Shown here in pieces: positions 1 to 64,000 of a stretch of 64,000 bases of DNA. The notes under the pieces are model-generated. The model ran no database searches. It was not told where the DNA came from and saw nothing but the letters and a program-made list of their open reading frames with translations. This stretch comes from Prochlorococcus marinus str. AS9601 (lineage in GTDB: Bacteria > Cyanobacteriota > Cyanobacteriia > PCC-6307 > Cyanobiaceae). Numbering within the stretch: position 1 is the first letter of the stretch; the number at the start of each line of letters is the position of its first letter. The translations under genes and the position numbers were made by a program. Where the stretch lies: assembly GCF_000015645.1 (NCBI RefSeq), contig NC_008816.1, positions 620,001 through 684,000 of the forward strand, read 5' to 3'.

Positions 1-9
1 TTTTCTAAT

Positions 10-747
10 TTGCTAGAAAGCAAAGTTTTAATTTATTTACTAATCTTGATTGCAGGGTTAGAATTATTATGGTTTAAAAGGTTTTTTTTGAAAAAGGAAT
101 TAACTCATCGTTCTCATGAACTTAAAGCTCTTGGTTGGAATCAAGAAGACTTAACAAGATACGAAGATTTATGGGACTACAGCCAAAGATGGGGATTAAT
201 AAATTTAGAAAGAGAAGACAGACAGTTTTTAAAGCAGGCAGAAAAGTTACTCCCAAAGATCCAAAATAAAAAGATATCCGTTAAAAAAACTATTGAAGAA
301 AAATCTTATTATCTATGGTTAAATTTTTACCTTGATGAAATTAATATTTTTAGTAATTCTAATCTTCCAAAAAATAAATATGGTGTTTGGACACTCTTAA
401 TTGAAGAGGAAATAAAACTTCTTGAGGAATTACAACCAGTTTTGGGTCTTCCAGATACTTTAAAAGCTAAGAATCTATATGAAAATAGAAAAGAGCTTAT
501 AAATAAAGCTTTTAGCGAATTTGATGCTAAGAACAATGATAAGTGTTTCAATTTTGATGAGGTTCTTAACAACTCTGAAAAAGATGTTGGTAAGAATTGG
601 AAATCAATTACTGAAAAAGATCCTGAGGCTAATAAAACTTTTCCAATAATTGATTCTGCAAATATTGAGAAACTCAGATCTGCGATAACAGAGGATTTGA
701 GTACATATATGAAAGATAATTACCCCTCATTAAAAAAGGATTTATAA
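10..747 (+). CDS. Hypothetical protein with N-terminal membrane anchor (start uncertain)
   Basis: I do not recognise the family. The first ~22 residues form a hydrophobic helix (LIYLLILIAGLELLWF), followed by ~220 hydrophilic residues rich in Lys, Glu and Asn, so the protein is probably anchored by one N-terminal segment. The reading frame is open to the window edge; the TTG at position 10 is the first visible start and the true start may lie outside. It is on the same strand as metY, about 70 bases upstream, with no clear terminator between them. Confidence 0.6.
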   Translation: MLESKVLIYLLILIAGLELLWFKRFFLKKELTHRSHELKALGWNQEDLTRYEDLWDYSQRWGLINLEREDRQFLKQAEKLLPKIQNKKISVKKTIEEKSYYLWLNFYLDEINIFSNSNLPKNKYGVWTLLIEEEIKLLEELQPVLGLPDTLKAKNLYENRKELINKAFSEFDAKNNDKCFNFDEVLNNSEKDVGKNWKSITEKDPEANKTFPIIDSANIEKLRSAITEDLSTYMKDNYPSLKKDL

Positions 748-803
748 ATATTTATCTTTTTTTTGTTTTTTTTTGGGACTTTTCTAAGTTAAATAGATAA
801 TAG

Positions 804-2147
<1,344 letters not shown>

Positions 2148-2160
2148 GAAAGGAGATTTA

Positions 2161-3051
2161 TTGGCTTTAATAATTCCTAGTAACTATCACAAGATTAGTG
2201 ATGTCGAGAAAAATCATATATCTTGGATCGAACCAGAATTGGCAAAAAGACAGGATATACGTCCTCTTAGGATTGGTATTTTAAATATCATGCCTCTTGG
2301 CAAACAGTATGAATTTAACTTACTACATCCACTTGGTTTATCTCCTCTTCAAATTGAGCCAGTTTGGATAAAGCTTAAGACTCACTCTTATAAAACATGG
2401 GATCTTAATCATCTAAATAATCTATACATAACTTGGGAAGAAGCAAATAATCCAAAACCGTTAGATGGAATCATTATTACTGGAGCACCTATTGAGCACC
2501 TAGCCTTTGAGGAGGTTAAGTATTGGGATGAATTTGTGAAAATTGTAAATGAAGCCAGAAATTCTTGTGCGAGTACTCTTGGATTATGTTGGGCTGGCTT
2601 TGCTCTGGCTTATTTGGCAGGGGTTGATAAGCAAGTTTTTGATAGGAAATTATTTGGGGTATTCCCTTTAAAAAGTCTTGTTCCTGGACACCCTTTGATG
2701 GGTACACAAGATGATGAATTTATTTGTCCTCAAAGTAGATTTGCTGGATTACCAGATTTGGAAATGGAGAAGGCCCAAAAAGAAGGGAAATTGAATTTGT
2801 TGGCATATGGAGAAAACGTTGGATATACAATATTTGAATCTAATGATCAAAAACAACTTATGCATTTAGGTCATCCTGAGTATACGGTGCATAGAATTAT
2901 TAGTGAAATTGAAAGAGACAAAGAAAAGGGAGATGTTCCTCCACCTGAAAATTTTGATCTATATAGTTCAAAAACCGCTTGGAGATCTCATAGGAATTTA
3001 CTTTTTCAGCAATGGCTTTGGTTTTGTTATCAACAAGTTAGTCTTAATTAA
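2161..3051 (+). CDS. metA: Homoserine O-acyltransferase MetA, acetyl-CoA type predicted
   Basis: Activates the hydroxyl of homoserine for methionine synthesis. The 296 residues match MetA length. The catalytic Cys is in LGLCWAGF (~Cys143), and GHPEY near residue 240 holds the catalytic His and Glu. The substrate-specificity loop reads TGAPIEHLAFEEV: a Glu at ~112, where succinyl-CoA enzymes such as E. coli MetA have Gly. From what is known of the family this predicts acetyl-CoA use. The start is TTG 2161 with a good Shine-Dalgarno (AAAGGAG) inside the short gap after metY. It converges on the SulP gene. Confidence 0.92.
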   Translation: MALIIPSNYHKISDVEKNHISWIEPELAKRQDIRPLRIGILNIMPLGKQYEFNLLHPLGLSPLQIEPVWIKLKTHSYKTWDLNHLNNLYITWEEANNPKPLDGIIITGAPIEHLAFEEVKYWDEFVKIVNEARNSCASTLGLCWAGFALAYLAGVDKQVFDRKLFGVFPLKSLVPGHPLMGTQDDEFICPQSRFAGLPDLEMEKAQKEGKLNLLAYGENVGYTIFESNDQKQLMHLGHPEYTVHRIISEIERDKEKGDVPPPENFDLYSSKTAWRSHRNLLFQQWLWFCYQQVSLN

Positions 3052-3057
3052 CTTTTT

Positions 3058-4623
3058 TCAATGAGCGCTTTCAATACCACCTAGTCTTTCAAATAGGTTA
3101 AGACTTTCTTTATTTAATCCTACAATTTCAACTTTAGATCCACCATTCTGGAATTTTCTAATAATTTGCTCAAGAGCAACAACGCCACTTTGATCCCAAA
3201 TATGAGCTAAAGACATGTCAATTACAATATTTTCTGGATGTTCATGAATATCAAATCCTTGTAAAAAATAAATTTTACTTACAAAAAATAATTGTCCTTT
3301 TACTTTATAGGTAGTTAAATTATTTTCTTTTGCTCCTGAGACAGTTATAACTTTTGCAACTTTTCTGCTGAAAAGAATTGCAGCTAATGCAACTCCTGCA
3401 ATAACTCCAAGCGCAAGATTATGAGGTTTTGTAAGCATAGTAACTGAGAAAGTCATAAGCATGACTGCAGTATCGCTTTTAGGTATCTTTCTAATATTTT
3501 TTAATCCATTTATATCTGCTGTACTTATTGCAATCGTTATCATGATTGCTACTAAAGCCGCCATTGGGATTGCTCCAATCCAAGACTTCAAGAGGATAAT
3601 CATAATTAGTAGAGATATACCTGAGGAGAGGGTTGATAATCTAGATTTACCACCATTCTCAGTATTCATTACAGATTGCCCAACTAAGGCACATCCTGCC
3701 ATTCCACCAAATAAGGATGCCACAATATTTGCGATTCCCTGTCCTCTTGCTTCTTTATTTTTATTAGAACTTGTATCAGTTACATCGTCTAAAATGTCTT
3801 GAGTTAAAAAGGTTTCCATTAAACCTACGAGAGATATTGCAAGTGAAGTCGGTAAAATTATCCCTAATGTTTCAAGACTAAAAGGTACTTTCCCATTTTC
3901 TATTGATCCAAAAGGAAGAGAAATACTTGGCAATCCATCAGGTAATTTACCCAAATCGCTAACTGTTGGGACATCTAGATTAAAAAATATGCTTATAAGA
4001 GTAATTACTACTATTGCGATAAGTTGCGATGGTACTACTTTTGTGATTTTTGGAAGTCCATAGATAATTACTAATCCTAGGATTACAAGAATCCAAACTA
4101 CTGGAATCTGAGAGTTAATTGGATATTGACTGATAGTTTGTTCAACTAATTCTTTTGATTCTTTAATCCCTATTCCTAACTGAGGTAGTTGTGCTTGAAA
4201 TATTAAAAGTGCCAATGCATTTACAAATCCACTTAATACTCCTGTTGGAACGAATCGCATTTGGTAGGCAAGCCTTAAGTATCCCCAAAGAATTTGGAAA
4301 ATTCCAGTTAATATTCCAGCTGCAATGAGATATGGGACTCCTAATCCAGGAGCTTGTGATTCTCCATAAGCAACAAGTCCAGTCATTAAAAGAGCTGTTG
4401 AACCTGTGGCTGAAGTGATCATCCCCCTTCTACCTCCAACAATGGCAATCGTTATAGATAGGCAAAATGCACCAAAAAGGCCAACTTTAGGATCTACACC
4501 AGCTATACCTGAAAAAGCAATTGCTTCTGGGATCATTGCAAAAGCTACAACTAAGCCAGAGAGAATATTTGACTTTGGATCATCTAACCAATTTTTAGAT
4601 AAATATCTTGAGAAATTTGACAT
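3058..4623 (-). CDS. SulP-family anion permease with STAS domain
   Basis: A 521-residue inner-membrane transporter of the SLC26/SulP family. The N-terminal ~400 residues form many membrane spans, with the SulP signature region near residues 20-45 (FAMIPEAIAFSGIAGVDP). The C-terminal ~100 residues look like a STAS domain (IVIDMSLAHIWDQSGVVALE). The substrate could be sulfate, which would suit the neighbouring methionine genes, or bicarbonate as in BicA; sequence alone does not decide. ATG at 4621-4623. It ends seven bases from metA in convergent orientation. Confidence 0.88.
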   Translation of the reverse strand: MSNFSRYLSKNWLDDPKSNILSGLVVAFAMIPEAIAFSGIAGVDPKVGLFGAFCLSITIAIVGGRRGMITSATGSTALLMTGLVAYGESQAPGLGVPYLIAAGILTGIFQILWGYLRLAYQMRFVPTGVLSGFVNALALLIFQAQLPQLGIGIKESKELVEQTISQYPINSQIPVVWILVILGLVIIYGLPKITKVVPSQLIAIVVITLISIFFNLDVPTVSDLGKLPDGLPSISLPFGSIENGKVPFSLETLGIILPTSLAISLVGLMETFLTQDILDDVTDTSSNKNKEARGQGIANIVASLFGGMAGCALVGQSVMNTENGGKSRLSTLSSGISLLIMIILLKSWIGAIPMAALVAIMITIAISTADINGLKNIRKIPKSDTAVMLMTFSVTMLTKPHNLALGVIAGVALAAILFSRKVAKVITVSGAKENNLTTYKVKGQLFFVSKIYFLQGFDIHEHPENIVIDMSLAHIWDQSGVVALEQIIRKFQNGGSKVEIVGLNKESLNLFERLGGIESAH

Positions 4624-4653
4624 TTTAAGTTTCTTTATAATTAAAAAGTTACC

Positions 4654-5928
4654 TCATAGAGGAGGCAAAATACCTTGTGGGTCAAAAATATTCTTTAAAG
4701 TTTTTAATTCGTTCATTCTATTTCCAAAGGCTAATGTAATTTCTTCTTCATGAGAATTCAAATGATTATGCAATTGGGCTAAGTGAATATTTGGATAAAA
4801 CCTTTTTAGCTTGCTCCATGATTTATAAATCCATTCCAGAGCGACTTCTTTTTCTTGAAGATCATTTTTTTTCCATGATGCATATATCCATGGTTTCCAA
4901 GTACTTTTTCTATGAACAAAAAAGCTTGCTCCATGATTTAACTTTTTAGTTTTGCCACCTAATTGTTGAGAAGCAATATAACAGGAATTATTAGGTTTAT
5001 TTTCCATTATTTCACTCAAACATTTTATAAAAATTGGAATATCATTTTTTAAATCTTCTCCAAGAAGACTAATTACCTCAGAATGGTTATTTGCATTCAG
5101 CTCATATAAATTCAATTCCTTTGGGAAAAAATTAATTTTGTTAAAGTTTTCATAAAATTGTTTTTCAAGAGTAGGAAATTTGTCTAGAAGCATTAAGTTT
5201 TCTTCTGTTCTTTTATCCTCTAAATTATTAAGCTCAGCAAAAATATATATATAAATTTTTTGGGCATAAATCCATTGAAGACTAATATTTTCTGGAAATT
5301 CCTCTGATAGTTTTATTATTTCTGAAAGTTCATTTGGATTTACAAATCCTTCAATAACCTTGATTGGATTAGATTGGATAGTCTTAAGTTCTATTTCAGT
5401 AATAATTGAAAAGAAGGGTGCTGCGCCTTTAATTGCTTCCCAAATCAATTGTTCTTCTGGATTTATTTGATTTTTTTTTAAAGAGATAAATGTGCCATTT
5501 CCCAAGAAACCTTTTATTGATTCAATATTATCAATAGCTAATCCGTAGGCTCTACTGAGCGGGCTTACTCCACCAGTGAGTATATAGCCTGCTCCAGGAA
5601 GTTTAGAAAGTCCGATTGGAAAACTTCGATTATGTTTTTGTAAATGATTTACTAGATCCCCCATTATTACTCCACCTCCAATTGTCACTAAATTGGTTTT
5701 TCTATCTAGGTGAATTTTGTTGTAATTTTTTCTTAGATCAAGAGTTGTAAAACCATTTTTTGCACAGCTAGAGGTTGTACCTCCACTGCATACGCAAAGG
5801 TGCTCGAATTCTTCATTAGAATAGTTATCCTCATAAAATAAGGACTCATCAACGTCATAAATTAATTTCTTTAATTTTGCATCTTTTGAGTTGATATTTG
5901 GAACTTCAAGCAAACTATTATTTTTCAC
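4654..5928 (-). CDS. FAD-binding oxidase/dehydrogenase (FAD_binding_4 type)
   Basis: A 424-residue flavoprotein of the PCMH/FAD_binding_4 fold. The N-terminal half has the FAD pocket: CVCSGGTTSSCAKNG (~48-62), VTIGGGVIMGDLVNHL (~80-95) and the glycine-rich LPGAGYILTGGVSPLSRAYG. The C-terminus ends in KNIFDPQGILPP, typical of BBE/glycolate-oxidase-like enzymes. Substrate unknown. It is divergent from the cobaltochelatase gene with only ~40 bases between the starts. Its stop lies 30 bases upstream of the SulP start on the same strand, so an operon is possible. Confidence 0.82.
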   Translation of the reverse strand: MKNNSLLEVPNINSKDAKLKKLIYDVDESLFYEDNYSNEEFEHLCVCSGGTTSSCAKNGFTTLDLRKNYNKIHLDRKTNLVTIGGGVIMGDLVNHLQKHNRSFPIGLSKLPGAGYILTGGVSPLSRAYGLAIDNIESIKGFLGNGTFISLKKNQINPEEQLIWEAIKGAAPFFSIITEIELKTIQSNPIKVIEGFVNPNELSEIIKLSEEFPENISLQWIYAQKIYIYIFAELNNLEDKRTEENLMLLDKFPTLEKQFYENFNKINFFPKELNLYELNANNHSEVISLLGEDLKNDIPIFIKCLSEIMENKPNNSCYIASQQLGGKTKKLNHGASFFVHRKSTWKPWIYASWKKNDLQEKEVALEWIYKSWSKLKRFYPNIHLAQLHNHLNSHEEEITLAFGNRMNELKTLKNIFDPQGILPPL

Positions 5929-5969
5929 TACATGATATTGTTCTTTACTATTATGGTATAAGTAATAAC

Positions 5970-7100
5970 TTGATTTTGGATAATTTAGATTCGAAGTTAA
6001 ATAATCAAGTCGCGATACTTATCTGTGGACACGGCAGTAGAAATAAACTAGCCATTACTGAATTTCAAGAATTAACTCAGTTTATCCAAAAAAGATATCC
6101 AAACTATTTGGTTGAATATGGTTTCTTGGAATTCGCTAAACCTTCACTTGTTGATGCTCTAGACAAATTAAGAGATCTTTCTATAAAAAAAGTAATTGCA
6201 ATACCCGCAATGCTTTTCGCTGCTGGCCATGTGAAAAATGATATACCTAGCTTGCTTATGAATTATTCAAGTAAAACAGGTATTGAAATAATTTATGGAA
6301 GAGAATTAGGTATTAATAATTTAATGATTAGTGCAGCTTGTGAAAGAGTTAAAGATGTATTTAAACAAAATAATACACTTAAACCTGAAGAATCATTATT
6401 AGTTGTTGTTGGTAGAGGCTCTTCTGACCCAGATGCGAATTCCAATGTTTCAAAAATTACGAGAATGATCGTAGAAGGTATTGGTTTAGGGTGGGGGGAA
6501 ACAGTTTTTTCTGGGGTAACTTTCCCTCTAGTTGAACCTGGCTTGAAAAATGTTGCGAGACTTGGTTATAAAAATATAATTATTTTCCCTTATTTCCTTT
6601 TCTCAGGTGTCCTTGTCACAAGAATAAAAAGGCAAAGTGATTTAGTTGCTATTAATAATCCAAATATTTCATTTATACATGCAAAATATCTTTCGTCACA
6701 GTCTTATGTGGTCGACACTTTTGTAGAAAGGATTGAAGAGATTCTTAATAACGAAGGTAATAATTTTATGAATTGCTCAACCTGTAAATATAGGTCAAAT
6801 TTATTTGGCTTTGAAAAAGAAGTTGGAATGGTACAAGAAAGTCATCATGACCATGTAGAGGGCTTGGGTATCAGTTGTGATTTATGTGATCCTGAATGTA
6901 ATGGTGCTTGTGAAATACAAAATCAAATACCAACTCATAACCAAGAAAAATCAAACTCAGGAGGAGGAGATTACTTGGAACATGAACATGTGGAGGCTCA
7001 TCAACATGAACATGATCACCATCACCATCACCATAGTATTTATCCAAATTCAAAACACCCTTTAGGACCTGTCACGCTTCGCTTGCCTAATAAAGACTAA
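5970..7100 (+). CDS. cbiX: Sirohydrochlorin chelatase CbiX with Cys/His-rich metal tail
   Basis: Inserts Co2+ (or Fe2+) into sirohydrochlorin for cobalamin or siroheme. After the start come LICGHGSRNK with the catalytic His, and a second CbiX repeat around VVGRGSSDPDAN. The ~110-residue tail has MNCSTCKYR (an MxCxxC motif like the Fe-S site of Bacillus CbiX), a further CDLCDPECNGAC cluster, and a His-rich run with six consecutive His near residue 365. The frame stays open to ATG 5898, but that start would overlap the divergent FAD gene. I prefer TTG 5970 or TTG 5976, just before the conserved region. Confidence 0.88.
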   Translation: MILDNLDSKLNNQVAILICGHGSRNKLAITEFQELTQFIQKRYPNYLVEYGFLEFAKPSLVDALDKLRDLSIKKVIAIPAMLFAAGHVKNDIPSLLMNYSSKTGIEIIYGRELGINNLMISAACERVKDVFKQNNTLKPEESLLVVVGRGSSDPDANSNVSKITRMIVEGIGLGWGETVFSGVTFPLVEPGLKNVARLGYKNIIIFPYFLFSGVLVTRIKRQSDLVAINNPNISFIHAKYLSSQSYVVDTFVERIEEILNNEGNNFMNCSTCKYRSNLFGFEKEVGMVQESHHDHVEGLGISCDLCDPECNGACEIQNQIPTHNQEKSNSGGGDYLEHEHVEAHQHEHDHHHHHHSIYPNSKHPLGPVTLRLPNKD

Positions 7101-7416
7101 ATCTTAAGAAAATCCGTTGAAAATCGATTAATCACCTGTCTCTTTCTCGACTTAGTCTTAATAGACTCAGTATATATAAGTATTCTTAATATAAATTCTT
7201 GAAAGTATTTTGGACTAGATTTTCCACAATTTAAAGGTTGTTTTCCACGTCCAAATCCACATTGAATTAGAAATGCCAGTATTTTTCAAAAAAAACAGGA
7301 CATCAACATTATTATTGACTTTTCTTTAAGATTTATTCAATTTCCTTTTTTTAAAAGTAAGTTTTTTAAAAACTAACTTATAACATGAGTCTCATTTGAT
7401 AAATTGAAAAGTTTAA
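7101..7416. other. Intergenic spacer with DnaA-box-like 9-mers and small inverted repeats
   Basis: No convincing gene. It contains TTTTCCACA at 7220-7228, TTTTCCACG at 7241-7249 and a weaker AAATCCACA at 7253-7261, all in one orientation and resembling cyanobacterial DnaA boxes. Small inverted repeats include AGTCTTAATAGACT near 7152-7166 and a hairpin-like AAGTTTTTTAAAAACTAACTT near 7360-7379, just upstream of the DUF2811 gene. Promoters cannot be fixed by eye. Confidence 0.5.
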
Positions 7417-7482
7417 ATGCAGATTTTTTTTGATTTTTTTAGAAATAAATATCATTATAGTTATGCAGAAGAATATAAATCT

Positions 7483-7740
7483 ATGGATCAAATCAGCCAG
7501 TCAAATTTAACTGACAAGAAACTTGTCGAGTGCTCTCCAAATAAAGTCTCTTTAGAAACAGAGCTTTCAGAAACTCTTTATGACACTATGAAAGATTTTG
7601 TATTAAGTAACCCAACTTGGGATCAATATAAGCTTATAAATTCAGCATTAGCTACTTTTTTCGTTCAAAACGGATGTACAGATAATGCTGTCTCAGAAAT
7701 TTATTTAAATCAATTATTTACACCATCTAAGTCTTTTTAA
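7483..7740 (+). CDS. DUF2811 family protein
   Basis: A small cyanobacterial protein of unknown function. The DUF2811-like stretch is VSLETELSETLYDTMKDF followed by NPTWDQYKLINSALATFFVQNGCTDNAV, nearly all of the protein. The open frame extends to an ATG at 7417, adding 22 Phe/Tyr-rich residues that do not look like the family, so I choose the internal ATG 7483 (MDQISQ; 85 residues); both are possible. It overlaps the convergent GMC oxidoreductase gene by 14 bases. Confidence 0.75.
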   Translation: MDQISQSNLTDKKLVECSPNKVSLETELSETLYDTMKDFVLSNPTWDQYKLINSALATFFVQNGCTDNAVSEIYLNQLFTPSKSF

Positions 7741-9367
7741 TATTTAAGCAGGCTCTTCTACTCAAGGCCATCATCGTAAGTGTAGGGCTTTGCCAAGATG
7801 ATGTGGGCCAGCATGCTCCATCTAATACAAGTACATTCTTGCATCTCCATAATCTATTAAATTTATCAACTACGCTATTTTCTTCATCTATCCCCATTGG
7901 TGCCCCCCCTACTTCATGAATGTAATATCCAGGAGGAGGAGGACTATCTGAAAGTGCGATCAAATTTTTTGTAAATAGACTCCCTAATGGGATATTAATT
8001 AGTTCATTAATATTTTTTATTTCTCCATTAGCAGCTGTGATTGATTTACGTATTGTGTTTTCCATATGTTTAGCCATATTTAATTCATTTTTGCTCCATT
8101 CGAATTCAATGAAGGGAATTGGGATACCCCATTCATCTGTTTTTCGTGAGAGAGAAACTGAGTTTTTCTCTCTAGGAAGGACTTCGCCATGGGCGATAAG
8201 AAAGCCAATGGATGTGTTTGTGTCTTTTTGCAAAAATTTAGGAATCCCTAATCGATCAATTGCCCCCCAGATTCCATAACCTCTATGGAAATTTATGTCG
8301 TCAATTTCTGGTAAATTTGAACCAAATGGAATAAAGAAGCTGCCTGCTCCAGAAAGATCGGGTGGATTATCTACTGGTTTATCTGAGTTTTTTGTTTTTG
8401 GGACTGAAAAAAATCTACAGATAGATATGTGATCCATGAGGTATTTGCCTAATTTCCCAGAATTATCTTTAAACCCTGAGGAATTTGTTTTATATTCTGA
8501 GTTTAGTAGTATTCTGAGTGTTGAAATTGTTGACGCGCAGAGAAAAATTAAATCACAATTCAAGACTTCTTTTTGTCCATTTTCTAGGTTTACGATCGTT
8601 AGTTTTGAGGCAAGCTCTGTTGCCTTGTTAATCTCAAAAGACTCCACTAGGTAATTAGAGATTATTTGTACATTTCCAGTATCTAAAGCTTTTTTTAAAG
8701 AGCTTCCTAAGCTAGAGGACTTTGGCCATTTTTTTTCTTTTACTGATGAATTACGGTCAAATCCTCTTGATTGGATAAATGGATAGTTTAATTTTGATTT
8801 TACTTTGTTACCAAAAACATTTTCGTTTTCTGTAAGAGGTATTTCTCCAATATATTTACCGTTTGGGACTTCTTTAATGTCATCTTTTCGTCCATAGATG
8901 CCGCAAAAATTTTCAATGAAATCATAGTGAGGGGATAGTTCATCGTATGAAATAGGCCAGTTTGGTCCGAATCCGTCTTTTTTAGCAGGATGAAAGTCTT
9001 CTGAGGAAAGTCTTAATGTTATGCCTCCCCAAGTTAATGATCTCCCCCCATATTGTTTACCTTGGGTCCAAAGAAATGGCTTTTTTGTTGGGAAGTCATA
9101 AGGATGCTTCAATTCATTTGAATATAAGTCAGGATTATTTTTCCAATAACCAGGATGTTGGCATTGATTGGCATGTTTTTTTGTTAAAACTCCTGATAAT
9201 CTTTTGAATGTACTTTTTGGCTCATCATTACTAGCTTCATGCCTTTTAACTTGAGGCCCTGCTTCTATTACTAAAACTTTGATTCCTTGTTCTGCCAATG
9301 TAAGTGCTGCTATTCCTCCTGTAGCTCCAGAACCAACAACAATTGCATCATAAGGACTTATATCCAA
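7727..9367 (-). CDS. GMC-family FAD oxidoreductase
   Basis: A 546-residue glucose-methanol-choline type flavoenzyme. The N-terminal Rossmann motif is AIVVGSGATGGIAAL (residues ~9-23), followed by an acidic strand end in LVIEAG. The GMC C-terminal domain is clear: HEVGGAPMGIDEENSVVD, then VLVLDGACWPTSSWQSPTLT, which carries the active-site region. Substrate unknown; alcohol, sugar or carotenoid-related oxidation are possible. The start is ATG 9365-9367. It is a single gene flanked by divergent and convergent neighbours. Confidence 0.88.
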   Translation of the reverse strand: MDISPYDAIVVGSGATGGIAALTLAEQGIKVLVIEAGPQVKRHEASNDEPKSTFKRLSGVLTKKHANQCQHPGYWKNNPDLYSNELKHPYDFPTKKPFLWTQGKQYGGRSLTWGGITLRLSSEDFHPAKKDGFGPNWPISYDELSPHYDFIENFCGIYGRKDDIKEVPNGKYIGEIPLTENENVFGNKVKSKLNYPFIQSRGFDRNSSVKEKKWPKSSSLGSSLKKALDTGNVQIISNYLVESFEINKATELASKLTIVNLENGQKEVLNCDLIFLCASTISTLRILLNSEYKTNSSGFKDNSGKLGKYLMDHISICRFFSVPKTKNSDKPVDNPPDLSGAGSFFIPFGSNLPEIDDINFHRGYGIWGAIDRLGIPKFLQKDTNTSIGFLIAHGEVLPREKNSVSLSRKTDEWGIPIPFIEFEWSKNELNMAKHMENTIRKSITAANGEIKNINELINIPLGSLFTKNLIALSDSPPPPGYYIHEVGGAPMGIDEENSVVDKFNRLWRCKNVLVLDGACWPTSSWQSPTLTMMALSRRACLNIKKT

Positions 9368-9473
9368 AACCTAGTTCGTGATTTGTTATTTCAATAAATA
9401 TAGCATTCAGTAAATAATTAATTTTTAGATTTCAGCTTAAGAAGTTAGAATTTATTGAAATACTACTCAAAAA

Positions 9474-9947
9474 ATGAGATTTATAATTTTAACTGTTTTA
9501 ATGATTGTTTTAACTCTCCCTTCTAGAAGCTTCGCTGCATTGGATTATGGTAAACAATCCTTAATTGGAGCTGATTTTTCTGGATCTGATTTAAAAGGAG
9601 CAACTTTCTATTTGACTGATTTACAAGATGCAAATTTATCAGATTGTGAGCTTCAAAATGCTACTCTTTATGGAGCAAAATTGAAAGATACTAATTTAAG
9701 TAACTCCAATTTAAGAGAAGTAACTTTAGACTCGGCTATTTTAGATGGAACAGATTTATCAAATACTAACTTAGAGGATTCATTTGCTTATAGTACACAG
9801 TTTGAAAATGTAAAGATACAAGGCGCAGACTTCACAAATGTTTTTTTGCCAAAAGATATTATTAGGAAATTTTGTGAGAGTGCCACTGGAACTAATCCAA
9901 TTACAAATAGAGAAACTAGAGAAACTTTAGAGTGTGATTACATTTAA
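9474..9947 (+). CDS. Exported pentapeptide-repeat protein
   Basis: 157 residues. Residues 1-22 look like a signal peptide (FIILTVLMIVLTLPSRSFA, cleavage after AxA-like SFA). The body from ~30 to ~125 is a run of A(D/N)LxX pentapeptides (GADFSGSDLKGATFY, LQDANLSD, LDGTDLSNTNLED), expected to form a right-handed quadrilateral beta helix. Probably a lumenal or periplasmic protein of the type common in cyanobacteria; role unknown. The C-terminal ~30 residues, with two Cys, fall outside the repeats. Confidence 0.85.
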   Translation: MRFIILTVLMIVLTLPSRSFAALDYGKQSLIGADFSGSDLKGATFYLTDLQDANLSDCELQNATLYGAKLKDTNLSNSNLREVTLDSAILDGTDLSNTNLEDSFAYSTQFENVKIQGADFTNVFLPKDIIRKFCESATGTNPITNRETRETLECDYI

Positions 9948-9949
9948 AT

Positions 9950-10342
9950 TTATGCACATACAAGTTCTTTTTTAATCTTTCTTTGTTTATAAAGTGATCT
10001 TCCAACAGGCCAACCTAAAGTAGATAAATGTTTCATTAAAGAACCTGAGTATTTGAAATAAAAATTGTCTGAATATTTTATGCCAAGTTCTTTTAGAGTG
10101 GTTACTAATAAACATAGATCTTTCTTTTTGCCTTTTTTCATATCCAGTAATATCAATGCTTCACTTGATAATTTTTTTTCTAGAACCTTATCATTTTCAG
10201 CAAAACCAACTTTAAGTGAATTAAATTCATCAGAATAAAGAGTATAAATTATTCCATCTTTGAATTTATCTTCAGAAGTATCTACATTAAATCTTGATGA
10301 TATTAATGTTTTGTATCCTTTAATGATTTTTCTGTTATTCAT
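9950..10342 (-). CDS. Hypothetical basic protein, partner of the RHH gene; possible GIY-YIG-like fold
   Basis: 130 residues, Lys-rich. The N-terminal GIIYTLYSDEFNSLKVGFAEND vaguely recalls the 'Y-x-L ... vKIG' start of GIY-YIG/T5orf172 domains, but I see no clear catalytic Arg/Glu pattern, so this is only a guess. It starts two bases after the stop of the ribbon-helix-helix gene and is very probably translated from the same mRNA. The C-terminal GWPVGRSLYKQRKIKK is strongly basic and could contact nucleic acid. Confidence 0.7.
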   Translation of the reverse strand: MNNRKIIKGYKTLISSRFNVDTSEDKFKDGIIYTLYSDEFNSLKVGFAENDKVLEKKLSSEALILLDMKKGKKKDLCLLVTTLKELGIKYSDNFYFKYSGSLMKHLSTLGWPVGRSLYKQRKIKKELVCA

Positions 10343-10344
10343 AA

Positions 10345-10842
10345 TTATTTGATTTCATCCTGAGCTAATTCGTATTTCTCCAATAGATTGTTTACTTCTG
10401 CTAGTGCAATCCTCTTTTGACAGGCCGAGTCATATCTATTTACTGCTACTGAAGGTATTGAACCTTTGCTTTTCATTTCCCTTATACCAGTTTCTAAACA
10501 TTGAAAAGCAACACTTGATAGATCTCTTCCTTCTGCTGCGGCCCAAACTTTCAAAAGATAAGTAAGGTTTGATGGTACTGAGATCTGTACTTTGTTTGAA
10601 TTTGAAGTATTTAATGCAATATCATCGAGACTAATTTCTTTAGAGGAAATAGTTTCTTTAACTTTTTTCTTCAAAAATTTTACTTGGCTTATAGCGTCCT
10701 CTTTATTCTTTATTTTCTGCTCTATTTCAAATAACTCTTCTTCAGAATTAATTAAAGCTTCTAATGCCCATTTAGCATCATCTTTCGCAACAGCAGTTCT
10801 ATCAAGCCATTCATCTCTTATTTTTGACCAATTACTAGGCAT
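10345..10842 (-). CDS. Ribbon-helix-helix (CopG/Arc-like) DNA-binding protein
   Basis: 165 residues. Residues ~20-60 are likely coiled coil (EEELFEIEQKIKNKEDAISQ). Residues ~83-118 show an RHH pattern: a short basic strand NKVQISVPSNLTYLLKVWA, then helix-turn-helix AAEGRDLSSVAFQCLETGI. A predicted dimeric DNA binder. It is the first gene of a two-gene unit with the 130-residue protein. Upstream at 10887-10907 lies an inverted repeat that could be its operator, so autoregulation is plausible. RHH plus a small partner resembles toxin-antitoxin layout, but toxicity is not shown by sequence. Confidence 0.75.
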   Translation of the reverse strand: MPSNWSKIRDEWLDRTAVAKDDAKWALEALINSEEELFEIEQKIKNKEDAISQVKFLKKKVKETISSKEISLDDIALNTSNSNKVQISVPSNLTYLLKVWAAAEGRDLSSVAFQCLETGIREMKSKGSIPSVAVNRYDSACQKRIALAEVNNLLEKYELAQDEIK

Positions 10843-10886
10843 AAGCTTTATGCGATAATTCTATGATATATAAATCTGAATAGATT

Positions 10887-10907
10887 GTCTATGTATTCTA
10901 TATAGAC
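10887..10907. promoter_or_regulatory. Inverted repeat GTCTAT-N9-ATAGAC upstream of the RHH gene
   Basis: GTCTAT at 10887-10892 and its reverse complement ATAGAC at 10902-10907 flank nine bases, 45 bases upstream of the RHH start at 10842. RHH proteins usually bind short palindromes near their own promoter, so this is a candidate operator. The surroundings are rich in TATAGA-like words, so chance occurrence is possible. Confidence 0.35.
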
Positions 10908-11107
10908 TTAATATAGATTAAATAATTTTCTAATGTTATCTTTAATAATTCCTCATCTTAGAAATAATCTTTTAAAAGAATTGAAACTGCAGAATCTATT
11001 CAATATGAACTTAGAGATATTTTTTGTTAAATGAAAACTATATATTAGACTATTCAAACTTTTTAAATTTGGGTTATTTGTTTATTTAATTAAAGACTTC
11101 TGAGCTT

Positions 11108-11497
11108 TTAATCTCTTTCAATAAGTTCAATTTTATAACCATCAGGATCCTCAACAAAAGCCAAGACAGTAGTACTATTTTTCATTGTTTTAGGTTTGGT
11201 TGTTATTTTGCAACCATTATTTTCTAATCCTTGGCAAATAAGATGAATATCTTTTACTCCAATAGCTATGTGACCATATTTATCTCCAAGCTCATAGTCT
11301 TCAGACTTTTTGTCCCAGTTATAAGTTAATTCAATTACTGAGTTTTCTTTTTCTGAGCCATAACCAACAAATGCCAAAGTGAACTTTCCATGAGGGTAAT
11401 CCTTTTTTCTTAATAAATTCATGCCTAATCTATTGACATAGAAGTCGATGGATTTATCTAAGTCTCCAACTCTCAGCATTGTATGTAATATACGCAT
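11108..11497 (-). CDS. gloA: Lactoylglutathione lyase (glyoxalase I)
   Basis: Converts the methylglyoxal-glutathione hemithioacetal to S-lactoylglutathione. 129 residues in two beta-alpha-beta-beta-beta modules. Visible are [20 protein letters not shown] at the N-terminus (metal ligand His5), ELTYNWD (Glu ligand), YGHIAIGV (His ligand) and [11 protein letters not shown] (Glu ligand), so all four metal positions are present. Single gene with an ATG start at 11497. Confidence 0.92.
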
Positions 11498-11630
11498 TTT
11501 GAATTATGAACCTTAATCAATTATCTAATATTTATTAACCATCTGCAAAAGTTGAGATTTTTGATGCTAATTTTTAAATAAAGTTAAAATAAATTAAGAT
11601 AAGGTATTAGTACTTAATTTCAACAGCATA

Positions 11631-12065
11631 TTGAATCAGATATTCCAGAGACTCTCATCAGTATTTTTGTATACTTTGCCATTAAAGGCATCAATACCTT
11701 TTGGATATTACTTGTTCTATAAATATTCATTTTTAAAAATACTATTATTACTAACTTTCCCGATAGCCATAATTGAAAAATCTTTGCCTTTTGGTAGTTT
11801 TTTATTATTTATAATTTTGTTTGCTGGATTAGCAAGGAATCCAAATGTTCCCTATTTCGTTAGATATAACGCATGCCAAGCATTACTTATCGATATTGCT
11901 TTAATAATAATTTCATATCTCTTGAGAATATTTCCAATAGTTGAATTAGGCTCAATAATTTTTATATTTACACTATGTATTTTTATTTATTCCATTTCTC
12001 AATGTATTTATGGAGTTGAACCTGAAATTCCCTTAATTAGTAAATCTGTAAGAATGCAAATCTAA
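11631..12065 (+). CDS. Tic20-family membrane protein
   Basis: 144 residues with about four membrane spans. The YFVRYNACQALLIDIALIIISYL stretch near residues 77-99 (loop Arg/Asn/Gln followed by a helix) is typical of cyanobacterial relatives of Tic20, the chloroplast inner-envelope translocon component. Function in cyanobacteria is unsettled. The start at TTG 11631 leaves a short hydrophilic N-terminus; no ATG lies nearby in frame. Confidence 0.75.
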   Translation: MNQIFQRLSSVFLYTLPLKASIPFGYYLFYKYSFLKILLLLTFPIAIIEKSLPFGSFLLFIILFAGLARNPNVPYFVRYNACQALLIDIALIIISYLLRIFPIVELGSIIFIFTLCIFIYSISQCIYGVEPEIPLISKSVRMQI

Positions 12066-12092
12066 AAAGATTTATAGATTTACTGACTTTCT

Positions 12093-12422
12093 TCAGCACT
12101 CATTCAGAATAGATTCCCATCTTTGCTGACTTGCCTTTATTGCTTGCATTGGCGGATTAGTCCCCTCTATTTCAAAGGCTTTAATTAATGATTTATTAGC
12201 TAATAGAGCTAATCTTGCAGCCTCTCTTTGCCTAGAGCATACTTTTTTTCTTGATCCCTCTTTTAAACTATTTTCGATTTCTTTAAGAATCTGGCTAGCT
12301 TCATTCGATTTAGAATAAAAATCATTCATGTAAACATCAAGTGCCGTATCAGCAAAGATTTCACCTGGAGAGATTATTGTGACTAAGCACATTATAAAAC
12401 TTACAAATACAAATATTTTCAT
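12093..12422 (-). CDS. Hypothetical exported small protein
   Basis: 109 residues with a clear signal peptide (FVFVSFIMCLVTIISPGEIFA, cleavage near residue 24). The mature part is helical and ends in a C-terminal Cys; another Cys lies in KKVCSRQREAARLALLANK, so a disulfide is possible. It follows the 194-residue membrane protein by 7 bases and is probably in one operon with it. No family recognised. Confidence 0.7.
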   Translation of the reverse strand: MKIFVFVSFIMCLVTIISPGEIFADTALDVYMNDFYSKSNEASQILKEIENSLKEGSRKKVCSRQREAARLALLANKSLIKAFEIEGTNPPMQAIKASQQRWESILNEC

Positions 12423-12429
12423 AAGAATC

Positions 12430-13014
12430 TTAAGTAAATTTTTTATCCGATCTCTTTAATACTAAATAAAAGGTAAGAACGCTAATTGTTCCAGATGGGC
12501 CTATTAAAACATGCCAAAATTGATCGCCACTAATTGAGAGCCTTGTGCCAAAGAAAGTCGTAAAAATAATACCAAATATTGGGTAAAGAATAAAAAGCCA
12601 ATCTTTAAAAACTCTTTGCCAATTAATGATTAGAAGGATACTTATTATTACTTGAAAAAGGAGAGCAATAGTTTTATCAAATAAAAAATATGAGATTATT
12701 GAACATAAAGAAATGCAAAAATTAGTTTTTTGAATAAATTTATTTTTTATAACTGATATTGATAAACATGTTAGACCTAAAGATAGGAAAGAATAGAATA
12801 ACCAATTAAATAATGAGGAGTGATCTACATAAATCCAAGATGTTTGAGTATGATCTATGATTTCAGAAATCGATGCCAATCCTAAAAAAATAAAACCGAA
12901 AGGTATTAATTTGCTCTTGCTTATATGTTTGAATTTATTGTTCGATCTAATACCTAATAATATTGGGATGATTGCTGCTTGAAAGTGGGCAAATAATAAA
13001 ATTGAAAAAAACAA
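12430..13014 (-). CDS. Hypothetical multi-span membrane protein
   Basis: 194 residues with about six hydrophobic segments and short loops. Starts at TTG 13014 (FFSILLFAHFQAAIIPILLG). I recognise no family motif. The downstream gene for a small exported protein begins seven bases after its stop, so the two may work together. Confidence 0.65.
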   Translation of the reverse strand: MFFSILLFAHFQAAIIPILLGIRSNNKFKHISKSKLIPFGFIFLGLASISEIIDHTQTSWIYVDHSSLFNWLFYSFLSLGLTCLSISVIKNKFIQKTNFCISLCSIISYFLFDKTIALLFQVIISILLIINWQRVFKDWLFILYPIFGIIFTTFFGTRLSISGDQFWHVLIGPSGTISVLTFYLVLKRSDKKFT

Positions 13015-13065
13015 AATAAACTCTCAAACTTAATTCATCCTAATTTAAAAAAAAACAGTTTCGGT

Positions 13066-13266
13066 TCACTTGAGTAGAGAAAGGTACCATTGGCCTATTA
13101 CTATAATCAATATTGTAAGAACAAAAGGGAAAGCAGGATATCGTGTTTGAAAATTAGCAGGTGGCCAAGGAGACCAAGATATTAATCTTCCTTGCGGTTC
13201 ATTTGAAATAACTTTTTTTTTCGATTTTTTGGATATTAAATTATCTGTGGCAAACCCTTTACTCAT
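13066..13266 (-). CDS. Small C-terminally anchored membrane protein
   Basis: 66 residues. The first ~45 are basic and hydrophilic with a Trp/Pro-rich patch (RLISWSPWPPANFQTRYP); residues ~46-64 form one membrane span (FPFVLTILIIVIGQWYLSLL). Unknown function. ATG at 13266, close to the tRNA-Ser gene on the same strand. Confidence 0.6.
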   Translation of the reverse strand: MSKGFATDNLISKKSKKKVISNEPQGRLISWSPWPPANFQTRYPAFPFVLTILIIVIGQWYLSLLK

Positions 13267-13340
13267 AATCTAAATAAAATTTATAATAACAAGAACGTTT
13301 CGAAAAGGCGTTTATATTATTCGGTTCTTTTTATTTGAAC

Positions 13341-13426
13341 GGAGGGGGTGGGATTCGAACCCACGGTGCCCTTGCAGACACGCTAGTTTTCAAGACTAGA
13401 GCCTTAAACCACTCGACCACCCCTCC
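13341..13426 (-). tRNA. tRNA-Ser (anticodon UGA)
   Basis: 86 bases. On the minus strand it begins GGAGGGGTGG and ends CCACCCCCTCC, forming the acceptor stem. The anticodon stem-loop is CTAGT-CTTGAAA-ACTAG with anticodon TGA, followed by a long class-II variable arm and the T arm GTGGGTTCGAATCCCAC. The CCA end is not encoded. The long variable arm and anticodon agree on serine. Confidence 0.97.
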
Positions 13427-13620
13427 AGAGGCTATTCAGTTTTGTTGAACTTCAAAACTATAACATAAGAAATTAGTCATAGTCTATAAATTCAAAGATT
13501 AAAAATTTATTTCAAGAAACTTGTCTGAAAGAGGAATTTTATTTAAAAATGACGGGTTAAGTCGTTATAACAGTCAATTATTGGTCACATTTAGTCCAAA
13601 AATTTAGGCCACAAAAAAAA

Positions 13621-13770
13621 TCACCCAAAGTTGACATTTTGTTGAAATAAACCAAATAAGTTATTCCCAACTATGGCAGCGATTATTAAAACGAAGGCAA
13701 CTATGGCGAAAAGAGCACTAACATCTTTTATGTCATATGGTGCTTTAAATAAAGGTTTTTGGTCTGCCAT
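13621..13770 (-). CDS. 49-residue single-span membrane protein
   Basis: Reads MADQKPLFKAPYDIKDVSAL then a hydrophobic helix (FAIVAFVLIIAAIVGNNLFG) and a short tail ending NVNFG. ATG at 13770. The even composition, clear span and position in a tidy spacer support a real gene. No family recognised; a photosystem- or Hli-associated microprotein is possible but not shown. Confidence 0.6.
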   Translation of the reverse strand: MADQKPLFKAPYDIKDVSALFAIVAFVLIIAAIVGNNLFGLFQQNVNFG

Positions 13771-13865
13771 TGTTATCTAATATATAAATGCAATTGAATC
13801 ATATTATTTTAATGCTTGTGAGAAGTATTAAGTTATTGTTTAGTCTAAGAATGGATAAAAAAAAA

Positions 13866-13888
13866 GCCACTGAAAGTGGCTTTTTTTT
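13866..13888. terminator. Intrinsic terminator, probably bidirectional
   Basis: GCCACTGAAAGTGGC hairpin (13866-13880) followed by nine T on the plus strand and preceded by A-rich sequence, so it works in either direction. It lies just past the stop of the DUF4278 gene (minus strand). Confidence 0.8.
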
Positions 13889-13904
13889 TAATGGTTAAAT
13901 AAAA

Positions 13905-14006
13905 CTAGCTTGTGTAAGCTTTTCCTCTATAAGTTAGTTCATTGTGCTGCTTTTTAGCTGCTTCTTTGTTCTGGACGTACTTTTGTCCTCTGTAAATTAG
14001 AGTCAT
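13905..14006 (-). CDS. DUF4278 microprotein (33 residues)
   Basis: Starts MTLIYRGQKYVQ and ends ELTYRGKAYTS: two copies of a (L/T)xYRGxxY motif, the mark of the small cyanobacterial DUF4278 family. Function unknown. ATG at 14006 with GGAGC as a Shine-Dalgarno eight bases upstream. It sits between a strong terminator and an unusual structured leader. Confidence 0.8.
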   Translation of the reverse strand: MTLIYRGQKYVQNKEAAKKQHNELTYRGKAYTS

Positions 14007-14138
14007 TTTTTAGCTCCGGTTTCGCTTAAGTCCCCGTTCCATGGCTTAAGTCGATTTGCGGCTTGCTATACGCAAGTTGAACGTTTTGGTAGCGGTTGCT
14101 ACAAATTTATAATAACATCCATTAAAATTATTTGTCTA
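14007..14138 (-). promoter_or_regulatory. Promoter and structured ~100-base leader of the DUF4278 gene
   Basis: On the minus strand a TAGACA -35 (plus 14133-14138) and TATTAT -10 (plus 14109-14114), 18 bases apart, would start RNA near 14102. The leader, clearly richer in G+C than its surroundings, holds hairpin GTAGC-AACC-GCTAC (14089-14102), hairpin CTTGC-N5-GCAAG (14062-14076), and a direct repeat of GACTTAAGC at 14024-14032 and 14044-14052. Suggests post-transcriptional control or an sRNA; not matched to a known riboswitch. Confidence 0.5.
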
Positions 14139-14310
14139 GGTTTTTAATAAATAAACTTAATATATTAATCATAGATTAGGTTTCTGATAAAAATATTTAT
14201 TATAATCCCAGCTTAATTTCTCACAGGTTACATTTTGTTCGTTTTTGAGAAGTATTTTTTATTTAATGAACTTTTAAATGTAAAATTCTTAAGATTATAA
14301 AATTTGTTTT
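14139..14310. other. AT-rich spacer before the 64-residue gene
   Basis: With the leader it makes a gene-free stretch of about 300 bases (14007-14310). Apart from the minus-strand leader I see only AT-rich sequence, presumably holding the promoter of the plus-strand gene at 14311. No clear motif can be assigned. Confidence 0.4.
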
Positions 14311-14505
14311 ATGTTTTCTAGAAGCAAAAAACCTACAGTAAAAAAATCTGCAATAGTTGAAGAGACTCCATTATTTGCTCAATTATTACCATTCGCAAAC
14401 AGAATGAATGATAAGGTCCAATTGGTAAATGCTTTGGCTTTTACTTTTATTATGGGATTCTCAATTTTTGGAATTGCTCTATGGAAACTATCAGGGCTGA
14501 CCTAA
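14311..14505 (+). CDS. Small single-span membrane protein, faintly Hli-like
   Basis: 64 residues: a basic N-terminus (MFSRSKKPTVKKSA) then one helix (LVNALAFTFIMGFSIFGIALWKL). The NRMNDKVQLVNALAF segment sits where Hli proteins have ExxNGRxAMIGF, but the Glu and the Arg are replaced (NDK for NGR), so chlorophyll ligation as in Hli is doubtful. It could be a degenerate Hli relative or an unrelated microprotein. Confidence 0.65.
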   Translation: MFSRSKKPTVKKSAIVEETPLFAQLLPFANRMNDKVQLVNALAFTFIMGFSIFGIALWKLSGLT

Positions 14506-14510
14506 ATATT

Positions 14511-14768
14511 TTATTTTTGCAATGCATCAATTTTTGATGCTTTGTTTTCAATTATGGTTATTAACCATCTAGAGGCTACCCCTCTGGATATTGATCTATT
14601 TTTTAGAAATCTACATATATATACGTGTAGATTTTTTTCGTTTTTGGAGTTAAATTTTTCCTCAAAATCTAAGATATCCTCTTCTGATGTTCTTTTTCTT
14701 AACTCATCCACCAATGCATGACTGGAGGAATCATTAAACAAGTTCCCAATATTTAAGCTTAATGTCAT
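14511..14768 (-). CDS. Hypothetical soluble protein (85 residues)
   Basis: Mixed charge, predicted helical, no membrane span. ATG at 14768. The C-terminal part (RSISRGVASRWLITIIENKAS) could be a helix pair. It is convergent with the 64-residue gene and lies downstream of nrdJ on the same strand, about 90 bases from it. Family not recognised. Confidence 0.6.
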   Translation of the reverse strand: MTLSLNIGNLFNDSSSHALVDELRKRTSEEDILDFEEKFNSKNEKNLHVYICRFLKNRSISRGVASRWLITIIENKASKIDALQK

Positions 14769-14856
14769 AAATAATTTATGTCCCTATTTAAGAGGTAGCC
14801 ATAAATTAAATTTTTAAAAACTAATTTATATTTTTTATTTACAAATTATTCAAAAT

Positions 14857-17190
14857 TTAATCTTTTGGTTTAGCAAGAGGAAGCAAGCACTTATCTGAAT
14901 CACAACCTGCTGGTCCTGCTTCAGATAGTTCTCCAATATCATATTTATTAAGAGCGTCAAAGAAATCGTTATTTACTTTCCTTTCTATTACTTTATTCTG
15001 CAATGATATATATTCCTCCTTACTTATTGGTTCAAAGGGTAATCTCGGGAAAGTAGCGTTAGCACTAAATCTAGCCAGCAATGCTGCTGAAATATATCCC
15101 TCATTATTTTCTATTGCATTATGAATAGCCTTAGCTAAATCCTCGATTTCATTTTCTCTAAATTCTACGGTTGCAGAGGTATTATGCTCTGTGTAAAATT
15201 TCTGCACTTGCATGTAAAAATCAAATTGAGCTAATGCTGAGAAATTATTGATGTCTATTTGGTCTGCGCCGTCTATATTTGCCCAACTAACTTCTGTAGG
15301 GATTTCAACTAACCATTCTGTACATCTTGGATCAAATGGATTATCGAGCAAGCAACCATTTTCATCTTTATCAGATTGAGATGGAACAACTGAGTAACCA
15401 TAATCCATGCAAGCTAAAGCAATTGGGTCATTTTTCCTGAAAGTTATTCTTCTTATGAATCTTTGAGCCTTTGGAGGATGCCAACCTGGAGCTGCTCCAG
15501 TAAGAAGACTTTTAGTTCCAGCTGGCTGAACTGTTGTGCATCTATTTGGTCTCCTTAGATTGTGCTTATCACAATATTCCCATACAGTTTCTTTTACTAT
15601 TTTTCTCCAAGAATCTAAGAATTTAGCTTCCTTTTCTTTGAAGGCCTTCCCTTCTTCGCTATTTGGCCTTCCTGCTTCCCACCATTTCAACCATGGCGTC
15701 CCAAAAGCATGGACACAAAAATCAAATAATCCAGTGAAACTTACTCCTACGATAGGATCATATTCCCTACTTTTTCTGTAACGCTCAACTTCAAATTCAT
15801 GATTAAGTAAGCATGCTACAGAAAGAGCGGCTGCTTTAAAAGCTTTTTTTTGCTCTTCAAAATTTTCTGGATCAATCTGATTTAAATGAACTTCAGCCAA
15901 ATTGCAATGGAAATCATTTCCCAAGATCTCCCCACAAGGGTTAAGTCCATATCGACTCATCCTGTGGTCTAACTCTTCTTCTGAAAAAGGACCATAACTA
16001 CTATTTATCCAATTTCTCGCTTCATCCTTGCCTTGTTCTGAGTAGATTTCAATAAATTCCTTTCTCAATTCATCATCTTTGAGAATATCCGCATTTGACC
16101 TTGCTATTGCTTCTGGTGCAAATTGAATGGCTCCCTCACCTGAATGGAATTGTTTTGTTACTGCATCCAAAACAGTTTGGTAAGTGGGTTTTGTATGGTA
16201 AACCCTAGTATGATTGGCCATTCTGAGGGCATCTTTTTCAGGATCTATTCTCCAATTACCATTCTCATCTTGACTCCATAAATTTTCTTTTGCAGATGCG
16301 GCTTCCCTATCATTTGAAGCAAATTGTCTCATTCCAGCACTTCTTCTAATATTCCCAGCAACTATGGTTACTGCAGCTTCATCAATTAATAAACAACACT
16401 CTACTGTACTTAATTTCCTACCAATTGCCTTTCCAAGAAGTGATGCGACTCTAGAGTAAAGATCTTTCAATTTGATAGGATTTGCCATACCACCAAAACC
16501 TTTTAATGATTCTCCCGCAGGCCTAATATCTTCCAAATCAATATAAACATCAATTTCTCTTTCAAGACTCTCGTTACTTGATGCCTCAAGAAGATATTTA
16601 TAGCTATCTACCCATCCTCTTCTGCTATCTCCAACTTTGATATGAAGATCTTTTCCTTTAATTTCTAATGATGACTTTTCTTCTCTTTGATCTTTAGGAG
16701 TTATTCCAACTTCACTGACTGATTTAATGTTTATTTTGTTAATTACCGTAGGTAGATTATTTATAAAATGAGGCTCAATTATTGCACCTGTTCCACATCC
16801 CATCATTGCTAAGTCCATCATTAATGCGAAGGCTTCCCAATCGATTAAGTTTGTTGAGGTGCAGTTGTATGCTCCTGAGAAATTTTGGTTCTTATTAATC
16901 CAAGGGGTTCCGCCTATCCATAACCATCTTCCTGAAGGTTGAGCTTTTTGGTTACTTTGCATCTCTCTCATTAGGATTAATTCTTCTTCAGAAAGTTTTC
17001 CTAATTCTTTTAATCCCGATAAATTCCTTTCGCCTACTTCGCTCCAGTTCTCCCTTTTGCCAGATGAAGTTTTTCTACTATAAGATCTGAAAAAAACTGG
17101 GTAAGCAGCTGGCGCAGTCTTTGGAAAGTCATCTTTTTTAAGATTATTGGAATTGCTCTCTGAAGAAGCTTTATTTGGTGCAACAGTCAC
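14857..17190 (-). CDS. nrdJ: Adenosylcobalamin-dependent (class II) ribonucleotide reductase
   Basis: Reduces ribonucleotides using a cobalamin-generated thiyl radical; oxygen-independent and iron-sparing. About 777 residues, the size of the monomeric Lactobacillus-type enzyme. Landmarks are GAYNCTSTNLIDWEAF (first redox Cys), the active-site NPCGEI loop in the middle, PAGTKSLLTGAAPGWHPP, and a C-terminal Cys pair in GCDSDKCLLPLAK. The frame is open to an ATG at 17253, but that adds a hydrophobic stretch foreign to the family. GTG 17190 (VTVAPNKASSE) is the better start. Cobalamin need fits the CbiX gene in the window. Confidence 0.95.
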   Translation of the reverse strand: MTVAPNKASSESNSNNLKKDDFPKTAPAAYPVFFRSYSRKTSSGKRENWSEVGERNLSGLKELGKLSEEELILMREMQSNQKAQPSGRWLWIGGTPWINKNQNFSGAYNCTSTNLIDWEAFALMMDLAMMGCGTGAIIEPHFINNLPTVINKINIKSVSEVGITPKDQREEKSSLEIKGKDLHIKVGDSRRGWVDSYKYLLEASSNESLEREIDVYIDLEDIRPAGESLKGFGGMANPIKLKDLYSRVASLLGKAIGRKLSTVECCLLIDEAAVTIVAGNIRRSAGMRQFASNDREAASAKENLWSQDENGNWRIDPEKDALRMANHTRVYHTKPTYQTVLDAVTKQFHSGEGAIQFAPEAIARSNADILKDDELRKEFIEIYSEQGKDEARNWINSSYGPFSEEELDHRMSRYGLNPCGEILGNDFHCNLAEVHLNQIDPENFEEQKKAFKAAALSVACLLNHEFEVERYRKSREYDPIVGVSFTGLFDFCVHAFGTPWLKWWEAGRPNSEEGKAFKEKEAKFLDSWRKIVKETVWEYCDKHNLRRPNRCTTVQPAGTKSLLTGAAPGWHPPKAQRFIRRITFRKNDPIALACMDYGYSVVPSQSDKDENGCLLDNPFDPRCTEWLVEIPTEVSWANIDGADQIDINNFSALAQFDFYMQVQKFYTEHNTSATVEFRENEIEDLAKAIHNAIENNEGYISAALLARFSANATFPRLPFEPISKEEYISLQNKVIERKVNNDFFDALNKYDIGELSEAGPAGCDSDKCLLPLAKPKD

Positions 17191-17324
17191 GATAAAAAAA
17201 ACGTATGTAAATAACCCGTACTGGAAGAATAACTCTACCTGTGGCGTCTGCAACTATTCTTACCACTATTTAACGGTTTGTGTAGAATTATGTTTAATAT
17301 GAAATCTTTGTTTCAAGAAAGGAT

Positions 17325-18020
17325 ATGGAAAGAGTCCCCGAACCTGAATTAATGGAAGAAAAAGAGCAGGTCATTTCTTATGACGAAGCTGATTTTTCAG
17401 AAGGGGAAGTTAATCTAATTAATCAAATAAATCAATATCTTTTGAAAAAAAATATTTCTTTAGGTGAAAAAGATTTAATAGTTGATTTAGGATGTGGCCC
17501 AGGAAATATTTCTGAGAAGTTAGCAATAAAATGGCCTAATACTGCAGTAGTAGGAATAGATGGTTCTAAAGAGATGATTTTGAGAGCAGAATATAATAAA
17601 AGTATTTCTAATAATCAAAAAAAATTAAAAAATTTACGCTACATTTGTTCTGACATCAAGGATATTAAATCAAATAATTTTTTATTTAAAAAAAGAATTA
17701 GTTTGCTTGTAAGCAACAGTTTGATTCATCACATTACCAATCTTGAAGATTTCTTCAACACAATAAGAATTTTATCTAGTAATATTACTGTAAATTTTCA
17801 CAAGGACTTAAAAAGGCCATTAGATGAAAAGTCTGCTTTAGAACTCAAAGCACAATGTTCAACTAAATATAATGAGATTTTAACTAATGATTATTATGCC
17901 TCTTTAAGAGCTTCTTATACTTTTAAAGAGTTAAAAAAATTCATCTTAGAGAATGATCTATCCTCTTTAGATGTGTTTGAGGAAGGTGAAAATTATTTAA
18001 TAGTCTATGGTAATGTTTAA
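17325..18020 (+). CDS. Class I SAM-dependent methyltransferase
   Basis: 231 residues. The SAM-binding motif I is LIVDLGCGPGNISEKLA (residues ~49-65), followed by the acidic strand end VVGIDGSKEMI and YICSDIKDI. The substrate is not evident. It is on the same strand just upstream of prfC (31-base gap), so the two may be co-transcribed, though a functional link is not clear. Confidence 0.82.
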   Translation: MERVPEPELMEEKEQVISYDEADFSEGEVNLINQINQYLLKKNISLGEKDLIVDLGCGPGNISEKLAIKWPNTAVVGIDGSKEMILRAEYNKSISNNQKKLKNLRYICSDIKDIKSNNFLFKKRISLLVSNSLIHHITNLEDFFNTIRILSSNITVNFHKDLKRPLDEKSALELKAQCSTKYNEILTNDYYASLRASYTFKELKKFILENDLSSLDVFEEGENYLIVYGNV

Positions 18021-18051
18021 GAACTAAGTGAAAGGCCCTTATATTATATAA

Positions 18052-19689
18052 ATGAGCTTAGATACTAAAATTCTAAATAATAAAGAAATACTGGATGCGG
18101 TAAATAAAAGAAGAAATTTTGCTATTATTTCACATCCAGATGCTGGGAAAACGACTCTTACCGAGAAGCTTCTTTTGTATGGAGGTGCCATTCAACAGGC
18201 AGGAGCAGTAAAAGCTAGGGGTAATCAGAGAAAAGCCACCTCAGACTGGATGGAACTTGAGAAACAAAGAGGTATTTCTATTACATCAACTGTATTGCAA
18301 TTTGAATATGAAAGATCTGTAATTAATCTATTAGATACACCAGGACACCAAGATTTCTCCGAAGATACTTATAGAACATTAGCTGCTGCTGATAATGCAG
18401 TTATGTTGGAAGATGCTGCTAAAGGGCTAGAACCTCAAACTAGAAAATTGTTTGAAGTTTGCAAGATGCGAAAAATACCAATATTTACTTTCATAAATAA
18501 AATGGATAGACCAGGAAGAGAGCCATTTTCTTTACTTGATGAAATTGAATCAGAACTTGGATTAAATACCCTACCAATAAACTGGCCAATTGGGAGTGGC
18601 GAGGAATTTAGAGGGGTTATTGATAGATTTTCGAGAGAGGTGATTTTATTTGATAAAGCAGTGAGAGGGAAACAATCGAATGAGAAAAGATTAAGTCTTG
18701 AAGATAAAGAGCTATCAAAATATGTAGAGAGAGATTTACTTGAAAACTCACTTGAAGAATTGGAGGTTCTTGATGAGGCAGGATCTAAATTTGAAAAAGA
18801 AAAAGTTTTTAATGGCTCTTTAACCCCAGTTTTCTTTGGATCTGCTATGACTAATTTTGGCGTAAGGCCATTTTTAGATAGTTTTTTAAAAATGGCACAA
18901 AAACCAACTTCAAGAAATAGTAATAAAGGGGATATTGAACCTGCAAGCGATGAATTTAGTGGGTTTGTTTTTAAGCTTCAGGCAAATATGGATCCAAAGC
19001 ACAGAGATAGGGTTGCTTTTATAAGAGTTTGTAGTGGCAAATTTGAAAAGGATATGTCAGTTAAACATTCCAGAACTGGGAAAACAATTAGATTATCAAG
19101 ACCACAAAAAATATTTGGGCAAGATAGAGAAGTAGTTGATGATGCCTATCCTGGAGATGTTATTGGTTTAAATAATCCAGGGATGTTTTCTATTGGAGAT
19201 ACTCTTTATACGGGTGCTCATCTGGAATATGAGGGCATACCATCCTTTAGTCCTGAAATATTCAGCTGGTTAAGAAATCCAAATCCCTCAGCATTTAAAA
19301 ACTTTAGAAAGGGTGTTAATGAACTTCGAGAAGAAGGAGCTGTTCAGATACTTTATGACTTTGATGAGAGTAAAAGAGACCCTATACTCGCAGCCGTTGG
19401 TCAATTGCAGCTGGAGGTAGTAACTCACAGATTAAAAAGTGAATATGGTGTAGATGCAAATCTTGAAGCAATGCCATATCAATTGGCTAGATGGATTTCT
19501 GATGGATGGCCAGCCATTGAAAAACTAGGCAGAATATTCAACTGTAAAATAGTTAAAGATTGTTGGAATAGGCCAGTTATTCTTTTCAAAAATGAGTGGA
19601 ATCTAAATCAGTTTGTTGAAGACAATAATCAATTAAATTTAAACAAAGTTGCGCCCGTTGTTAGTGGAGTCGAACCAATTGTTTTATAA
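18052..19689 (+). CDS. prfC: Peptide chain release factor 3 (GTPase)
   Basis: Recycles RF1/RF2 after termination. 545 residues, normal RF3 length. GTPase motifs: G1 [15 protein letters not shown], the switch region ending GISITSTV, G3 [15 protein letters not shown]4 [10 protein letters not shown]. The C-terminal RF3 domain includes [20 protein letters not shown]. The ATG start at 18052 gives the standard RF3 N-terminus. Confidence 0.96.
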
Positions 19690-19740
19690 AGTCTTAATGG
19701 ATTATAAAATTAGTTAATCTATTAGTATTGGTAAAAAATT

Positions 19741-20415
19741 TTGGATTCAAACAGTAATAAAAATAATAACGAAAAATCACCTTATGAAATTTTAGGTGTA
19801 AAAGAAGGTGCTGCTTTTGAGGATATTCAGAAGGCTAGAGATATTAAAGTTAAAGAGGCTGGTGAAGACTTAATTTTAAAAGCGAAAATAGAATCTTCCT
19901 TTGATCAATTACTCATGGGTAGTTTGAAAGCCAGGCAATCAGGAAATGTAAGCTATGAAGCTGTGAGTGCTTCAAAAAAAGAAAAACAAATTAATCAATT
20001 TACCAATAATAACTTCCCACTTCTTTCTAAGATAAAAAATTTAAATAATAACTCTAACAATTCAAGTCAGTATAGTCTGCCAAAAATAACTACCCCCTCA
20101 TTTGATAATCTTTCAATAAAAATATCTGTTGGGCTATTATTTTTAATTTTGTTATTTATCAGTCCAGACTCTAATAATAGACTTTTACTCTCTATCTCAA
20201 CATTAATACTTACCTATACTCAAATTAAATCAGGGAAAAGATTTATAGGTTCTCTGGGTTGGAGTGTTACCTTTCTCTCGATAGGATTAATATTTGGTGG
20301 ATTGCTTGAAAATAATTCTTTCATTCAGGAAGTATCAAACAACTCTTTATCAATACAAAAAATTCAAAGTATTCCGGCCATGGTTATTTTATGGCTAGGC
20401 GTAATTTTTTTATGA
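19741..20415 (+). CDS. CPP1-like J-domain-related membrane protein
   Basis: 224 residues. Residues ~12-60 are a degenerate J-like domain ([23 protein letters not shown]) without the HPD tripeptide. Several membrane spans fill the C-terminal half ([14 protein letters not shown] onward). This is the architecture of cyanobacterial and plant CPP1 proteins, where the plant member protects protochlorophyllide oxidoreductase. TTG start at 19741. It overlaps the convergent hslO by six bases. Confidence 0.8.
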
Positions 20416-21318
20416 TTGATTTTCTATCATAGATTTAATTTCTTCAAAATTTATAAGATATTTATTTTTACAAAATTCACAAACCAACTCTGCTTTGCCA
20501 TCTTTCTTGAGGATGTCCTCTAACTCGCTCTTATCAAGCATTTTCATCGCATTTAAACTTCTTTGTTTGGAACACTTGCATTTAAAACTCACTTCTTGAG
20601 AACGAGCTTTTTCAGAGATTGATTTATCGTCAATATCGGGAAATATATTTCTAATTAACTCAAGAAGATTATGTTTTGACTTAAATAGATCTTCGCTGAA
20701 AGAATTAATTTCTTTGCATCTTTCTTCAAGTAGTGAGATTAGCAGAGGGTCAGTATCTTTTTTAGGTAAAACTTGAGCTAATAAGCCACCACTACAAATA
20801 ACACTTTTATTTTGAATTTTTTCTCCAATAAATACAGCAGAGGGAGTTTGCTCTGAATGATATAAATATGAAGCTAAGTCTTCAGCAATATTCCCATTTA
20901 CTAATTCAACAGTGCTTGTAAAGGGTTCTCCAAATCCACTATCTCTAATTACATTTAAATATCCTGTACCTAGTGCTTTTGTGAAATCAAAAGAATATTT
21001 ATCATTATCTATTTTGACTAGGTCCAATTCTAAATTAGGATTACCTACATAACCCCTAACTTTCCCGTCTCTTCCTGCATCAACTAGTAATCCCTTTAAA
21101 GGTCCGTCAGATCTAACTCTTAAAGTGACTCTCCCATGCATTATTTTCATCGAGCTTGCTAAAAGCAGTGAAGCACTAAATGCTCTGCCTAAGATACAGG
21201 TGGTTAAGTAAGAAAGGCCGTGTCTTTTTTTTGCTTCTAAAGAAGATTCTGTTGTTAAGACCGCAACTAATCTTATTCCTCCATTGGCTGCAGTAGCCCG
21301 AACTATCCTATCCTGCAT
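20410..21318 (-). CDS. hslO: Redox-activated chaperone Hsp33
   Basis: 302 residues, cytoplasmic holdase activated by oxidation. The N-terminal domain begins [20 protein letters not shown]. The C-terminal zinc switch has CKC near residue 250 and CEFC near 282, the four conserved Cys. Its start overlaps the stop of the upstream ABC-ATPase gene by 11 bases, implying co-translation. Confidence 0.95.
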
Positions 21319-21955
21319 GATTTTCTTTCATAAAATTTTTGATTTTCCCTTTTTCCAAGAATAATATCCTAGAAGGAATTCCCTCAAATAAGGCAGGTTC
21401 ATGAGTAACAATAATAATTGTATTTTTATTTTTTAAATCAAGAATTAAATTCTTCACATCATTTCTCATTGAATAGTCTAATCCAGCAGTTGGTTCATCA
21501 AGTAAAAGAATTGAGGGGTTTCTAAGTAGTTGAACTGCTACAGCTAACCGCCGTTGTTGTCCGCCACTTAGCTGTTCTGGTGGTTGAGTCAGATTAATTT
21601 TTTTCAAACCAACTTTATTTAAAACTATTTCTATATTTTTTTCTCTTAAAGATTTATGGCCTATTTTTAATTCTTTACCAATGGTTGTACCTATAAAGTA
21701 TCTTTCAGGAAATTGGAATACTACTCCACAAAACCATCTTCTTTGCCTAGAAGACAAAATTTTATTCTTCCAAGTAATTTTTCCTTTTTGCGGATTTGTT
21801 AATCCGCTTATTATTTCGAGTAGTGTTGTTTTCCCAGAACCACTACTGCCGCAAATTAAAATGATTTCATTTTCATGAACTTTTAAATTTAAATTGTCTA
21901 TTATTTTTCTTTCACCAGTTTGGGGTTGATAAGATATTTCTTTTAAATCAAGCAT
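21308..21955 (-). CDS. ABC transporter ATP-binding protein (ECF/CbiO-like)
   Basis: 215 residues, one nucleotide-binding domain. Walker [13 protein letters not shown] (~36-47), Q-loop [16 protein letters not shown], signature [13 protein letters not shown], Walker [13 protein letters not shown] and H-loop VTHEP. The 'QFPE' Q-loop is typical of ECF-type and CbiO-like ATPases. No permease gene is adjacent, so partner and substrate are unknown. Co-transcribed with hslO by overlap. Confidence 0.88.
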
Positions 21956-22038
21956 TATTAATTAAGTTATAGGTATGAATTTGAATCTAGTAATAACTTA
22001 CTTATAATAGCTTTAGATTTAAAAAGATATTAGTCAAT

Positions 22039-22482
22039 ATGAATATTATTTTTAGGGAAGTTGATCCTTTTAATTGTTGGATATGGATCAGGTTTTCAGA
22101 ATCACCAACTCAAGACGAAAAAAATTATTTAGATGGTGTTTTTGATAGTTGGTACGTTTTAGGAAGGTTAGGTGGATTTAATTCTGAAAATTTGCAAACT
22201 CATGAAGAGGGTTCCGATCTAAGTTGGATGTCCTATGATAATGACCAAAAAAATGCATCTCTTCCAGCCTTAATGCATAATTTAGGAATTATGGAATATC
22301 AAAATCTTTGGGGAAGATGTTGGGTTGATTTTGGAACTTCAGACTCTATTTCAATAGATATATTAATTAATTCTTTGAATGAGATATCAAATAATTATGT
22401 AAAAATTGAAGAGTTAATTATTGGGGGTGAAAATAATGATTGGTCAGTTGAAGAACATGAAGATTTAGTTTTCAAAGATTAA
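22039..22482 (+). CDS. DUF3531 family protein
   Basis: 147 residues, acidic and soluble. The segment FNCWIWIRFSESPTQDEKNY followed by a Trp-rich core (FDSWYVLGRLGGFN, LWGRCWVDFGTSD) is the pattern I associate with DUF3531 of cyanobacteria and plastids. Function unknown. It lies just upstream of rsmE (gap of nine bases), probably one operon. Confidence 0.78.
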   Translation: MNIIFREVDPFNCWIWIRFSESPTQDEKNYLDGVFDSWYVLGRLGGFNSENLQTHEEGSDLSWMSYDNDQKNASLPALMHNLGIMEYQNLWGRCWVDFGTSDSISIDILINSLNEISNNYVKIEELIIGGENNDWSVEEHEDLVFKD

Positions 22483-22491
22483 GTGTTTTAG

Positions 22492-23265
22492 ATGGAAGAC
22501 TTAACAAGATTAATTATTTCCCATGAAAGAATTGAAAATATTAAGAACAATAATTTAGAACTTTCTAAAGAAGAGGCTCATTATTTAAATAAAGTAATGA
22601 GGATAAAAAATGGTAAAAAAATATTTATAGCTAACGGAGAGGGTTCATTATGGAAAGCTACAAAAGTTAAAAATGATTGCTTAGAAATAATTAAATCAAA
22701 AAAACCTTACTTAATTCAAGAACAAGAAATTCACTTATTAGGAATAGCTGTTGTTATACCAAAAAGTGGTTTTGAGGATATTTTAAAAATGTGTACTGAA
22801 ATAGGAATTGATTACATACAGCCATTATTTTCAGAAAGACAGGTAAACAAAAATTTAAATTTTTCTAGAAAACTTTTGAGATGGAATTTAATTATTAATG
22901 AAGCTGTTGAGCAAAGTGAGAGATTATGGAAACCATCTATTTTAAATGGAATGGATATTATTGAATGGCTAAAAAGTAGAGATAATCAAGAAAGACTTTC
23001 AATTTCTATAACTAGAGAAGAAACACTATATGACTTAAATCAATGGTTAAGAAAACAACAAGAATTTGGAAATAAAAAAGGAGGTATTTTTTGGAATGTA
23101 ATTGGTCCTGAAGGAGGTTGGTCCGATAAAGAAATTGATTTTTTTAAAAAAAATAATATTACCTTTGTTAAGCTTTCCGATACTATCTTGAGAACTTCAA
23201 CGGCTAGTATTAATGCATCATCAATTCTAAATCAGTGGAGAATTGATTTAAAATTAAAGAATTAG
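22492..23265 (+). CDS. rsmE: 16S rRNA (uracil-1498-N3)-methyltransferase
   Basis: 257 residues of the SPOUT class. The N-terminal PUA-like domain includes EAHYLNKVMRIKNGKKIFIANGEG. The SPOUT knot signatures are clear: VIGPEGGWSDKEIDFF (~203-218) and LSDTILRTSTASINASSIL near the C-terminus. The catalytic region around EAVEQSERLWKP is also present. Confidence 0.95.
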   Translation: MEDLTRLIISHERIENIKNNNLELSKEEAHYLNKVMRIKNGKKIFIANGEGSLWKATKVKNDCLEIIKSKKPYLIQEQEIHLLGIAVVIPKSGFEDILKMCTEIGIDYIQPLFSERQVNKNLNFSRKLLRWNLIINEAVEQSERLWKPSILNGMDIIEWLKSRDNQERLSISITREETLYDLNQWLRKQQEFGNKKGGIFWNVIGPEGGWSDKEIDFFKKNNITFVKLSDTILRTSTASINASSILNQWRIDLKLKN

Positions 23266-23271
23266 ATAAAT

Positions 23272-24015
23272 ATGGATTTAATTAGAAATCAATTTTTTAT
23301 AGGTTTTTGCATTAATTTTATTTTGATTTATATATTTTGCAGGATTCCTTTAATGACGAAAAGTGGTTGGGTAAGTGCAGGAATCTTAGGTACAATTTTG
23401 TGGGGATGTTTGTCTTGGCAGGGATGGATGTCAGTTGTAATTTATTTATTATTTGGATCCCTCGTTACCAAAATAGGTTTTAAATTTAAAAAAGCACAAG
23501 GAATTGCTGAAAAAAGAGGCGGGATGAGAGGCCCTGAGAATGTATGGGGATCAGCAGCTACAGGATTATTTCTTGCCATTATGACCAAATTTAATGCTGC
23601 CAATGTAGTGATGTTTAAAGTAGGTTTTGCTGCAAGTTTTGCTGCAAAGTTGGCGGATACTTTTGGTAGCGAAATTGGAAAAAGATTTGGTAAAGACACA
23701 TACTTAATTACTTCACTTAAAAAGGTGGATAGGGGAACTGAGGGAGGAATAAGTATAGAAGGAACATTAGCTAGTGTTTTGGGATCAATATTTATGTCTT
23801 TTATAATGCTTCGTCTATCAATTATTTCTACAAAATATCATTTTATAGTTGTTGTAGTTTCTGGATTCTTGGCAACACTTTCCGAAAGTATTATTGGTGC
23901 TAAATTTCAAAACAAATATAAATTAAGTAATGAATTGGTAAATGCTATTCAGACAAGTATTGCTTCTGTTTTTGCTATTTTTGCTCTTATTTTATATTCA
24001 TATTTTTTAAATTAA
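23272..24015 (+). CDS. DUF92 membrane protein (VTE6-like)
   Basis: 247 residues with about six membrane spans. Conserved pieces include RGGMRGPENVWGSAATG, KLADTFGSEIGKRFGKDTYLI and GTEGGISIEGTLASVLGS, typical of the DUF92/TIGR00297 family. The plant relative VTE6 is a phytyl-phosphate kinase in tocopherol synthesis, so a phytol-recycling role is possible, but the substrate is not shown here. Starts six bases after rsmE. Confidence 0.85.
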   Translation: MDLIRNQFFIGFCINFILIYIFCRIPLMTKSGWVSAGILGTILWGCLSWQGWMSVVIYLLFGSLVTKIGFKFKKAQGIAEKRGGMRGPENVWGSAATGLFLAIMTKFNAANVVMFKVGFAASFAAKLADTFGSEIGKRFGKDTYLITSLKKVDRGTEGGISIEGTLASVLGSIFMSFIMLRLSIISTKYHFIVVVVSGFLATLSESIIGAKFQNKYKLSNELVNAIQTSIASVFAIFALILYSYFLN

Positions 24016-24031
24016 TAATATTTGGGAAGAC

Positions 24032-24676
24032 CTAAGATCCCTTCCATTTTGTAAGAATCTCCCAGCTTTTAAGTCTTTGGAAAAGCCAGAAATGACCTTC
24101 GGAATTTAGATGAATTCCATCATGCGTAATCCAATTTTTACTCCTTTTATCAGAGTACATTTCTCTAAAAGTAGGAAGAAATGGGACATTCTGATTGAGG
24201 CATACTTCCTCCATTCTCCTTTCATAAGAATTACAAAAATCATTTGAGTACCATAGACATCCTGCGAACGGCATTTTGCTTTCGTCAACTGGTGTCAAAC
24301 CAATAACAAATAAATTTGTTTGAGAGCTCATTTCATTAATTAGCCTCTCTAATCCATATTCAAATCCATCTATATCTAATTGATGTCTTCCATTTATCTG
24401 ACCAATTGCTGCAGAGTCGTTAAGACCTACATTTAGTAGGATTGCTTTAGGTTTATTTCTTCTCGTTTCTCCTCTAGATGACCATTCTTTTTCCCATCTA
24501 GATGAAACTTTTTCTATCCCATCTCCCCTAACGCCAAGTTGATAAATAACTGGCCCATTTTGGTTTTTACCCCAATCTTTTCTAAGCCTCTCACACCATC
24601 CACCACCCTCGTTATCTCCCCATCCATAAACTGAGCTATCTCCAATTACAACAAGCTGTTTTGGTAAACTAATCAC
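24032..24676 (-). CDS. SGNH/GDSL-type hydrolase
   Basis: 214 residues. Block I VVIGDSSVYGWGD holds the nucleophilic Ser; block III is LLNVGLNDSA with the Asn; block V THDGIHLNSEGH supplies Asp and His. No signal peptide, so cytoplasmic. Substrate (ester or acyl group) unknown. The start is GTG 24676. It converges on the DUF92 gene. Confidence 0.85.
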   Translation of the reverse strand: MISLPKQLVVIGDSSVYGWGDNEGGGWCERLRKDWGKNQNGPVIYQLGVRGDGIEKVSSRWEKEWSSRGETRRNKPKAILLNVGLNDSAAIGQINGRHQLDIDGFEYGLERLINEMSSQTNLFVIGLTPVDESKMPFAGCLWYSNDFCNSYERRMEEVCLNQNVPFLPTFREMYSDKRSKNWITHDGIHLNSEGHFWLFQRLKSWEILTKWKGS

Positions 24677-24725
24677 TATCAGCGAAAAAAAATAATTACT
24701 TGATTTAACAAATTATTCTTACAAA

Positions 24726-26228
24726 TCAAGTTAAACTATTCTTGATTTTACCATTTATTAATTCTCCAACTATTGCGATGGAGCTATAAGCTATCAAAAC
24801 TATGGTGACTTCCTGCCATGCGAATGAACTTAGTGATTCTTGCAATTGCCAACCTAGACCAACACTTCCAATAACCCCAACAATTGCAGTTTCTCTAATA
24901 ATGATGTCAGATCTATAAGCGCAATATGCTAAGTAACTTTTTGCTTGTTGAGAAAATAAACCTAAAAGCCAACTAGTCTTTTTTGAGATTCCTAGAGATT
25001 TCATTGCAATATAATTTCTCTTGTCTTGGCTATCTAGATTTGTATAAAGTAATTTGCTAGTAATACCAGCGTTGTGGAGACCTAATGTTAAAGCTGCTAA
25101 AGATAAAGAAGGATTATTAAAAGTTAATAGAGTTAGAAGTATTACAGGTGTAGGTATTAAACGTAATAAAAATGCAAAAATTTTTATAAAAATTTTAGAA
25201 CTATTGTTGTTAAAAATTCCTATTACTAATGGAGGTAAACTAATTGCGATTCCTGTTGATAAAAGACTTAAAATTATTGTTTCTAATATAAGTTTTAAGA
25301 AATAAAATAATCCTAAATCTGAGCTTGATTTAAAAAGAGAACTAACGGAATTAAAATTTTCAAAATTATTATTAAAAATAAAATAAAGAAAATATGAAAA
25401 AGAAAATAAAATTGTTATGAAAAAACCCGCAATAAAAAAAATAGATAGGATTTTATTTGTGGTATTAAATTTTATTTTTTTGAATATTAATCCAGAAAGA
25501 ATTATCAAAATTGCTAATGACCATAAATAAGTCCATAACTCTTTAAAATTCAAAGTTTGGAAAGATAAAAAAATACTGGTACCTATTCCTCCAATCCCAA
25601 AAAGTCCTAAAATCACAGTACTTCTTATTGAACACTCTAATCGATATAAACCAAAGTTTTTAAATGTATTTATTATTGGATTCCATATTAAAGTTATTAA
25701 AGAAGAAAATTTAGGTGTATTTATTTGATTTATAGATTCAAAACTTTTGTAGTCAATAGTTTCTAATTGTTCAGCAAATACTTTTGAATTTACAGCAATA
25801 TAAGGTATACATATAGATATTATTCCTATCGAAAAATTTATTCCATATATTTGCATTAATATTATTCCCCAAACCACTTCGTGTATAGATCTAATTATTG
25901 TTAGAAAAAACCTTATTATGCGGTAGAAAAAATTTGGAATATTAAAGATTTTATAAAAAATATTTGAGGAAATTATTCCAAAAATTGCTCCAAAAATAAT
26001 ACTTACTAACCAACTAAAAAAACCAATTAAAATAGTTTCATTTAATCGCTTAATTACGGTAATAATAATTTCATTATCGATCTTGGGATTAAATGCAGAA
26101 ATTAAGAATTCTTGGAATAATTTAAATCCTCCAAAATGAATATTGTTTATTAATTGATACCCTAGAGGTATGCATACCAAAATTGGAAGAAAAGATAATG
26201 AGGTATAGTTTAATTTTAATTTGTTCAA
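24726..26228 (-). CDS. phnE: Phosphonate/phosphite ABC transporter permease, fused double-domain PhnE
   Basis: 500 residues with two tandem BPD_transp_1-type permease units, each with an EAA-like loop (around KIFNIPNFFYRIIR in the first half and AMKSLGISKKTSWLLG in the second). Usual PhnE is ~260 residues, so this is an internal duplication or fusion that could form the whole permease alone. Starts at TTG 26228, four bases after phnC. It completes a phnD-phnC-phnE operon with no C-P lyase genes in view. Confidence 0.85.
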   Translation of the reverse strand: MNKLKLNYTSLSFLPILVCIPLGYQLINNIHFGGFKLFQEFLISAFNPKIDNEIIITVIKRLNETILIGFFSWLVSIIFGAIFGIISSNIFYKIFNIPNFFYRIIRFFLTIIRSIHEVVWGIILMQIYGINFSIGIISICIPYIAVNSKVFAEQLETIDYKSFESINQINTPKFSSLITLIWNPIINTFKNFGLYRLECSIRSTVILGLFGIGGIGTSIFLSFQTLNFKELWTYLWSLAILIILSGLIFKKIKFNTTNKILSIFFIAGFFITILFSFSYFLYFIFNNNFENFNSVSSLFKSSSDLGLFYFLKLILETIILSLLSTGIAISLPPLVIGIFNNNSSKIFIKIFAFLLRLIPTPVILLTLLTFNNPSLSLAALTLGLHNAGITSKLLYTNLDSQDKRNYIAMKSLGISKKTSWLLGLFSQQAKSYLAYCAYRSDIIIRETAIVGVIGSVGLGWQLQESLSSFAWQEVTIVLIAYSSIAIVGELINGKIKNSLT

Positions 26229-26232
26229 CTAA

Positions 26233-26973
26233 TTAATATATTTTCTCTAAATGAATCTTCTTTAAGTTATTTCTTTTGATATTGAAAAAAATTTTACCAT
26301 CCCTTAATCCAATAACTTTATCAAAATCGTTCAGCAAATCTAATCTATGTAATGCAACTAATACCGTCTTTGGGGATTTTTTTGTTTTGTTTTTATCTAC
26401 ATTTTCTAGTAGAAGGTTTTTAATTGTTGTTATCAATTTGGGATCTAGATTATTAAAAGGCTCATCTGCAAGTAATATATTTGATTCTTGAATTAATGAT
26501 CTAGCTATAGCCACCCTTTGTTTTTGCCCCCCAGATAGTTTTCTGATTTTTTTGTCGAAAATAGAATTATGAAGTCTACATAATTTCATATATTTATGCG
26601 CCTTCTTAAAAGAACTTATATTTAGTAAATTTTTAAAAGCGAAATAAAAGTTGTTTTCCGCTAGTAGTCCACAATTAACATTTTGTTCTGCAGAGAGATC
26701 TTCTATTAATCTTAAATCTTGCCATATAGTTGTTATTTTACTTTTCTGCTTTCTATCTAATTCCTCGAAACTTTCATTGAATAATTTAATCTCACCTTGA
26801 GTTGGCTTTATAGTGCCATTAAGTAGTGATATAAGTGTAGTTTTTCCTGAACCGCTTTTACCTAAAAGTGCAATTTTTTCCCCAGAATTTATTTTTAAAT
26901 TTATTTTATTTAGGATCAGATCATTTTTGTATGCATAAGATATATTTTCTAATTCTAAGACAGTATTATTCAT
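26233..26973 (-). CDS. phnC: Phosphonate/phosphite ABC transporter ATPase
   Basis: 246 residues. Walker [16 protein letters not shown]-loop IWQDLRLIED, signature LSGGQKQRVAIARS, Walker B ILLADEPFNNLD, H-loop ALHRLD. Its ATG overlaps the phnD stop by four bases (ATGA), showing translational coupling. The unit pairs with the double permease just downstream. Confidence 0.9.
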   Translation of the reverse strand: MNNTVLELENISYAYKNDLILNKINLKINSGEKIALLGKSGSGKTTLISLLNGTIKPTQGEIKLFNESFEELDRKQKSKITTIWQDLRLIEDLSAEQNVNCGLLAENNFYFAFKNLLNISSFKKAHKYMKLCRLHNSIFDKKIRKLSGGQKQRVAIARSLIQESNILLADEPFNNLDPKLITTIKNLLLENVDKNKTKKSPKTVLVALHRLDLLNDFDKVIGLRDGKIFFNIKRNNLKKIHLEKIY

Positions 26974-27863
26974 CTAATTTTATTTAATTTCCTCCCGATT
27001 TCCTCTATATTTTTATATTGTTTTGATTCTGCCTTTATAAATCTTTTTGCATTGAACATATCTAATATCTGTTTATGTGATTTTTGCTTTATATCTAAAT
27101 TTAGAATTACTGATTTAAGTTCTTTTGTAAACCCTTCCCCGAATCTATTTTCAAGATCACCTTGAGCTACCCAATGATAGTCAACATATTCTGGTGTGAT
27201 CCAGAATAATTCTAAATTACTTATTCTTTTGGGATTATTTTTAAGATTGTTTTCCCAAACCTGTTTATTTAAAGCTCCAGCATCAAATGCCCCACTATTA
27301 ACTAAAGCTATAGTGGCATCATGACTCCCACTATAACCTGCTTTTTTTCCTTTAAAATGTTTAATTTCTACCCCTGCTTGATTTAAAAAATATTCTGGCA
27401 TTAATCTTCCAGAAGTTGAGTTTTCAGAGCCAAAAGTAAATCTTAAATTCTTTAGTTTTTTAAGTCCTTTAATGTTTGAAATTGAGTTAAGTTCTAAATT
27501 TTTGTTTACTATAAAAACACTTTTAAATTCTTTATCTATATCTCTTTGAGCTATGACAATTGAATTAGGTGTTTGTAATCTTGCTTGAACTCCTGATAAA
27601 CCGCCAAACCAAACTAAATCTAAATCTTTAGTTCTGAATCCAGTTACTGCTGCAACATAATTAATAACAGGAATGTATTGAACTTCTACATCAAGTTGGT
27701 TTGATAATTCTTTTGAAAATAAATTAAATCTTTTGTCCAAAACATCTTGGTTTTGATCAGGTATTGCTCCAACTTTTAAAACTTTGGGATTTGAAAATAC
27801 AGGTGATGAAAAAACAGAAAATAATAGATATGAACTTATTAGGAAATTTTTTAAATTAAACAT
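26970..27863 (-). CDS. phnD: Phosphonate/phosphite-binding periplasmic protein
   Basis: 297 residues. N-terminal signal peptide (LISSYLLFSVFSSPVFS), then LKVGAIPDQNQDVLDKRFN and the binding-site region DLVWFGGLSGVQARLQ, with FGSENSTSGRLMPEYF and GYSGSHDATIALVNSGAFDAG typical of PhnD. Prochlorococcus PhnD1 homologues are reported to bind phosphite and related reduced phosphorus rather than only phosphonates, so the ligand is open. First gene of the operon. Confidence 0.9.
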   Translation of the reverse strand: MFNLKNFLISSYLLFSVFSSPVFSNPKVLKVGAIPDQNQDVLDKRFNLFSKELSNQLDVEVQYIPVINYVAAVTGFRTKDLDLVWFGGLSGVQARLQTPNSIVIAQRDIDKEFKSVFIVNKNLELNSISNIKGLKKLKNLRFTFGSENSTSGRLMPEYFLNQAGVEIKHFKGKKAGYSGSHDATIALVNSGAFDAGALNKQVWENNLKNNPKRISNLELFWITPEYVDYHWVAQGDLENRFGEGFTKELKSVILNLDIKQKSHKQILDMFNAKRFIKAESKQYKNIEEIGRKLNKIR

Positions 27864-27875
27864 AACTTTGTTAAA

Positions 27876-29072
27876 TTAATAGTATTCAGAGATTGCTTTT
27901 TCAAGTCTATGTAGTCCATCTTTTATTTTAATTTCTGAAGCTGCACAAGATATTCTTATACATTGATCAGCTCCAAAAGCTTTCCCAGGTACAACAACTA
28001 ATCCGTAATCTTGAAGAGCTTTATTGCAGAAATCAACGGAAGTAATTGAGGAGTTGGGTAATTTTGGAAATGCGTAAAATGCTCCGTTAGGTTCTTCAAT
28101 ATAAATCCCATTTATATTATTAAGGCCCTCATAGAGAAGTCTTCTTCTTTGATCATAATGGCTATTTATCATTGAGAAAAACTCATTATTAATTTTTAAA
28201 GCCTCTAAAGCACCTTTTTGAACAAAAGAGCAAACATTACTTGTACTTTGACTTTGTAATGCTGAGGATGCTTTGATTACATCTTTGGGACCTACTAAAT
28301 AACCTATCCTCCAGCCAGTCATAGCCCATCCTTTCGCAAACCCATTTATTATAAAAATTCTATCTTTTAAGTCATTTGCTAATGAAGATAAACTGTAGTG
28401 TTTAAATTCTTTTTTAAGGATTAGTTCGTAAATCTCATCAGAAAGAATATTAATATTTGGATTTTCTCTAGCTAAATCGGCAATTTGTAATAATTCTTCC
28501 TTTGACATAACTCTTCCAGTAGGGTTATTAGGAGAATTGATAATTATAAATTTAGTTTTTGAAGAGATTTTAGACTTCAAATCTTCTATATTTATTTTGA
28601 ATCCATCTTCTGCAGAAGAATTTGTAAAAATTGGCTTCCCACCCGCCAATCTAACCATCTGGGGATAACTTAACCAATATGGAGAAGGAATAATAACTTC
28701 GTCTCCAGTATTTAACAATACTTGGAAAAGATTATATATTGCTTGCTTAGCACCATTTGTGACCATTACATTTTCAAATTCATAATTTAAATCGTTTTGA
28801 ATTTGAAGTTTATTTGCAATTGCTTTTCGGAGATCTAAATTTCCCGCTGCTGGCCCGTACTTTGTAAATCCATCAAATATAGCTTTACTTGTAGCGTCTA
28901 TAACTTCTTTTGGGGCATCAAAATCAGGTTCACCTGCACTTAAATTGCAAATATCTACTCCTTCTGCAGATAATTGATTTGCTTTAGCACTTATCTGTAA
29001 TGTAAGAGAAGGCTCAATTGAAAGAGCCCGATCAGATAAATTAACTTGACTCATTGACTTATGACTTTTCAA
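27876..29072 (-). CDS. Class I/II aminotransferase (aspartate aminotransferase type)
   Basis: 398 residues, PLP enzyme. Landmarks: SAGEPDFDAPKEVIDA, NGAKQAIYNL, NSPNNPTGRVMSKEEL, the PLP-lysine in NGFAKGWAMTGWRIGYLVGP (~240), and RISCAAS with the carboxylate Arg. The subfamily fits cyanobacterial AspC/prephenate-type aminotransferases. ATG 29072 or the internal ATG 29054 (MSQVNLS) could be the start. It is 12 bases upstream of phnD on the same strand, so co-transcription is possible. Confidence 0.88.
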   Translation of the reverse strand: MKSHKSMSQVNLSDRALSIEPSLTLQISAKANQLSAEGVDICNLSAGEPDFDAPKEVIDATSKAIFDGFTKYGPAAGNLDLRKAIANKLQIQNDLNYEFENVMVTNGAKQAIYNLFQVLLNTGDEVIIPSPYWLSYPQMVRLAGGKPIFTNSSAEDGFKINIEDLKSKISSKTKFIIINSPNNPTGRVMSKEELLQIADLARENPNINILSDEIYELILKKEFKHYSLSSLANDLKDRIFIINGFAKGWAMTGWRIGYLVGPKDVIKASSALQSQSTSNVCSFVQKGALEALKINNEFFSMINSHYDQRRRLLYEGLNNINGIYIEEPNGAFYAFPKLPNSSITSVDFCNKALQDYGLVVVPGKAFGADQCIRISCAASEIKIKDGLHRLEKAISEYY

Positions 29073-29215
29073 ATATGACTTTTAATAATGACAAATGCAT
29101 AAATTAAGAATAAATAAAACTATCACACTATGGTTTAATTTAGTTCATTTTCTTAATCTATTTTATTTTCATGTTTTGAGTTCTTAAGATAAAAATATTT
29201 AAAGTTTTATTTTCG

Positions 29216-29719
29216 GTGAAAAGGTTAGTAATTGGGAGAGGAAGTGTATTTGCAGATTTGTTAGTAATTGGTGAGGCACCTGGAGCCCAGGAAGATTTAG
29301 AAGGAAAACCTTATGTAGGTAAATCTGGTAAGTTATTAAACGAATTATTAATACAAGCTGGAATTGATTATAAGAAGGATGTTTATTTTTGTAATGTAAT
29401 TAAATGTCGTCCACCAAATAATAGAAAACCCACTGCTAGAGAAATTAATATTCATAAACCTTGGTTATTGCAGCAAATAAAGTTAGTCGATCCAAAATTT
29501 ATATTACTTACAGGTTCTACTGCTATGAGAGCTATTTTAGAAGTTAAAGATCCTATAAGTAATTTAAGAGGTCAATGGATTAAAAAAGATGGGAGAGAAA
29601 TTATGGTAATTTTTCATCCATCTTATTTGTTGAGATTTCCTTCAAAAGAAATCAATAAACCTTACCATCTAACTTTGAAAGACCTAGAGAATGTAAGTGG
29701 TAAACTATATGCCGTATAA
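29216..29719 (+). CDS. Family-4-like uracil-DNA glycosylase lacking most Fe-S ligands
   Basis: 167 residues. Motif A GEAPGAQEDLEGKPYVGKSG and motif B FHPSYLLRFP are those of family 4 UDG, which removes uracil from DNA. The family usually has an N-terminal CxxC plus two later Cys binding a 4Fe-4S cluster. Here the ORF starts (GTG 29216) after where CxxC would be, only the Cys of KCRPP remains, and the fourth position (normally CxPWL) is HKPWL. An in-frame stop lies about 45 bases upstream, with no standard start between, so the N-terminus cannot be extended in the usual way. Confidence 0.85.
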   Translation: MKRLVIGRGSVFADLLVIGEAPGAQEDLEGKPYVGKSGKLLNELLIQAGIDYKKDVYFCNVIKCRPPNNRKPTAREINIHKPWLLQQIKLVDPKFILLTGSTAMRAILEVKDPISNLRGQWIKKDGREIMVIFHPSYLLRFPSKEINKPYHLTLKDLENVSGKLYAV

Positions 29720-29754
29720 TTTAGTGAAATCCTTTTTGAATATCAAGAATTTTA

Positions 29755-30972
29755 ATGTCATTAACTCAATCTAAAGAGGTTAATAGTCTCTCCAAAAGAT
29801 ATTCAACTCATATTGAGAGAAGGATAACTAGAACAGTAATGGTGGGTGATATAGCTATTGGAAGTGATTATCCAGTAAGAGTTCAATCGATGATAAATGA
29901 AGATACTATGGATGTCGAAAATGCTTACTTAGCTATCAAAAGACTTCATGATGTGGGTTGTGAAATAGTAAGGTTAACTGTCCCTTCCTTAGCTCATGCC
30001 AAAGCGGTAGGAGATATCAAGGCAAAATTACTAGAAAATAATATCAATACCCCCTTGGTGGCTGATGTTCACCATAATGGTATGAAAATTGCAATGGAAG
30101 TTGCAAAACATGTTGATAAAGTAAGAATTAATCCTGGATTGTTTGTTTTTGAAAAATCAGACCCTACAAGAACTGAATATACAGATGAGGAATTTGAAAC
30201 TATTAAGCAAACAATACTTAAAAGATTTACCCCTTTAGTTGAAGTTTTAAAGGCTGAAAACAAAGCTCTAAGGATTGGAGTTAATCATGGGTCTCTATCT
30301 GAGAGGATGCTTTTTACTTATGGAGATACGCCATTAGGAATGACAGAATCTGCGATGGAGTTCGTCAAAATTTGTGATGAGCTTGATTTTCATAACATAA
30401 TTATTTCTATGAAAGCTTCTAGGGCTCCGGTCATGATGGCAGCTTACAGAATGATTGCCGATAGGCTTGACTCAGAAGGATATAACTATCCCTTACATTT
30501 AGGAGTGACCGAAGCTGGTGATGGTGATTATGGAAGGATTAAAAGTACTGCTGGAATTGGAACGCTTTTAGCAGAGGGATTAGGAGATACCATCAGGGTT
30601 TCCTTAACAGAAGCTCCAGAAAAGGAAATACCAGTGTGCTATTCAATTTTGCAATCTTTAGGTTTAAGAAAAACAATGGTTGAATACATCAGTTGTCCTA
30701 GTTGTGGTAGAACACTTTTCAATTTAGAAGAAGTTGTAGATAAAGTTAGGAACGCCACTTCACATTTAACCGGTCTAGATATAGCAATAATGGGATGTAT
30801 TGTTAATGGGCCAGGAGAAATGGCAGATGCTGATTATGGTTATGTTGGGAAAGGTAAAGGAACTATTGCCTTATATAGAAGGAAAGAAGAGATAAAAAGA
30901 GTACCTGAAGATGAGGGTGTTAATGCTTTAATCCAACTTATTAAGGATGATGGCAAGTGGATTGATCCTTAA
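29755..30972 (+). CDS. ispG: 4-hydroxy-3-methylbut-2-en-1-yl diphosphate synthase
   Basis: Late step of the MEP isoprenoid pathway, using a 4Fe-4S cluster. 405 residues. The N-terminal TIM barrel includes [12 protein letters not shown] and [14 protein letters not shown]; the C-terminal part has CPSCGRT and [16 protein letters not shown] with the cluster Cys. ATG at 29755. Essential for chlorophyll phytyl chain and carotenoid precursors. Confidence 0.96.
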
Positions 30973-31032
30973 GGATTTGTCAAATTTTTGAATTATAAAT
31001 AAATTCTTTTTATAATAAAAAAGTCGAATTAT

Positions 31033-32367
31033 TTGAAGATAAGAGAATTGCTTAAAAAAAAATATATATTTCTGTTTGCGACATCCTTTTCAGGGTTATT
31101 TTTAAATAATTTTGCAGAGGCAACAGTTTTAAATAATAGTTATAAAGAAGTAATTGATCATGTTTGGCAAATTGTATATAGAGATTTTCTTGATTCAAGT
31201 GGCAAATTTCAAAAGTCCAATTGGATTAATCTAAGAAAAGAAGTTTTATCAAAAACATATTCAGACAGCAATGAAGCATATGATGCGATTAGAGATATGC
31301 TTTCTAATTTAGATGATTCTTATACAAGATTTTTAGAACCTAAGGAATTTAATCAAATGAGAATTGATACCTCTGGCGAATTAACTGGAGTTGGTATCCA
31401 AATAGTTAAGGAAAAAGAATCTGATGATTTAATAATTATTTCTCCCATAGAGGGCACCCCTGCATTTGATGCTGGAATTAAAGCTAGAGATAAAATATTA
31501 TCCATAGATGATATTTCTACTAAAGGTATGAATATTGAGGATGCCGTGAAATTAATAAGAGGACAAAGAGGTACTAAAGTAAAGCTTGAAATTCTTAGAG
31601 GTTCTCAATCCTTTTTTAAGACTTTATCAAGAGAAAAAATTGAAATAAAAACTGTATCAAGTAAAATCAATCAAACCAAAAATGGCTTATCAATTGGCTA
31701 TGTAAGAATTAAACAATTTAATGCAAATGCATCCAAAGAAACTAGAGATGCTATTAAGGATTTAGAAACAAAAAAAGTCGCAGGATATGTTCTTGACTTG
31801 AGAAGTAATCCGGGAGGTTTATTAGAATCAAGCATTGATATCTCAAGGCACTTCATTAACAAAGGAGTAATAGTAAGTACAGTAAGTAAAGATGGTTTAA
31901 AAGAAACGAAAAAAGGAAACGGTAAAGCTCTAACAAAAAAGCCCTTAGTTGTTTTGGTTAATGAGGGTTCTGCTAGTGCTAGTGAAATAGTTTCTGGTGC
32001 AATAAAAGATAACAAAAGAGGAAAATTAGTTGGGAAGAAAACATTTGGTAAAGGTCTAGTTCAATCCATGAGAACTTTAGTTGATGGTTCAGGTCTAACT
32101 GTTACAGTCGCTAAGTATTTAACTCCGAACGGCACTGATATAAACAAATCTGGAATTATTCCCGACATAGAAGTAAGAATGAATATAAACCCTATACTTC
32201 AAAGAGAGATAGGAACTAGAAAAGATAAACAATATAGAGCTGGTGAAAAAGAGCTAATAAATATAATTAATAGAAAGAATCAGATAAGCGAATTTAAGCC
32301 CGACACCACAAACCTTAATGCATTCCTAAAAATTAATAAGGAAGATAAAGTATTTTCATTAAATTAA
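31033..32367 (+). CDS. C-terminal processing protease (S41 family)
   Basis: 444 residues, probably exported (hydrophobic N-terminus FLFATSFSGLFLNNFAEA). PDZ domain around ELTGVGIQIVKEKESDDL and IKARDKILSIDD (~115-190), then the S41 domain with catalytic Ser in EGSASASEIVSGAI and Lys in KKTFGKGLVQS. Cyanobacterial relatives include CtpA, which trims the D1 protein; which paralogue this is cannot be settled here. TTG start at 31033. It overlaps the convergent nadA stop by four bases. Confidence 0.9.
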   Translation: MKIRELLKKKYIFLFATSFSGLFLNNFAEATVLNNSYKEVIDHVWQIVYRDFLDSSGKFQKSNWINLRKEVLSKTYSDSNEAYDAIRDMLSNLDDSYTRFLEPKEFNQMRIDTSGELTGVGIQIVKEKESDDLIIISPIEGTPAFDAGIKARDKILSIDDISTKGMNIEDAVKLIRGQRGTKVKLEILRGSQSFFKTLSREKIEIKTVSSKINQTKNGLSIGYVRIKQFNANASKETRDAIKDLETKKVAGYVLDLRSNPGGLLESSIDISRHFINKGVIVSTVSKDGLKETKKGNGKALTKKPLVVLVNEGSASASEIVSGAIKDNKRGKLVGKKTFGKGLVQSMRTLVDGSGLTVTVAKYLTPNGTDINKSGIIPDIEVRMNINPILQREIGTRKDKQYRAGEKELINIINRKNQISEFKPDTTNLNAFLKINKEDKVFSLN

Positions 32368-33278
32368 TTACTCATATCCAGCATTCTCTTTATTGGCACA
32401 TAGGCTCTTCTTATTATTTCTGGGTCTAGTTCGATAGACGGGGAATTATTTTTCAAACAATCAAGAATTTTTTCTAAAGTATTTAATTTCATATACGGAC
32501 ACTCGTTACATTTACAACCTTCTACATCTGGGACTTCAATAAAAATTTTATTAGGTTCTTTCTTTTTCATTTGATGAATTATTCCAGGTTCAGTTAGTAC
32601 CATGTAAGTTTTAGATGGATCTTTACTTACGAAATCAAGCAGCTTACTTGTTGATCCAATAAAGTCTGAGAGAATTAGTAAATTTTGACTACATTCAGGA
32701 TGAGCAATTACTTTTGATCCTGGATTTTGATATTTTAATTTTAGAAGTGCTTCTTCACTAAATGATTCATGAACAATGCAGCTGCCAGGCCATAATTTAA
32801 GATCTCTTCCTGAATTTTTCTGTACCCATCTCCCAAGGTTCTGATCTGGCGCAAATATTATCTTTTTATCTTCAGGTATCTTTTTAATTAATGAGACTGC
32901 ATTACTGCTTGTACATATCAGATCACTTTGAGCTTTTACTTCTGCAGTGCAATTTATATAACTTACGACATAGTGATCTGGATTTTCTTCCCTGAATTTT
33001 TGAAATTTATCTGAAGGACAATCGTCTGCTAATGAGCATCCTGCGTCAATATCTGGTAGTAGGACTGTTTTATTAGGGCTAAGTATTTTTGCGGTTTCGG
33101 CCATAAAGTGCACACCGCAAAAAATTATTATATCTGCGTCATTATTTGCAGCTTTCTTAGATAGATCTAATGAATCTCCAATAAAATCTGCAATTTCCTG
33201 AATCTCTGGTGCTTGATAATAGTGCGCAAGAATAATTGCATTAGCTTTTTTGCAACGCTCCTTTATTTCAGAAATCAA
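32364..33278 (-). CDS. nadA: Quinolinate synthase A
   Basis: Condenses iminoaspartate and dihydroxyacetone phosphate to quinolinate for NAD synthesis. The three 4Fe-4S Cys are in IIFCGVHFMAET, HPECSQNLL and CKCNECPYM. AHYYQAPEIQ and DIDAGCSLADDCP are signature segments. The given start is TTG 33278 (304 residues). The open frame continues about 18 residues further to a CTG at 33332, and no ATG/GTG is available, so the start is uncertain. Confidence 0.93.
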   Translation of the reverse strand: MISEIKERCKKANAIILAHYYQAPEIQEIADFIGDSLDLSKKAANNDADIIIFCGVHFMAETAKILSPNKTVLLPDIDAGCSLADDCPSDKFQKFREENPDHYVVSYINCTAEVKAQSDLICTSSNAVSLIKKIPEDKKIIFAPDQNLGRWVQKNSGRDLKLWPGSCIVHESFSEEALLKLKYQNPGSKVIAHPECSQNLLILSDFIGSTSKLLDFVSKDPSKTYMVLTEPGIIHQMKKKEPNKIFIEVPDVEGCKCNECPYMKLNTLEKILDCLKNNSPSIELDPEIIRRAYVPIKRMLDMSN

Positions 33279-33381
33279 ATCCTCTTCGTTTTGAACTGAT
33301 TTCTGTTTTGCAGTAGAAGTTATACTGGTCAGGATTTAGAATATATCTATATAGATTATATGCCTTTAAACAGAAAAAATT

Positions 33382-34215
33382 CTGACAAATTTAAAAATTG
33401 CTATTGTTGGTGACTGTCATGGTCAATGGTCTGAATTAGACTTGAAAGTTTTATCGATTATCAAACCAAATATTGTTTTATTTGTTGGTGATATTTCTGA
33501 TGGAAGTGTAAAAATAATTAAAAAAATCAATGAGATCAAAATTCCTACTTTTGTGATTTTAGGAAATCATGATAGAGGAAAAGATTCTACAGGCGAAACT
33601 CTCTCAAAGCAGATACGTGTTCTTGGTGAAAAATATTGTGCATGGGATTTGAAAGTTTTTAATAATGAAATAAATTTATTGTCTGCTAGACCTTGTAGTT
33701 CTGGCGGAGGCTATTACCTTTCAAAAGAGGTTAAAGGTGTTTATGGACCTATAACCGAACAAGATTCAATAAATAAAATTATCAAATGTTCAGAAGAGAC
33801 TGTTGAAGAAATACCTCTAATAATTATGTCTCATGTTGGTCCCTCAGGTTTAGGTTCAGAACCTAAAAGCATTTGTGGGAAAGACTGGAAATTACCCTCT
33901 TTAGATTGGGGAGATAGAGATTTGTCTGCTGCTATTTCTCAAATACAAAAGAGAAGAAAAGTTGATCTTGTAATTTTTGGCCATATGCACAACCGGCTTA
34001 AAAGAAATCTTGGTTTAAGAGAGATGTTTAAAATTGATAGCAAAGGAACGATTTATTTCAACACTGCTGTGGTACCAAGATATAAAACTGATGAAGATGG
34101 AAAATTGCTAATTAACTTTTCATGGATTGAGTTTGAAAATAAGCAATTAAGGCATGTTTCTCATCGATGGTTTTCAGAGTCTGGTGTAATTCGTGAAGAA
34201 GATAAATTTTTTTAG
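33382..34215 (+). CDS. Calcineurin-like metallophosphoesterase (non-AUG start likely)
   Basis: The first usual start in frame is TTG 33442, but that would drop IAIVGDCHGQW (GDxHG), the first metal-binding motif. The frame is open upstream to a TAA near 33368; candidate starts there are CTG 33382 or ATT 33379, giving ~277 residues. Later motifs are FVGDISDG, LGNHDRGKD (GNHD) and FGHMHNRLK (GHxH). Cyanobacterial relatives are often annotated as TIGR04168-type phosphoesterases. Divergent from nadA. Confidence 0.82.
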   Translation: MTNLKIAIVGDCHGQWSELDLKVLSIIKPNIVLFVGDISDGSVKIIKKINEIKIPTFVILGNHDRGKDSTGETLSKQIRVLGEKYCAWDLKVFNNEINLLSARPCSSGGGYYLSKEVKGVYGPITEQDSINKIIKCSEETVEEIPLIIMSHVGPSGLGSEPKSICGKDWKLPSLDWGDRDLSAAISQIQKRRKVDLVIFGHMHNRLKRNLGLREMFKIDSKGTIYFNTAVVPRYKTDEDGKLLINFSWIEFENKQLRHVSHRWFSESGVIREEDKFF

Positions 34216-34238
34216 GATTAAATATCTCTGATCATATT

Positions 34239-35036
34239 TTAAGTATTTTTGGGCTTTTCATATCTTGAAAATAATGTTTGAGATAAGATATAACCCGCAA
34301 TTCCTGCGGCTGTAAAAGCTAAACCATTTTTAAATAAAGGTAATAAATCATTTGTTCTGGATATTATCGGTGCCAAACCAAAAATCCCAAATAACATTCC
34401 CCATAAAGGAGAAAGAAGAGCTAAAAATCCAATTGATATGACTTGGCCTTCTTTTCTTGGGGCAGATGCGAAACCTGCTACTAAACCTCCAAGAATCGAT
34501 GTACATAAAGTCCATATATATTGCTCTTTGGGTAGGCCAGGGACAACTTGGCATCCTCCTCTTTCGAGGCAAATCTTTACTGAATCAATTGCATCTAATA
34601 CTGCACCATCCTCACCATGATCTTTAACATAGTATTGGTTGCCAAATCTTGTTTGAAGTTCAACCCAAAATAACCTTGGCATAAAATTAAAATAAGCCTC
34701 TCCTACGTTAAAGTTCAGCAAATTTCCCCCTCTAGGATCCGCAACTATCAACAAACTTGTCTCATCTAAATCCCAATAGTCCTTTATTGCACTACCAGGA
34801 GAACTTTCAAACTGAGATAAATATTTAATTTTCCACCCACTTTCAATTTCTAGATTGTTGAGCTTTTCCTCTAAAGATTTTTTCTGATTAGGGCTTAATG
34901 TTTTAGCTAAATCAATTACTGGTGTTTTTTCTTCTGGTAAGAGATTTGGATTATTTATAGCGAAAACGGGTTTATGTGAAATTAAAACTAATATAGATAG
35001 AAATATTCCTAATAAATAGTTAATCTTTGAAGGCAT
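34239..35036 (-). CDS. TPM-domain membrane protein (TLP18.3-like)
   Basis: 265 residues. A signal peptide (LLGIFLSILVLISHKPVFA) leads to a TPM domain at ~35-170 (VIDLAKTLSPNQKKSLEEKL, LLIVADPRGGNLLNFNVG), then two or three C-terminal membrane spans (TLCTSILGGLVAGFAS and following). Plant TLP18.3 works in photosystem II repair; the same role here is inference. Divergent from the methyltransferase gene with 31 bases between starts. Confidence 0.8.
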   Translation of the reverse strand: MPSKINYLLGIFLSILVLISHKPVFAINNPNLLPEEKTPVIDLAKTLSPNQKKSLEEKLNNLEIESGWKIKYLSQFESSPGSAIKDYWDLDETSLLIVADPRGGNLLNFNVGEAYFNFMPRLFWVELQTRFGNQYYVKDHGEDGAVLDAIDSVKICLERGGCQVVPGLPKEQYIWTLCTSILGGLVAGFASAPRKEGQVISIGFLALLSPLWGMLFGIFGLAPIISRTNDLLPLFKNGLAFTAAGIAGYILSQTLFSRYEKPKNT

Positions 35037-35067
35037 AAATAAGTTTTGTCTCTTTATATTTTCGCCG

Positions 35068-36258
35068 ATGAATAGCTTACCCGCGAATAATCCAGATTGG
35101 TTAGTAAAAAAAATAATAAAAATGGGTGGGACTATAAGTTTTTATGACTTTATGAATTTTGCATTAAATGATCCTATTAATGGTTATTACGGCAGCGGAA
35201 AAGCTGAGTTAGGCGTTCGAGGAGATTTTGTCACATCACCATCTTTATCTGATGACTTTGCTTTTTTAGTTGGTAAACAAATAGAAGATTGGTTGATTCA
35301 GTTCAAAAGTAGTTTTTTATCTAATGAGACATTATCTGTAACTGAATTTGGAGCTGGAGATGGAAGCTTTATGAGTGGATTAATTAAATACTTTTTAGAA
35401 AACAGCAAGAATTTTTTAGAAGGTATTTCTTTTGTAATTATTGAACCTAATGAAGGGATGGTAGAAAAACAAAAAAATAAATTGGAGGAATTTTTGAACT
35501 TAGGTATTGATATTTTATGGAAAGGTTTGGATGAAGTAGAGGAAAATAATATAAATGGAATAGTTCTAGCAAATGAAGTTTTGGATGCTTTGCCAGTAGA
35601 AAGAATAACCTTCTCAAAGGGAAAACTAATTCGACAAGCAGTTTCTATAGACAAAAAATCTCATAAATTATTTTTTGATAAAATGCCAATTACACGTGAA
35701 TTGGAAAAAAGTTTTGAACTTGCTAAAAGTGAGTTGGGAATAACTATTCCGCCTGAAGATGCTCTTGAAGGATGGACGACAGAATGGCATGTAGATAACT
35801 CAAAATGGTTAGAAGCTATTTATGGGAAAATCAATAATGGTATTTTATTGATAATTGATTACGCTAAAGAAGCTAAAAAATACTATAACTCTAAGAATTC
35901 TGATGGGACTATAGTTTCATATGAAAATCAAAAAATGAGGAATAATGTCCTAGATTCTCCTGGAAATTGCGATTTAACATCTCATGTATGCATAGAAACT
36001 TTAATTAATGATGCTGAGACTCTTGGATTTGATACTGTTGGAATAACAAAACAAGGAGAGGCTTTATTGGCGCTTGGATTGGCTGAGAGACTTTATGGGA
36101 TTCAGAAAGAATTTAAGGAGAATTTATCAAATGCTCTTTTAAGAAGAGAGGCATTACTTAGACTAGTAGATCCTGTTTGTTTAGGTGATTTTAAGTGGTT
36201 TGTTTTTAAAAAGTTTAATGAGAAGAAAATAAATATAAATTCAACCTGTTTGCGTTAA
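35068..36258 (+). CDS. MidA/NDUFAF7-type SAM-dependent methyltransferase (DUF185)
   Basis: 396 residues. N-terminal [20 protein letters not shown] and [19 protein letters not shown] site [18 protein letters not shown], and [16 protein letters not shown] are all typical of the family. NDUFAF7 methylates an Arg in mitochondrial complex I; the bacterial target is unknown but NDH-1 is a fair guess. ATG 35068. It overlaps the convergent aroB by four bases. Confidence 0.88.
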
Positions 36259-37346
36259 GAAAAAAACTTTAAAAATAATGAATCTTCCACGTCATCATAT
36301 ATATCAACAGCACCAATTTCTTTCGGTAATATAAATCTCATTTTGCCATCACGAACTTTTTTATCACCCATAAGTATTGTTAGAACGTCTTCTTTATTTA
36401 TTTTGGGGATCTCGGTAGGAAGATCATAACTCTCTAAGAGAATTCGCTGTCTCTCTAATTCTTCTTTAGACCATAACCCTTTTTCAATTGCTATTTTCCC
36501 CGCAATATTCATACCAATTGATATTGCCTCACCATGCAGAAATTTGCCGTATCCACATAAATTTTCAATAACGTGACCAAAAGAATGACCATAATTCAAT
36601 ATTGCTCTAACACCATTTTCATGTTCGTCTTGAGAAACAACATTAGACTTTGTTTTAATTGAACTATTAATTATTTTAATTAAATATTCATTTTTGAGAT
36701 TTATAAGTTCATTTTTGTTTTTTTCAATTTCTAAGTATTCGAAAAGTTCTTTATCTCTTATTACTCCGTATTTTATTACTTCAGCCATGCCTGCACTAAA
36801 TTCTCTTTTGGGCAAACTTTTTAAAGTTTCTGGATCAATAAAAACTGCTTTAGGTTGATTGAAAGCTCCAATTAAATTCTTACCTTTTGGATGATTTACT
36901 CCTGTTTTTCCTCCCACAGATGAATCAACCATTGATAATAATGTTGTTGGAATCTGAATATATTCGATACCTCTAAGCCAAGTAGCAGCTGCAAAACCAC
37001 TTACATCTCCAACAATTCCTCCTCCAAGGGCAATAATTATTGAATTTCTATCTAAGCCAAATTCAAATGCTACATCATATATTTCACTTAAGGTTTTTAA
37101 GTTTTTATATGATTCTCCAGCCTTGATAAGGAACATTTTGGCCTGAAATTTATTATCTTTTAAATTATTTAAGAATTTCTCACCATACAAATTTGATATT
37201 TCTTCATTTGAAATCACAAGTATTTTTCTTTTCTTTGTTATTCCAATTTTTAAGAGTTCTTCGCTAATGTTATTCAGTATCCCTGCTTCTAGAGTTACTT
37301 CGTATGACTTATCACCTAATGGGACTAATATTTTTCTCTTATTCAC
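36255..37346 (-). CDS. aroB: 3-dehydroquinate synthase
   Basis: Second step of the shikimate pathway, NAD-dependent with a divalent metal. 363 residues. [19 protein letters not shown] (~109-127) is the NAD/nucleotide signature; [27 protein letters not shown] and [11 protein letters not shown] hold substrate and metal ligands. ATG start at 37346. It is divergent from purK with ~125 bases between. Confidence 0.96.
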
Positions 37347-37470
37347 AATTGATTACCTAGTTAAAATTTATAAATATTTGTATTAAGTATTTTATATATT
37401 AGCAAAATCTAAGCTCTAGATCCTTAAAAATTCAGTTGTTAAGAATTAGAAATGGTAATAAAATCATGCT

Positions 37471-38661
37471 ATGAGTTTTAAAAAAAATATAAACGATATC
37501 AAGAAAAATTATTCCCTAGGAATAATTGGAGGTGGTCAACTGGCACTGATGTTAACCGAGGCAGCAAAAAAAAGAGATTTAGAAGTATGTGTGCAAACAA
37601 AATCTTGTGATGATCCTGCTGGCTCAAAAGCAGATCATGTCATAGAAGCTGATCCTTTAAAGATAAGAGGAAATAAATCATTAATTAATGAGTGTGAAAA
37701 AATAATTTTTGAAAATGAATGGATAAAAATTGATAAATTAAATTTAATTGGCAATGAAGATATTTTTGTTCCAAGCCTTAATGCAATTAAGCCATTAGTA
37801 GATAGGTTTTCTCAAAAAAAATTAATAGATAGAATGAATATTCCCTGTCCAAAATGGATAAGTATTGAAGATTTTAAAAATCTCTCGGATGAGGAAATCA
37901 ATAATTGGACTTTTCCTCTAATGGCAAAATCAAATAAAGGTGGATACGACGGCAAAGGGAACAGAAAAATAAAGACAAAAGAAGATTTAGATTCTTTTTT
38001 AACAGAGAATAATTCTGATGAATGGTTAATAGAAGAATGGATAGAGTATGAAAAAGAACTGGCTCTTGTTGGTTCGAGAGATAGGACCGGTAAGATAAGA
38101 TTCTTTCCAATAGTTGAGACGTTCCAATCAAACCATGTTTGTGATTGGGTTCTTGCACCTGGATCAAATGAATATGATTTGAACTTATTTGCAATAAATA
38201 TTTTCTCTTCAATAGTCAATGAACTTAATTACGTTGGAGTTTTAGCTATTGAATTCTTCTATGGAGATAATGGTCTTTTAATTAATGAAATAGCTCCTAG
38301 AACACATAACTCAGCTCATTTCTCTATTGAAGCTTGCACATCAAGTCAGTTTGATCAATATGTTTGCATTTCTTCTGGGATAATACCACCTGAAATTAAA
38401 ATGAACTGTGAAGGTGCAATTATGATAAATCTACTGGGGTTAAAAAAGAATTTCCCAATCTCAATGGAAACCAGAATTAAAATGTTATCTGAAATTGAGG
38501 GTTCTAATATTCATTGTTATGGCAAATCTCGCGAAATTCTTGGACGAAAAATGGCTCACATCACATTTTTATTAAATGGTAAAACGCATTCAGAAAGATA
38601 TGATGAAGCTCAAATTTTATTAACTATGGTAAGAGACATTTGGCCATCTCCAAATGCATAA
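37471..38661 (+). CDS. purK: 5-(carboxyamino)imidazole ribonucleotide synthase
   Basis: ATP-grasp enzyme of purine synthesis. 396 residues. N-terminal IIGGGQLALMLTEAAKK, central ATP-grasp segment FPLMAKSNKGGYDGKGNRKI, and the metal/substrate site LINEIAPRTHNSAHFSIEA. ATG 37471. The 6S RNA gene follows within about 20 bases, an arrangement known for cyanobacteria. Confidence 0.95.
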   Translation: MSFKKNINDIKKNYSLGIIGGGQLALMLTEAAKKRDLEVCVQTKSCDDPAGSKADHVIEADPLKIRGNKSLINECEKIIFENEWIKIDKLNLIGNEDIFVPSLNAIKPLVDRFSQKKLIDRMNIPCPKWISIEDFKNLSDEEINNWTFPLMAKSNKGGYDGKGNRKIKTKEDLDSFLTENNSDEWLIEEWIEYEKELALVGSRDRTGKIRFFPIVETFQSNHVCDWVLAPGSNEYDLNLFAINIFSSIVNELNYVGVLAIEFFYGDNGLLINEIAPRTHNSAHFSIEACTSSQFDQYVCISSGIIPPEIKMNCEGAIMINLLGLKKNFPISMETRIKMLSEIEGSNIHCYGKSREILGRKMAHITFLLNGKTHSERYDEAQILLTMVRDIWPSPNA

Positions 38662-38679
38662 AAAAATAAGTTAGAGTTA

Positions 38680-38868
38680 GATTACTGGATCTTTGGTTAA
38701 GTTCTTCTTTATGTGCTCTGATCTGACTCTCTTTCGACATGAGGAGACTGTCGTGATGCGGTAGTAAACCGATCTTGTAATCGGAAACGAAAGCCCACTT
38801 TGAATCCTCTTCTGGCATTTCCAGGTCGATGCAGCAGAGAACTGACGGGGATCCGGTGTTACCTATCA
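38680..38868 (+). ncRNA. ssaA: 6S RNA (RNA polymerase regulator)
   Basis: No protein gene fits here, but the G+C is well above the surroundings. ACTGGATC at 38684-38691 pairs with GATCCGGT at 38850-38857, closing a ~180-base structure, as expected for 6S RNA with a terminal stem and internal bubble. Position directly downstream of purK matches the described cyanobacterial 6S RNA locus (ssaA), and the size matches Prochlorococcus 6S RNA. The ends are approximate. It would bind RNA polymerase holoenzyme and modulate transcription with growth and light. Confidence 0.82.
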
Positions 38869-38969
38869 AAATGCTTGCTAAAACAGGCTTTTGGTGGGTA
38901 TTTTATTTTTTGGAATAACTGAGCTGTTTTTATTTTCTATCAGTGTAAATAATTTATTTGCCAAAATAC

Positions 38970-38999
38970 TTGACGATCCATTTCTAATGTATTTATATT
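38970..38999 (+). promoter_or_regulatory. Promoter of the first DUF1651 gene
   Basis: TTGACG (-35) at 38970-38975 and TATATT (-10) at 38994-38999, 18 bases apart. The same two elements, with 17-base spacing, precede the second DUF1651 gene at 41419-41447, which supports the call. Confidence 0.65.
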
Positions 39000-39002
39000 A
39001 AT

Positions 39003-39016
39003 AGTACATATGTATT
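39003..39016 (+). promoter_or_regulatory. LexA-like palindrome before the first DUF1651 gene
   Basis: AGTACATATGTATT lies directly after the -10 and nine bases before the ATG. It fits the cyanobacterial LexA-box consensus (RGTAC-N3-DGTWCB) with one mismatch. An equivalent AGTACAACTGTATT precedes the paralogue at 41471. SOS control is inferred only. Confidence 0.45.
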
Positions 39017-39024
39017 ATTAAATA

Positions 39025-39324
39025 ATGACTTTAGGAGGAGCTAATGTTTGGACTAATTTTTCTTACGGTTATCGTAATGAGTCCCCAAGTGGTTGGTTGC
39101 TTAGCCCAGACCGCAGCAGATTAATTTTATTTACGAGGAATAAAAAATCTCCAAGAAATAGTATGAGAATTTTTGCTCATACTTATTATGCAAATGATCT
39201 TGGTGAGCCAATGGCAATTAAATCATCAACTCAAATGTATTTGGATAATGCTTGGGATAAATGGCATGACCTTCAATTAGAAGGTTGGACTTTTGAAGAA
39301 CTTGAATTACCTGAATCAGTATGA
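39025..39324 (+). CDS. DUF1651 family protein (copy 1)
   Basis: 99 residues, soluble. SGWLLSPDRSRLILFTR, GEPMAIKSS and a C-terminal WDKWHDLQLEGW match the DUF1651 pattern of marine picocyanobacteria (GWL...LI.F...GxP..IKS...W..L...GW). Function unknown. The ATG at 39025 has GGAGG within the ORF, not before it. Its stop overlaps the next small gene (ATGA at 39321-39324), giving a tight unit. Confidence 0.82.
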   Translation: MTLGGANVWTNFSYGYRNESPSGWLLSPDRSRLILFTRNKKSPRNSMRIFAHTYYANDLGEPMAIKSSTQMYLDNAWDKWHDLQLEGWTFEELELPESV

Positions 39325-39461
39325 CTAACTTAAATCCAATCAAAAAGAAACTATCAAAAGCAGATAGAAAGGTATTTATACAAGACCCATCAAAATTATT
39401 AGCAGAATTTTTTAATGGTGTTGTCATTGAACTTGATGAAGAATATAAATATGACTCATAA
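39321..39461 (+). CDS. 46-residue hypothetical protein
   Basis: MTNLNPIKKKLSKADRKVFI then QDPSKLLAEFFNGVVIELDE. Basic first half, acidic end, soluble. It begins in the stop of the DUF1651 gene (ATGA overlap) and its own end overlaps the start of the 50-residue gene at 39451, so three genes are translationally coupled. Confidence 0.65.
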   Translation: MTNLNPIKKKLSKADRKVFIQDPSKLLAEFFNGVVIELDEEYKYDS

Positions 39462-39603
39462 AGAATTGATAGATCAAGTTTCCGCGAATTTATTTAAGCA
39501 AAGTGGAAAGTTAGAAAGCAGAAGATCTTGGTTGGCAATGAGAAATTATCTTGAACAATTAGATACCGAACAACTTAAATCCATGCTTAAGGACCAGGGA
39601 TGA
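39451..39603 (+). CDS. 50-residue hypothetical helical protein
   Basis: MTHKELIDQVSANLFKQSGK, then a helix ending LDTEQLKSMLKDQG. ATG 39451 lies inside the preceding gene; an upstream in-frame ATG at 39415 exists but would overlap further. Last gene of the three-gene DUF1651 unit. Unknown function. Confidence 0.65.
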   Translation: MTHKELIDQVSANLFKQSGKLESRRSWLAMRNYLEQLDTEQLKSMLKDQG

Positions 39604-39614
39604 TTTTAAAAACT

Positions 39615-39728
39615 TTATTTAGTTTTTATTTTTTTCTTAATTCTCAGAAAACCGTAAGTTGCAAAGCCAACCAAAAACATATCCAAGTAAATATGCCAAG
39701 TAGGGAAAATCTGGTGTATTAATTCCAT
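39615..39728 (-). CDS. 37-residue membrane microprotein
   Basis: MELIHQIFPTWHIYLDMFLV followed by GFATYGFLRIKKKIKTK: one membrane span and a Lys-rich tail. Its ATG overlaps the stop of the NAD-ligase-like gene (TAATG), so it is translated from the ligase mRNA. Confidence 0.6.
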   Translation of the reverse strand: MELIHQIFPTWHIYLDMFLVGFATYGFLRIKKKIKTK

Positions 39729-40477
39729 TAACGTTTTATTGCCACTTGCCAATAAGGATAATCTAAATTTGATTTTTCTCTAATCAATTGTAATTTTCTA
39801 GAATTTATTTTTACTACTATTCCATCTGTTGGATATTTACTAAAAAGCTTCCCTTCTAGCCATTGTTTTCTAAATACTTCAACTTGGCTCGTAAAGTTAC
39901 ATGAAATATCCTGAGGGATCGTGAAACCAAGCTTTGAAAGACTCTTTTTGGACTCATATTGGTTAAGTGTTGAATTAAGTATTTGAAATGCGCAGAAGCT
40001 AAGACTTTCAGAAAATCCTTCTTTAGCTCTTAGAAATCCAGAAGCGATTTTCTGGGAGATATTTGGACTTTGGTTGGGTGCATATAATTCACCTCTAACT
40101 TGGAGAACCCCTCTTAAAGGGAGATTATTGGGAATGTCTTGAACTTTAATAAGTTTACTAGTAACGTCGGCCCCTTTTCTTGAAATTGCTTTCTCCAAGG
40201 TTCCATCCCTATATTGCAAAGCAACAGCACAACCATCAATTTTTGGTTCAATTAATAATCTGGTATCTACTAATAATCCTTTCAAAAATTCATCTATTGA
40301 ATCCTTTTCTAATGAAGGTAAAACAATTTTATTTTTCTTTTTAAAGTAATCACAATTTGGGTTTGTTCTTAATAAATTTTTTTCAAGTTGGTCGAACTGC
40401 TTATCAGAGATTAAAGCATTGCCATTTCTATAATTATCGTCATACCACTCAATTCGTTCTTCTAAATAAGTCTTCAT
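39728..40477 (-). CDS. Stand-alone NAD+-dependent DNA ligase adenylation domain
   Basis: 249 residues, against ~670 for normal LigA. Domain Ia-like start (ERIEWYDDNYRNGNALISDKQ), adenylation Lys motif EPKIDGCAVAL (KxDG, ~98), SRKGADVTSKLI, LQVRGELY, DGIVVKIN and a final WQVAIKR. All nucleotidyl-transfer motifs seem present; OB fold, zinc finger, HhH and BRCT domains are absent. Flanked by small membrane-protein genes with no gap (68-residue gene ends at 40478). It could be a degraded LigA duplicate or a specialised nucleotidyltransferase. Confidence 0.85.
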   Translation of the reverse strand: MKTYLEERIEWYDDNYRNGNALISDKQFDQLEKNLLRTNPNCDYFKKKNKIVLPSLEKDSIDEFLKGLLVDTRLLIEPKIDGCAVALQYRDGTLEKAISRKGADVTSKLIKVQDIPNNLPLRGVLQVRGELYAPNQSPNISQKIASGFLRAKEGFSESLSFCAFQILNSTLNQYESKKSLSKLGFTIPQDISCNFTSQVEVFRKQWLEGKLFSKYPTDGIVVKINSRKLQLIREKSNLDYPYWQVAIKR

Positions 40478-40684
40478 TTAATAAGATGGCTTAAGTTTTT
40501 GGTCAGGTGTCCAACTTGGCTTATCTATAATCCATTTTTCTCTATCTTCAAATTTAACAGTCCATAAAAGAAATGAAGAAATTTCTTTTAGAGTTATGCC
40601 AACCAAGTATCTTGTTTTTGGACTTATTGATATAAATCCAAATAATAGTATTAATAAAACAAGCTTAAAGATACCTTTAATCAT
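40478..40684 (-). CDS. 68-residue N-terminally anchored protein upstream of ligase fragment
   Basis: Begins MIKGIFKLVLLILLFGFISI, a membrane span, then a hydrophilic tail with Trp (FEDREKWIIDKPSWTPDQKL). Its stop directly abuts the ATG of the ligase-like gene, so they form one operon. No family recognised. Confidence 0.6.
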   Translation of the reverse strand: MIKGIFKLVLLILLFGFISISPKTRYLVGITLKEISSFLLWTVKFEDREKWIIDKPSWTPDQKLKPSY

Positions 40685-40715
40685 TTAAAAACTCAGGATA
40701 ATTTTTGCGAACTTT

Positions 40716-40973
40716 TTAATTAATGCAATTCTTATAACCTTCAATTATTGCTAGTTCTTCAATATTCAAACCTGTTTCCTCTAGTAAAGTTTCTCCTATA
40801 TCGTCCTTATTAAATTTAGTTAAAGCTCCTTTAGTAGAGTACTTAATACATTGGTTTTTGTATTTTCCTTCTTTGACAACAGGAGATAAATAAAAACCAA
40901 ACAAGATGATAAAAGCCCCATAGGTTACAACTTTTCTATGGTTTTTCCACCATTCATAAAATTTATTGGACAC
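40716..40973 (-). CDS. 85-residue membrane protein with two Cys outside the span
   Basis: GTG start at 40973. One span at ~16-32 (VVTYGAFIILFGFYLSPVV), then a soluble part with NQCIKYS and a final YKNCIN. The two Cys may form a disulfide if the tail is exported. A similar design (span, then two late Cys) occurs in the 78-residue gene at 48393. It is 31 bases upstream of the ligase operon. Confidence 0.6.
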   Translation of the reverse strand: MSNKFYEWWKNHRKVVTYGAFIILFGFYLSPVVKEGKYKNQCIKYSTKGALTKFNKDDIGETLLEETGLNIEELAIIEGYKNCIN

Positions 40974-41042
40974 GAAAAATAAATGACTATTTTCTATTTT
41001 AAATTGACTGTCAACAAATTACTTTAGAAATTTAAGGATTGG

Positions 41043-41351
41043 TTAATTTATTGTTTTATCATTCATAGATTTAACCCAAGAAAAATATCTTGATTTTCTA
41101 ATCCTTTGCTCTTTCGAAACTAATCTATCTGCAGATTCTAGGGGTGATTCTCCTTTCTTAACTTTTGTTGTAATAGAAATACCAAAACCTTTTGCTTCAA
41201 TTTTTGCAATGCCACCCTCTAAAAAAAATAAAAAAGACCAACCTTTGTTCCATCCTAAGTAGAAGGGATTTCGATACATTGCATTCTTTTGGAGATTCTC
41301 CTTAAATGATATTTTCCTTTTCAAGGAGTCACTTGTATTCACTATTACCAA
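41043..41351 (-). CDS. Hypothetical basic protein (102 residues)
   Basis: TTG at 41351 (or GTG 41342). Basic, with an aromatic centre (YRNPFYLGWNKGWSFLFFLEGG) and a beta-like IEAKGFGISITTKVKKG. No membrane span is certain. Family not recognised. Divergent from the second DUF1651 gene, with its promoter region in the 119-base gap. Confidence 0.55.
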   Translation of the reverse strand: MVIVNTSDSLKRKISFKENLQKNAMYRNPFYLGWNKGWSFLFFLEGGIAKIEAKGFGISITTKVKKGESPLESADRLVSKEQRIRKSRYFSWVKSMNDKTIN

Positions 41352-41418
41352 ATAAGAAGTTTATGGCGGATTATTTCTGGAAAGAAATTTTATTTTTAAA
41401 TAATTGCCAGAGGAACAC

Positions 41419-41447
41419 TTGACGCCTGCGAGTAGTACATTTATATT
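41419..41447 (+). promoter_or_regulatory. Promoter of the second DUF1651 gene
   Basis: TTGACG at 41419-41424 and TATATT at 41442-41447 with 17 bases between. The block from TATATTAATAGTACA onward is almost identical to that before 39025. Confidence 0.65.
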
Positions 41448-41450
41448 AAT

Positions 41451-41464
41451 AGTACAACTGTATT
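41451..41464 (+). promoter_or_regulatory. LexA-like palindrome before the second DUF1651 gene
   Basis: AGTACAACTGTATT, one mismatch from the cyanobacterial LexA box, seven bases before the ATG at 41471 and directly after the -10. A further AGTAC lies at 41434-41438 between -35 and -10. Confidence 0.45.
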
Positions 41465-41470
41465 ATCTTC

Positions 41471-41761
41471 ATGACTCCAGGAGTTGCTAATGTTCGGACT
41501 TATTTTTATCGTGGCAGCCTTATTGACCCCCCAACTGGCTGGTTGTTTAGCAAAAAAAGTGGTTTATTAATTTTTTTTGAGAGTTATAAGAAATCTGTAT
41601 CTAATAACTTACAAGTATATACTCATCTTTTCTATGCAAATGAATTAGGTGAACCAGCCCAAATTAAAAATTCAAGACTTCATTCTATTGAGTGTGCTTG
41701 TGAAACATGGAATGAATTAATTTCAGGAGGTTGGCAAATTGTTACTAATAAATTCCAGTAA
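41471..41761 (+). CDS. DUF1651 family protein (copy 2)
   Basis: 96 residues, paralogue of the gene at 39025: shared MTxGxANVxTxF start, PTGWLFSKKSGLLIFFE, HLFYANELGEPAQIKNS and W-x(n)-GW end. Divergence in the body is considerable while promoter and start are conserved. It is followed after two bases by the remains of a zinc-ribbon gene. Confidence 0.8.
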   Translation: MTPGVANVRTYFYRGSLIDPPTGWLFSKKSGLLIFFESYKKSVSNNLQVYTHLFYANELGEPAQIKNSRLHSIECACETWNELISGGWQIVTNKFQ

Positions 41762-41763
41762 TC

Positions 41764-41996
41764 ATGATCAAGGTAAATCCTTCAAAATGGGAATATCTAA
41801 AAGAATCTACCCTAAAACGAAAACGAACAAAGATTTGTATTACTTGCAATCACTTTCGCTACAGCACTACAGAAACTTTTCTACTATCTTGATCTGTCCA
41901 AAATACGAAAAACGCATACCACAGGGTGATCATTTACTTAAAGGCTGTGAGTATTGGCAAAAAAATAAGACTATATTTTCCCCTGAAGCTTCTTAA
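41764..41996 (+). pseudogene. Frameshifted zinc-ribbon-like gene
   Basis: From ATG 41764 the frame reads MIKVNPSKWEYLKESTLKRK then RTKICITCNHFRYSTTETFLLS and hits TGA near 41886. The overlapping -1 frame then continues ILICPKYEKRIPQGDHLLKG then CEYWQKNKT to 41996. Joined, they give CxxC ... C ... C, a plausible four-Cys zinc ribbon of ~76 residues. The simplest reading is a one-base deletion near 41875-41886. A sequencing error or programmed -1 shift is possible. Confidence 0.6.
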
Positions 41997-42096
41997 TTAT
42001 TCTCTAATTAAACTTCTCTAGGTAGAGATATTTAATTATGTAAACAAAGCATTATTTTATACAACTTAAAAAATTCTTTTTAAGTAATTTTGAAAC

Positions 42097-42198
42097 ATGA
42101 TTCAATTCTACTTTTCCATATTTTTATTAGTTGTGCTTACATTTTTTGCACTTTTATTAGATGCACCAGAATTGGCATCTTTAATTCAAACATTTTAG
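42097..42198 (+). CDS. 33-residue membrane microprotein
   Basis: MIQFYFSIFLLVVLTFFALL then LDAPELASLIQTF: one span with a short acidic tail. ATG 42097. Separated by ~100 bases from the zinc-ribbon remnant. Confidence 0.5.
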   Translation: MIQFYFSIFLLVVLTFFALLLDAPELASLIQTF

Positions 42199-42280
42199 AA
42201 AATAATAAATCAGCATTTTTACTGATTTACTTTCTTAATAAGTAAGGCGTAGGTTTAACTTGTTGAATAGGAGGGATCTA

Positions 42281-42322
42281 ATGATTGACAGTCCACCAGA
42301 GGAGTTAAATTATAAAATTTAA
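42281..42322 (+). CDS. Possible 13-residue leader-like peptide
   Basis: MIDSPPEELNYKI with GGAGGG six bases before the ATG at 42281, an unusually good Shine-Dalgarno for this genome. A strong terminator follows 26 bases after the stop (42349-42383). It may be a short mRNA or part of a small RNA. Confidence 0.35.
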   Translation: MIDSPPEELNYKI

Positions 42323-42348
42323 ATCTAGATAAAACTAATGCTAAATCT

Positions 42349-42383
42349 GGAATGAATCTTTTATTTGTGATTCATTCCTTTTT
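42349..42383 (+). terminator. Intrinsic terminator
   Basis: GGAATGAATC (42349-42358) and GATTCATTCC (42369-42378), a perfect 10-bp stem with a ten-base loop, then five T. It ends the short unit containing the 13-codon ORF and/or the 33-residue gene. Confidence 0.85.
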
Positions 42384-42492
42384 AATTTCTTTCTAAAAAA
42401 TGTAATTTATAAGTATTAAATTTTAAAAGTAAAAAATCTGTTCATATTAAAATGATTTTAGGCCTAAGTCTCTTCTTAGATAGTGGCTAAAC

Positions 42493-42675
42493 TTACCTGA
42501 ATCCAAAACCATTTTTTTGTTCTTCTTTTTCTTCCCATTCATTAATAATTAGTTTTAGTAAACTTTTAAGTTCAGAATTCGAAGCATCAGTATCTTTTTG
42601 AAGATTTTTACAAATGTTTTTTATTTCCTCAAAAGCATTATCAATTAATATAGTTTTTTGATCTGGATTAGCCAT
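42493..42675 (-). CDS. 60-residue helical hypothetical protein
   Basis: MANPDQKTILIDNAFEEIKN onward: helical and acidic, with one Cys, ending KNGFGFR. Soluble. Seven bases after the stop of the 65-residue gene (42682), so probably one operon. Unknown function. Confidence 0.55.
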   Translation of the reverse strand: MANPDQKTILIDNAFEEIKNICKNLQKDTDASNSELKSLLKLIINEWEEKEEQKNGFGFR

Positions 42676-42681
42676 AGAATT

Positions 42682-42879
42682 TTAAAATGCTCCATTACAG
42701 TTGAACCCACTGCAGTTAATAACTCTGAAAATATTCATTACAAAGTTGTGGAATCTTTCATCATAAAAAAATGCCCAGGTTGTAAAAATAGCAAAACCAG
42801 AGACAGCAAAAGCAGCATATTGAAGCCAATGTATTCCATAGCTATCCAATCCATTTTTATCAAAATCAGAATTACTCAA
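42682..42879 (-). CDS. 65-residue membrane protein with terminal Cys pair
   Basis: TTG start 42879. One span (LQYAAFAVSGFAIFTTWAFF), then a tail ending INCSGFNCNGAF with two Cys five residues apart. Unknown family. Upstream partner of the 60-residue gene. Confidence 0.55.
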   Translation of the reverse strand: MSNSDFDKNGLDSYGIHWLQYAAFAVSGFAIFTTWAFFYDERFHNFVMNIFRVINCSGFNCNGAF

Positions 42880-42970
42880 TTGCTTTTTTTCTTATAATAA
42901 AAATTTTTTTTTTAAAAGGAGAGTTTGTTTTGAACAAGATATTTTTTTAAGACCTTAATGTATTGATAGT

Positions 42971-43225
42971 TTAAATAAAACCAGGTATTATCCACCCAAA
43001 GAAACCGTAGTTTATTATCAATGCTAAAAAACCAATCATAGCTAATCTCCCATTTGTTATTTCGGCATTTTTCCAAAATTTACCCATATAGTTTTTATTT
43101 CTTTTCGAATTTTTATCTATCAAATAATTTGGTTCTAAAGGTTCCTGCAACCTTTTGATGGCGTATAAAGAGAATTGAATTGTAATTGCGATGATAACAA
43201 CTATAAAACTAGTAAGTGCATCCAT
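42971..43225 (-). CDS. High-light-inducible (Hli/SCP) protein with extra N-terminal span
   Basis: 84 residues. The C-terminal Hli motif is KNAEITNGRLAMIGFLALIINYG (ExxNGRxAMIGF), which binds chlorophyll in pairs of helices. Before it is a second hydrophobic segment (FIVVIIAITIQFSLYAI) at residues 6-22, joined by a basic linker, so two spans are likely instead of one. Hli proteins protect photosystems under high light and stress. ATG 43225. Confidence 0.9.
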   Translation of the reverse strand: MDALTSFIVVIIAITIQFSLYAIKRLQEPLEPNYLIDKNSKRNKNYMGKFWKNAEITNGRLAMIGFLALIINYGFFGWIIPGFI

Positions 43226-43574
43226 TTTTAGATTTCATATGTGATCAATTAGTAAGCCAAAGAATAAATGACATTTTATACATCAAACATTTCCTAATTT
43301 CTGCTTTATTCACAGAGGAAACCTTAACTTGAATTATTAAAGAATGTAACATATTTAAAAAAAAAAAGTATGAATTCTTACTTTTTCTTTGGATTTCACA
43401 TTTTTAAGTACTTTACTGTTACATTTATGTGTCAACAAAATTCTAAGACTAGTCTTAATTGAATTACAGAATTGGCTTTAAGGTTTTTACTTTAAATCAG
43501 ATAAATTATTGAAAAATTTTTATAAGGAATATATTTTCAATGTTATTTATTTAAATATTTTTAATAACTAGTAA
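43226..43574. other. Gene-poor AT-rich spacer
   Basis: About 350 bases upstream of the Hli gene. I see no RNA structure and only a doubtful 30-codon frame near 43372 (MNSYFFFGFHIFK...), which I do not annotate. It must hold the Hli promoter, but I cannot place its elements. Confidence 0.4.
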
Positions 43575-43694
43575 TTATTTTTGTTTGATTTCCGGAAGGT
43601 AGAATTTATTGCCTAATGTATATCCAATTGACATCAAAACGAAACCAATAAGTTGAGGTAAATGAGAATTTGCTAGAGAGATTTTTTCAATCAT
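43575..43694 (-). CDS. 39-residue membrane microprotein
   Basis: MIEKISLANSHLPQLIGFVL then MSIGYTLGNKFYLPEIKQK: an amphipathic start, one span and a basic end. ATG 43694. Similar in size and layout to the microproteins at 39615 and 46253, though not clearly homologous. Confidence 0.55.
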   Translation of the reverse strand: MIEKISLANSHLPQLIGFVLMSIGYTLGNKFYLPEIKQK

Positions 43695-43745
43695 TTCTCA
43701 ATGTATAAATATCTATAATAATAAAAAATTTCAAATACTGTAAGT

Positions 43746-43919
43746 TTATTTTCTTTTTGATTCTTTAATCTCCCCAGATTTTTTTAGTGAATTAACAAGT
43801 CTTTCATTTTCTGTTTTTAAATTTTCTAATGCAGATTTTGTGAATTGTTCTTTAGCTTCAAATTTTGCTGAACTTATAACTTTTTTATTAGGGAGTTTTT
43901 TCTTCGGTTCTGACTTCAT
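43746..43919 (-). CDS. 57-residue coiled-coil-like protein
   Basis: MKSEPKKKLPNKKVISSAKF, then a helix with KTENERLVNSLKKSGEIK. ATG 43919 is preferred over the in-frame TTG 43931. The end resembles that of the 41-residue gene at 47734 (NENDFLVKNLKKAG). Lys-rich and soluble. Unknown role. Confidence 0.55.
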   Translation of the reverse strand: MKSEPKKKLPNKKVISSAKFEAKEQFTKSALENLKTENERLVNSLKKSGEIKESKRK

Positions 43920-44018
43920 ATTAAACAGCAATTTAAAAAATTTTAGAAGTTATTTTTTTTGAGTTAGGTATTATTTTTTACATTTTTCTGGTTAATAATA
44001 TTTGTTTACATATACAAA

Positions 44019-44231
44019 TTAATCTTTATCTTTTGGGAGCCTTATCCATCCAGTAGTCCATTCTGTTTTTAGTTTTGCCCACGAGATTCTTTTAATATCT
44101 TTTTTATTTTTGGTAGGAAAAATATCAACCCATCTATCTTCATTTTTCCCACCATAAGCTTTCACTTGAAAATGCCTATTACCATTAATTGTTTTTGGTG
44201 CTGTCCAACACAAAGTAGGAGGCCATTTCAT
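44019..44231 (-). CDS. TIGR02450-type Trp-rich protein
   Basis: 70 residues with six Trp: MKWPPTLCWTAPKTINGNRH, WVDIFPTKNKK and SWAKLKTEWTTGWIRLP. The evenly spaced Trp and the length match the conserved hypothetical Trp-rich family (TIGR02450) of aquatic bacteria. Function unknown. ATG 44231. Confidence 0.82.
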   Translation of the reverse strand: MKWPPTLCWTAPKTINGNRHFQVKAYGGKNEDRWVDIFPTKNKKDIKRISWAKLKTEWTTGWIRLPKDKD

Positions 44232-44255
44232 GAGAAATTTTTAAAAGATAAAAAA

Positions 44256-44342
44256 CTAAAGGTTGCTTTGCCCAGTTAACACTAAACCATAATATGCAAT
44301 CGTACCTACGATAAGTACGATTCCTAGTATTCTAATAATCAT
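44256..44342 (-). CDS. 28-residue membrane microprotein
   Basis: MIIRILGIVLIVGTIAYYGL then VLTGQSNL: almost entirely one membrane span. ATG 44342; ends 25 bases before the Trp-rich protein gene on the same strand. Confidence 0.5.
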   Translation of the reverse strand: MIIRILGIVLIVGTIAYYGLVLTGQSNL

Positions 44343-44412
44343 GAATTGGTATTTTTAAATTCAAATTATATTAGAGAAATTTTATAAATTTGCGTTGAAG
44401 ATTTAATATTTT

Positions 44413-44622
44413 CTAATTTTTCCTTTTTTTATTTCTAACTATGGAGTGGCAAGATTCAGGATGCCATTCATTCTGAATATTGCCAATAAAATCATAAATA
44501 AATGAATCTGGACATCCAGTTTTATTTTGAAGTTCTGAAAGTTTTTCTTTAATGAATTCATATACACTCGTTATTACCCCTAAATTTTCTTCTTTGGAGG
44601 GAGCCCATTTTTTATTCTCCAT
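44413..44622 (-). CDS. 69-residue hypothetical protein
   Basis: MENKKWAPSKEENLGVITSV onward, with CPDSFIYDFIGNIQNEWHPE and a basic tail (VRNKKRKN). ATG 44622 is chosen because the longer frame (44649) overlaps the upstream 56-residue gene by 17 bases. Soluble, with two Cys. Unknown. Confidence 0.55.
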   Translation of the reverse strand: MENKKWAPSKEENLGVITSVYEFIKEKLSELQNKTGCPDSFIYDFIGNIQNEWHPESCHSIVRNKKRKN

Positions 44623-44632
44623 TAATATTTTT

Positions 44633-44803
44633 TCAATTATTTTCCACAATATCGTAATAGGTTATGTCTCCATAATCAGCATCTGAACAACATAAATCTC
44701 CATATAGTTCCTCTAACAAATCGTACGCATCTGAATACTTATCAAAACTTTGAGCTGTTAATTCGTCATCTTTCCCATCAATTCTAATTATTTTGTAGAT
44801 CAT
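44633..44803 (-). CDS. 56-residue acidic protein
   Basis: MIYKIIRIDGKDDELTAQSF, then DAYDLLEELYGDLCCSDADY and a short end. Strongly acidic, with a Cys pair (CC). ATG 44803. It sits upstream of the 69-residue gene and is likely co-transcribed with it. Confidence 0.55.
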   Translation of the reverse strand: MIYKIIRIDGKDDELTAQSFDKYSDAYDLLEELYGDLCCSDADYGDITYYDIVENN

Positions 44804-44864
44804 ATTTTACTTAGATGCTAAAAGTATTTTTTTGATTCATTAGTTCATCTTATAAATAAAAATC

Positions 44865-45071
44865 TTATTTAGGAATATTAGTTGGGTAAAGCTTCTGAAT
44901 TTTATTTTTCTGAATTTCTATTTTTCTTCTTTCATATTTTTTTGCCATTATTTTTCTGATAAATAATTGTGGGATAAGCCAAACTAACGCGATAGCGATA
45001 GCCATGAAAGCAGGATTTCTCCACGTTAACCTAATAAACTCTTCTGTAAATTCTTGATTGAAAATTTCCAT
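44865..45071 (-). CDS. 68-residue membrane protein with long basic tail
   Basis: Span at ~20-38 (AFMAIAIALVWLIPQLFI), then a strongly basic helix (RKIMAKKYERRKIEIQKNK). ATG 45071. No family recognised. Divergent from the SDR gene across ~175 bases in which I see no clear structure. Confidence 0.55.
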   Translation of the reverse strand: MEIFNQEFTEEFIRLTWRNPAFMAIAIALVWLIPQLFIRKIMAKKYERRKIEIQKNKIQKLYPTNIPK

Positions 45072-45246
45072 ACATTAAATTTTGATGATAAAAATATCTT
45101 TGTTTTCTTTTTATAGAATCTTTTAAATTTCATAATCCATCATAGCCTTAAAAAATCTAATAAGGAATTTTATAAATTTTTTCTTGTTCTAGTTCGTTTT
45201 CTTTTATATTTGGATTTAGATTAATTTTTTATTTTTTAGTTTAGAG

Positions 45247-45912
45247 ATGTCGACTTATCTAATTACAGGATCAAATAGGGGTATTGGATTAGAACTATGT
45301 AGACAAATTCATAAGAGGGGAGATAATGTAATTGCAACGTGTAGGAAAGCTTCAAAAGAACTTAGAGATTTAGGAGTGAGAATTGAAGAGAATATAGAAA
45401 TTTCTTCTGATGAGTCGATAACAAATTTGTGTAAAAAACTATCCGGAGTTAATTTAGATTGCTTTATTCATAATGCAGGAATTTATGAATTTAATTCTTT
45501 CGAAAACTTAGATAAAAAAAGTATTTTGCGGCAATTTGAAGTCAATGCATTGAGCCCAATATGTATGACTCAATCACTTAAACATTTTTTAAAAAGATCT
45601 TCTAAAGTTGCTTTTATCACGAGTAGAATGGGATCTATTGAAGATAATACATCAGGAAGTTCTTATGGTTACAGAATGTCTAAGGTTGCCTTGTCCATGG
45701 CAGCAAAATCACTTTCCATAGATTTATCAAGGGAAGATATTTATGTAGCTATTTTGCATCCTGGGTTAGTGAGTACAAGAATGACTGGCTTTACAAGAAA
45801 TGGAATAAGTCCTGAAGAATCAGCAAATGGCCTTTTAAAACGTATTGATTCTTTAAATAAAAATAACTCGGGTACTTTTTGGCATGCTAACGGAGAAGTT
45901 TTGCCTTGGTAA
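45247..45912 (+). CDS. Short-chain dehydrogenase/reductase
   Basis: 221 residues. The cofactor motif is LITGSNRGIGLELC (TGxxxGIG, ~5-18), NNAG is represented by FIHNAGIYEF, and the catalytic Ser, Tyr and Lys are TSRMGSIED, YGYRMSK. Probably NADP-dependent (GSNRG). Substrate unknown. One of only two genes in the island encoding more than 200 residues. Confidence 0.88.
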   Translation: MSTYLITGSNRGIGLELCRQIHKRGDNVIATCRKASKELRDLGVRIEENIEISSDESITNLCKKLSGVNLDCFIHNAGIYEFNSFENLDKKSILRQFEVNALSPICMTQSLKHFLKRSSKVAFITSRMGSIEDNTSGSSYGYRMSKVALSMAAKSLSIDLSREDIYVAILHPGLVSTRMTGFTRNGISPEESANGLLKRIDSLNKNNSGTFWHANGEVLPW

Positions 45913-45999
45913 TATAAATATATTTATATTGAAGAGATTTATATCTTTAATTTGTTAAAAAATTTTTAAATTTTTAACGAATTTCTTTCCTTGTTTAAT

Positions 46000-46224
46000 T
46001 CTTTTGGTTATCTTTAGAAAAATATTAGTAAAGGAGGTGATTCATTGTCGTATCTACCGAAAAATGCGGTTATCAAAGGGGCCGTGAATTCAGTATCTTC
46101 ATCACATTCATCGGTCTCTTTTTCTTTGATTAAGAAAAAAGGTTTTATAATCAACAGATTTATATAAATCAGTTACTTAATAATTAAAAGCTCTGCCTCT
46201 CATGAAGTTGCAGGGCTTTTTTTA
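46000..46224 (+). ncRNA. Candidate short transcript with extreme Shine-Dalgarno and own terminator
   Basis: The 340 bases between the SDR gene and the next gene are not empty. AAAGGAGGTGAT at 46030-46041 matches 12 bases of the complement of the 16S rRNA 3' end. ATT 46044 or TTG 46045 are placed well for it, giving ORFs of 28 (VVSTEKCGYQRGREFSIF...) or 40 codons (SYLPKNAVIKGAV...). A terminator follows at 46189-46223. It could be a small mRNA, an attenuator or a regulatory RNA; start and strand use are inferred. Confidence 0.45.
46189..46223 (+). terminator. Intrinsic terminator of the short transcript
   Basis: AGCTCTGC (46189-46196) pairs with GCAGGGCT (46210-46217) around a 13-base loop, followed by a run of T. 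It faces the minus-strand microprotein operon ending at 46253, so it may act in both directions. Confidence 0.8.
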
Positions 46225-46252
46225 TGAATTTAAATAATCTTTAAAATTTAGG

Positions 46253-46354
46253 CTATCTTTTTTGGCCGAAGTAAATTAAAGCTAAAAAAGATAAAGTGCT
46301 TACCAAAGCGATTAAGTACCACCCAGTTGAGGAGTTGCTAGTTACTTCGTTCAT
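46253..46354 (-). CDS. 33-residue membrane microprotein (fourth in operon)
   Basis: MNEVTSNSSTGWYLIALVST then LSFLALIYFGQKR: a hydrophilic Ser-rich start, one span and a basic end. ATG 46354 directly abuts the stop of the 29-residue gene. Confidence 0.6.
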   Translation of the reverse strand: MNEVTSNSSTGWYLIALVSTLSFLALIYFGQKR

Positions 46355-46444
46355 TTATTTTGATTTATCGGAGGAATTGATTATTTGAGTGAAAATCACA
46401 ATGGATATCATTAAAAAAACTAAAAGGATGTAAGTTACGTTCAT
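46355..46444 (-). CDS. 29-residue membrane microprotein (third in operon)
   Basis: MNVTYILLVFLMISIVIFTQ then IINSSDKSK: one span with a polar tail. ATG 46444 immediately follows the stop of the 84-residue gene; its own stop abuts the next ATG. Such packing is hard to explain unless both are genes. Confidence 0.6.
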   Translation of the reverse strand: MNVTYILLVFLMISIVIFTQIINSSDKSK

Positions 46445-46699
46445 TTATAGAAAAATGCTAATTATTAAAAAGATTATTCCTAGAACTACAGTAACAACTG
46501 CTCCATCTACTAATAAGTCTTTCCATGTATAACTTTTAAGCATCCTTGTTTTATCTTCTTCACTCATAAGGTTCTTTAACCACGTCCAATCTAAAAGCTG
46601 TGTCAAGGCAACACCAAAAATTAAATGACCAAACAAAATACCAATTAGATCAATTCTAGAAATATCTTTAGTGAGACTAGTAATAATAAAAAAGTCCAC
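46445..46699 (-). CDS. 84-residue two-span membrane protein (second in operon)
   Basis: GTG 46699 overlaps the preceding stop by one base (TAGTG). Spans at ~18-36 (LIGILFGHLIFGVALTQLL) and ~66-84 (GAVVTVVLGIIFLIISIFL), with a charged loop MSEEDKTRMLKSYTWKDL. Unknown family. Confidence 0.65.
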   Translation of the reverse strand: MDFFIITSLTKDISRIDLIGILFGHLIFGVALTQLLDWTWLKNLMSEEDKTRMLKSYTWKDLLVDGAVVTVVLGIIFLIISIFL

Positions 46700-46926
46700 T
46701 AGCTTTTTTCTTTATTAGATAAGGCTCCACCTTCTTCTTTGTATTTTTCCCAAGCTTCACTTATTTTCGCTTTAGAGAAATTTTGTTTTCCCTCAGTGAA
46801 TTTATTTTTGAGGTTATTTAAACTATTAGTAAGTTCTTTTTTTGTTGGTTCATCAAGAAAGTTTGATGTTAATTTCCATAAATACCAGCTACTAGCTAGA
46901 AGAAGAATTAATCCCAGTAATTGCAT
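46699..46926 (-). CDS. 75-residue anchored helical protein (first in operon)
   Basis: Span at the N-terminus (LLGLILLLASSWYLWKL) then a long amphipathic helix (EPTKKELTNSLNNLKNKFTE...) ending GGALSNKEKS. Heads a four-gene unit with no gaps. Confidence 0.65.
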   Translation of the reverse strand: MQLLGLILLLASSWYLWKLTSNFLDEPTKKELTNSLNNLKNKFTEGKQNFSKAKISEAWEKYKEEGGALSNKEKS

Positions 46927-47018
46927 ATTAGTTTTTTCCCATACTACAACTTTTCAAATGGTTTCGATAAATTAATTTATTTAATACCTGTAAAAATTTT
47001 TTTTGACCTAAATAAAAA

Positions 47019-47174
47019 TTAAAACTTTAACCAGTGGAAAAATATTCTATCAAGTAGCCATATAGTTAGACCCCCTTCCAGGAAAGCCAACCAATACATC
47101 CCATAATCAGAAAATCCCATTTGCTCTTTTACTGTTTTAATTAATTTTTTGTGAGCTTGAATGAGATCTTTCAT
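47019..47174 (-). CDS. 51-residue membrane microprotein
   Basis: MKDLIQAHKKLIKTVKEQMG, then a Trp/aromatic span MYWLAFLEGGLTIWLLDRIF. ATG 47174, 15 bases after the zinc-finger gene's stop on the same strand. Strongly patterned residues suggest a real conserved gene; family not known. Confidence 0.6.
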   Translation of the reverse strand: MKDLIQAHKKLIKTVKEQMGFSDYGMYWLAFLEGGLTIWLLDRIFFHWLKF

Positions 47175-47188
47175 GAAGAACAAAATTT

Positions 47189-47440
47189 TTAAACCTGCTG
47201 ATTTTCTTTTATTAAGAATCCCTTACCGTAACAAGATAAACAGGTTTTAGTTTCATCTAATGTAATTCTTAGAAAACCTGCTCCATTACATCTAAAGCAA
47301 TTTACTTTAGAAGTTGAGTAAAGTTTTGACTTAATTTTAGCAGCACGGTTTAAGTAAGAAACAGTTTCTTTACGACCGTTAGCTTGAGCAGCTTTATTTA
47401 AAAGCTTTTTATAACTGACTTTTAGTTCTTGGGTATTCAT
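47189..47440 (-). CDS. Small DnaJ-type zinc-finger protein
   Basis: 83 residues. The C-terminal half has CFRCNGAGFL and CLSCYGKGFL, two CxxCxGxG repeats as in the DnaJ zinc domain and related cyanobacterial factors (BSD2-like). The N-terminal half is basic and helical. No J domain. May bind partly folded proteins or act in assembly. ATG 47440. Confidence 0.78.
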   Translation of the reverse strand: MNTQELKVSYKKLLNKAAQANGRKETVSYLNRAAKIKSKLYSTSKVNCFRCNGAGFLRITLDETKTCLSCYGKGFLIKENQQV

Positions 47441-47733
47441 CTTTTAAAAGAAACAAGGGTTCGGATACAGGGAAAATAATTGTTTATATAATTAAAAAAA
47501 ATAGAAATTTTCCGCTTATATTTCTGATCAGATCTCTTATGGAGATTAGAATAATATAACTAGAATTTGCTTTATATGTTTAGTATCTGGAGTATTCACT
47601 TGTATATTTAATATAAATTTTATATTTGACAAATTAAAAATATTTTGGGTAATCATTCAAGAAATCATTGTTTCGTTCTAGAAAGGAATTTTTAAAAATT
47701 TTGTTGTTTAAAAAATTTTTTAGCTCTAATGAA

Positions 47734-47859
47734 TCATCCAGCCTTTTTGAGGTTTTTTACTAAAAAATCATTTTCATTAGTAAGAACTTTGAGTTTAGAT
47801 TTTTCCAACTCTTTCTTGATTTCGGGGTTTAAATCCTTTTTTGTCTCATTTAGATTCAT
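47734..47859 (-). CDS. 41-residue coiled-coil-like microprotein
   Basis: MNLNETKKDLNPEIKKELEK then KLKVLTNENDFLVKNLKKAG. Lys/Glu-rich helix. Its end resembles the 57-residue protein at 43746. ATG 47859. Confidence 0.5.
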   Translation of the reverse strand: MNLNETKKDLNPEIKKELEKSKLKVLTNENDFLVKNLKKAG

Positions 47860-47920
47860 ATGAATTGTGCTTAAGATTATTTAAAAGACAGTTGAGATCA
47901 TAGTGATCCCAAAAAAAATT

Positions 47921-48032
47921 TGTGGATAGTTTTTTCTTAAAAGAAGATAATATTTTATTTTGCACATAGAAATTCAAATTTAATCAACATATTGTGGAAA
48001 AACCTGTTGAAAAACGCTTAAAAAGTGGATAA
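47921..48032. other. Cluster of DnaA-box-like 9-mers
   Basis: TGTGGATAG (47921), TGTGGAAAA (47993), TGTTGAAAA (48005) and AGTGGATAA (48024), all in one orientation within 112 bases of a gene-free spacer (47860-48145). TGTGGAAAA is the reverse complement of the cyanobacterial DnaA box TTTTCCACA. Could be a DnaA titration or regulatory site; chance in AT-rich DNA is not excluded. Confidence 0.4.
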
Positions 48033-48145
48033 CTCTTCGGGAGCATTATCAAAACAAGCTTTTCTGGAAAAAATTTTAAGTATTAATACTTCATCAAAAA
48101 AAATAAAATATAGTTTAAAAAGTAACAAAATCTCTTGTTATAACT

Positions 48146-48244
48146 ATGGGATCATTACTTTTTAAAAAAGATAAATTTTCTATACCAGAAGCTCATGTTG
48201 ATAAAAAATTCAAAAAGTTTTTTCTGCATGATGTATCAAATTGA
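48146..48244 (+). CDS. Possible 32-residue protein
   Basis: MGSLLFKKDKFSIPEAHVDK then KFKKFFLHDVSN: basic, soluble. ATG 48146. Only ORF shape supports it. Confidence 0.35.
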   Translation: MGSLLFKKDKFSIPEAHVDKKFKKFFLHDVSN

Positions 48245-48331
48245 AAATTAAAGTGAAGAAAAATCAATCTAAACTTGAAATTTTTAATTTTTGTCATAGC
48301 TGATTAAAAATTGTTTAATTCGGTTTTCTCT

Positions 48332-48391
48332 ATGGCAACAATTCCCAAACGCAAGATTAATCAAATAGGTTTGTATGAGTTAAATATTTAA
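48332..48391 (+). CDS. Possible 19-residue peptide upstream of the 78-residue gene
   Basis: MATIPKRKINQIGLYELNI, ending one base before the ATG at 48393. It could be translated just ahead of that gene, but the support is weak. Confidence 0.3.
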   Translation: MATIPKRKINQIGLYELNI

Positions 48392-48392
48392 A

Positions 48393-48629
48393 ATGACAGA
48401 AGAAAAAAAGGATTCAAAAAAATGTTCTGGAAAGAAAAACATTATGTTTGCCTATGGTTTTGTACAACTTGGTTCTAGTTTCGTATCGGCAATAGCCTTA
48501 GCTGCAATCGCTTTTGGATTCTGTTCAGTAAAAAAGGAATCTAAACTTTTTAATAAATGTGTTGCAGAAATAATTGAAGATGGTGGCACCAATTTTGAGG
48601 CCGTAAGGTATTGCAATGGGGGCAATTAA
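48393..48629 (+). CDS. 78-residue membrane protein with late Cys pair
   Basis: Basic N-terminus, a span at ~22-46 (FVQLGSSFVSAIALAAIAFGF), then a short domain with FNKCVAEIIEDGG and VRYCNGGN. Architecture resembles the 85-residue gene at 40716. ATG 48393. The next gene begins 21 bases later. Confidence 0.6.
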   Translation: MTEEKKDSKKCSGKKNIMFAYGFVQLGSSFVSAIALAAIAFGFCSVKKESKLFNKCVAEIIEDGGTNFEAVRYCNGGN

Positions 48630-48650
48630 ACCCCCTCTCAGATTAATTAA

Positions 48651-48893
48651 ATGGATTCAACTTGTGATTTGATTATTGATTCTTTAAAAGAAGAGCCAGT
48701 TGGAGAAACTGATCATTTTATTTGGTTCATAACAGATATTGGCATTGTTGCCCTATTTAAAAGAGAGGAAAACTTTGAAACTTATAGTTCGAATGTTGAA
48801 ATTGAGGCAAATAAAATTGCTTTAGACATAACTAAAGAAGAAAAAGAGTACCTCAAAATAAAAGAGAGACAGCTTTTCTTGTTTTATTCATAA
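48651..48893 (+). CDS. 80-residue acidic hypothetical protein
   Basis: MDSTCDLIIDSLKEEPVGET then FIWFITDIGIVALFKREENF and a charged C-terminus. Soluble, possibly alpha/beta. Not recognised. Probably co-transcribed with the 78-residue gene. Confidence 0.55.
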   Translation: MDSTCDLIIDSLKEEPVGETDHFIWFITDIGIVALFKREENFETYSSNVEIEANKIALDITKEEKEYLKIKERQLFLFYS

Positions 48894-48913
48894 TCTAGGA
48901 TTTAGTTCTTGAT

Positions 48914-49108
48914 TTAGTAAGATGGCTCAAGGTTAAAGGCAGGCTCCATAATATTGTTATCGCTAATTAATTCGTAGGTTAGCTCTTTATTTAGGGCATT
49001 TATATAAGATGTATAAAGTTTTCCCCAAACAAATTCAAATTCATCTTTACTTAAATTCTTGAAAAGAATTTCTCCTTTGAAATAAATGTGATAAGAATCA
49101 TTCATCAT
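48914..49108 (-). CDS. 64-residue hypothetical protein
   Basis: MMNDSYHIYFKGEILFKNLS, then FVWGKLYTSYINALNKELTY. Acidic and mixed alpha/beta, with the pattern 'xIYxKGxxLFKNLSxxEFxxVW' seen in small cyanobacterial proteins I cannot name. ATG 49108 (second ATG 49105). Confidence 0.55.
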   Translation of the reverse strand: MMNDSYHIYFKGEILFKNLSKDEFEFVWGKLYTSYINALNKELTYELISDNNIMEPAFNLEPSY

Positions 49109-49201
49109 GGAAAATTAATCTTATCCTTTTTAACGCAGTGAGATATGTATGCAGTATTAGGTGCTACTAAAAAGATATTTATATTTGGAATTCAAATACT
49201 T

Positions 49202-49513
49202 TTAGACTATCCTTGTATTCATTTTTTGTTTTTTGAATAATCCGACTGTCTCATCAAGATCCATACACGGCTGAATACTTATATCCATTAACCTTCTCCA
49301 GGGATGCCATTGCTTCCAAATTGTCTCAAGAGAATCTGCACTTACTACAGAATGTCCAATCCCATTTTGAACCATAAAAATCCAAGAATGAACCTCATAG
49401 TTTTCAGGTCTGTTTTGGGGACCACCTGATTCGTACCAATTAATTAGCATTTCTGCCCCTTCTTCTTGATCCTCGCCATCTGTAAATTCGTAGGAAATCA
49501 AATACCTTTGCAT
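49202..49513 (-). CDS. DUF3303-like protein
   Basis: 103 residues from ATG 49513 (a TTG at 49528 is in frame). MQRYLISYEFTDGEDQEEGA, WYESGGPQNRPENYEVHSWI and DSLETIWKQWHPWRRLMDIS suggest a ferredoxin-like dimeric alpha/beta fold of the DUF3303 type. Function unknown. Confidence 0.6.
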   Translation of the reverse strand: MQRYLISYEFTDGEDQEEGAEMLINWYESGGPQNRPENYEVHSWIFMVQNGIGHSVVSADSLETIWKQWHPWRRLMDISIQPCMDLDETVGLFKKQKMNTRIV

Positions 49514-49613
49514 ATAGATATTATTCAAATCTCTAAACTATTTTAACTCTAGATTTAGATATTGCCTCCCAATTTAATTAATGCTATGAAGCTTATAGAA
49601 GAGATTATTTTAA

Positions 49614-49718
49614 ATGACCGAAAGATTTGGGAAAATTAAAAAGAATATTTTGACTAATTTATCTTTTATAAATAAGACAATTTTGAAGTATTTCCAAAAC
49701 CATGATCTGTTTGTATAG
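49614..49718 (+). CDS. Possible 34-residue protein
   Basis: MTERFGKIKKNILTNLSFIN then KTILKYFQNHDLFV. Basic. No support other than an open frame in a ~280-base spacer that otherwise holds only AT-rich sequence. Confidence 0.25.
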   Translation: MTERFGKIKKNILTNLSFINKTILKYFQNHDLFV

Positions 49719-49795
49719 CTCCAGTTAACAGATAAAATTTGATACTTTTTAAAATTCCTGAAATTAGTTAACATATTTGTACTATATAGATACCG

Positions 49796-50179
49796 ATGAT
49801 AAATAAAAAGGATAGTGGTGATCCAGTTGATAATTTAGAGTACGAAAAAGTTCTAGAGGAAGAAATAATTAATTCATACGAAAGTAAATTTCAGAAAGAT
49901 CCTGGACCAGACAAAAAAAAGACTAAATTTTACAGACTTAAAAGAACTCCATTAGAAATACTAAATAGGACTTTTTTCTTTTTCTTTATTGGAAGTTTTC
50001 TTTTCTCTTTGTTTTTAGCTTATTCAGAAAGTAAGTTATGGTTCATACTTTATGTAATAAGTGCATTGTCATGTGTTTTCTATACTCCTAATAGAAAAGC
50101 ACTTAAAGAATTAATAGCAGCTTGGCCAAATATAGAGGATCTCATTAAAGGAAGGAGTTTGTGGAGAAAAGGCAAGTAA
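49796..50179 (+). CDS. 127-residue two-span membrane protein
   Basis: Hydrophilic N-terminal 60 residues, spans at ~66-80 (FFFFFIGSFLFSLFLAY) and ~85-100 (LWFILYVISALSCVFY), then a C-terminal helix with PNRKALKELIAAWPNIEDLI. ATG 49796. Two microproteins follow closely on the same strand. Confidence 0.65.
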   Translation: MINKKDSGDPVDNLEYEKVLEEEIINSYESKFQKDPGPDKKKTKFYRLKRTPLEILNRTFFFFFIGSFLFSLFLAYSESKLWFILYVISALSCVFYTPNRKALKELIAAWPNIEDLIKGRSLWRKGK

Positions 50180-50186
50180 ATAGATT

Positions 50187-50279
50187 ATGAAACCTTTAAA
50201 TGCATTTAAAAAGTGGTTATTAAATATTCTTGTGCCATACATTGAGGGAACCAACAAGAAAAAAGAGGATAAAAAATGA
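50187..50279 (+). CDS. 30-residue basic microprotein
   Basis: MKPLNAFKKWLLNILVPYIE then GTNKKKEDKK: amphipathic helix with a Lys-rich tail. Seven bases after the 127-residue gene. Its stop overlaps the next ATG (ATGA). Confidence 0.55.
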   Translation: MKPLNAFKKWLLNILVPYIEGTNKKKEDKK

Positions 50280-50413
50280 GTTTAATAAAGGTCGGGATTA
50301 TAGTTGAAATTTTTTTGTTTGTGGGAGTTTTTTTATGGGTTAAGGAACTAAATAGTAAACAAAATAGGCAACCATCTCTATCAAAAAAAATAATAAAAAA
50401 TCTCAAATTTTAG
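50276..50413 (+). CDS. 45-residue membrane microprotein
   Basis: MSLIKVGIIVEIFLFVGVFL then WVKELNSKQNRQPSLSKKII and NLKF: one span and a basic tail. Overlaps the 30-residue gene by four bases, so the three genes from 49796 look like an operon. Confidence 0.55.
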   Translation: MSLIKVGIIVEIFLFVGVFLWVKELNSKQNRQPSLSKKIIKNLKF

Positions 50414-50496
50414 AATTTTGATCACAAAATAAGGAATCTTTAATAAAGAGATCAAATTTATGGGAAAATTCTTTACTTTTTCCTCTCACTTTGTGT

Positions 50497-50889
50497 ATGA
50501 AATCGGTTAGAACATCTACATCGTTATTAAAAAATATGGTTTCCTCCATCCAAGGTCTTGCTCCAATAACTAATCCATTAAATAGTGTCTTAGTGGAAAA
50601 GAAGCTAATAAATGTTGATCAAAAGTTTATTCAACTTGTTTCTCTGGCAGAAGGGTTACCTCGTACAGAAGTTATTGAAAGTGGTAGAAATTATTGGAGG
50701 GGTGTTTGTAGAAGCTTAATTTTTAGATTTCCAGATGACCTCGAAATTTTAAAGCTTGATGTGAGAAGTTATGTAGATAGATCTAAAGGAATTATTCAGA
50801 TAAGATCTGCAGCAAGATTAGGGCAATCAGATTTAGGCGTTAATCTAAGAAGAGTGGAATACTTGTTTAATCAATTGGAGAAATTTTAA
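50497..50889 (+). CDS. DUF1499 family protein
   Basis: The DUF1499 signature is clear: DLEILKLDVRSYVDRSKGII then QIRSAARLGQSDLGVNLRRV, with RTEVIESGRNYWRGVCRS before it. 130 residues from ATG 50497; ATG 50491 and ATG 50539 (MVSSIQGLAP) are other possible starts. Function unknown. Confidence 0.78.
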   Translation: MKSVRTSTSLLKNMVSSIQGLAPITNPLNSVLVEKKLINVDQKFIQLVSLAEGLPRTEVIESGRNYWRGVCRSLIFRFPDDLEILKLDVRSYVDRSKGIIQIRSAARLGQSDLGVNLRRVEYLFNQLEKF

Positions 50890-50966
50890 TTAATCTGTTT
50901 TTTATAGATTTAAGGTTCTTTTTACTAAATAGTTGTGCTTTAATTCATAAGAATATTTGAATTGCC

Positions 50967-51098
50967 ATGGTAAAGATAATTTTAGTTGGAATTATTGTCG
51001 CGCTTGTATATTCTCAACCGGACCTTCGTCTTACGGTCGCTGATTGGTTAAAAGCAGCTTCTGATTTTCTTATTGAATCGGTACAAGTAAAACCTTGA
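50967..51098 (+). CDS. 43-residue membrane microprotein
   Basis: MVKIILVGIIVALVYSQPDL then RLTVADWLKAASDFLIESVQ: one span, then an amphipathic helix. Codon use (CCG, CGT, GTC) is less AT-biased than neighbouring microgenes, which supports a conserved coding sequence. ATG 50967. Confidence 0.6.
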   Translation: MVKIILVGIIVALVYSQPDLRLTVADWLKAASDFLIESVQVKP

Positions 51099-51117
51099 AT
51101 TAATTTTTAATGAAGCA

Positions 51118-51204
51118 TTAAATAAGACCTGAGACAGTAATCATTTGTTTAATGCATAGAGCTACGAAAATAAATATTATTATTCTGCTTAATATATATT
51201 TCAC
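51118..51204 (-). CDS. Possible 28-residue membrane microprotein
   Basis: GTG 51204: VKYILSRIIIFIFVALCIKQ then MITVSGLI. One span, like the 28-residue gene at 44256. It fills the ~180-base gap before the channel gene. Confidence 0.4.
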   Translation of the reverse strand: MKYILSRIIIFIFVALCIKQMITVSGLI

Positions 51205-51281
51205 TTAAACAAATAAATAGTTTTAGGAACATAATAGAAAATTTTTTTGAAATTTTTGAATAGTTAACGATAATAAGGGAT

Positions 51282-52337
51282 ATGAAGCTTAGATTATTTG
51301 AGTTCTATTTTATTAAAGACTATTTAAGGCCTTGGTTTGGTCTTATTTATTCTTTATTCTTTTTGTTTTTTTTAGGTGCAATTGGCTACCGAATAACAGA
51401 GGGATGGGAATGGAGTGATTGCTTATGGATGGTTCTGATCACTATAACCACTATTGGTTTTGGAGAAGTTCAACCTTTAAGTCCTGAAGGCAGGATAGTA
51501 ACTGTTTTAGTAATCGTTGGCGGATTGATCTTTATTCAATTTACCTTTCAAAAAGCTGTTAGATTATTCGAATCCGGCTATTTTCAAAGAGTAAACGAAT
51601 TACGTTTTAAAAGACTTCTTAGAAAAATGGAAAATCATGTAATTTTGTGCGGATATGGGAGGGTTGGTCAGGAAATATCTAACCAAATAAAGACGCAAAA
51701 TATTCCAATTATTGTTGTTGAGAGCGACGAAGATAGAAAAAAGATTGCTGAAGAAAATGGTTTAGAAGTTCTTTGTGCTGATGCAACTCTTGATGAGACG
51801 TTAAAACTGGCAGGATTAGAAAAATGCAAAAGTTTGGTCGTTACCCTACCTAATGATGCTGCAAATTTATATGTGGTTTTAAGTGCTAAAGGGATAAGAG
51901 GTTCTATAAGAGTAATTGCAAGAGCTGGAACTGAAGAAGCTGCAAGTAAGTTGAGATTAGCTGGTGCAAGTATAGTTGTAAGTCCTTATATTGCTGCAGG
52001 AAGAGCAATGGCTTCAATGGCTTTAAGACCAATCGCGATTGACTTTCTTGATCTGCTTGCAGGAAGTGAATGTGAGATTGAAGAATTTGAATTAAGTAAT
52101 GATATTAGTCTTTTTGAAACAGCAGAGAAAAGATCACTCTCTGAACTTGGAATAGGGAAAAAGAGCGGTGCAAAAATATTGGCTATCAAAGAAAATGAAA
52201 AATTGTTCACTAATCCTGGAGGTAACTTTATACTTCAGCCAGGTCAGGTATTAATAGCATTTGGTAGTAAAGAACAACTAAATATTTTGAACGGATTATT
52301 AGGAAATCTTGTAGTAGCAGTAGAGCTATTGAAATAG
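51282..52337 (+). CDS. Potassium channel protein with RCK/TrkA domain
   Basis: 351 residues. Two membrane spans flank a pore loop with selectivity filter TITTIGFGE (~TxGxGE), then an RCK_N/TrkA-N Rossmann domain (VILCGYGRVGQEISNQ, ~117-132, with the IVVESDED strand) and a C-terminal RCK_C part ending FGSKEQLNILNG. Resembles MthK-type channels; expected in the plasma membrane. ATG 51282. It marks the right edge of the microgene island. Confidence 0.92.
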   Translation: MKLRLFEFYFIKDYLRPWFGLIYSLFFLFFLGAIGYRITEGWEWSDCLWMVLITITTIGFGEVQPLSPEGRIVTVLVIVGGLIFIQFTFQKAVRLFESGYFQRVNELRFKRLLRKMENHVILCGYGRVGQEISNQIKTQNIPIIVVESDEDRKKIAEENGLEVLCADATLDETLKLAGLEKCKSLVVTLPNDAANLYVVLSAKGIRGSIRVIARAGTEEAASKLRLAGASIVVSPYIAAGRAMASMALRPIAIDFLDLLAGSECEIEEFELSNDISLFETAEKRSLSELGIGKKSGAKILAIKENEKLFTNPGGNFILQPGQVLIAFGSKEQLNILNGLLGNLVVAVELLK

Positions 52338-52437
52338 ATATATCAAGAATAATTTGATATATAAATCTTTCAATTTTTAAATTTCTTTAAGGCTATCAAT
52401 TAACTTTACAATTAATAAACTTATTTCTCATTACTCA

Positions 52438-53409
52438 GTGGGCATTTTCAAAAAAACCCTTATTTTCTCTTCTGCAATTTCATTAATACTTTCTCCATCT
52501 GCAATAGCATCAAAAAGATTGAGCGGAGCAGGTGCTACATTTCCCTCGAAAATTTATACTAGGTGGTTTTTTGACTTAGCCAAATCTGGTGGACCAAGGG
52601 TTAACTACCAAGCAGTTGGTTCGGGCTCTGGAAGAAAAGCTTTTATAGACCAAACCGTAAACTTTGGTGCATCAGATGATCCTATGAAAGATTCTGATAT
52701 AGAGAAAGTTAGTAGAGGACTTGTTCAAATACCTATGGTTGGTGGGACTATTGCTTTTGGTTATAACTATGATTGCGATTTGAAACTTACTCAAGAACAA
52801 GCAGTACGAGTTGCAATGGGTATGGTTAAAAACTGGAAAGAATTAGGCTGTAAATCAGGAAAGTTAACTTGGACACATCGTTCTGATGGTTCAGGAACTA
52901 CTAAGGCTTTCACAAACTCTATGGAAGAATTTTCACCAACATGGACTTTAGGAACTGGTAAATCAGTTAAGTGGCCAGCAGGCGTTGGGGCAAAAGGTAA
53001 TTCTGGTGTTGCAGGTGTAATTCAAAACACTCCAGGTGCAATTGGTTATGTTAACCAGTCTTATATAAAAGGTAATGTTAAAGCTGCTGCACTTCAAAAT
53101 TATTCAGGGGAATTTCTAAAACCATCTGCAGAAGCAGGAGCTAAGGCTCTTAATGGTATTACTTTAGATGAAAATCTTGCGGGTAAAAATCCTAATCCAA
53201 CAGCAAAAGGAGCGTACCCTATAGCTTCATTGACATGGATACTTGCTTACGAAAAAGGTAATGGTAGAAACACTAAAGCAATCAAACAAGCCTTTAATAC
53301 ATTGTTAAGTGATGAGTATCAAGATAAGGCTTCATCCCTTGGATTTATCCCCTTAAAAGGGAATATCCTTTTGAAATCAAGAGCTGCCGTTGAAAAAATA
53401 GGTAGTTAA
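52438..53409 (+). CDS. pstS: Phosphate-binding periplasmic protein
   Basis: 323 residues. Signal peptide (TLIFSSAISLILSPSAIA), then LSGAGATFPSKIYTRWF, YQAVGSGSGRKAFIDQTVNFGASDDPM and HRSDGSGTTKAFTN, the phosphate-binding loops. Binds inorganic phosphate for the PstSCAB importer. GTG 52438. The ~100 bases upstream contain AATTAA words, but I cannot define a Pho box. Confidence 0.95.
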   Translation: MGIFKKTLIFSSAISLILSPSAIASKRLSGAGATFPSKIYTRWFFDLAKSGGPRVNYQAVGSGSGRKAFIDQTVNFGASDDPMKDSDIEKVSRGLVQIPMVGGTIAFGYNYDCDLKLTQEQAVRVAMGMVKNWKELGCKSGKLTWTHRSDGSGTTKAFTNSMEEFSPTWTLGTGKSVKWPAGVGAKGNSGVAGVIQNTPGAIGYVNQSYIKGNVKAAALQNYSGEFLKPSAEAGAKALNGITLDENLAGKNPNPTAKGAYPIASLTWILAYEKGNGRNTKAIKQAFNTLLSDEYQDKASSLGFIPLKGNILLKSRAAVEKIGS

Positions 53410-53514
53410 AAATTTTAATAGATGTCAAATTATCATGACTTTCATATACCTTTAAGTCCTCTTAAAGTCTTTTACAGCATTTAGTAGTAGATTTATAGAG
53501 ATATTCCTTTTTTA

Positions 53515-54462
53515 ATGGAAGAGAAATTAACTCTTTTCAAGAATCGTAAAAGATTCGGTATCGAAAAAAATATAGATATTATCTTCAAGAATACTGCCCT
53601 AGTCTTGTCTAGTTTCGTAGCAATAATACTTTTAGGAATAATTTTAGTAGTCTTTTTTCAGTCATTTGAATCTTTTTCAAGGTATGGCTTGAAGTTTTTA
53701 GTAACCTCTGAATGGAATCCAGTAAAAGATGAATACGGAGCTTTTACTGCGATATATGGCACATTAGTAACTTCATTTCTTTCGTTATTAATAACTATCC
53801 CTTTGGGCGTTGGAACTGCAATATTTATTACCGAAGACTTTGTCCCGAAAGTTGTAAGAGAAATAATAGGTTCCTTTGTCGAATTATTAGCAGCTATTCC
53901 ATCAGTTGTATTGGGACTTTGGGCAATATTTGTTATGGAACCTTTTTTTAGAGCCTTTTTTGTCTTTTTACATAATTTCTTTGGTTGGATACCTTTATTC
54001 AGTACAGAACCTACAGGTAGGAATTCTTTGTTAGCAATAATGATTTTAGTAGTTATGCTTTTGCCTATAGTGACCTCCATTGCAAGAGATTCTCTTAATC
54101 AAGTACCTAAAAAGTTAAGAAATGCAGCTTATGGAATTGGAGCAAGTAGATGGAAAACAATATTTTCAGTAATTTTGCCGGCAGCATTATCAGGAATTAT
54201 GGCAGGTGTTCTATTGGCTTTAGGCAGAGCAATGGGTGAAACCATGGCTGTCACAATGATTATTGGAAATTCGAATGCATTTAGTTGGTCTCTATTATCC
54301 CCCGGTTATACCATTTCTTCCATGCTCGCGAACCAGTTTGGTGAGGCTGATGGAAGTCAGGTTTCATCACTATTTTATGCGGCTTTTGTACTTATGATCC
54401 TTTCTTTGGTAGTAAATATCTTTGCGCAGTGGCTAGTTAAGAAATTTAGTCTCAAATATTAG
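53515..54462 (+). CDS. pstC: Phosphate ABC transporter permease PstC
   Basis: 315 residues with about six spans. The EAA loop reads RNAAYGIGASRWKTIFSVILP (~200-220). ATG 53515, 105 bases after pstS, the largest gap in the operon; a lower transcript level downstream is possible. Six bases before pstA. Confidence 0.94.
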   Translation: MEEKLTLFKNRKRFGIEKNIDIIFKNTALVLSSFVAIILLGIILVVFFQSFESFSRYGLKFLVTSEWNPVKDEYGAFTAIYGTLVTSFLSLLITIPLGVGTAIFITEDFVPKVVREIIGSFVELLAAIPSVVLGLWAIFVMEPFFRAFFVFLHNFFGWIPLFSTEPTGRNSLLAIMILVVMLLPIVTSIARDSLNQVPKKLRNAAYGIGASRWKTIFSVILPAALSGIMAGVLLALGRAMGETMAVTMIIGNSNAFSWSLLSPGYTISSMLANQFGEADGSQVSSLFYAAFVLMILSLVVNIFAQWLVKKFSLKY

Positions 54463-54468
54463 ATAATT

Positions 54469-55362
54469 ATGAATTCACTCTATTACCAGAAAAGATTATC
54501 AAGAAATATAGGAGATAAATTCTTTACTTCTTTATCAGTAATTTGCGCATTGATCGCAGTACTCCCTTTGATTTTTCTGGTGACTTATATTCTCATCAAA
54601 GGTGGATCCCAAATTACACCAGAACTATTTACTTTAGAACCAAATCCCCCTGGAGATGATTTAGATGCAGGTGGTATTAATCCTGCATTGATCGGGACAT
54701 TAATAATTACAACCATTGCTTCAATTATTGCTATACCAGTAGGTGTCGGAGGAGGCATATATCTAGCGGAATATTCTAAAGGCGGTGCTTTTTCAAGATT
54801 TATTAGATTTGGAGTTAATGTTCTGGCGGGAGTCCCTTCAATTATTGCTGGAGTATTTATTTATGCCTTAATTGTTTCAACAAAAATTTTGTTTGGAAGT
54901 ATGTATAGCGGTTTGGCAGGAGGTATGGCTCTTTCAATATTGATGTTGCCTACAGTTATAAAAACTACTGATGAAGGTTTAAAGTTGGTTCCTAATGAAT
55001 TGCGATATGCGTCTCTTGGAGTTGGAGCAAGTATGTATACAACTATATTGAAAGTTACTTTGCCCTCTGCCTTTAGGTCTATTGCTACTGGCGTTGTACT
55101 TGGAATCGCAAGAGCTGCAGGTGAAACAGCACCTTTGATATTTACGGCTTTATTCTCTTACTACTACATAACAGGCTTTGGGGACTTGTTTTATGAGATG
55201 GGTTCCTTGGCTGTATTGATATATAACTTTGCCCTTGAACCTTATGATGCTCAAAATAAATTAGCATGGGCAGCTTCCTTTATTCTTGTTTTGTCGATAC
55301 TATCAGTAAATATATTTTCAAGGATATTGGCCGCTTTTACAGAGAAAACTAAGAGAGTATAA
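54469..55362 (+). CDS. pstA: Phosphate ABC transporter permease PstA
   Basis: 297 residues, about six spans. EAA-type loop RYASLGVGASMYTTILKVTLP. N-terminal part has LFTLEPNPPGDDLDAGGINP before the second span, typical of PstA. Its stop TAA abuts the pstB ATG. Confidence 0.94.
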   Translation: MNSLYYQKRLSRNIGDKFFTSLSVICALIAVLPLIFLVTYILIKGGSQITPELFTLEPNPPGDDLDAGGINPALIGTLIITTIASIIAIPVGVGGGIYLAEYSKGGAFSRFIRFGVNVLAGVPSIIAGVFIYALIVSTKILFGSMYSGLAGGMALSILMLPTVIKTTDEGLKLVPNELRYASLGVGASMYTTILKVTLPSAFRSIATGVVLGIARAAGETAPLIFTALFSYYYITGFGDLFYEMGSLAVLIYNFALEPYDAQNKLAWAASFILVLSILSVNIFSRILAAFTEKTKRV

Positions 55363-56172
55363 ATGATTAAAACTAATAAAAAAATACCAAAGAATATCAT
55401 TTTGTCCCTTGAGAATGTTTCTATTAGCTATGGAACTTTTGAAGCTGTAAGAAATGTTTTTTGTAACTTTAAAAAAGGAAATATAACTTCTCTTATTGGC
55501 CCTTCAGGTTGTGGTAAATCAACGGTTCTGAGATCTTTAAACAGAATGAACGATTTAATCCCTAATTGTTCACTTAAAGGAACAGTGCTATTTGATGGAA
55601 CTAATATTTACGATAAAAGAGTAGATCCAGTTGAAGTAAGAAGAAGAATTGGAATGGTTTTTCAGCAACCAAATCCTTTCCCGAAATCTATCTATGAAAA
55701 TATTGCATTTGGGGCAAGAATTAATGGCTTTACTGGAGATATGGATGAATTAGTGGAAAGTTCACTTAGAAAAGCTGCCTTGTGGGACGAATGTAAGGAC
55801 AAATTAAATGACAGTGGTTACTCTTTATCTGGCGGACAACAACAAAGACTATGTATAGCAAGAACCATCGCAATTGAACCTGAAATAATTCTCATGGATG
55901 AGCCATGTTCTGCATTAGATCCAATCTCTACTTTGAAAATAGAAGAGACTATGCATGAACTAAAGAAGAATTGCACAATAATAATCGTTACTCATAATAT
56001 GCAACAGGCGTTAAGAGTTAGTGATATGACTGCATTTTTTAATGCTATTGAATATGAAGATGGTGATGGAGGGAAAGTAGGTTATCTTGCAGAATTTAAT
56101 TCTACTAAGAAAATTTTTAATTCTCCCAAAGAAAAAACCACTCAGGAATACATCTCAGGTAAATTTGGTTGA
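55363..56172 (+). CDS. pstB: Phosphate ABC transporter ATPase PstB
   Basis: 269 residues. Walker [16 protein letters not shown] (~45-59), Q-loop [11 protein letters not shown], signature [15 protein letters not shown], Walker [17 protein letters not shown]-loop VTHNMQQ. The N-S-P-M order is S, C, A, B. No phoU or phoBR lies in the window. Confidence 0.96.
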
Positions 56173-56279
56173 TGTTAAATTTTTACCTTTGAAAGAAAAA
56201 TTTTTACCTTTAAGAAAGGCGAGGGGTAGACAAACAGTATAAATACCTATATAGTTATTTCGAATTAGTAAGTTTATCT

Positions 56280-56369
56280 TTGAAAAACTACCCTTTTCTA
56301 CCATTTTTGATTTTTGCAGGTGCTCTCATAACAACTGCAACAATAGGTTTGCCTGTATTTACTTCGTAA
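56280..56369 (+). CDS. Possible 29-residue membrane microprotein
   Basis: TTG 56280: MKNYPFLPFLIFAGALITTA then TIGLPVFTS. Mostly one hydrophobic helix. Weak: open frame and composition only. Confidence 0.35.
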   Translation: MKNYPFLPFLIFAGALITTATIGLPVFTS

Positions 56370-56399
56370 TTTAAGAGTATTTCTATTTCAGGTCATCTT

Positions 56400-56555
56400 A
56401 TGGTTGCATTAATAAATAAAGAATTAATTGGAAGTCCTCATAAAACCTTAATAAAAGGAAATTTATTTGACTTTATAAAAAAAAGAGAGAATATGAATCT
56501 GTGTGGGAGTGAAAAATCTGTATTAAAACCATTTTTCAGAGTGGGTAATTTCTAA
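56400..56555 (+). CDS. Possible 51-residue basic protein
   Basis: MVALINKELIGSPHKTLIKG then NLFDFIKKRENMNLCGSEKS and a short end. Basic, soluble; ends 10 bases before the next small gene. Unrecognised. Confidence 0.4.
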   Translation: MVALINKELIGSPHKTLIKGNLFDFIKKRENMNLCGSEKSVLKPFFRVGNF

Positions 56556-56565
56556 TTTATTTATC

Positions 56566-56712
56566 ATGGATAAAACTAAAGAACAGTTAGAAAAATTAAG
56601 AGAAGTAGCAGAAGCATCTCTTACAAAAACCGATGAACTTCAAAAAGTTCTTGCTCAAATAGAAGCTTTAATGTCTAGAGAAGAATCACAAACATTATCA
56701 AAGAAGAAATAA
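56566..56712 (+). CDS. 48-residue coiled-coil-like protein
   Basis: MDKTKEQLEKLREVAEASLT then KTDELQKVLAQIEALMSREE and a basic tail. Strong heptad pattern. ATG 56566. Confidence 0.6.
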   Translation: MDKTKEQLEKLREVAEASLTKTDELQKVLAQIEALMSREESQTLSKKK

Positions 56713-56822
56713 TTACTTAAAAAATAATTTTAGTTTTTGTACTTTTAATTACACCTCTACAACTACACTGTAGTTATTAATTAGGTATGCAGAACCCGTT
56801 CCAAAGTTTTCTGTTAGGTCTC

Positions 56823-56863
56823 GAGGTCTTACCTTCTTTAAGTAAAAGACCTCTTTAATTTTT
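56823..56863 (+). terminator. Intrinsic terminator; possible small RNA upstream
   Basis: GAGGTCTT (56823-56830) pairs with AAGACCTC (56846-56853), followed by a T-rich tract. It is ~110 bases after the 48-residue gene. The spacer also has AACTAC-ACT-GTAGTT (~56761-56775), and its composition is less AT-rich, so a small RNA may end here. Confidence 0.7.
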
Positions 56864-56894
56864 CGTATTGATTATATTTTTATTGACTTTTTAT

Positions 56895-57197
56895 TTAGTT
56901 GATTACTTTATAGATTTCTTTCAAGCAGACATTTACATCGAAAGATTCAGTATTTACAACCTCTAATCCTGTTTTTTCTGTAACTTCAACAGTTGCATTG
57001 CATTCGTCTTGTTTAAGAGCCATATAGCTTGGCTTTACGTCTTCTATATCTAATTCAACACTTGATTCAGTATCTTCCTTATATTGCTCCATTACTAATG
57101 TAAGTGCCTCTATCTCAACGGAAAAATTATCATTTGCTTTTGCCCCAAATGAAATTACAAGAAATGGAAATAAAATCAAGGCTATTAATTTTTTCAT
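56895..57197 (-). CDS. Hypothetical exported acidic protein
   Basis: 100 residues with signal peptide LIALILFPFLVISFGAKA (cleavage ~22). The mature part is acidic with two Cys (QDECNATVEV and NVCLKEIYKV) that may pair. ATG 57197. No family recognised. Confidence 0.65.
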   Translation of the reverse strand: MKKLIALILFPFLVISFGAKANDNFSVEIEALTLVMEQYKEDTESSVELDIEDVKPSYMALKQDECNATVEVTEKTGLEVVNTESFDVNVCLKEIYKVIN

Positions 57198-57403
57198 TTC
57201 TATAAAATGTGTTTATTTTTTTTATAACGTGGATTGTCTGCTAAGGAAAGGGTCATTAGCTTTATAAATTTTTTATTATATATTTTTACTAGTAGAAAAT
57301 AAATTTATAAAAATAAATTAATTGATAAAAAAACTAAACGAGACTTTTAAGTATAAATTGGTATATCTAAATGAAAAATTTAAGTCACTTCAATAGGATT
57401 TTT

Positions 57404-58054
57404 TTAATATTTTATTTCAATAATTTCGTCTTCAGAAACAATTGCCCATTTTTTAAATGATTTTTTGCAGGGATATCCTCCTGTTAAGTCTCCAAATGCA
57501 GGAAGATATAAAACATTTTTATTTAAATCCATTGCAAAGCACCTAAAAGATAATTTATCGCCATTGTTTTTTAAATAGATTTTTGGATGATAATGTCCAC
57601 AAATATTCAAAGTTTTATTATCGCCTAACTCAACTGGTTCATGACTAAAAGTAATATTTTTGGTTTTTCTAATATCAACAATTTTTATATTTTTAATATC
57701 ACAACCTACATCATGATTTCCTAGGACGAGTTCAACGTTAGTTTTTAGTAGTTCAGGAAGATCCTCAACTTTTTTTTGAAGAGTTTTATCTATTGAATAT
57801 TTGCTGTGGAATAAATCTCCCAATATTATTAACTTTTCAGGACTATATTTTTTTACTATTTTTTTTATTCTTGCGAAATTGTTTTTATCTGAATTATTAG
57901 TAAGAGGTATACCATTCTGCTGAAAAAATTCAGCTTTCCCAAGATGAATATCGCATATTAACAATTCTTTTGTTTCTGGTAGAAATAAAGCTCTTGAAGG
58001 AAGCATCTCTAACAATGTATCTTCCCAACTAAATTTAAAAGAACTTTTATTCAT
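57404..58054 (-). CDS. pdeM: Ligase-associated DNA damage response phosphoesterase PdeM
   Basis: 216 residues, calcineurin-like. Motifs: LICDIHLGKAEFF (DxH), ILGDLFHSKYS (GDxxH), VLGNHDVGCD (GNHD), FSHEPVEL and ICGHYHPKIY (GHxH). The position as last gene of an exonuclease-ligase-helicase operon identifies it as the PdeM-type partner, whose characterised relatives are Mn-dependent phosphodiesterases. It abuts the helicase stop. Confidence 0.9.
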   Translation of the reverse strand: MNKSSFKFSWEDTLLEMLPSRALFLPETKELLICDIHLGKAEFFQQNGIPLTNNSDKNNFARIKKIVKKYSPEKLIILGDLFHSKYSIDKTLQKKVEDLPELLKTNVELVLGNHDVGCDIKNIKIVDIRKTKNITFSHEPVELGDNKTLNICGHYHPKIYLKNNGDKLSFRCFAMDLNKNVLYLPAFGDLTGGYPCKKSFKKWAIVSEDEIIEIKY

Positions 58055-60541
58055 TTAATCACTATATTTTTTTATAAGTTTTTCTACTCTTTTTTCTATT
58101 GATTCATTGCTTAAAGTATTTTTAAGTCTTTCAACTAATAAAGGGAATGCAAAAGGAGTTGGAGTTTTTATCTCGTTTAGTAGCATTTTTAAATTTTTTA
58201 ATCTTTCTAATGATCTAGATATTCTTTTATTTTCTAATTGATATTCTTTAACTTCTTGATGCGATTGTTTTATCAAAAGATGGTCTTCTTCATATTTAGT
58301 AAAGACTTCGTAGAAAAGACTTGAACTTATTTGAAGTTGGGAAGAAGTTTTTGTTTTGGTTGGATTATTTTGATTTACTAATCCACTTATTTGGGCAATA
58401 TTTTTAAATCTACGTTTTGTTAATTCTGAAAAATTAATTGCATTTTCTAGATCTTCTTCTAATTTTTTGTTATTCAAAAAGTAATCAGCTTCTTTTTTTA
58501 TTATTGAAAAATCATAATCTTCTGCAGTAGTTAAGCTAAATCCAAAATCATTAGCAGTGATACTAAATGTAGATTGTTTTAATTTTGCCAATCTCAAAGC
58601 CCATAAAAATGCAATTCCTTCATTTACAAATTTGCCATCAAGTGTAAAAACAAAAAGATTTGATAAATCCTTGGTTTTATATATTTCTATAAGGAATTCA
58701 TCTTTCTTTGGAATATTTGAAAGAACTTTTTGTTTCTTCAATATTGGGCGTAATGAATTGAGTTCAGGATTTAAGTAATCATAATTTTCTATTTCGTTGC
58801 ATATATCTATTTCTTTTCTCAAACTCTCACAAAGTAGATCAGAAATTGCCATTTGACCTCCAACCCATGCAGGAATTAGAGAACTTTTTTTTGTTGATTT
58901 TTTAACGTATAAAATCATATCTCTGATTCTTATAAATTGAAGCATTTTACCAGCAAAGTAAAAGGTATCTCCAGGATTTAATTTTGAGGCAAAATTCTCT
59001 TCTAAATTTCCCAAGGATTTCCCTTTCATATATTTAACATTCACAAATTTGTCACTAGTAATTGTCCCAATATTGAACTTATGCATTCTTATTAAAGATT
59101 TGTCTTTTACAAAATATTTAAAGTTTTCATTATTATTTTGTGATTCTTCTTTAACTATCTTTTTATATTTTGGGTATGCTTTAAGACATTTTCCTCCATA
59201 CTCTAAAAAGTCAAGACACCAATTCCAATCATGATCATTTAAGTTTCTATAACTCCAACAACTTTTAATTCTTTCTTTCTCAATTCTCGGATCAAAGCCA
59301 TTTCCGCATGCCAAACTTATTAGATGTTGAAGAAGCACATCATAAGATAATTCAGGAAGTCTAATTTCCTCAGATATACCACTTTTTATTATTCTTCTCA
59401 TTGCACTGATCTCTAATAACTCTAAAGAATTAGTAGGCATAAAAATTATTTTTGATTTTCCTCCAGGTCTATGAGCACTTCTTCCCGCTCTTTGGATCAG
59501 TCTAGCTAAATTCTTTGCACTCCCAATTTGAACTATTTGATCTACGGGTTGGAAGTCAACTCCCAAATCTAACGAGCTGGTGCAGACTACCCATTTTATT
59601 AATCCGTCTTTAACCCCTTCTTCAACTCTTTTTCTATCTTCTTTATCCAGGGAACCGTGATGAAGTGCAATTTTGTCTTCCATCTCTGGGAGAAGAAATT
59701 TTAAACATTGATACCATCTTTCAGATTGATTTCTCGTATTGGTGAATAATAAGGTGCTTTTATTTTTATCTAGGATTTTTAATAGTGAAGAATGACTTCT
59801 AATCCCAAGATGTCCACTCCATGGAAAGGTAGTTTCCTCCTCTGGTAAAACACTTATAATTTCGATCTCTTTTTGAATATTTGTACTTATAATTTTGGGT
59901 TTAATAGCGCTCATCCCAACTATTGCTCTTGCTGCTTCTTCAATATTTCCAATAGTTGCAGACATTGCCCAAATTTGTAAATTTTTTATATTACCTCTTA
60001 GCCAACTTAAAGATAACTCGCACTGGTTTCCTCTTTTACTACCCATCAATTCATGCCATTCGTCAATAATTATTGATGACAACTCCTTGAACAGATTATT
60101 AGATTCTTTATTAGAAAGTAAAAGAGATAAAGACTCTGGAGTGGTAATAAGAATATTAGGTGGTTTAGCTAGTTGCTTTTTCTTTTCATATGGGGTTGTA
60201 TCGCCGTTCCTAATTTCAACAGTGATTTCTTTATTAAAATGCAAAGCTGCTAATTGTATAGAATTTTTTAGATCTCTACTTAGTGCTTTTAAAGGGGTTA
60301 TTAACAATATATTCACACTTTTATTATTTTTGGGATCTTCTATCTTTGATAGAGGGCCCATTAATGCAGCATAAGTTTTACCGCATCCAGTAGGAACTTG
60401 TATTATGCCACTCTTTCCATTTAAAAATGCTTCCCAAGATTCGATCTGATAGGGTAGTGGCTCCCATCCATTTGTGGAGAAAAACTGTTTAATTTTAGAA
60501 ATTAAATTATTTTGCTTACTCTTTTTCGTAATATTTTTCAT
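58055..60541 (-). CDS. Ligase-associated DEXH-box helicase (Lhr-like)
   Basis: 828 residues. Motif I PTGCGKTYAALMGPL (~50), Ib TPESLSLLLS, II IIDEWHELMG (DEWH), III AMSATIGN, V-VI CTSSLDLGVDFQPVDQIVQI and QRAGRSAHRPGG, followed by the Lhr winged-helix and DUF4326-like regions. 3'-to-5' unwinding is expected from Lhr relatives. Its start overlaps the ligase stop by four bases. Confidence 0.93.
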   Translation of the reverse strand: MKNITKKSKQNNLISKIKQFFSTNGWEPLPYQIESWEAFLNGKSGIIQVPTGCGKTYAALMGPLSKIEDPKNNKSVNILLITPLKALSRDLKNSIQLAALHFNKEITVEIRNGDTTPYEKKKQLAKPPNILITTPESLSLLLSNKESNNLFKELSSIIIDEWHELMGSKRGNQCELSLSWLRGNIKNLQIWAMSATIGNIEEAARAIVGMSAIKPKIISTNIQKEIEIISVLPEEETTFPWSGHLGIRSHSSLLKILDKNKSTLLFTNTRNQSERWYQCLKFLLPEMEDKIALHHGSLDKEDRKRVEEGVKDGLIKWVVCTSSLDLGVDFQPVDQIVQIGSAKNLARLIQRAGRSAHRPGGKSKIIFMPTNSLELLEISAMRRIIKSGISEEIRLPELSYDVLLQHLISLACGNGFDPRIEKERIKSCWSYRNLNDHDWNWCLDFLEYGGKCLKAYPKYKKIVKEESQNNNENFKYFVKDKSLIRMHKFNIGTITSDKFVNVKYMKGKSLGNLEENFASKLNPGDTFYFAGKMLQFIRIRDMILYVKKSTKKSSLIPAWVGGQMAISDLLCESLRKEIDICNEIENYDYLNPELNSLRPILKKQKVLSNIPKKDEFLIEIYKTKDLSNLFVFTLDGKFVNEGIAFLWALRLAKLKQSTFSITANDFGFSLTTAEDYDFSIIKKEADYFLNNKKLEEDLENAINFSELTKRRFKNIAQISGLVNQNNPTKTKTSSQLQISSSLFYEVFTKYEEDHLLIKQSHQEVKEYQLENKRISRSLERLKNLKMLLNEIKTPTPFAFPLLVERLKNTLSNESIEKRVEKLIKKYSD

Positions 60542-62178
60542 GATATTTTCTTCATTAGTTCATAAGCATTCTCAATGCTATCTGCATCATTAATTTTTTT
60601 ATCTTTTCTCCATTTTGTTATCCTTGGAAATCTTACTGCTATACCTGACTTATGACGATTTGAAATTTGTATTTTCTCAAAAGATATTTCGAATACCATT
60701 TCTGGTTTTAACGATCGAACAGGACCAAATTTTTCTATTGTATTTTTTCTTATCCATTTATCTAGCTCTTTAATCTCAATATTCGTTAAACCAGAGTATG
60801 CACTTGCAAATTTAATTAATTCTTTGTCTTTCCATAATGCAAAACTGTAATCTGTATACAGACCAGCCCTTCTACCGCTACCGCCCTTAGCGTAAATTAG
60901 AACAGCATCCAGTTGCATAGGATCAACTTTATATTTCCACCAAAAACCTTTCTTTCTACCTGAGGAGTATATAGAAGTCTTTTTCTTAATTATTAATCCT
61001 TCAGTATTATTTTCTCGAGATTTTTCTTTATAAGTTAAAGCATCAGGCCAATCTTTAGGAAAGATTAAATCACATATTTTGAAAATATCAGAGATATTAT
61101 TCTCAGATTTAATTTGCCATTTTGAAAAATATTTTTCTAACTCAATTCTTCTATTCTCTAATTTGATTTCTCTTATATCTCTCCCATTAATCTCTAAAAG
61201 ATCATAAGCAATAAAAATAATTGGATATTTTATTTGGATTGATCTAGTAGGAGACTTTCTATTTATCCTTTTTTGAAGTAAAGAAAAATCAAAGGCAATT
61301 TGTTCTTTAAAATTCCAAACTAATAATTCCCCATCAAGAACAAAATCATCTTTTATATATGACATTTTCTCTACTAATTCTGGGAAAGATTCATTTACTA
61401 ATTCTTGCCCTCTTGTCCATAACGAAACATTGCCTGATCTTTTAATTAATTGCATTCTTATACCGTCGTATTTCCATTCAAATTGAAAATCATTTATTGA
61501 ATTTTTGAAGATTTTATCTTCAATAGTATTTGCTAGAAGAAATGGAAATGGTTTGGAATTTAACTCTTGAAGATTGATATTCTTGTTAATTAAAAATTCA
61601 TATGAATCAATTGAAGGTTTAAAATCACCCATCAACCTATGAGAAATAATCTCTTCCTCAATATTAATTAGTTTTGATATTGATTTTGTTATTAATCCGA
61701 TAGAGACTCCTACTCTAAAAGTTCCTGTAAGAATTTTATTAAAAATTAGATGGTTATCTTCAGGTAATGTTTCCCAAAGATTTTTAATTTCTAAATTTTT
61801 CTCTTCCTCATTAAGTTTTGATAATGCAGGTATTGTTTCGCTTAGTAATTCATTGAGACTTATATTTGATAATTTCTTTTTTCTAGAATTAGTTTTGTTT
61901 TTAAGTAATAACGTTATTACCTCAGCAGAATCTCCAACTTTTAAATAACATGTATCAATTAACCATTGAGGATATTCATATATTTGAGAAAAAAGATTTT
62001 TTAAATATCTTCCACTAATAAATCTCTTATTACTTTTTCCAGTTAGTAAATATATTGCCCATGAATTATCTATTGCATCATTAGATAAAAAATAATTCTT
62101 TAAAACTTCAATTTTATTATTTGTACTATTAATTGAATCTAGATCGCCAAATAATTCTGAAAACTTTTTTAAGCTCAT
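60538..62178 (-). CDS. ATP-dependent DNA ligase, ligase-associated module
   Basis: 546 residues. The adenylation Lys is in EWKYDGIRMQL (KxDG); motif III DFVLDGELLVW, motif IIIa IKYPIIFIAYDLLE, motif IV TEGLIIKKK, motif V FWWKYK. The N-terminal DNA-binding domain and C-terminal OB fold (SGRRAGLYTDYSFALW) are present, so this is a complete ligase, unlike the NAD-type fragment at 39728. Second gene of the operon. Confidence 0.92.
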   Translation of the reverse strand: MSLKKFSELFGDLDSINSTNNKIEVLKNYFLSNDAIDNSWAIYLLTGKSNKRFISGRYLKNLFSQIYEYPQWLIDTCYLKVGDSAEVITLLLKNKTNSRKKKLSNISLNELLSETIPALSKLNEEEKNLEIKNLWETLPEDNHLIFNKILTGTFRVGVSIGLITKSISKLINIEEEIISHRLMGDFKPSIDSYEFLINKNINLQELNSKPFPFLLANTIEDKIFKNSINDFQFEWKYDGIRMQLIKRSGNVSLWTRGQELVNESFPELVEKMSYIKDDFVLDGELLVWNFKEQIAFDFSLLQKRINRKSPTRSIQIKYPIIFIAYDLLEINGRDIREIKLENRRIELEKYFSKWQIKSENNISDIFKICDLIFPKDWPDALTYKEKSRENNTEGLIIKKKTSIYSSGRKKGFWWKYKVDPMQLDAVLIYAKGGSGRRAGLYTDYSFALWKDKELIKFASAYSGLTNIEIKELDKWIRKNTIEKFGPVRSLKPEMVFEISFEKIQISNRHKSGIAVRFPRITKWRKDKKINDADSIENAYELMKKIS

Positions 62179-62180
62179 AT

Positions 62181-63167
62181 TTATTTACCGAATAAAAGTA
62201 CATTTATTGATTCCTTTTCAACCAAATATTTACTTAAGGCTTCACTATCTCCATGATGAAAAAATACATTTTTTGCTTCAGACTTTTTTACTACTTCCAG
62301 AATTCCATCCCAATCAGCATGATCAGAGATTGCGAATCCTTTATCATATCCTGATCTTTTTCTTAGAGCTCTTATTGACATCCATCCACTCGCGAAAGCT
62401 GTTTGAATATTTTTTAAATTTTTCAAATAAGAACCCTTACTTAAAGATGGCGGTAATAATATAAGACTTCCTTTAAGTTCATCAATTTTTTTTTTATTTT
62501 CAATTTTTATAGTATCTTTAATATCAATTCCAAGTTCCCTATAACTTTTGTTCATTTTGTGAATACTGGCATGGGAATAAATATTGCCTTTAAAATTTGT
62601 TTGACTAATTTCGTTTAACAATCTCTGAGCTTTTCCAAGTGAATAGCAGAAAAGTAAAGAAGTTTTTTCTGGTGTATTAGTTATCCATTTTGAAATATCA
62701 TTTGCTATTTTATTTGATTCATCCCACTTAAATATTGGCAAACCAAAGGTACATTCGCTTATTAAATAATCAGTTTTTACTATTTCATATTGTTTGCAAG
62801 TCTGATCTTTTTGAAGTTTAAAGTCACCTGAAATTAGCCATTTTTCTTCAGCAAAAATAAACCTTATTTGACTAGATCCAAGGATGTGACCGGATGGATG
62901 AAAAGAAATATTAATGCCATTTATCTTAAATTCTTCTGCATATTCAAAAGTCTTGATTTTGATATTATCTCCAACTCTTTCTTTAAGAAGAATGGCAGTT
63001 TCCTTAGTAGAAATGTATTCTTCACAGCCAAATGTAAAGTGATCAAAATGAGCATGAGTTATTAATGCCTTTTTTACTGGCTTGCTTGGATCAATCCAAA
63101 TATCAGCAAGTTCACAATAAAGATTTCCATCTTTATATCTAATTAAATATTCTTGTTTAGTTCTCAA
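62181..63167 (-). CDS. Ligase-associated exonuclease (MBL/beta-CASP-like)
   Basis: 328 residues, metallo-beta-lactamase fold. Metal motif ALITHAHFDHFTFGCEEY (HxHxDH), then HPSGHILGSSQIRF, WLISGDFK and AISDHADWDGILE. Matches the ligase-associated DNA damage response exonuclease; mRNA-3'-processing-like annotations are common for it. First gene of the four-gene operon. TTG 63167. Confidence 0.9.
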   Translation of the reverse strand: MRTKQEYLIRYKDGNLYCELADIWIDPSKPVKKALITHAHFDHFTFGCEEYISTKETAILLKERVGDNIKIKTFEYAEEFKINGINISFHPSGHILGSSQIRFIFAEEKWLISGDFKLQKDQTCKQYEIVKTDYLISECTFGLPIFKWDESNKIANDISKWITNTPEKTSLLFCYSLGKAQRLLNEISQTNFKGNIYSHASIHKMNKSYRELGIDIKDTIKIENKKKIDELKGSLILLPPSLSKGSYLKNLKNIQTAFASGWMSIRALRKRSGYDKGFAISDHADWDGILEVVKKSEAKNVFFHHGDSEALSKYLVEKESINVLLFGK

Positions 63168-63202
63168 AACTACATCTCTTACAATGAAGTTAATTTAGCT
63201 AA

Positions 63203-63616
63203 TTATGACCATGCTTGTTTTGATAAAGCTATGGCTGAAATTGTTAGTAAAGCAATAACTACAAATTTATTACTCCAACTAATCATGAACGAACTAATCT
63301 TGTTGAAAGAAACTCTATTAGATGGCTCAATCTTTTTTTTATTCATAATATGATGATTTTCATTATTTTCTAAGTAATTTAAATTTTTAATCTCATTTAT
63401 TAATTTAGTTTCGCAAGTTGAGAGTTTTTCTACTTGATTTAATAATTCAATATCTTCCGCTCTTAATAAAGAATTTAATTCTTTAATTTGGTTTTCGTTT
63501 TTCATAAGAAATTCATTAACTATCTCATCTGTCCCTAACCCTTTCTTTATATTTAAGAGAATATCATCTCTTTCCCAGGATTTTTCTAGTGAATTTAAAA
63601 TTTTGCTTATGCTCAT
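63203..63616 (-). CDS. 137-residue tail-anchored coiled-coil protein
   Basis: Helical body with coiled-coil potential (NEFLMKNENQIKELNSLLRA, EDIELLNQVEKLSTCETK), then a C-terminal span (FVVIALLTISAIALSKQ). Likely anchored in a membrane by its tail. ATG 63616, 35 bases upstream of the exonuclease start; it may head that operon, but a function is not known. Confidence 0.6.
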   Translation of the reverse strand: MSISKILNSLEKSWERDDILLNIKKGLGTDEIVNEFLMKNENQIKELNSLLRAEDIELLNQVEKLSTCETKLINEIKNLNYLENNENHHIMNKKKIEPSNRVSFNKISSFMISWSNKFVVIALLTISAIALSKQAWS

Positions 63617-63700
63617 TTTAAGTATTTTTACTTATGATAATTTATTATTTTTTTCTTCTGTGGCTTATTCCTTTAAGTAATTAAAAAAAATTATTTTTAT

Positions 63701-63982
63701 TTAAGATTTACGAATAAGTCTGTTAGCAAAATATTTTATCTTTACCTTTTCTGCAATTTTTTTAGAACTACTTTTACTTTTAACTTTATTTAAATTGATC
63801 ACTTCATCTGACACATTTTTGCCCGTTTCAAAATAACTTTTAATTTTTTCTAATTCTTCTTTATTTAATCTTTTTGTCGCACCTTTTGCATTGATTCCAA
63901 GTTTCTTGCAGGCTAATAAAACTCTATTACTTTCGACATTAAGGTCTTTGGCAATTGTAAAAATGGGAGTGTTGATAGACAT
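63701..63982 (-). CDS. Stand-alone IF2 N-terminal-domain protein
   Basis: 93 residues. Residues ~7-50 (PIFTIAKDLNVESNRVLLAC, KKLGINAKGATKRLNKEELE) match the IF2_N fold seen in translation initiation factor 2, but there is no GTPase. The basic C-terminus (KVKIKYFANRLIRKS) could bind RNA. ATG 63982. It is a possible ribosome- or RNA-associated small factor. Confidence 0.75.
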   Translation of the reverse strand: MSINTPIFTIAKDLNVESNRVLLACKKLGINAKGATKRLNKEELEKIKSYFETGKNVSDEVINLNKVKSKSSSKKIAEKVKIKYFANRLIRKS

Positions 63983-64000
63983 TATTTCCTTAGCTATGGA

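Follow-up and report, generated by a model that had tools for sequence, protein, structure and literature searches.

Analysis of a 64,000-nucleotide stretch of the Prochlorococcus marinus str. AS9601 genome (referred to as the window) points to a small gene on its forward strand that, judged by comparative sequence evidence, is almost certainly a real coding gene. The account we favour, which we regard as probable though far from secure, is that of a stand-alone Prochlorococcus small-protein gene in which a very strong Shine-Dalgarno (SD) sequence is combined with a fixed weak UUG start, with controlled initiation and a peptide acting in trans. Prochlorococcus is among the most abundant photosynthetic organisms and, if translated, the product would be a small protein kept across many of its clades and absent from the family libraries searched. 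The locus would also be a natural example, kept by evolution, that bears on the debated question of what purpose an SD sequence far above laboratory optima serves.

Predicted extended Shine-Dalgarno sequence

Reading of the region 45200-47200 places AAAGGAGGTGATTCATTG at 46030-46047, and AAAGGAGGTGAT at 46030-46041 (forward strand) is a single exact copy both in the window and in the 1,669,886-base genome. Sites with up to two mismatches numbered 8 in the window against 7.9 expected from shuffles; allowing up to one mismatch gave 27 in the genome, where the reversed control pattern gave 14. On these counts the exact site alone stands out. The original prediction took these 12 bases for a perfect match to the anti-SD. 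The 16S gene of this genome ends in ...GGATCACCTCCTAAC, with a 3' end of GGCTGGATCACCTCCTAAC as taken from the gene sequence, so the first two A's of AAAGGAGGTGAT are unpaired and perfect pairing is limited to the 10 nt of AGGAGGTGAT; the 12-mer is thus present and its perfect pairing is two bases shorter than claimed.

Together with one G-U pair and CA, AGGAGGTGAT gives a predicted 13-bp duplex of -21.8 kcal/mol directly before the TTG. The extended SD so defined, AGGAGGTGATTCA at 46032..46044 (forward strand), comprises 10 perfect pairs, one G-U pair and two more pairs with the genome's own 16S tail, and its predicted pairing reaches well past the GGAGG core and adjoins the start codon, which is what characterizes an extended SD. 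A scan of both strands of the window in 2-base steps found no 24-mer at or below -21 other than frames of the 46032..46044 site, which is therefore the strongest anti-SD site in the window; the next best site, near 23110, reached -20.4. In a comparison set of 64 ORFs (at least 100 aa each), median pairing was -5.6 and the best -19.2; these figures are generous, as each ORF was represented by whichever of several candidate starts paired best.

Exact copies of AGGAGGTGATYCA occur at three genome sites (the 16S gene, the small-gene locus and the interior of one long ORF), while up to two mismatches yield 100 places in the genome versus 93 for the reversed control; genome-wide, it is only at the small-gene locus that the exact 13-mer stands before an ORF start. 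Calculated against the AS9601 16S tail, pairing is -21.8 in 15/15 loci of the genus to which the window belongs (window genus), and among the 43 other loci it is -23.3 to -26.6 in 42 and -16.6 in one.

For Escherichia coli, an optimum of SD:aSD pairing of about -7.5 to -9.5 kcal/mol is reported in PMC2176067, which also cites a study where a 6-nt SD beat SDs of 8 and 10 nt, and translation in three bacteria is described as highest at intermediate SD pairing (PMC5303271). The value of -21.8 was computed with a different program and on a longer tail, and is not strictly comparable with these published optima. Given these optima, the very high-level peptide synthesis that had been proposed for the locus is doubtful.

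Architecture of the locus

Upstream of the SD, a possible -10 element, TATCTT, is located at 46009..46014 (forward strand); it is absent from the sigma-70 scan output, and GTTATcTT is largely kept in the 15 window-genus loci. According to the ORF list, TTG at 46045 is the first start of an ORF of 40 aa (MSYLPKNAVIKGAVNSVSSSHSSVSFSLIKKKGFIINRFI) that spans 46045..46167 on the forward strand, 46167 being the last base of its TAA stop codon, and relatives carry third-position-biased substitutions in the same frame. A frozen 26-nt block, GGAGGTGATTCATTGTCGTATCTACC, extends over 46033..46058 (forward strand) and is single-copy wherever it was found with up to three mismatches. The codons of a conserved C-terminal motif, GFIINRFI, occupy 46141..46164 of the same strand, and the motif also exists on other short peptides without a strong SD at their start.

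The ORF is followed at 46186..46223 (forward strand) by a predicted intrinsic terminator, a hairpin folding at -15.8 kcal/mol and then a T run, whose stem shows compensatory changes in relatives. A simple scanner returned no terminator in 45800-46500 and missed this hairpin; the terminator originally proposed to follow the ORF is nevertheless upheld by the fold and by the stem variation. The gene on the upstream side (45247-45912, forward strand) resembles a short-chain dehydrogenase by eye and by BLAST cluster, and the gene-sized ORFs just downstream of the small ORF lie on the opposite strand in the ORF list. Directly downstream, at 46253-46926 of the reverse strand, there is also a run of short ORFs (33, 84 and 75 aa) with hydrophobic stretches discernible by eye.

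Coding evidence for the TTG frame

Across the collected loci the start codon is TTG in 58/58 and AUG in 0/58, although the search pattern used, GGAGGTGATYCATTGTCGNATCTACC with up to three mismatches, itself contains TTG and introduces a mild bias into the locus collection. Translation gives a same-frame peptide that ends in INRFI followed by a stop in 53 of the 58 loci, of which 15 (window genus) encode 40 aa and 38 encode 30-35 aa (33 aa in 35 of these). Only the N-terminus is kept in L039, L053, L085 and L086, and a fifth locus, L040, is doubtful, having matched the pattern with 3 mismatches. The coding, structure and recoding statistics exclude all five, and alignment A5 also excludes L095, whose peptide is that of L088.

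The peptides mostly begin with MS(Y/H)LP and keep INRFI at the C-terminus. Where the ORF has 33 aa (35 loci), pairs of loci differ on average by 0.034, 0.046 and 0.221 at the first, second and third codon positions over codons 23-33, and by 0.434, 0.327 and 0.420 over codons 13-22. The 15 distinct window-genus ORFs yield 0, 0 and 0.171 over codons 31-40, and 0.066, 0.066 and 0.065 over codons 6-30, without third-position excess. These codon-position differences reveal clear protein-level selection at the C-terminus, whereas none is visible in the central part of the ORF. By sequence comparison, then, third-position bias is confined to one frame, and start, stop and frame are kept across clades. 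The AlphaFold prediction of the peptide was uninformative (mean pLDDT 55.6).

Two starts, ATT and TTG, had been envisaged as giving two small proteins, and of these only the TTG frame is conserved. The ATT frame closes after 5 to 47 codons with no pattern, the letters ATT being found in 58/58 loci because of their overlap with ATTG, and ATT was rejected as a second start since its frame is not conserved. The wider proposal of a translated small RNA with an exceptional SD and a terminator is thus well supported by sequence conservation, apart from the two-protein part.

Distribution among relatives

The block GGAGGTGATYCATTGTCGYATCTACC is present at one copy per genome in 58 of the 251 family genomes. 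With the pattern GGAGGTGATYCATTGTCGNATCTACC it was located in 36 of 168 high-quality genomes and 15 of 59 genera, and in 15 of the 16 window-genus genomes, which answers the question whether close relatives retain the match; the remaining one, G179, is 99% complete and is without the block. None of the family genomes of at least 2.1 Mb in the 251-genome set contains it. A 301-base query found matches in 34 of 151 genomes, near full-length in 5 other window-genus genomes and short elsewhere. Profile search returned 38 full-length matches, all on loci already collected. A scan of one genome per species (84,980 species), queried with the form from outside the window genus, gave 34 relatives among 323 peptide-pattern stretches, all titled Prochlorococcus, and the listed relatives are 58-79% identical to that query. 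The upstream dehydrogenase adjoins 15/15 window-genus loci and the neighbours differ in other clades, for which reason the small gene seems independent and trans-acting.

Short peptides sharing one half

Broader searches reached 89/251 genomes with profile A2 at an E cutoff of 1 (many of these matches being at chance level), 62/251 with the C-terminal motif pattern, and 55/251 with profile A3 at E up to 0.05, including one marginal match (0.046) in a 2.4-Mb genome. Short peptides with the C-terminus only were of type B in L127-L130 and of a longer type C in L131 and L138; L127, L128, L129, L130, L131 and L138 carry the C-terminus GF(I/L)INR(F/L)I and belong to genomes without the full main form. 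Types B and C both begin at ATG, and pairing upstream of that codon is weak (-1.5 to -5.6).

At L131 (genome G043), GGAGGTGA followed by ATG and a 16-codon ORF (MSLLMDLSLGKIVLDQ) is situated 62 nt before the type C start, with GGAGG 73 nt upstream of that start. This upstream ORF recalls the N-terminal half and may be its remnant or partner. In genome G026 a single contig carries both an N-only copy (L053) and a C-only copy (L129), as though the two halves could exist as separate genes, a reading that comes from this one genome. In L133 (G055), a 99-aa open frame ends in EFIINRFI and by eye is like the gene directly upstream of the L128 type B peptide (L128:835-1341), which suggests a gene fusion.

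Nucleotide-level constraint and predicted RNA structure

Among the 35 loci of the 33-aa form, TCG encodes Ser2 in 33/33, CTA encodes Leu4 in 33/33 and ATC encodes Ile6 in 31/32, and codons 5, 7 and 8 vary synonymously while codons 2 and 4 stay fixed. Codon 10 ends in A in 35/35 though it encodes S, P, A or L, and is part of the predicted start stem. The ORF ends in TTT ATA TAG in 35/35 loci; outside this set, L083 has TTT ATT TAG and L082 ends in TAA. This conservation indicates that, between the SD and about +14, the start region is additionally constrained at the nucleotide level.

RNAalifold applied to 37 transcripts, all from outside the window genus, yields a predicted stem, CCAUUG/CAAUGG, in which the start codon takes part. 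Each of the six positions of this stem has standard pairs in 36 or 37 of the 37 sequences; the changes seen are one-sided and of G-U type only, with no two-sided change. A hairpin predicted over the INR codons has one strongly compensatory pair (20 G-C, 13 A-U, 3 G-U), and the terminator predicted in relatives has compensatory pairs as well. Named pairs of the start stem and INR hairpin are standard in 97.9% of cases; shuffling gives 96.6%, and sliding the partners no more than 44%.

Start pairing is only modestly above that of synonymous recodings, at 0.92 versus 0.62 in the 38 loci (a median of 9.5/60 recodings reach the native value) and 0.46 versus 0.34 in the 15 window-genus loci (a median of 8/60); in the window genus the start stem is absent and pairing is weaker. 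Outside the window genus, a hairpin over the start is probable on this modelling.

Proposed mechanism and its rivals

On the favoured account, an mRNA of ~200 nt, delimited by the putative promoter and the terminator, would encode a peptide of 40 aa in AS9601 and mostly 33 aa in other clades. The start-proximal strong SD would capture the 30S subunit and compensate for the invariant weak UUG and, outside the window genus, for the start-covering hairpin, which would be peeled open as the 16S tail pairs with the final bases of the SD (CCA). The outcome would be a controlled initiation rate, not simply maximal output, and the peptide would probably act in trans, docking on a partner or membrane via its C-terminal motif.

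That the start region is a regulated device of strong SD and weak start is put forward tentatively, with somewhat less than an even chance, plain compensation being the main rival. Such a device would resemble infC-type control, which uses an AUU start, in that a suboptimal start that never varies may serve as a control point; the codon here is UUG. An unlikely reading, though worth stating, has the start region acting as a sensor of ribosome capacity, built from an SD duplex of at least 13 bp, a fixed UUG and a start hairpin, whereby initiation would depend steeply on free 30S, initiation factors or temperature. Were this sensor true, a Prochlorococcus-specific modular micro-protein would report or tune the translational capacity of a minimal phototroph that has few regulators.

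Under plain compensation the locus would be an ordinary small-protein gene whose long SD offsets a poor UUG, with initiation not specially regulated. Weaker starts tend to accompany stronger SDs (PMC5622118), and start-proximal extended SDs with frequent UUG and other non-AUG starts are described in Staphylococcus aureus, for example in aur, where SD pairing is likewise lengthened toward the start (PMC13009471); the S. aureus case involves two extra pairs seen by cryo-EM, unlike the 13 predicted pairs of one gene fixed across clades here. A duplex far beyond the neighbours (-21.8 versus a median of -5.6), a UUG that is never AUG in 58 loci and synonymous sites frozen right after the start all speak against it, and we rate plain compensation as a real but minority prospect.

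A rather improbable alternative makes the RNA the functional molecule: its frozen block would hold or sample free 30S, and the ORF would be secondary or the RNA dual-function. The 30S initiation footprint is about as long as the frozen block, the block is better conserved than the middle of the peptide, and the 3' hairpin has the compensatory pair noted above. Protein-level selection at the C-terminus runs counter to this idea, coding being the simpler account of a conserved peptide; titration of 30S would require a very abundant RNA, and pairing of the post-start stretch with the rest of 16S is not above shuffles (43, 49 and 68 of 300 shuffles reach it). The dual-function RNAs SgrS/SgrT and SR1/SR1P similarly combine a short RNA with a peptide of 39-43 aa (PMC5126843).

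A type I toxin-like or membrane-active peptide is slightly less probable again: the peptide is short, type B relatives appear amphipathic and basic by eye, and such a role is proposed for the Yfr6 and Yfr9 peptides in PMC2518516, but the locus is without a known partner and is single-copy in each genome. A leader peptide of a cis-regulated downstream gene is hardly credible, for although relatives have a short ORF and then two hairpins, one over the stop region, the next gene-sized ORFs here are on the other strand, no conserved co-directional downstream gene was found among the loci, and the unit's own terminator together with clade-specific neighbours argues that there is no cis leader.

Databases and known systems

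Pfam, NCBIfam and PHROGs gave no match for three main-form peptides, NCBIfam and Pfam none for three related peptides, and PDB sequences none. IMG/VR had no exact pattern match, and the 23 IMG/VR stretches that fit the peptide pattern included no relative; of 50,697 phage records 20 gave hits, all with E of about 1 or worse, and on these results a phage origin was rejected. A search of titles and abstracts found none on the small-gene locus, and the MED4 gene number gave no paper. Table S2 of PMC2518516 is described as listing 113 new MED4 ORFs and may already include the small ORF.

Two small RNAs invite comparison. Yfr6 is alike in being a short Prochlorococcus transcript with a conserved 33-aa ORF (PMC1242208, PMC2518516), but the MED4 Yfr6 region is described there as framed by trnS and nrdJ, and the window's tRNA-Ser and Glutamine-II riboswitch match are near 13.3-14.1 kb; identity with Yfr6 was rejected by position. 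Yfr103 is a very abundant small RNA of marine picocyanobacteria, reported from marine Synechococcus and named low-light Prochlorococcus (PMC5069720), whereas the block is absent from family genomes of at least 2.1 Mb; identity with Yfr103 is disfavoured, by distribution only.

Rfam, run on the window at gathering scores, gave nothing at the small-gene locus. Elsewhere in the window, a Glutamine-II riboswitch match (14025-14086, reverse strand) near tRNA-Ser (13339-13427) probably marks the counterpart of the MED4 Yfr6 locus. Further Rfam matches are 6S RNA at 38679-38863 (forward strand) and Yfr17 at 47884-48148 (forward strand), the latter ~1.7 kb from the small gene.
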